Part shown: positions 1-12,541 of the stretch, one piece after another
How positions within the stretch are numbered: position 1 is the stretch's first letter
How the letters are laid out: each line of letters opens with the position of its first letter
Assembly (NCBI GenBank): GCA_030445875.1
Contig: JASUSX010000030.1
Location: forward strand, 1-12,541
DNA length: 12,541 bases
Direction of reading: 5' to 3'
From: Clostridia bacterium
GTDB lineage: Bacteria; Bacillota; DSM-521; Neomoorellales; Neomoorellaceae
Translations under genes and position numbers: made by a program
The notes under the pieces: generated by a model
The model's database searches: none
What the model saw: only the letters and a program-made list of their open reading frames with translations
Told to the model about the DNA's origin: nothing

Positions 1-442
1 TTCCGAGTGCCTCACAGGAGACGTATACGGCTCTCTGCGTTGCGACAGCGGCGAACAGCTCCAGCAGGCTATGGTAAAGATTGAAGGGGAGGGCCGCGGG
101 GCTATACTCAAAATGCTCCAGGAGGGCCGGTGGATCGGGCTCCTCAACAAGATCAAGGCCTACAAGCTGCAGGAGGAAGGCAAAGATACCGTCGAAGCCA
201 ATGAAGCCCTGGGCTTCCCCCCCGACCTGCGCGATTACGGCATCGGCGCCCAGATCCTGGCCGACCTGGGCATACGCCAGATTCGTCTCTTGACCAACAA
301 CCCCAAAAAGATTGCCGGCCTGGAAGGCTATGGCCTGCAGGTTATTGAAAGGGTCCCCATTGAGATGTGCCCCAACCGGGTGAACAGGCGCTACCTGAAG
401 ACCAAAAAGGAAAAATTGGGGCACCTGTTGCAGATAAGTTGA
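1..442 (+). CDS. ribBA: RibBA C-terminal part (GTP cyclohydrolase II domain), 5' truncated by window edge
   Basis: Only the last 146 codons are present; the frame begins at base 2 and stops at 440-442. The residues form the GTP cyclohydrolase II domain, which opens the GTP ring in the first step of riboflavin synthesis. Visible family motifs are SECLTGD at the left edge, the KAYKLQ segment with its catalytic-type tyrosine, DTVEAN, the Asp and Arg of [20 protein letters not shown] and the terminal [10 protein letters not shown]. By comparison with E. coli RibA (recalled numbering), Tyr105, Asp126 and Arg128 are kept. The third zinc cysteine (Cys67 in RCDCG) is serine here (RCDSG, codon 47-49), and the QEGR neighbourhood reads [11 protein letters not shown] rather than YxRQEGRxIGL. 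Whether a DHBP synthase domain precedes it cannot be seen; RibBA is inferred because ribH follows 41 bases downstream. Cytosolic. Confidence 0.9.
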
Positions 443-483
443 AAAAACGGGGTACCGAGCAACATTCTAACTGGAGGTGTCCT

Positions 484-957
484 TTGGCTATGCCCAACTA
501 TATTGAGGGCCAGTTGCAGGCCCGGGGGCTGAAATTCGGTATAGTCGTCAGCCGCTTCAACGAGTTCATCACCTCCCGGCTTCTAGCCGGGGCCCTGGAC
601 GCCCTGAACCGCCACGGTGCCGACCCGGCCGCCATTGATATTGCCTGGGTACCGGGGGCCTTTGAGATCCCCCTGGCGGCCCAGAAAATGGCAGCCCGTG
701 GTTACGACGCCGTCATCTGCCTGGGGGCAGTCATCCGCGGGGCCACGCCCCACTTCGAATATGTGGCCGCCGAGGTTACCAAGGGTATTGCCCAGGTGAG
801 CCTGAACAGCGGGATACCGGTAATCTACGGGCTGATAACTGCCGACACCATTGAGCAGGCCATCGAGCGGGCCGGTACCAAGGCGGGCAATAAAGGCTTT
901 GATGCCGCCGTGGCGGCCATGGAAATGGCCAACCTGTTCCAACAGCTGGCGGGGTAG
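484..957 (+). CDS. ribH: 6,7-dimethyl-8-ribityllumazine synthase
   Basis: Lumazine synthase condenses 5-amino-6-ribitylaminouracil with 3,4-dihydroxy-2-butanone 4-phosphate, the penultimate step of riboflavin synthesis, and usually assembles as a 60-mer or pentamer. Family motifs are all visible: the SRFNEFIT substrate-binding segment, [25 protein letters not shown] with the catalytic-type histidine, [11 protein letters not shown], and an AGNKGFDAA segment before the C terminus. The product is 157 residues from TTG at 484, or 155 from ATG at 490; both match the family length. TTG 484 is preferred because the GGAGG at 473-477 lies 6 bases upstream of it and 12 upstream of the ATG. The gene follows ribBA by 41 bases in the same direction, consistent with a rib operon whose ribD and ribE would lie to the left. 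Confidence 0.95.
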
Positions 958-967
958 GAGGGTCAGG

Positions 968-1531
968 ATGCGCGTAGGGATTATCAGCGATACCCATGGT
1001 GACGGCGCTGCCTGGGAAGAAGCCCTGGCCAACTGCTTCCAGGGGGTGGATATGATCATCCACGCCGGCGACGTCCTGTACCACGGACCCCGGAACCCCA
1101 TTGTTGCCGCCTATGCTCCCCGGGACCTGGCGGCGCTCCTGCAGAACTCCCCGGTACCTATCCTCATCGCCCGGGGCAATTGCGACGCCGAAGTGGATGC
1201 TATGGTCTTAAATATGCCCCTGCCGGAACAGGTGGTTATTCAGATGGGTAAACGCCGCCTGATAGCCCAGCATGGCCACCGCCTGGCTGGGGGCGAGGCC
1301 GAAGTCCTGGCGGCCCATTACCGGGCTGACCTGTGGATCAGCGGCCACACCCATGTGGCCCTGTTGACCGCCAGGGAGGGCCGCCTCTTTCTCAACCCGG
1401 GTAGCCCCAGTCTCCCCCACAGCGGCCCCCTGGGTAACCCCAAAACCGTGGCCCTGGCGGACGAAGACGGGGTGAGGATCCTGGCCCTGGGCAGCGGTGC
1501 TATCCTGCAAGAACTGCCCTGGCCGGAATAA
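968..1531 (+). CDS. YfcE/MJ0936-type metallophosphoesterase
   Basis: A 187-residue calcineurin-like metallophosphoesterase of the small YfcE/MJ0936 class, which in characterised members hydrolyses phosphodiesters with two bound metal ions; the natural substrate is unknown. The metal-ligand motifs appear in order: SDTHG near residue 8, HAGDV near 33, GNCD near 70, QHGH near 100, and GHTH near 125, followed by the typical LNPGSPS segment. ATG 968 is chosen because AGGAGG (956-961) sits 6 bases upstream, overlapping the ribH stop codon, which indicates co-transcription and probable translational coupling with ribH. No signal peptide or membrane segment is seen, so it is probably cytosolic. The link to riboflavin synthesis is positional only. 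Confidence 0.88.
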   Translation: MRVGIISDTHGDGAAWEEALANCFQGVDMIIHAGDVLYHGPRNPIVAAYAPRDLAALLQNSPVPILIARGNCDAEVDAMVLNMPLPEQVVIQMGKRRLIAQHGHRLAGGEAEVLAAHYRADLWISGHTHVALLTAREGRLFLNPGSPSLPHSGPLGNPKTVALADEDGVRILALGSGAILQELPWPE

Positions 1532-1548
1532 AAGGAAGGGGAAAAACT

Positions 1549-1577
1549 AAAACCCGGGGGTTTGCACCCCGGGTTTT
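1549..1577. terminator. Bidirectional intrinsic terminator between yfcE-like gene and rpmB
   Basis: A perfect 11-bp stem, AAAACCCGGGG (1549-1559) with CCCCGGGTTTT (1567-1577), and a 7-base loop. Flanking A and T tracts give a U-run on both strands, so it can end both converging genes. Confidence 0.85.
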
Positions 1578-1606
1578 ATATCAATGCTAGCTACACGTTG
1601 GCTGCG

Positions 1607-1795
1607 TTAAACGGCCCGCTGTACCTTGCCTGCCCGGAGACAACGGGTACATACGTAAACCTTTCTGGGCGTGCCATTGACGACGATTTTAACCCGCTGG
1701 AGATTGGGGGACCAGGTGCGTTTGGTCTTAATATTAGAGTGGCTGACCTGATTGCCGGTGGTGGTCTTTTTGCCACAGATACTGCAGATAGCCAT
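1607..1795 (-). CDS. rpmB: 50S ribosomal protein L28
   Basis: A 62-residue L28 of the large ribosomal subunit. It has the family signature of a GKKTTTGN segment, VSHSNIKTKRTW, NLQRV, and the C-terminal CTRCLRAGKV. Two cysteine pairs (CSIC near the start, CTRC near the end) make it the zinc-binding form of L28. ATG 1795 is chosen because it gives the usual MAIC start and has GAGGTG about 7 bases upstream; an in-frame GTG at 1804 lies inside that ribosome binding site. It is a single gene between oppositely oriented neighbours, with its own promoter (1828-1856) and the shared terminator at 1549-1577. Confidence 0.97.
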   Translation of the reverse strand: MAICSICGKKTTTGNQVSHSNIKTKRTWSPNLQRVKIVVNGTPRKVYVCTRCLRAGKVQRAV

Positions 1796-1827
1796 TTCCT
1801 TCACCTCGCTTTTTAACCCTAGGGGCT

Positions 1828-1856
1828 ATTTTACCAGAGAAAAGGATAGAAAGCAA
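1828..1856 (-). promoter_or_regulatory. Candidate sigma-A promoter for rpmB
   Basis: On the minus strand, TTGCTT (1856-1851), a 17-base spacer and TAAAAT (1833-1828). The -10 matches consensus at five of six positions and the -35 at three of six. It lies about 33 bases upstream of the rpmB start. Confidence 0.5.
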
Positions 1857-1929
1857 GGAAATAAATTTCACCGTGTCAGCAGGGAGTTGCTATTACCCGT
1901 GGAAAAATAATAACCAGGGGGTGAGGGGG

Positions 1930-2166
1930 ATGACGGAAGACAGCCGCCGCGTAGTCATTCCTTTCCAGATTACCGGGGAGCTGGCCATTATGGAGGTTTT
2001 ACAGGCCTATCCCCGGGTAAGGCCGGTGTTTCAACGCTATGGTATGGGCTGCCTGGAGTGTATGGGGGCCATGAATGAGACTATTGCCAGCGGCGCCCGC
2101 AGCCACGGCGTCAACCTGGAAGAACTGTTACGGGAACTAAATAAGGCTATCAGGGTTCAGGATTGA
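1930..2166 (+). CDS. DUF1858 redox-disulfide domain protein
   Basis: A 78-residue single-domain protein resembling DUF1858/TIGR03980, the redox-disulfide domain often found with hybrid-cluster proteins. It shows an ITGELAIMEVLQAYPRVRPVF helix-rich start and a GMGCLECMGA segment near residues 38-47 whose two cysteines form the CxxC-type pair typical of the family. The C-terminal half (SHGVNLEELLRELNKAI) is the usual helical end. ATG 1930 is preceded by a G-rich ribosome binding site (GGGGGTGAGGGGG). The gene ends 7 bases before recG, so the two are probably co-transcribed. No hybrid-cluster gene is nearby, so the partner and reaction are unknown. A weak extended -10 (TGCTATTAC, 1888-1896) could be its promoter. 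Confidence 0.8.
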   Translation: MTEDSRRVVIPFQITGELAIMEVLQAYPRVRPVFQRYGMGCLECMGAMNETIASGARSHGVNLEELLRELNKAIRVQD

Positions 2167-2173
2167 GGTTTCA

Positions 2174-4213
2174 ATGCTTGACAGGCCTGTAACGACTTTA
2201 AGGTACGTCGGTCCCCAGAAAGCGGCCCGGCTGCAGAGGCTGGGCATCCAGACCATTGGCGATTTACTCTTTTTCTTCCCCCGGCGTTACGAGGACCGGC
2301 GCCAGTTAAAGGAGCTGGCGGCGGTCAGGGCCGGGGAGACAGTTACCGTGCAGGCTACCATTAAAGCCTGGGAAGAAAAGGAGCTCCGGCCCCGCCTGCA
2401 CCTCTTCCGGGCCCTGATCCAGGGCCGGCAGGGGGCGGGCTACGCCCTGTGGTTTAACCAGCCCTTTATCAAACGCCAGCTCCCGCCAGGGGTGGAGGTA
2501 GTCCTCACCGGGAAGGTCAATTACCGCCAGGGGCCTGAGATCCAGGTTAGCGATTATGAAGCCCTGGGAACAGGCGATACCAGCCTGCACACCAGGCGGA
2601 TTGTACCTTTTTACCCCCTTACGGCTGGTCTGACCCAGCGCTGGTTGCGCCTGGTTATCCATCTGGCCCTGGAAGAGGTGCGGGAGAAACTGCCAGAGAT
2701 CCTGCCCCTATCCCTAATCCAGCGTTATCGCCTTTTACCCCGCTCCCAGGCCTTGCAGTACATCCATTTTCCTCCCGACCCCGGGGCCCTGCACCAGGCC
2801 CGGCGGCGCCTCAAATATGAAGAGCTGCTAATCTGGGAACTGGGGTTACACCTAAACCGCCGGCAGCGCCAGCAGGGCAGGGGGGGAATTGCCCATACCC
2901 CGGACAACAGCCTGGTGCAGCGGTTAATTGCCGCTTTGCCTTTCCGCCTGACCGGCGCCCAGGAGCGGGTGCTGGCCGAGATCCTGGCTGATATGGAGGC
3001 CCCGCGGCCCATGGCTCGCCTGCTCCAGGGGGATGTCGGTTCCGGCAAAACAGTTGTGGCGGCGGCAGCAATGGCCAAGGCTGTGGCGGGCGGCTGGCAG
3101 GCAGCCCTGATGGCCCCTACAGAGATCCTGGCCGAGCAGCACGGCCGGACCCTGCAAAGGGTCCTGACCCCGTTAAAGATACCGGTGGCCGTCCTGACTG
3201 GTAATACCCCCCGGTCCGGGAGGGAAACCATCCTGGCGGGCCTGGCCACCGGACAGTTACCCCTGGTGGTGGGGACCCACGCCCTGATCCAGGAGGGGGT
3301 AAATTTTAAGGCCCTGGGGCTCGTCGTTATTGACGAACAGCATCGTTTCGGCGTTGACCAGCGAGCCGCCCTCTTAATCAAGGGGGTGGAACCTGACCTG
3401 CTGGTCATGACGGCCACCCCTATCCCCCGCACCCTGGCCCTGGCCCTGTATGGCGACCTGGACGTATCCCTCCTGGACGAACTGCCGCCGGGGCGGCAGC
3501 CGGTAACCACTCTGGTTTTAACGGATAGGCAGCGGGCTAAGGCCTACCAGTTAATCCAGCGGGAGGTCCGGGCCGGCCACCAGGCCTATGTAATCTGTCC
3601 CTTAATTGACGCCAGCGAAAGCTTGGCCGCGGAGGCCGCCATTGGCATGGCTAAAAGGCTGCAGGAAGAGGTCTTTCCCGCCTACCCGGTGGGTCTGGTC
3701 CACGGGCGTCTGAAAGCCAGCGAAAAGGAAGAGGTCATGGACTCCTTCCGGCAAGGGAAAATCGCCATCCTGGTAGCGACGACGGTGGTTGAGGTAGGGG
3801 TTGATGTGCCCAATGCAACAGTAATGCTGATAGAAGGGGCGGAGCGGCTGGGCCTGGCCCAGTTGCACCAGCTGCGGGGCCGGGTGGGCCGCGGCACGGC
3901 ACCGGCGTTTTGCTTGCTGATAGCCGGGAACAGTCAGGCAGCCAGGGAACGACTGGCCGTCCTGGTTTCCAGCCAGGATGGTTTTGCTATCGCCGAAGCC
4001 GATCTCAAGTTCCGCGGGCCCGGGGAGTTCTTTGGTACCCGCCAGCACGGTTTACCCGAGTTCCGTCTGGCTACATTACCCGCGGACGCACGGGTCCTGG
4101 AGCAGGCCCGGCAGGATGCCCGCCAGATCTGCCAGGAAGGCCTCTGGCAACTGTCCCCTTACGGGGAGCTCTGCCAGGCGGCCCGGGAGAAGATAGCTGG
4201 TTTGCAATTTTAA
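2174..4213 (+). CDS. recG: ATP-dependent DNA helicase RecG
   Basis: A 679-residue RecG, the double-strand DNA translocase that remodels stalled replication forks and Holliday junctions. The N-terminal part carries the helix-hairpin-helix-like start (YVGPQKAARLQRLGI) and the wedge/OB domain at about residues 50-160. The superfamily 2 helicase motifs follow: GDVGSGKT Walker A at about 286-293, MAPTEILAEQH, GTHALIQ, DEQHRFG at about 387-393, TATPIPRT, VVEVGVDVPNAT and HQLRGRVGRG at about 565-574. The C-terminal GPGEFFGTRQHGLPEF segment is the RecG-specific TRG-like region. The length is normal (E. coli RecG is 693). ATG 2174 is the first plausible start, with GAGG 5-8 bases upstream overlapping the end of the DUF1858 gene. 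No frameshift or missing motif is seen. Confidence 0.98.
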   Translation: MLDRPVTTLRYVGPQKAARLQRLGIQTIGDLLFFFPRRYEDRRQLKELAAVRAGETVTVQATIKAWEEKELRPRLHLFRALIQGRQGAGYALWFNQPFIKRQLPPGVEVVLTGKVNYRQGPEIQVSDYEALGTGDTSLHTRRIVPFYPLTAGLTQRWLRLVIHLALEEVREKLPEILPLSLIQRYRLLPRSQALQYIHFPPDPGALHQARRRLKYEELLIWELGLHLNRRQRQQGRGGIAHTPDNSLVQRLIAALPFRLTGAQERVLAEILADMEAPRPMARLLQGDVGSGKTVVAAAAMAKAVAGGWQAALMAPTEILAEQHGRTLQRVLTPLKIPVAVLTGNTPRSGRETILAGLATGQLPLVVGTHALIQEGVNFKALGLVVIDEQHRFGVDQRAALLIKGVEPDLLVMTATPIPRTLALALYGDLDVSLLDELPPGRQPVTTLVLTDRQRAKAYQLIQREVRAGHQAYVICPLIDASESLAAEAAIGMAKRLQEEVFPAYPVGLVHGRLKASEKEEVMDSFRQGKIAILVATTVVEVGVDVPNATVMLIEGAERLGLAQLHQLRGRVGRGTAPAFCLLIAGNSQAARERLAVLVSSQDGFAIAEADLKFRGPGEFFGTRQHGLPEFRLATLPADARVLEQARQDARQICQEGLWQLSPYGELCQAAREKIAGLQF

Positions 4214-4246
4214 TTTTTGCTGACAAAAAATGCCCGCCAGGCAGGA

Positions 4247-4276
4247 GCATGTTTCAGATTTTTTTCAGCCACACTA
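4247..4276 (+). promoter_or_regulatory. Candidate sigma-G (forespore) promoter for the 4307 gene
   Basis: GCATG (4247-4251), an 18-base spacer, then CACACTA (4270-4276). The B. subtilis sigma-G consensus is about GHATR-N18-CATNHTA; one position differs (CAC for CAT). It ends 30 bases before the start codon. A very similar element precedes the adjacent SASP gene. Confidence 0.5.
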
Positions 4277-4306
4277 AGCTTAAAATAAGCGGCGAAGGTG
4301 GTTTTT

Positions 4307-4702
4307 ATGCAATTAGAAAAGGATGAACGCTCCCTGCTGGCCTATTTCCCAAGCAGCACTAAAGCCCAGGAAGCCATCAACGCCCTGCAGGCGGCGGGAA
4401 TTAAAGAAGCGCAGTTCGACCGGGTGGGCCGTTACGGCGCGCGCTACAACGACCAGTATAATAACCCCCTGGCCAACCAGGCCAATACCATTACCGGCCT
4501 GACCATTTACTCGGCCGACATTAACCCCCTGGTCAAGACCGATACCCGGGCTTTGTTAGCTGCCGATCCCGCGGTGAGTGGTGTTGGTTTGCAGGATTAC
4601 GGGGTGGCCGGGAACGAGGGTTTTCTGGTCACCGTCGTCACTACACCGGACCGGGTGGCCACGGCCCGGGAGATAATTGAGGCCCACGGTGGCCAACTCT
4701 AA
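4307..4702 (+). CDS. Unrecognised 131-residue protein, probably forespore-expressed
   Basis: I do not recognise a named family. The protein has an N-terminal segment reading LLAYFPSS followed by an amphipathic helix (KAQEAINALQAAGI), a tyrosine/asparagine-rich stretch near residues 42-55 (YGARYNDQYNN), and a C-terminal beta-strand plus helix (FLVTVVTTP, then REIIEAHGG). That beta-alpha-beta pattern loosely resembles small ferredoxin-fold stress proteins such as the YflT/17M type; this is inference only. There are no cysteines, no signal peptide and no membrane segment. ATG 4307 is chosen for its GAAGGTGG ribosome binding site 5-6 bases upstream; an in-frame GTG at 4298 lies within that site. 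A sigma-G-like promoter precedes it, a terminator follows, and a SASP gene is next, so a spore role is likely. Confidence 0.75.
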   Translation: MQLEKDERSLLAYFPSSTKAQEAINALQAAGIKEAQFDRVGRYGARYNDQYNNPLANQANTITGLTIYSADINPLVKTDTRALLAADPAVSGVGLQDYGVAGNEGFLVTVVTTPDRVATAREIIEAHGGQL

Positions 4703-4732
4703 AGACGCCCTGGGTGGGCGTTTTCCTTTTTT
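4702..4732 (+). terminator. Intrinsic terminator after the 131-residue protein gene
   Basis: Stem ACGCCC (4705-4710) with GGGCGT (4716-4721), loop TGGGT, extended by A-U and G-U pairs at the base, followed by a T-rich tract TTTTCCTTTTTT. It separates this gene from the SASP gene. Confidence 0.75.
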
Positions 4733-4772
4733 GTAGTATTAATGTAAAGTTTCGCTAGCCAAATTATACCGA

Positions 4773-4801
4773 GCATAAAAAAACATCCCCGGCTCATACT
4801 A
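4773..4801 (+). promoter_or_regulatory. Sigma-G (forespore) promoter for the SASP gene
   Basis: GCATA (4773-4777), a 17-base spacer and CATACTA (4795-4801). Both hexamer-like boxes match the B. subtilis sigma-G consensus (GHATR and CATNHTA) without mismatch; the spacer is one base shorter than the usual 18. It lies 32 bases before the SASP start. Confidence 0.7.
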
Positions 4802-4833
4802 AGACTGCACAACAACAAAGGAGGTGAAACTAA

Positions 4834-5217
4834 ATGCCGCGTGGAGGAAGAACCAACCGTCTGCTGATCCCTCAGGCCCGGGGCCAAATGGAGAGGTTCA
4901 AGCAAGAAGTAGCCACCGAACTGGGGATCTCCAATTATGACGGTTATCTGGGTGACCTGCCCTCCAAAGTCAACGGTTCTGTGGGAGGGCTGATGGTCAA
5001 AAAGATGATCGCTGCCTACGAGCAAACCCTGGGCAATCAAGCAGCTGGCGGCCTTGGTGGTGCTGACGTTGAACTGGGTGCCGCCCAGAACGTTACCGGT
5101 CGCATCAGCGGTCCCAACCCCGCTTTTACTGCCGGTGGCCAGAAGTTAAACATTAACGCTCAGCAGCTCAATGCCCAGTCGGGCGGTTTCACCCCCGGTA
5201 TGGGGCTAAATCAGTAA
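4834..5217 (+). CDS. Alpha/beta-type small acid-soluble spore protein with C-terminal extension
   Basis: Alpha/beta SASPs coat and protect DNA in the dormant forespore and are degraded to amino acids at germination. Residues 1-69 are the SASP core: NRLLIPQAR (8-16), the GPR cleavage region QEVATELG with expected cut after Glu25, and the KVNGSVGGLMVKKMI DNA-binding signature (45-59). Usual family members are about 60-75 residues. This one has 127, with a tail of about 58 residues rich in Gly, Ala, Asn and Gln (for example QLNAQSGGF) and lacking cysteine and tryptophan. A strong AGGAGGTGA precedes ATG 4834. It is a single-gene unit with a sigma-G promoter and its own terminator, facing gpr, whose product should cleave it. 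The tail's role is unknown. Confidence 0.9.
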   Translation: MPRGGRTNRLLIPQARGQMERFKQEVATELGISNYDGYLGDLPSKVNGSVGGLMVKKMIAAYEQTLGNQAAGGLGGADVELGAAQNVTGRISGPNPAFTAGGQKLNINAQQLNAQSGGFTPGMGLNQ

Positions 5218-5232
5218 CCCTTTGTCTGCCCG

Positions 5233-5262
5233 GGATGACGGGGTTAACCCGTCATCCTTTTT
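5233..5262 (+). terminator. Intrinsic terminator after SASP gene
   Basis: A perfect 10-bp stem, GGATGACGGG (5233-5242) with CCCGTCATCC (5248-5257), loop GTTAA, then TTTTT. The T-run overlaps the gpr stop codon (5263-5261). There is no T-run on the minus side, so it serves the SASP gene. Confidence 0.85.
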
Positions 5263-6238
5263 AATGCAGGGGCACAGCGGCCCTGGCCTGCAGCAGGGTG
5301 GTGTGCAGGGATTTATTTAAGGCATTGCCGATTACCCAGGCCAGGTTGTGGACCAGATCATCAACCTCCTTGGGGGTAACTGTCAGGTTGCCGCCAAAGG
5401 GAGCCAGGACGTTACGGGCCAGGTTCTGGGCCAGGGCCTGATTCCCTTGCAGGTTAACATTAGGAAAAGCCTGCTGCATTTGTTGCAGGGCTTCAAAGAT
5501 AATGACCCCGGCGTGGACCACGGTTGGGATGCCGATGGCGATAACGGGAACCCCCATGGTCTGCTGGTTAATACCTACGCGTTGATTGCCGACTCCGGAA
5601 CCCGGGCTAATACCGGTATCACTGATTTGGATGCTGCTCCCCACGCGTTGCAGGTCGCCAGCGGCCAGGGCATCAATAACTATCAGAACTCGGGGCTTAG
5701 TTTTTTCTACTACCCCGCGCAGGATTTCAGCCGTTTCGATACCGGTAGTACCCAGGACCCCGGGAGCCAGGGCGCTCACCGGGCGGGTGCCCGGCGGCAT
5801 ACTCTGGGGAACGTATTTTAATAAATGGCGGGTTACGGTAAACTGGTTAATAACCTTCGGCCCCAGGGAGTCCGGGGTTGCTTCCCAGTTGCCCAGGCCT
5901 ACCACCAGTACCGGGTCGGCTGGCCCGATATTCAGCTTCTGCAGTAAGAGGTTCAATCTCTGAGCCAGCAGGGTCCCGATTTCTTCATGGACAGGGGGAT
6001 TGTCGGAACGGAGGGCCGGGGCATCGATAGTTATGTACGTCCCCTGGGGCTTACCCATAGCCTGTTCGCCGGTGGCGTTCATAATGGTAATGGTGGTGAC
6101 TACGGCATTAGGAAACTGTTCCTTATCCTCCCTGACCCCAGGAACCTCCTGGCGGGTAGCCCCTCGTAAAAGGTCGTGGGCCTCTACGGCCAGGTCAAGG
6201 ATCACCCCGGTAAGCTGGTAGAATTCGGCGCGTTGCAA
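5261..6238 (-). CDS. gpr: Spore germination protease GPR
   Basis: GPR is the aspartic-type endopeptidase (family A25) that starts SASP degradation during germination; it is made as a zymogen that self-cleaves near its N terminus. Motifs seen are DLAVEAHDLL near the start, the PPVHEEIG segment, VVGLGNWEATPDSLGP, GTTGIETAEI, VIDALAA and QISDTGISPGSGVGNQR. The two aspartates in TPDSLGP and VIDALAA are 66 residues apart, the same spacing as recalled for B. megaterium Asp127 and Asp193. TTG 6238 is chosen because GGGGGGA lies 6 bases upstream, giving 325 residues; TTG 6253 is an alternative without a good ribosome binding site. The usual RTDLA near the processing site reads ILDLA here. A weak forespore-type promoter (GTATA at 6298-6294, then GGAAAACCTG) is possible. 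It faces the SASP gene. Confidence 0.93.
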   Translation of the reverse strand: MQRAEFYQLTGVILDLAVEAHDLLRGATRQEVPGVREDKEQFPNAVVTTITIMNATGEQAMGKPQGTYITIDAPALRSDNPPVHEEIGTLLAQRLNLLLQKLNIGPADPVLVVGLGNWEATPDSLGPKVINQFTVTRHLLKYVPQSMPPGTRPVSALAPGVLGTTGIETAEILRGVVEKTKPRVLIVIDALAAGDLQRVGSSIQISDTGISPGSGVGNQRVGINQQTMGVPVIAIGIPTVVHAGVIIFEALQQMQQAFPNVNLQGNQALAQNLARNVLAPFGGNLTVTPKEVDDLVHNLAWVIGNALNKSLHTTLLQARAAVPLH

Positions 6239-6358
6239 TCTTGTTCCCCCCAAACTTTAGGCCTGACTTCAGGTTTTCCCCAATCAGAAAAAATATACAT
6301 GCTAAGAGGAAAAGTTTCCTGGAGTGTTGAATATCTGCAGCAGAGGCAGGTGAGACTA

Positions 6359-6526
6359 GTGGAGGTTAAATGTAGCCTCTGTGGGCGTAGCGAGGAAATT
6401 ACCAAAGTACATAAAGATTACCGCCGCCTGGCACGGGATAAAAAGGCTGTCTATACCTGCGAGACCTGCCGCGCCCGGCTGCGCTACCAGGCTTTACAGA
6501 CCCAGAAAGAGGAAAAACCATTATAA
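6359..6526 (+). CDS. Small zinc-ribbon protein, DUF2197 (YlaI)-like
   Basis: A 55-residue basic protein with two cysteine pairs, CSLC near residue 5 and CETC near residue 36, spaced like a zinc ribbon. Between them lies a conserved-looking basic helix (TKVHKDYRRLARDKKAVY), and the C terminus is RLRYQALQTQK. This pattern resembles DUF2197/YlaI proteins of Firmicutes; function is unknown, with metal binding inferred from the cysteines. GTG 6359 is chosen because AGGTGA (6348-6353) is 5 bases upstream. ATG 6299 and GTG 6350 are in-frame alternatives that would add residues not expected for the family. It is divergent from gpr, separated by 120 bases that carry no other gene, and is followed by the selenoprotein promoter; no clear terminator lies between. 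Confidence 0.68.
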   Translation: MEVKCSLCGRSEEITKVHKDYRRLARDKKAVYTCETCRARLRYQALQTQKEEKPL

Positions 6527-6534
6527 ATAACTTA

Positions 6535-6563
6535 TTGACAGCGTAAAATAGATATAGTATAAT
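6535..6563 (+). promoter_or_regulatory. Consensus sigma-A promoter for the selenoprotein-trx-ferredoxin operon
   Basis: TTGACA (6535-6540), a 17-base spacer and TATAAT (6558-6563): both boxes match consensus exactly with optimal spacing. It lies 24 bases before the ATG at 6588, with AGGAGG at 6573-6578. It implies strong vegetative expression. Confidence 0.92.
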
Positions 6564-6587
6564 CCCATGCAGAGGAGGGGATAAAAT

Positions 6588-6869
6588 ATGGAAATCCGTA
6601 TCAGCCCTAAAGCGGAACAGTATATAAAAGAAAAAGCGCAGGCTATTACCGTTAAACTGGAACTCTGCGGTGGGTGAGCCGGTATGTCCATTCGCCCTGC
6701 CGTGTATGCAGGTGCCCCGGCGGATTTGAAAAACTTTCTAACGGAACAGTGGAACGGGTTGAAGGTTTACCTGCAGAAGGGCATCAAAGCCTCGCGAGGT
6801 CTAGATATAGACCTGGTGGGTTTTGGCCCCTTTAAGCAACTCGTTGTTGACGGAGTCCAAAATTACTAG
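6588..6869 (+). CDS. Small selenoprotein with C-G-G-Sec motif (HesB-like / CC-Se motif type), in-frame UGA at codon 30
   Basis: Read through the TGA at 6675-6677, one continuous frame encodes 93 residues from ATG 6588 to TAG 6869, with selenocysteine at position 30. The N-terminal half reads MEIRISPKAEQYIKEKAQ then ITVKLELCGG-Sec-AGMSIRPAV, a pattern recalled from small HesB/IscA-like selenoproteins and the 'CC/Se motif' family of Moorella relatives. Cys27 and Sec30 make a CxxU redox pair. Codon-like sequence continues without break after the TGA (WNGLKVYLQKGI, LVGFGPFKQLVVDGV). Support: exact sigma-A promoter, AGGAGG ribosome binding site, and a two-part hairpin just after the UGA fitting a bacterial SECIS. 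It is 14 bases upstream of thioredoxin. A standard gene call would give a 29-codon stub or an ORF starting at 6684. The reaction is unknown. A nonsense-mutated pseudogene is the main alternative but fits the hairpin poorly. Confidence 0.85.
6678..6721 (+). promoter_or_regulatory. Candidate bacterial SECIS element
   Basis: Directly after the UGA: outer stem GCCGG (6678-6682) with CCGGC (6717-6721). The upper stem GCCCTGC (6694-6700) pairs with GCAGG-T-GC (6708-6715), seven pairs with one bulged U at 6713. The apical loop is CGTGTAT (6701-6707). The loop G is 25 bases after the UGA, within the range described for bacterial SECIS elements. It would bind SelB and direct Sec insertion. Confidence 0.7.
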
Positions 6870-6883
6870 GGGAGGTACCTGGT

Positions 6884-7210
6884 ATGAGCAAGCCTGTCAA
6901 TGTAAACAACAATGATTTTGAGGCGGAAGTACTGTCAGCGCCGTTTCCGGTAGTGGTCGATTTTTGGGCCGTGTGGTGCGGTCCCTGCCGGATGATGGCT
7001 CCTGTCCTGGAACAGCTGGCCGCCGATTATGACGGTAACGTCAAATTTGCCAAGGTTAACGTCGATGAAAACCAGGAACTGGCCGCCCGCTACGGGATTA
7101 TGAGCATCCCCACCCTGGTCGTTTTTAAGGATGGCCAGGAGGTAGGACGGGTTATCGGCTATATGCCGAAAGAGAAATTGAAGGAACAACTGGAAGCAGC
7201 CATACAATAA
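6884..7210 (+). CDS. trxA: Thioredoxin
   Basis: A 108-residue classical thioredoxin that reduces protein disulfides using electrons from thioredoxin reductase. The redox motif WCGPC has cysteines at 32 and 35, the same positions as E. coli thioredoxin. Asp26, the FWAVWCGPCRMMAPVLE helix, KVNVDEN and the cis-proline segment SIPTLVVFKDGQ are all present, and the final helix is EKLKEQLEAAI. ATG 6884 follows GGGGAGGT by about 7 bases. It lies 14 bases after the selenoprotein gene and 33 before a ferredoxin-like gene in the same direction, so it is probably the second gene of a small redox operon. Its active site uses cysteine, not selenocysteine. Cytosolic; length and motifs are normal. Confidence 0.97.
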   Translation: MSKPVNVNNNDFEAEVLSAPFPVVVDFWAVWCGPCRMMAPVLEQLAADYDGNVKFAKVNVDENQELAARYGIMSIPTLVVFKDGQEVGRVIGYMPKEKLKEQLEAAIQ

Positions 7211-7243
7211 AGGGTAACATGGGCGCGGCGAGGGGGAGTTGCC

Positions 7244-7432
7244 ATGGCCCGCCAGGCTTTTATTAATGCCAGTCTGTGTGACGGTCAGGCCGATTGCCGG
7301 GCCCGGGCCGCCTGCCCTACCGGGTCCTTCCTGCGGGAAGAGGAAGATGAACCCTGGTTTATTGGTCCCACCTGCCTTGGCTGTGGCCGTTGCCTGCTGG
7401 CTTGCGACAGGAAGGCCATTAATTTAATCTGA
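7244..7432 (+). CDS. Small ferredoxin-like 4Fe-4S protein
   Basis: A 62-residue protein with the C44-x2-C47-x2-C50-x3-C54 motif of a 4Fe-4S ferredoxin (CLGCGRCLLAC). The first half has three cysteines with unusual spacing, C12-x5-C18-x5-C24-Pro, instead of the canonical CxxCxxCxxxCP. Cluster II could use C44, C47, C50 and C24. The first cluster would lack one cysteine and may be absent or of 3Fe-4S type. The remaining sequence is acidic (REEEDEPWF) and ends AINLI like ferredoxins. ATG 7244 follows GAGGGGGAG by about 5 bases. It is third in the selenoprotein-thioredoxin operon and ends at a terminator. The electron partner is unknown. Confidence 0.85.
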   Translation: MARQAFINASLCDGQADCRARAACPTGSFLREEEDEPWFIGPTCLGCGRCLLACDRKAINLI

Positions 7433-7438
7433 GACAGG

Positions 7439-7470
7439 GTCACCGGAAATAACCGGTGGCTTTTTATTTT
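7439..7470 (+). terminator. Intrinsic terminator of the selenoprotein-trx-ferredoxin operon
   Basis: Stem GTCACCGG (7439-7446) with CCGGTGGC (7453-7460), one G-U pair, loop AAATAA, followed by TTTTTATTTTTT. It begins 7 bases after the ferredoxin-like stop codon. Confidence 0.88.
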
Positions 7471-7535
7471 TTGCCCCCTTAGAGCAGGCTTTTTCATAAA
7501 TATGACGAATCTATAACCCCAAGGAGGTAGAAAAG

Positions 7536-8576
7536 ATGCTCCAGAGGGTACGGGTAGAAGAGAGTGTGGGCACCATCCTGGCCCACGATTTGACTAAAAT
7601 CGTTCCAGGCGAATTCAAAGGGTGCCGCTTTAAGAAAGGCCACATCGTTCAGGCGGAGGACGTGGCCGAATTGCTGCAAATGGGGAAGGAACACCTCTAT
7701 GTCCTGAACCTGGGCCCGGACGAGGTCCACGAGGATGAAGCTGCCATCCGCCTGGCCCGGGCAGCAGCGGGTGACGGCGACCACGGCCTGGAATTCAGCG
7801 GGCCCAGGGAAGGTAAGGTTAATATAACCGCGGCCCGGGACGGACTGCTGAAGGTAAACCTGCGGGCCCTGCAGGAGGTTAATGAAGTAGCGGATATTAT
7901 GCTGGCCACCCTGCATAATAATTACCCGGTGATAACGGGCCAGGTGGTGGCGGGAACCCGGCTGATCCCCCTAGTTGCTCCCCGGGTGGTGCTGGAAAAG
8001 GTGGAAGCCATTTGCCACCGGGCCGGTAACGTTATCCATATAGCTCCCTATCGCCGCTTAAAGGTCGGGTTGATAACTACTGGTAGCGAGGTATATAAAG
8101 GCCGGATTAAGGACGCCTTCGGCCCGGTGGTGCGGGCCAAGATAGCCAATTATGGTTCGGAAGTTGTGAAAGAAGAGATCGTCCCTGATGATGCCGGGGC
8201 CATCCAGCAGGCTATAGCGGCCATGCTGGCGGCCGGGATGGAGATGGTGGTCCTGACCGGGGGTATGTCAGTCGACCCGGATGACGTAACGCCAGAAGGG
8301 ATTCGCCGCAGCGGGGCCGAGGTGGTAACCTATGGTGCGCCGGTGCTGCCCGGGGCTATGTTCCTGCTGGCCTATCTGGGGGAGGTGCCGGTCATGGGAC
8401 TGCCGGGGTGCGTGATGTACTACCGGGCCACTATCTTTGACCTGGTCCTGCCGCGGGTTTTAACCGGTGAACGGCTGCAGCGTAAAGATATAGCCGGGCT
8501 GGCGGCAGGGGGCCTCTGTCAGAGCTGCCCCGAGTGCCGCTACCCGGCCTGTTCCTTCGGGAAAGGGGGCTTTTAA
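7536..8576 (+). CDS. Molybdopterin-binding protein (MoeA/CinA-like) with cysteine-rich C terminus
   Basis: A 346-residue protein with a MoCF (MoaB/Mog-like) molybdopterin-binding domain at about residues 170-310. Its signature strands and loops are LKVGLITTGSEVYKGRIKD, VVLTGGMSVDPDDVTPEGI and VPVMGLPGCVMYYRATIFDLVLP. The N-terminal half (about 1-165) begins VRVEESVGTILAHDLTKIVPGEFKG, resembling the first domain of MoeA-related proteins. The C terminus has a compact cysteine cluster, C328-x2-C331-x2-C334-x4-C339, which could bind a metal or Fe-S cluster. It is probably an accessory factor handling molybdenum cofactor, but shorter than MoeA, and the enzyme served is not in the window. ATG 7536 has AAGGAGG 8 bases upstream. 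It stands alone behind the terminator at 7439-7470 and overlaps its convergent neighbour by 4 bases at the stop codons. Confidence 0.88.
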   Translation: MLQRVRVEESVGTILAHDLTKIVPGEFKGCRFKKGHIVQAEDVAELLQMGKEHLYVLNLGPDEVHEDEAAIRLARAAAGDGDHGLEFSGPREGKVNITAARDGLLKVNLRALQEVNEVADIMLATLHNNYPVITGQVVAGTRLIPLVAPRVVLEKVEAICHRAGNVIHIAPYRRLKVGLITTGSEVYKGRIKDAFGPVVRAKIANYGSEVVKEEIVPDDAGAIQQAIAAMLAAGMEMVVLTGGMSVDPDDVTPEGIRRSGAEVVTYGAPVLPGAMFLLAYLGEVPVMGLPGCVMYYRATIFDLVLPRVLTGERLQRKDIAGLAAGGLCQSCPECRYPACSFGKGGF

Positions 8577-9856
8577 GCCCGGTAATCGTACACGCGCCGC
8601 GTCTTTTTTTCGCTGCGGGGGAGGCTGCCCAGGGGTAGGGCCTCCACGTCCGCCAGGATGCCAATGCGGCTTTTAATCTGGCGCCGGCACTCTCCGGCCA
8701 CAGCCTCTCCCTCGTGGCCGGGGAGGTACTCTATCTTTACCAGGAGCCGGTCCTTGCCCCCCTCCCGGGTCAAGATGAGCTGGTATTCGCTGCCGGCCCC
8801 CGGGGTAAGATGGAGGACATGGTCCACCTGGCCCGGGTAGATATTTACACCCTTGACCTTAACCATATCGTCGGTGCGGCTCAGGACCCGCTCGATCATG
8901 GGGAAGGGCGAGCCGCAGGAGCAGGCCCGGGTCTTTAGGCAGGTGAGGTCGTGAGTGCGGTAGCGCAGCAGGGGCATACCCTCTTTGGTCAGGGTAGTAA
9001 TGACCAGTTCCCCCGTTTCGCCGGGGGGCAGCTGCCGTCCCGTCACCGGGTCGATAATCTCCAACAGCAGGTGGTCGGTCCAGATATGGATGCCTTCATG
9101 GGCGGGACAGTCCAGGCCGATACCCGGGCCATAAACCTCAGTCAGGCCATAGATATCAAAGGTCTCGATGCCCAGGAGTTCTTCTATCCGCCGGCGCATC
9201 TTCTCGCCCCACCTTTCGGAACCGATGAGGCCCACCCGGAGGGCGATCCTTTCCTGCAGGTTGCGGCGGGCAATCTCCTCGCCCAGGAAGAGGGCGTAGG
9301 AAGCGGTAGCCGCCAGGGCCGTGGTTTGGAGGTCGACCATCATTTCCAACTGTTTTTCCGTATTGCCCGCCCCAGTGGGGATGGCCATTGCCCCCAGGTG
9401 TTCCACCCCGGCCTGGAAACCGATGCCTGCCGTCCAGAGGCCGTAACCGGGGGTAATTTGGACCCGGTCGCGGCTGGTAACCCCGGCCAGGGCGAAACAG
9501 CGGGCCATCATTACGGCCCAGGTGGCTACATCGCCGGCTGTGTAGGGGATAATAATGGGCTTGCCGGTGGTGCCCGAGGAAGAGTGGATGCGGACGACCC
9601 TTTCTTCGGGCACGGCCATGAGTTCCAGGGGCCTGCCGTTACGGAGTTCCCCTTTATCAGTCAAGGGGACGGCTTCCAGGTCGGCTACAGACCTGATATC
9701 CCCCGGCCTGATGCCCGCGGCCGTCAACTTTTGCCGGTAGTAGGGGGATGACTGGAAAAGCCGTTGTACCAGGGCCTGCAGGGCGGGGGCCTGCTGCCGG
9801 GACAGGTTTTCGTAATCGAAGGGTTCAGGGGCGTCTTTACTTGCGGGCAGGCTCAT
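8573..9856 (-). CDS. Phenylacetate-CoA ligase family protein (aryl-acid CoA ligase)
   Basis: A 427-residue adenylate-forming enzyme of the PaaK family, which activates arylacetates with ATP and joins them to CoA. Motifs in order: SSSGTTGKPIIIPYT (phosphate loop, about residues 93-107), YGLTEVYGPG near 235, EGMPLLRYRTHDLT, and the C-terminal domain with DDMVKVKGVNIYPGQV and a final SEKKTRRVYDYR containing the likely catalytic lysine. The family length is about 430. ATG 9856 has GGAGGTG 7 bases upstream and overlaps the iorB stop as ATGA, indicating translational coupling. As last gene of an ior operon it probably converts indoleacetate or phenylacetate to and from the CoA thioester made by IorAB. 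The exact substrate cannot be read from sequence. Confidence 0.92.
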   Translation of the reverse strand: MSLPASKDAPEPFDYENLSRQQAPALQALVQRLFQSSPYYRQKLTAAGIRPGDIRSVADLEAVPLTDKGELRNGRPLELMAVPEERVVRIHSSSGTTGKPIIIPYTAGDVATWAVMMARCFALAGVTSRDRVQITPGYGLWTAGIGFQAGVEHLGAMAIPTGAGNTEKQLEMMVDLQTTALAATASYALFLGEEIARRNLQERIALRVGLIGSERWGEKMRRRIEELLGIETFDIYGLTEVYGPGIGLDCPAHEGIHIWTDHLLLEIIDPVTGRQLPPGETGELVITTLTKEGMPLLRYRTHDLTCLKTRACSCGSPFPMIERVLSRTDDMVKVKGVNIYPGQVDHVLHLTPGAGSEYQLILTREGGKDRLLVKIEYLPGHEGEAVAGECRRQIKSRIGILADVEALPLGSLPRSEKKTRRVYDYRA

Positions 9857-10437
9857 TTTTTTGCACCTCCAGATGAACGTCCTAACTCAAAGGCGCGGCG
9901 GTTCATGGTATGGACCCGGGCCGGCAGTAGTTTGAGGGCTTGCGCCAGTAAAAGGTCTGCCGGGAAGGGCAGGCCCAGGTTGGTGAGGGCCCCCAACATG
10001 ACCAGGTTCAGGGTCCGCGGGCTGCCGGCCTGCCGGGCCAGGTCCAGGGCCGCCAGGCAGTGACACCCGGCCAGGTTGCTCTGCAGGTAGGATAAGATCT
10101 CCGCCAGGGGGTAGGGGCTCTTCCCCAGGGCGGCCATAACGGGTACAACCGGGTCGATAGCCACCAGGGCGCGACCGCCGGGTTGTAAGTACCTTAAATG
10201 GCGGCAGCCTTCGGCCGGCTCCAGGGCCAGGAGGATGGCGGCTGACCCTGCGGGAATGAGGGGGCCGGCTTCCTGGACGCCCAGGCGCACATGGCTGACG
10301 ACGCTACCCTCCCGCTGGGCCATACCGATGGTCTCGGCCGTACGTACCGGGAGGCCGGCGGCTACCGCTGCCGCAGCCAGGGCGCGGGAGGCCAGGATGA
10401 TCCCCTGCCCCCCCACGCCGGCAATAAGAATATCCAT
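9853..10437 (-). CDS. iorB: Indolepyruvate ferredoxin oxidoreductase, beta subunit
   Basis: A 194-residue gamma-domain-type subunit of the 2-oxoacid:ferredoxin oxidoreductase superfamily. The N terminus MDILIAGVGGQGIILASRAL is the family signature, followed by TAETIGMAQREGSVVSHVRLG and LALEPAEGCRHL, then a helical C-terminal part. With IorA it oxidatively decarboxylates aryl 2-oxoacids such as indolepyruvate to aryl-acyl-CoA, reducing ferredoxin. ATG 10437 is chosen because GAGGAGG lies within the last codons of iorA about 11 bases upstream, and the gap to the iorA stop is only 2 bases. A longer frame upstream would overlap iorA heavily and does not resemble the family. Its stop overlaps the next start (ATGA). 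Cytosolic. Confidence 0.95.
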   Translation of the reverse strand: MDILIAGVGGQGIILASRALAAAAVAAGLPVRTAETIGMAQREGSVVSHVRLGVQEAGPLIPAGSAAILLALEPAEGCRHLRYLQPGGRALVAIDPVVPVMAALGKSPYPLAEILSYLQSNLAGCHCLAALDLARQAGSPRTLNLVMLGALTNLGLPFPADLLLAQALKLLPARVHTMNRRAFELGRSSGGAKK

Positions 10438-10439
10438 CT

Positions 10440-12221
10440 TTAGACCACCTCCTCGATGGCCGCTGCCGGGCAAACCCGGGCGCAGAGGCCGCAGCCGGTA
10501 CAGGTGGCATCGATTACCACCCTGTCGCCAGCCGGTGCCAGGGCCGGGCAACCCAGCTCCTCAATACAGGTGCGGCAGCTTATACAGGTGTCCTGGTTTA
10601 CCTGGTAGCGACCGGCTGGTTTGGCGACCTGGGGACAGGGGTGGCGGAAAATTACCAGGGCCGGGCCAGGGGAGGCCAGGGCCTGGCGGGCTACGGCTAT
10701 AGCTTGCTCCAGATCTAACGGGTCGGCGGTGAGGATGGTCTCCACCCCGCAGGCCCGGGCTACCCTGGCGATATCTACCATCCGTTCGCCCGGGCGGGAC
10801 GCCAGCCCCGGGTGGGACTGGTGGCCGGTCATGGCCGTGGTCTCGTTGTCCAGGACGACGACCACCAGGGGTGTCTGCTGGTGGACGGCATTGACCAGGG
10901 GCGGCAGGCCGGCGTGGAAAAAGGTCGAGTCACCGATGAAGGCCACCAGGCGGGTACCAGGCTGGACTCTGGCCAGGCCCTGGGCCAGGCCCAAACTGGC
11001 GCCCATGCACAGGCAGGTGTCCATAGCGTTTAAGGGTGGGGCCGCCCCCAGGGTATAGCAGCCGATATCGCCGCTAAAGATTACCTCCTGCCCCCGGGCA
11101 GCCTGCTTAAAGGCGTAGAAGGAACCCCGGTGAGGACAACCGGCGCAGAAAAGGGGCGGTCGCGTCGGTAAGGGCGGTGGCGCCGGGAGGGCGGGCGCGG
11201 GGCTTTCCTGGCCCAGGGCCAGGAAACGCCTCAGGGCCGCGGTGACTGTAGCGACGTTAAACTCACCCTCCCGGGGCAGGTGGCCGTCGTGTTTACCGGA
11301 CAGAGCCACCGGGAGGCCATGGCGCCAGGCCAGGCGGATGGCCTGGTCCTCCACTACGGGTTCCTGTTCCTCCACCACCAGGACCCTTGTCAGGCCAGCC
11401 AGGAACTCCTTTACCGGTTCCTCCGGCAGGGGATAGGGAGTACCAATCTTTAACAGGGACAACTGCACGCCCAGGCGGTCCAGGGCTTCGGTAACGTAAT
11501 AATAGGAGGCGCCGCTGGTGATAACACCGATAGAGCCTGCCTGGCGGAGGGAATTAAAGGGGCTGGCAGCAAATTCAGCTGCGGCCCGCTGCTGTTGCTT
11601 GTTCAGCCACACATGCTGGCGGGCGGCCAGGGAAGGCATGATGACCCAGCGGGGATCCTTCCTGAAACCTGGCACCGGTGACTGCGGTGGGATGGTACCT
11701 ACCTCCACATCCTGGCAGGCGTGGCTGACGCGGGTGGTGGGCCGGACGATAACAGGGAGGTTCAGGGTTTCGGAAAGGGCAAAGGCGTATTTAGTCATGG
11801 CATAGGCTTCGCGGGGACAGGAAGGATCAAGGACCGGCAGCCCGGCAAAGCGGGCAAAGAGGCGCGTGTCCTGTTCCGTCTGGGAACTGTGGGGGCCGGG
11901 GTCGTCGGCGACCACCAGCACCAGGCCCCCCTGGACGCCGATGTAAGCCAGGCTCATGACGGCGTCAGCGGCGACATTCAGGCCCATCTGCTTCATGCTG
12001 ACCAGGGCTCGGGCGCCGGCGTAGGAGGCGCCGGCGGCGATTTCCACAGCCACCTTTTCGTTAACCGACCATTCACAATAGATCCCCGTTTCCGGGGCGT
12101 AACGCATCAGGGTGGCCATGATCTCCGAAGCCGGGGTACCGGGGTAAGAGGTGGCCACATGGATGCCGGCCTCCATTGCCCCCCGGGCGATGGCTTCGTT
12201 ACCCATCAGTAACATGGGCAT
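10440..12221 (-). CDS. iorA: Indolepyruvate ferredoxin oxidoreductase, alpha subunit
   Basis: A 593-residue large subunit carrying the thiamine diphosphate site and two 4Fe-4S clusters. The N-terminal pyrimidine-binding domain shows LLMGNEAIARGAMEAG, SYPGTPASEI and EWSVNEKVAVEIAAGASYAG. The diphosphate-binding domain has CAGCPHRGSFYAF, SGDIGCYTLG, CMGASLGLAQG and FIGDSTFFHAG. The C-terminal ferredoxin domain has two cysteine sets: CISCRTCIEELGCP and CTGCGLCARVCP. The reaction is aryl-pyruvate + CoA + oxidised ferredoxin to aryl-acetyl-CoA + CO2 + reduced ferredoxin, in fermentation of aromatic amino acids. ATG 12221 is preferred because AGGGAGAGG lies 6 bases upstream. ATG 12251 and 12245 are in-frame, but 12251 abuts the T-run of a terminator hairpin. 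ATG 12215 is also possible. A proline-rich linker lies near residues 345-360. Confidence 0.95.
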   Translation of the reverse strand: MPMLLMGNEAIARGAMEAGIHVATSYPGTPASEIMATLMRYAPETGIYCEWSVNEKVAVEIAAGASYAGARALVSMKQMGLNVAADAVMSLAYIGVQGGLVLVVADDPGPHSSQTEQDTRLFARFAGLPVLDPSCPREAYAMTKYAFALSETLNLPVIVRPTTRVSHACQDVEVGTIPPQSPVPGFRKDPRWVIMPSLAARQHVWLNKQQQRAAAEFAASPFNSLRQAGSIGVITSGASYYYVTEALDRLGVQLSLLKIGTPYPLPEEPVKEFLAGLTRVLVVEEQEPVVEDQAIRLAWRHGLPVALSGKHDGHLPREGEFNVATVTAALRRFLALGQESPAPALPAPPPLPTRPPLFCAGCPHRGSFYAFKQAARGQEVIFSGDIGCYTLGAAPPLNAMDTCLCMGASLGLAQGLARVQPGTRLVAFIGDSTFFHAGLPPLVNAVHQQTPLVVVVLDNETTAMTGHQSHPGLASRPGERMVDIARVARACGVETILTADPLDLEQAIAVARQALASPGPALVIFRHPCPQVAKPAGRYQVNQDTCISCRTCIEELGCPALAPAGDRVVIDATCTGCGLCARVCPAAAIEEVV

Positions 12222-12251
12222 GGTTTTCCTCTCCCTTTGGGTCATAGACAT

Positions 12252-12275
12252 AAAAAACCGGGCCGCAGCCCGGTT
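12252..12275 (-). terminator. Intrinsic terminator in the iorA leader (candidate attenuator)
   Basis: On the minus strand, AACCGGGC (12275-12268) pairs perfectly with GCCCGGTT (12263-12256) around loop TGCG, followed by a run of T to 12252. It lies between the ior promoter (12359-12387) and the iorA start at 12221, so it would stop ior transcription unless relieved. Confidence 0.75.
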
Positions 12276-12279
12276 ATAG

Positions 12280-12352
12280 CTTACCTGCTATCCTCGGCTC
12301 TGCTAGCGCTCATCAAGCTAAACTCAACTTCCAGTTGCAAAGTAAATTCTTA
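12280..12352 (-). other. Structured 5' leader of iorA, no known riboswitch recognised
   Basis: Between the expected transcription start (about 12352) and the terminator, the minus strand holds a small hairpin with stem CAAC/GTTG. It also holds competing pairings: TAGCTT can pair with the later AAGCTA, or ATAGC with GCTAT around AGGTAA just before the terminator. No T-box core or familiar aptamer consensus was recognised. I found no convincing antiterminator sequence for the terminator's 5' arm. Confidence 0.4.
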
Positions 12353-12358
12353 AGGGTT

Positions 12359-12387
12359 AGTATAGCATACTCTCTGGCCGTGGTCCA
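12359..12387 (-). promoter_or_regulatory. Candidate promoter of the iorA-iorB-paaK operon
   Basis: On the minus strand, TGGACC (12387-12382), a 17-base spacer, and TATACT (12364-12359), preceded by TGC as an extended -10. The -35 matches four of six and the -10 five of six. It gives a leader of about 130 bases before iorA. Confidence 0.6.
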
Positions 12388-12413
12388 GGAGAAATTCACG
12401 CCAGCAGGAAGGT

Positions 12414-12441
12414 AAAAAAATGCCGTTCCGCTAGGAACGGC
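12414..12441 (-). terminator. Strong intrinsic terminator for a minus-strand unit entering from the right
   Basis: Stem GCCGTTCC (12422-12429 on plus) with GGAACGGC (12434-12441), loop GCTA, and on the minus strand a following A then seven T. The transcript it ends originates beyond or near the right edge of the window. Confidence 0.82.
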
Positions 12442-12450
12442 CAGAGTTTA

Positions 12451-12539
12451 GCCGCCGGCGTGTAACCGGCGGCTTGGGAGAGGAGAAACCGGAGGAAGAG
12501 CTCATGGGGGAGGGTTAATAAAATAACCCTAAGCTCTTC
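12451..12539. other. Two further large hairpins at the right edge, no gene recognised
   Basis: Hairpin one: GCCGCCGG (12451-12458) with CCGGCGGC (12466-12473), loop CGTGTAA. Hairpin two: outer GAAGAGCT (12495-12502) with AGCTCTTC (12532-12539), inner AGGGTTA (12511-12517) with TAACCCT (12524-12530), loop ATAAAA. With the terminator at 12414-12441 they could form the 3' end of a structured RNA or untranslated region on the minus strand. No coding frame here looks convincing. Confidence 0.4.
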
Positions 12540-12541
12540 AT

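Follow-up and report, generated by a model that had tools for sequence, protein, structure and literature searches.

A selenoprotein gene of the CC/Se motif family with a predicted IscA-like fold and a neighbouring thioredoxin gene in a Neomoorellaceae bacterium

The CC/Se motif family of bacterial selenoproteins (NF041239) is already in print. Table 1 of a 2026 review lists it with a CxxU motif and one selenocysteine (Sec) as "Predicted with high confidence", under the wording "hypothetical protein predicted in Moorella thermoacetica" (PMC13188914). It was listed as a hypothetical protein in 2022 (PMC9312934), and it is not among the six selenoproteins of M. thermoacetica given in the 2006 article (PMC1794560). 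The main text of references 61 and 62 of the review (PMC2398784; PMC5029168) does not mention Moorella. In the papers searched, NF041239 was found in PMC13188914 only, neither fold nor function was found for the CC/Se family, and a single paper, on Methanococcus, was found for selenoproteins together with HesB and IscA.

The window analysed here, a whole stretch of 12,541 nucleotides, carries a gene of this family at 6588..6869 on the forward strand, on which its promoter, the two downstream genes and the hairpins described below also lie. ATG 6588 is followed by 29 sense codons, TGA (6675-6677), 63 further sense codons in the same frame and TAG (6867-6869), giving a protein of 93 residues with Sec30, whose sole cysteine, Cys27, is three residues 5' of the UGA. 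A sigma-A type promoter, TTGACA-17-TATAAT (6535..6563), agrees with the consensus at 12/12 positions, the ribosome-binding site AGGAGG lies at 6573..6578, and a thioredoxin gene starts at ATG 6884, 14 bases past TAG 6869. These elements had been described in the original prediction and were confirmed from the sequence. The read-through protein, written with C in place of U, matches the NF041239 "CC/Se motif family (seleno)protein" profile at 99.6 bits (cut-off 40) from end to end, residues 1-90 on profile positions 1-91. On DNA the match scores 92.5 bits with one TGA inside it, and the UGA of codon 30 falls at the motif position, the Sec column of the family. The closest named loci that encode the protein are those of Moorella (M. 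mulderi, 86% identity; M. stamsii, 85%). Full-length match over the cut-off, CxxU motif, single Sec and the genus of the printed prediction are all shared, and nothing essential sets the window gene apart. It is an unexceptional member of a selenoprotein family that is already catalogued, and so known in kind; it had been put forward as an overlooked gene, a claim to be dropped because NF041239 and the Moorella thermoacetica entry in Table 1 of PMC13188914 already cover it. What is added here is a predicted IscA-like fold and the frequent presence of thioredoxin genes in the neighbourhood. Within the class, NF041239 matches 18/22 genomes at 20 places, 17 with one in-frame TGA and three with none, and a phylum sample of 398 genomes has a family match in 90, over the cut-off in 86.

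The thioredoxin gene (6884..7210; TIGR01068, 135.7 bits, cut-off 96.8), encoding a probable redox partner, is probably in the same transcription unit as the selenoprotein gene. The last gene of the unit (7244..7432) encodes a 62-residue 4Fe-4S ferredoxin-like protein, which scores 21.1 bits with PF00037, exactly at the cut-off of 21.1. An intrinsic-terminator-like hairpin with an 11-pair stem and a T tail follows at 7436..7463; the scanned stretch has two such sites, against a shuffle mean of 1.7. With the promoter at 6535-6563 and this hairpin as its borders, the three genes may therefore form a single unit. A co-directional gene for a small CxxC/CxxC protein without a Pfam match (6360-6526) precedes the unit and is present in 11/17 UGA-bearing class loci, the window included. 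A GMGCLxC motif occurs in two small proteins, encoded at 1873-2166 of the window and at 463-693 of a further locus (L001), where the gene adjoins that of tRNA-Sec; both resemble DUF1858, here in a Cys form. DUF1858 too has an entry among the CxxU selenoprotein families (PMC13188914).

Modelling makes an IscA/SufA/HesB-like fold very probable for the window protein. IscA and SufA are the top structural matches of the model, and Sec30 of the predicted fold lies on a tight turn between two strands, at the position of the IscA core cysteine. With the IscA/SufA/ErpA proteins (PF01521) the window protein would thus share the fold and the place of Cys/Sec on the strand turn, but it has no match to PF01521 at E 1 and lacks the C-terminal CxC, which appears as CGCG in five canonical homologues. 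Profile A2 was made from 25 of 42 family sequences. PF01521 matches 11/25 members at E <=1 (best 8.8e-5) and NF038090 matches 9/25 (best 3.6e-6), and a sequence search of the PDB gave seven matches with profile A2, at E 0.14 to 1.2, and none with one relative. The HesB-like selenoproteins (TIGR01911/NF038090) are related by their IscA-type profile and carry Sec in place of the core cysteine, but they constitute a separate curated family: the window protein has no UxGP motif and reaches only 13.2 bits with NF038090 (cut-off 85), and an NF038090 search of the class gave 0/22 genomes at E 0.001. The original prediction named small HesB-like / CC-Se motif selenoproteins for this group; the IscA/HesB relationship of the gene itself, like the SECIS hairpin described below, escaped it. 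Selenoprotein identity and IscA-like fold, taken jointly, are likely to a high degree.

The pairing of Sec with a cysteine is less constant than the window gene alone suggests. With GrdA, HdrA and other CxxU selenoproteins in Table 1 of PMC13188914, the window protein has only this motif in common. Among 66 distinct UGA-bearing members, the region from -3 to +4 of Sec has a Cys at -3 in 24, at +1 in 17, at +3 in nine, at -1 in two and at +4 in one, and has none in 13. Therefore CxxU is not the defining pair of the family, and this candidate was rejected; what stays constant is a single position held by Sec or Cys, and CxxU occurs as a pair in some clades only. The Cys27-UGA spacing pointed out in the original prediction holds for this gene but does not extend to the family. 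NF041239 is printed as CxxU with one Sec, whereas across the family at large the partner Cys changes place or is lost, and some relatives probably have tandem Sec-Sec.

Thioredoxin is encoded directly downstream in 15/17 UGA-bearing class loci, the window included; of the two loci without it, one is truncated by the end of its contig. Among 53 wider loci, which are those that were fetched and of which some are cut by contig ends, same-strand thioredoxin-system genes occur in 11, as Trx, as Trx with CcdA/DsbD or as a Trx-TrxR fusion. By label the 11 loci span six families (f1, f35, f39, f44, f50 and f93); in f39 and f93 the thioredoxin gene is 0.9-1.0 kb away, and in one locus (L065) it lies beyond an opposite-strand gene. 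Three more of the 53 have a weak FAD-oxidoreductase match and the other 39 have none. The Trx, TrxR and DsbD queries came partly from the same loci, where they were first found by Pfam, and identical queries were run on a control, 400 kb of DNA drawn from 20 family-carrying genomes, which contained a single weak FAD match and not one thioredoxin. If this control is treated as 66 windows of 6 kb, the Fisher value is 7e-5, which overstates independence because loci of one family are related. By gene neighbourhood, the link with thioredoxin that the original prediction had proposed is supported.

From this neighbourhood we infer, as a reading with somewhat better than even prospects, a selenol redox protein served by thioredoxin. 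The ribosome very probably reads UGA 6675-6677 as Sec, helped by SelB, Sec-tRNA and the hairpin at 6696-6712; the selenol of Sec30 would act as a redox nucleophile and be oxidised by a substrate, and the neighbouring thioredoxin would reduce it again. The Moorella protein may rest as a Cys27-Sec30 selenenylsulphide. A different reading of the redox step, which leaves selenoprotein identity untouched, is that Sec30 is a ligand for metal, Fe-S or a sulphur/selenium cargo, as in IscA, and not a redox catalyst; the cargo would be held by Sec, with or without a nearby Cys, and thioredoxin would only keep Sec reduced. The predicted IscA-like fold, whose core-cysteine position is taken by Sec, speaks for such a carrier, as do the 4Fe-4S ferredoxin-like gene that ends the unit and recurs downstream in 14/17 UGA-bearing class loci, and the vicinal CC, UC and CU motifs of relatives, which would suit a soft-metal ligand. 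However, the window protein lacks the C-terminal CxC of IscA, 13/66 UGA members have no Cys near Sec, and 20 neighbours scanned from a longer list include several thiol-disulphide genes and no Fe-S assembly gene, and a carrier role appears rather unlikely.

A bacilliredoxin-type (PF06491) disulphide isomerase is a very unlikely alternative to the IscA-like assignment. The stretch CGGUAG...RPA presumably resembles the motif region of PF06491, which matches 6/25 members at E <=1 (best 0.002) and the window protein at E 0.27; TIGR04191 likewise matches 6/25 at E <=1 (best 0.0013). It was rejected since the window protein scores 11.8 bits against a PF06491 cut-off of 25, PF01521 and NF038090 match more members with better E values, and the structural matches of the model are led by IscA/SufA.

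Whatever its function, the protein is almost certainly a selenoprotein, with UGA 6675-6677 read as Sec. In comparison with five congeners, codons 1-29 have a pN/pS of 0.14-0.20 and codons 31-93 one of 0.10-0.17; purifying selection acts on both sides of the UGA. A chance frame is excluded because of this low pN/pS on either side and the end-to-end match to a curated family. The UGA occupies one alignment column in 64/66 UGA-bearing members, and the non-UGA members have Cys (11/13) or Ala (2/13) there, in an alignment made with C for U, which favours placing Cys in that column. Homologues had been proposed as a check on codon 30, and they retain UGA in 17/20 class matches; in the non-UGA members aligned, the residue is mostly Cys. 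One of the 11 Cys copies (L103, G390:C13) showed an in-frame TAA in the genome search and is possibly a decayed copy. Second copies in Moorella (L027 and L028 of G009 and G013, from the same genus) carry Ala in place of Sec and, on inspection, lack the SECIS hairpin. At a further locus (L087, G058:C21), three family copies lie within ~4 kb, each with a UGA followed by a Cys codon.

Rfam gave no match over the window at the gathering score, and a bacterial SECIS element was therefore tested by alignment. The upper stem-loop CCUGC-CGUGUAU-GCAGG (6696..6712), with its apical loop 23 nt past the UGA, covaries in 32 sequences: pairing is kept in 160/160 cells across these distinct UGA sequences, compared with 21-41% in slid controls, and two pairs are changed on both sides (in five cells and one cell). 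None of 500 shuffles reaches its percentage paired and covariation score, and 14/500 reach its count of both-side pairs; its further pair types are reached by 446/500, a measure not in its favour. Third codon positions within the hairpin are frozen (Pro CCT, 31/32; Val GTG, 32/32), while the Pro at +14, no less invariant, is encoded by four different codons (14/7/7/4). A qualifying hairpin, by a criterion set after hairpins had been seen, occurs in 65/66 distinct UGA-bearing members, these being the fetched loci and not every match of the phylum sample; in the one miss (L118) the hairpin is present but outside the set limits. Synonymous recoding gives a mean of 31.5 and a maximum of 45 with pooled codons, and a mean of 24.9 and a maximum of 38 with uniform codons (500 runs each). 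The bacterial SECIS model in the Fig. 2 legend of the review has an apical loop of 3-9 nt, a stem of 4-16 bp, G in the first two loop positions, a distance of 16-37 nt from the UGA and MFE <=-7.5 (PMC13188914). The window hairpin fits this printed model with a 7-nt loop, five conserved pairs and G at loop position 2. Positions 6693-6715 fold at -8.9 kcal/mol, and 6/200 shuffles fold as well; against the SECIS assignment, a longer fold of 56 nt prefers another structure.

The selenocysteine machinery, a further check proposed with the original prediction, was found in part. The genome has a tRNA-Sec (69.5 bits, cut-off 47; anticodon tca by ARAGORN). In its assembly of 1,565,705 bases in 163 contigs, which is 58.8% complete, selA has no match, and selD and SelB have matches below the cut-off only. 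The tRNA-Sec contig starts 225 bases before the tRNA, and in a congener (G010) the SelB gene is ~4.8 kb upstream of tRNA-Sec, so that the missing sel genes are plausibly an assembly loss. Across the phylum sample, with tRNA-Sec scored at E <=1e-10 and genome lists transcribed by hand, tRNA-Sec is present in 74/78 genomes with a UGA-bearing match and in 182/320 others (Fisher 4e-12). Three of the four exceptions have a completeness of 84, 92 and 85%; for the fourth (G192) the figure is 99%, and its family match covers 51 codons only. In two genomes of one family (L116 and L121 of G041 and G302), ~8.2-8.4 kb separate the family gene from that of tRNA-Sec. Family match, selection, Cys exchange, SECIS hairpin and tRNA-Sec association uphold the Sec reading that the original prediction had proposed. 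A genuine stop at the UGA, in a pseudogene or in a gene giving only a product from ATG 6684, where a 61-codon frame opens, is extremely improbable: selA, selB and selD were not found over the cut-off in the incomplete assembly, but codons 1-29 are under constraint, class matches retain the UGA, the SECIS hairpin covaries, and SelB exceeds the cut-off in each of the 21 further genomes of the class that were searched.

Distant paralogues (L078-L084 and L150-L159) have an in-frame TGATGA, which would give GUU at the place of the CC, UC or CU found in the family; they come from G166, G263, G286, G350, G098, G370, G240, G133, G388 and G065. A search with seven tandem-UGA relatives gave 11 places with two TGA in 10/398 genomes; TGATGA was directly seen in all ten, tRNA-Sec is listed for all ten, and a TAA is inside the matched stretch at 2/11 places (G286, at the gene end, and G065). 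The seven score 29-49 bits with NF041239, 2/7 being over the cut-off. A hairpin downstream of the tandem UGA has 49/49 cells paired and four pairs changed on both sides, in a structure drawn from the same seven sequences as were counted. Judging from these sequences, the tandem UGA-UGA paralogues are probably vicinal Sec-Sec selenoproteins. The selenoprotein table of PMC13188914 has no UU entry, and an algal Sec-Sec motif is in print for PDI_e (PMC7539508). If translated, the tandem UGA-UGA would place two consecutive Sec residues under one SECIS in bacteria.

Collectively, and with the case for and against evenly balanced, the CC/Se family may consist of thioredoxin-served selenol enzymes with an IscA fold, in which Sec or Cys is fixed and the resolving Cys has migrated or been lost, one branch having replaced CC by vicinal Sec-Sec through tandem UGA-UGA and one downstream SECIS. 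With a fold assigned and thioredoxin genes recurring nearby, the function of the family becomes testable, and the vicinal Sec-Sec branch, if true, would be a bacterial Sec-Sec motif.
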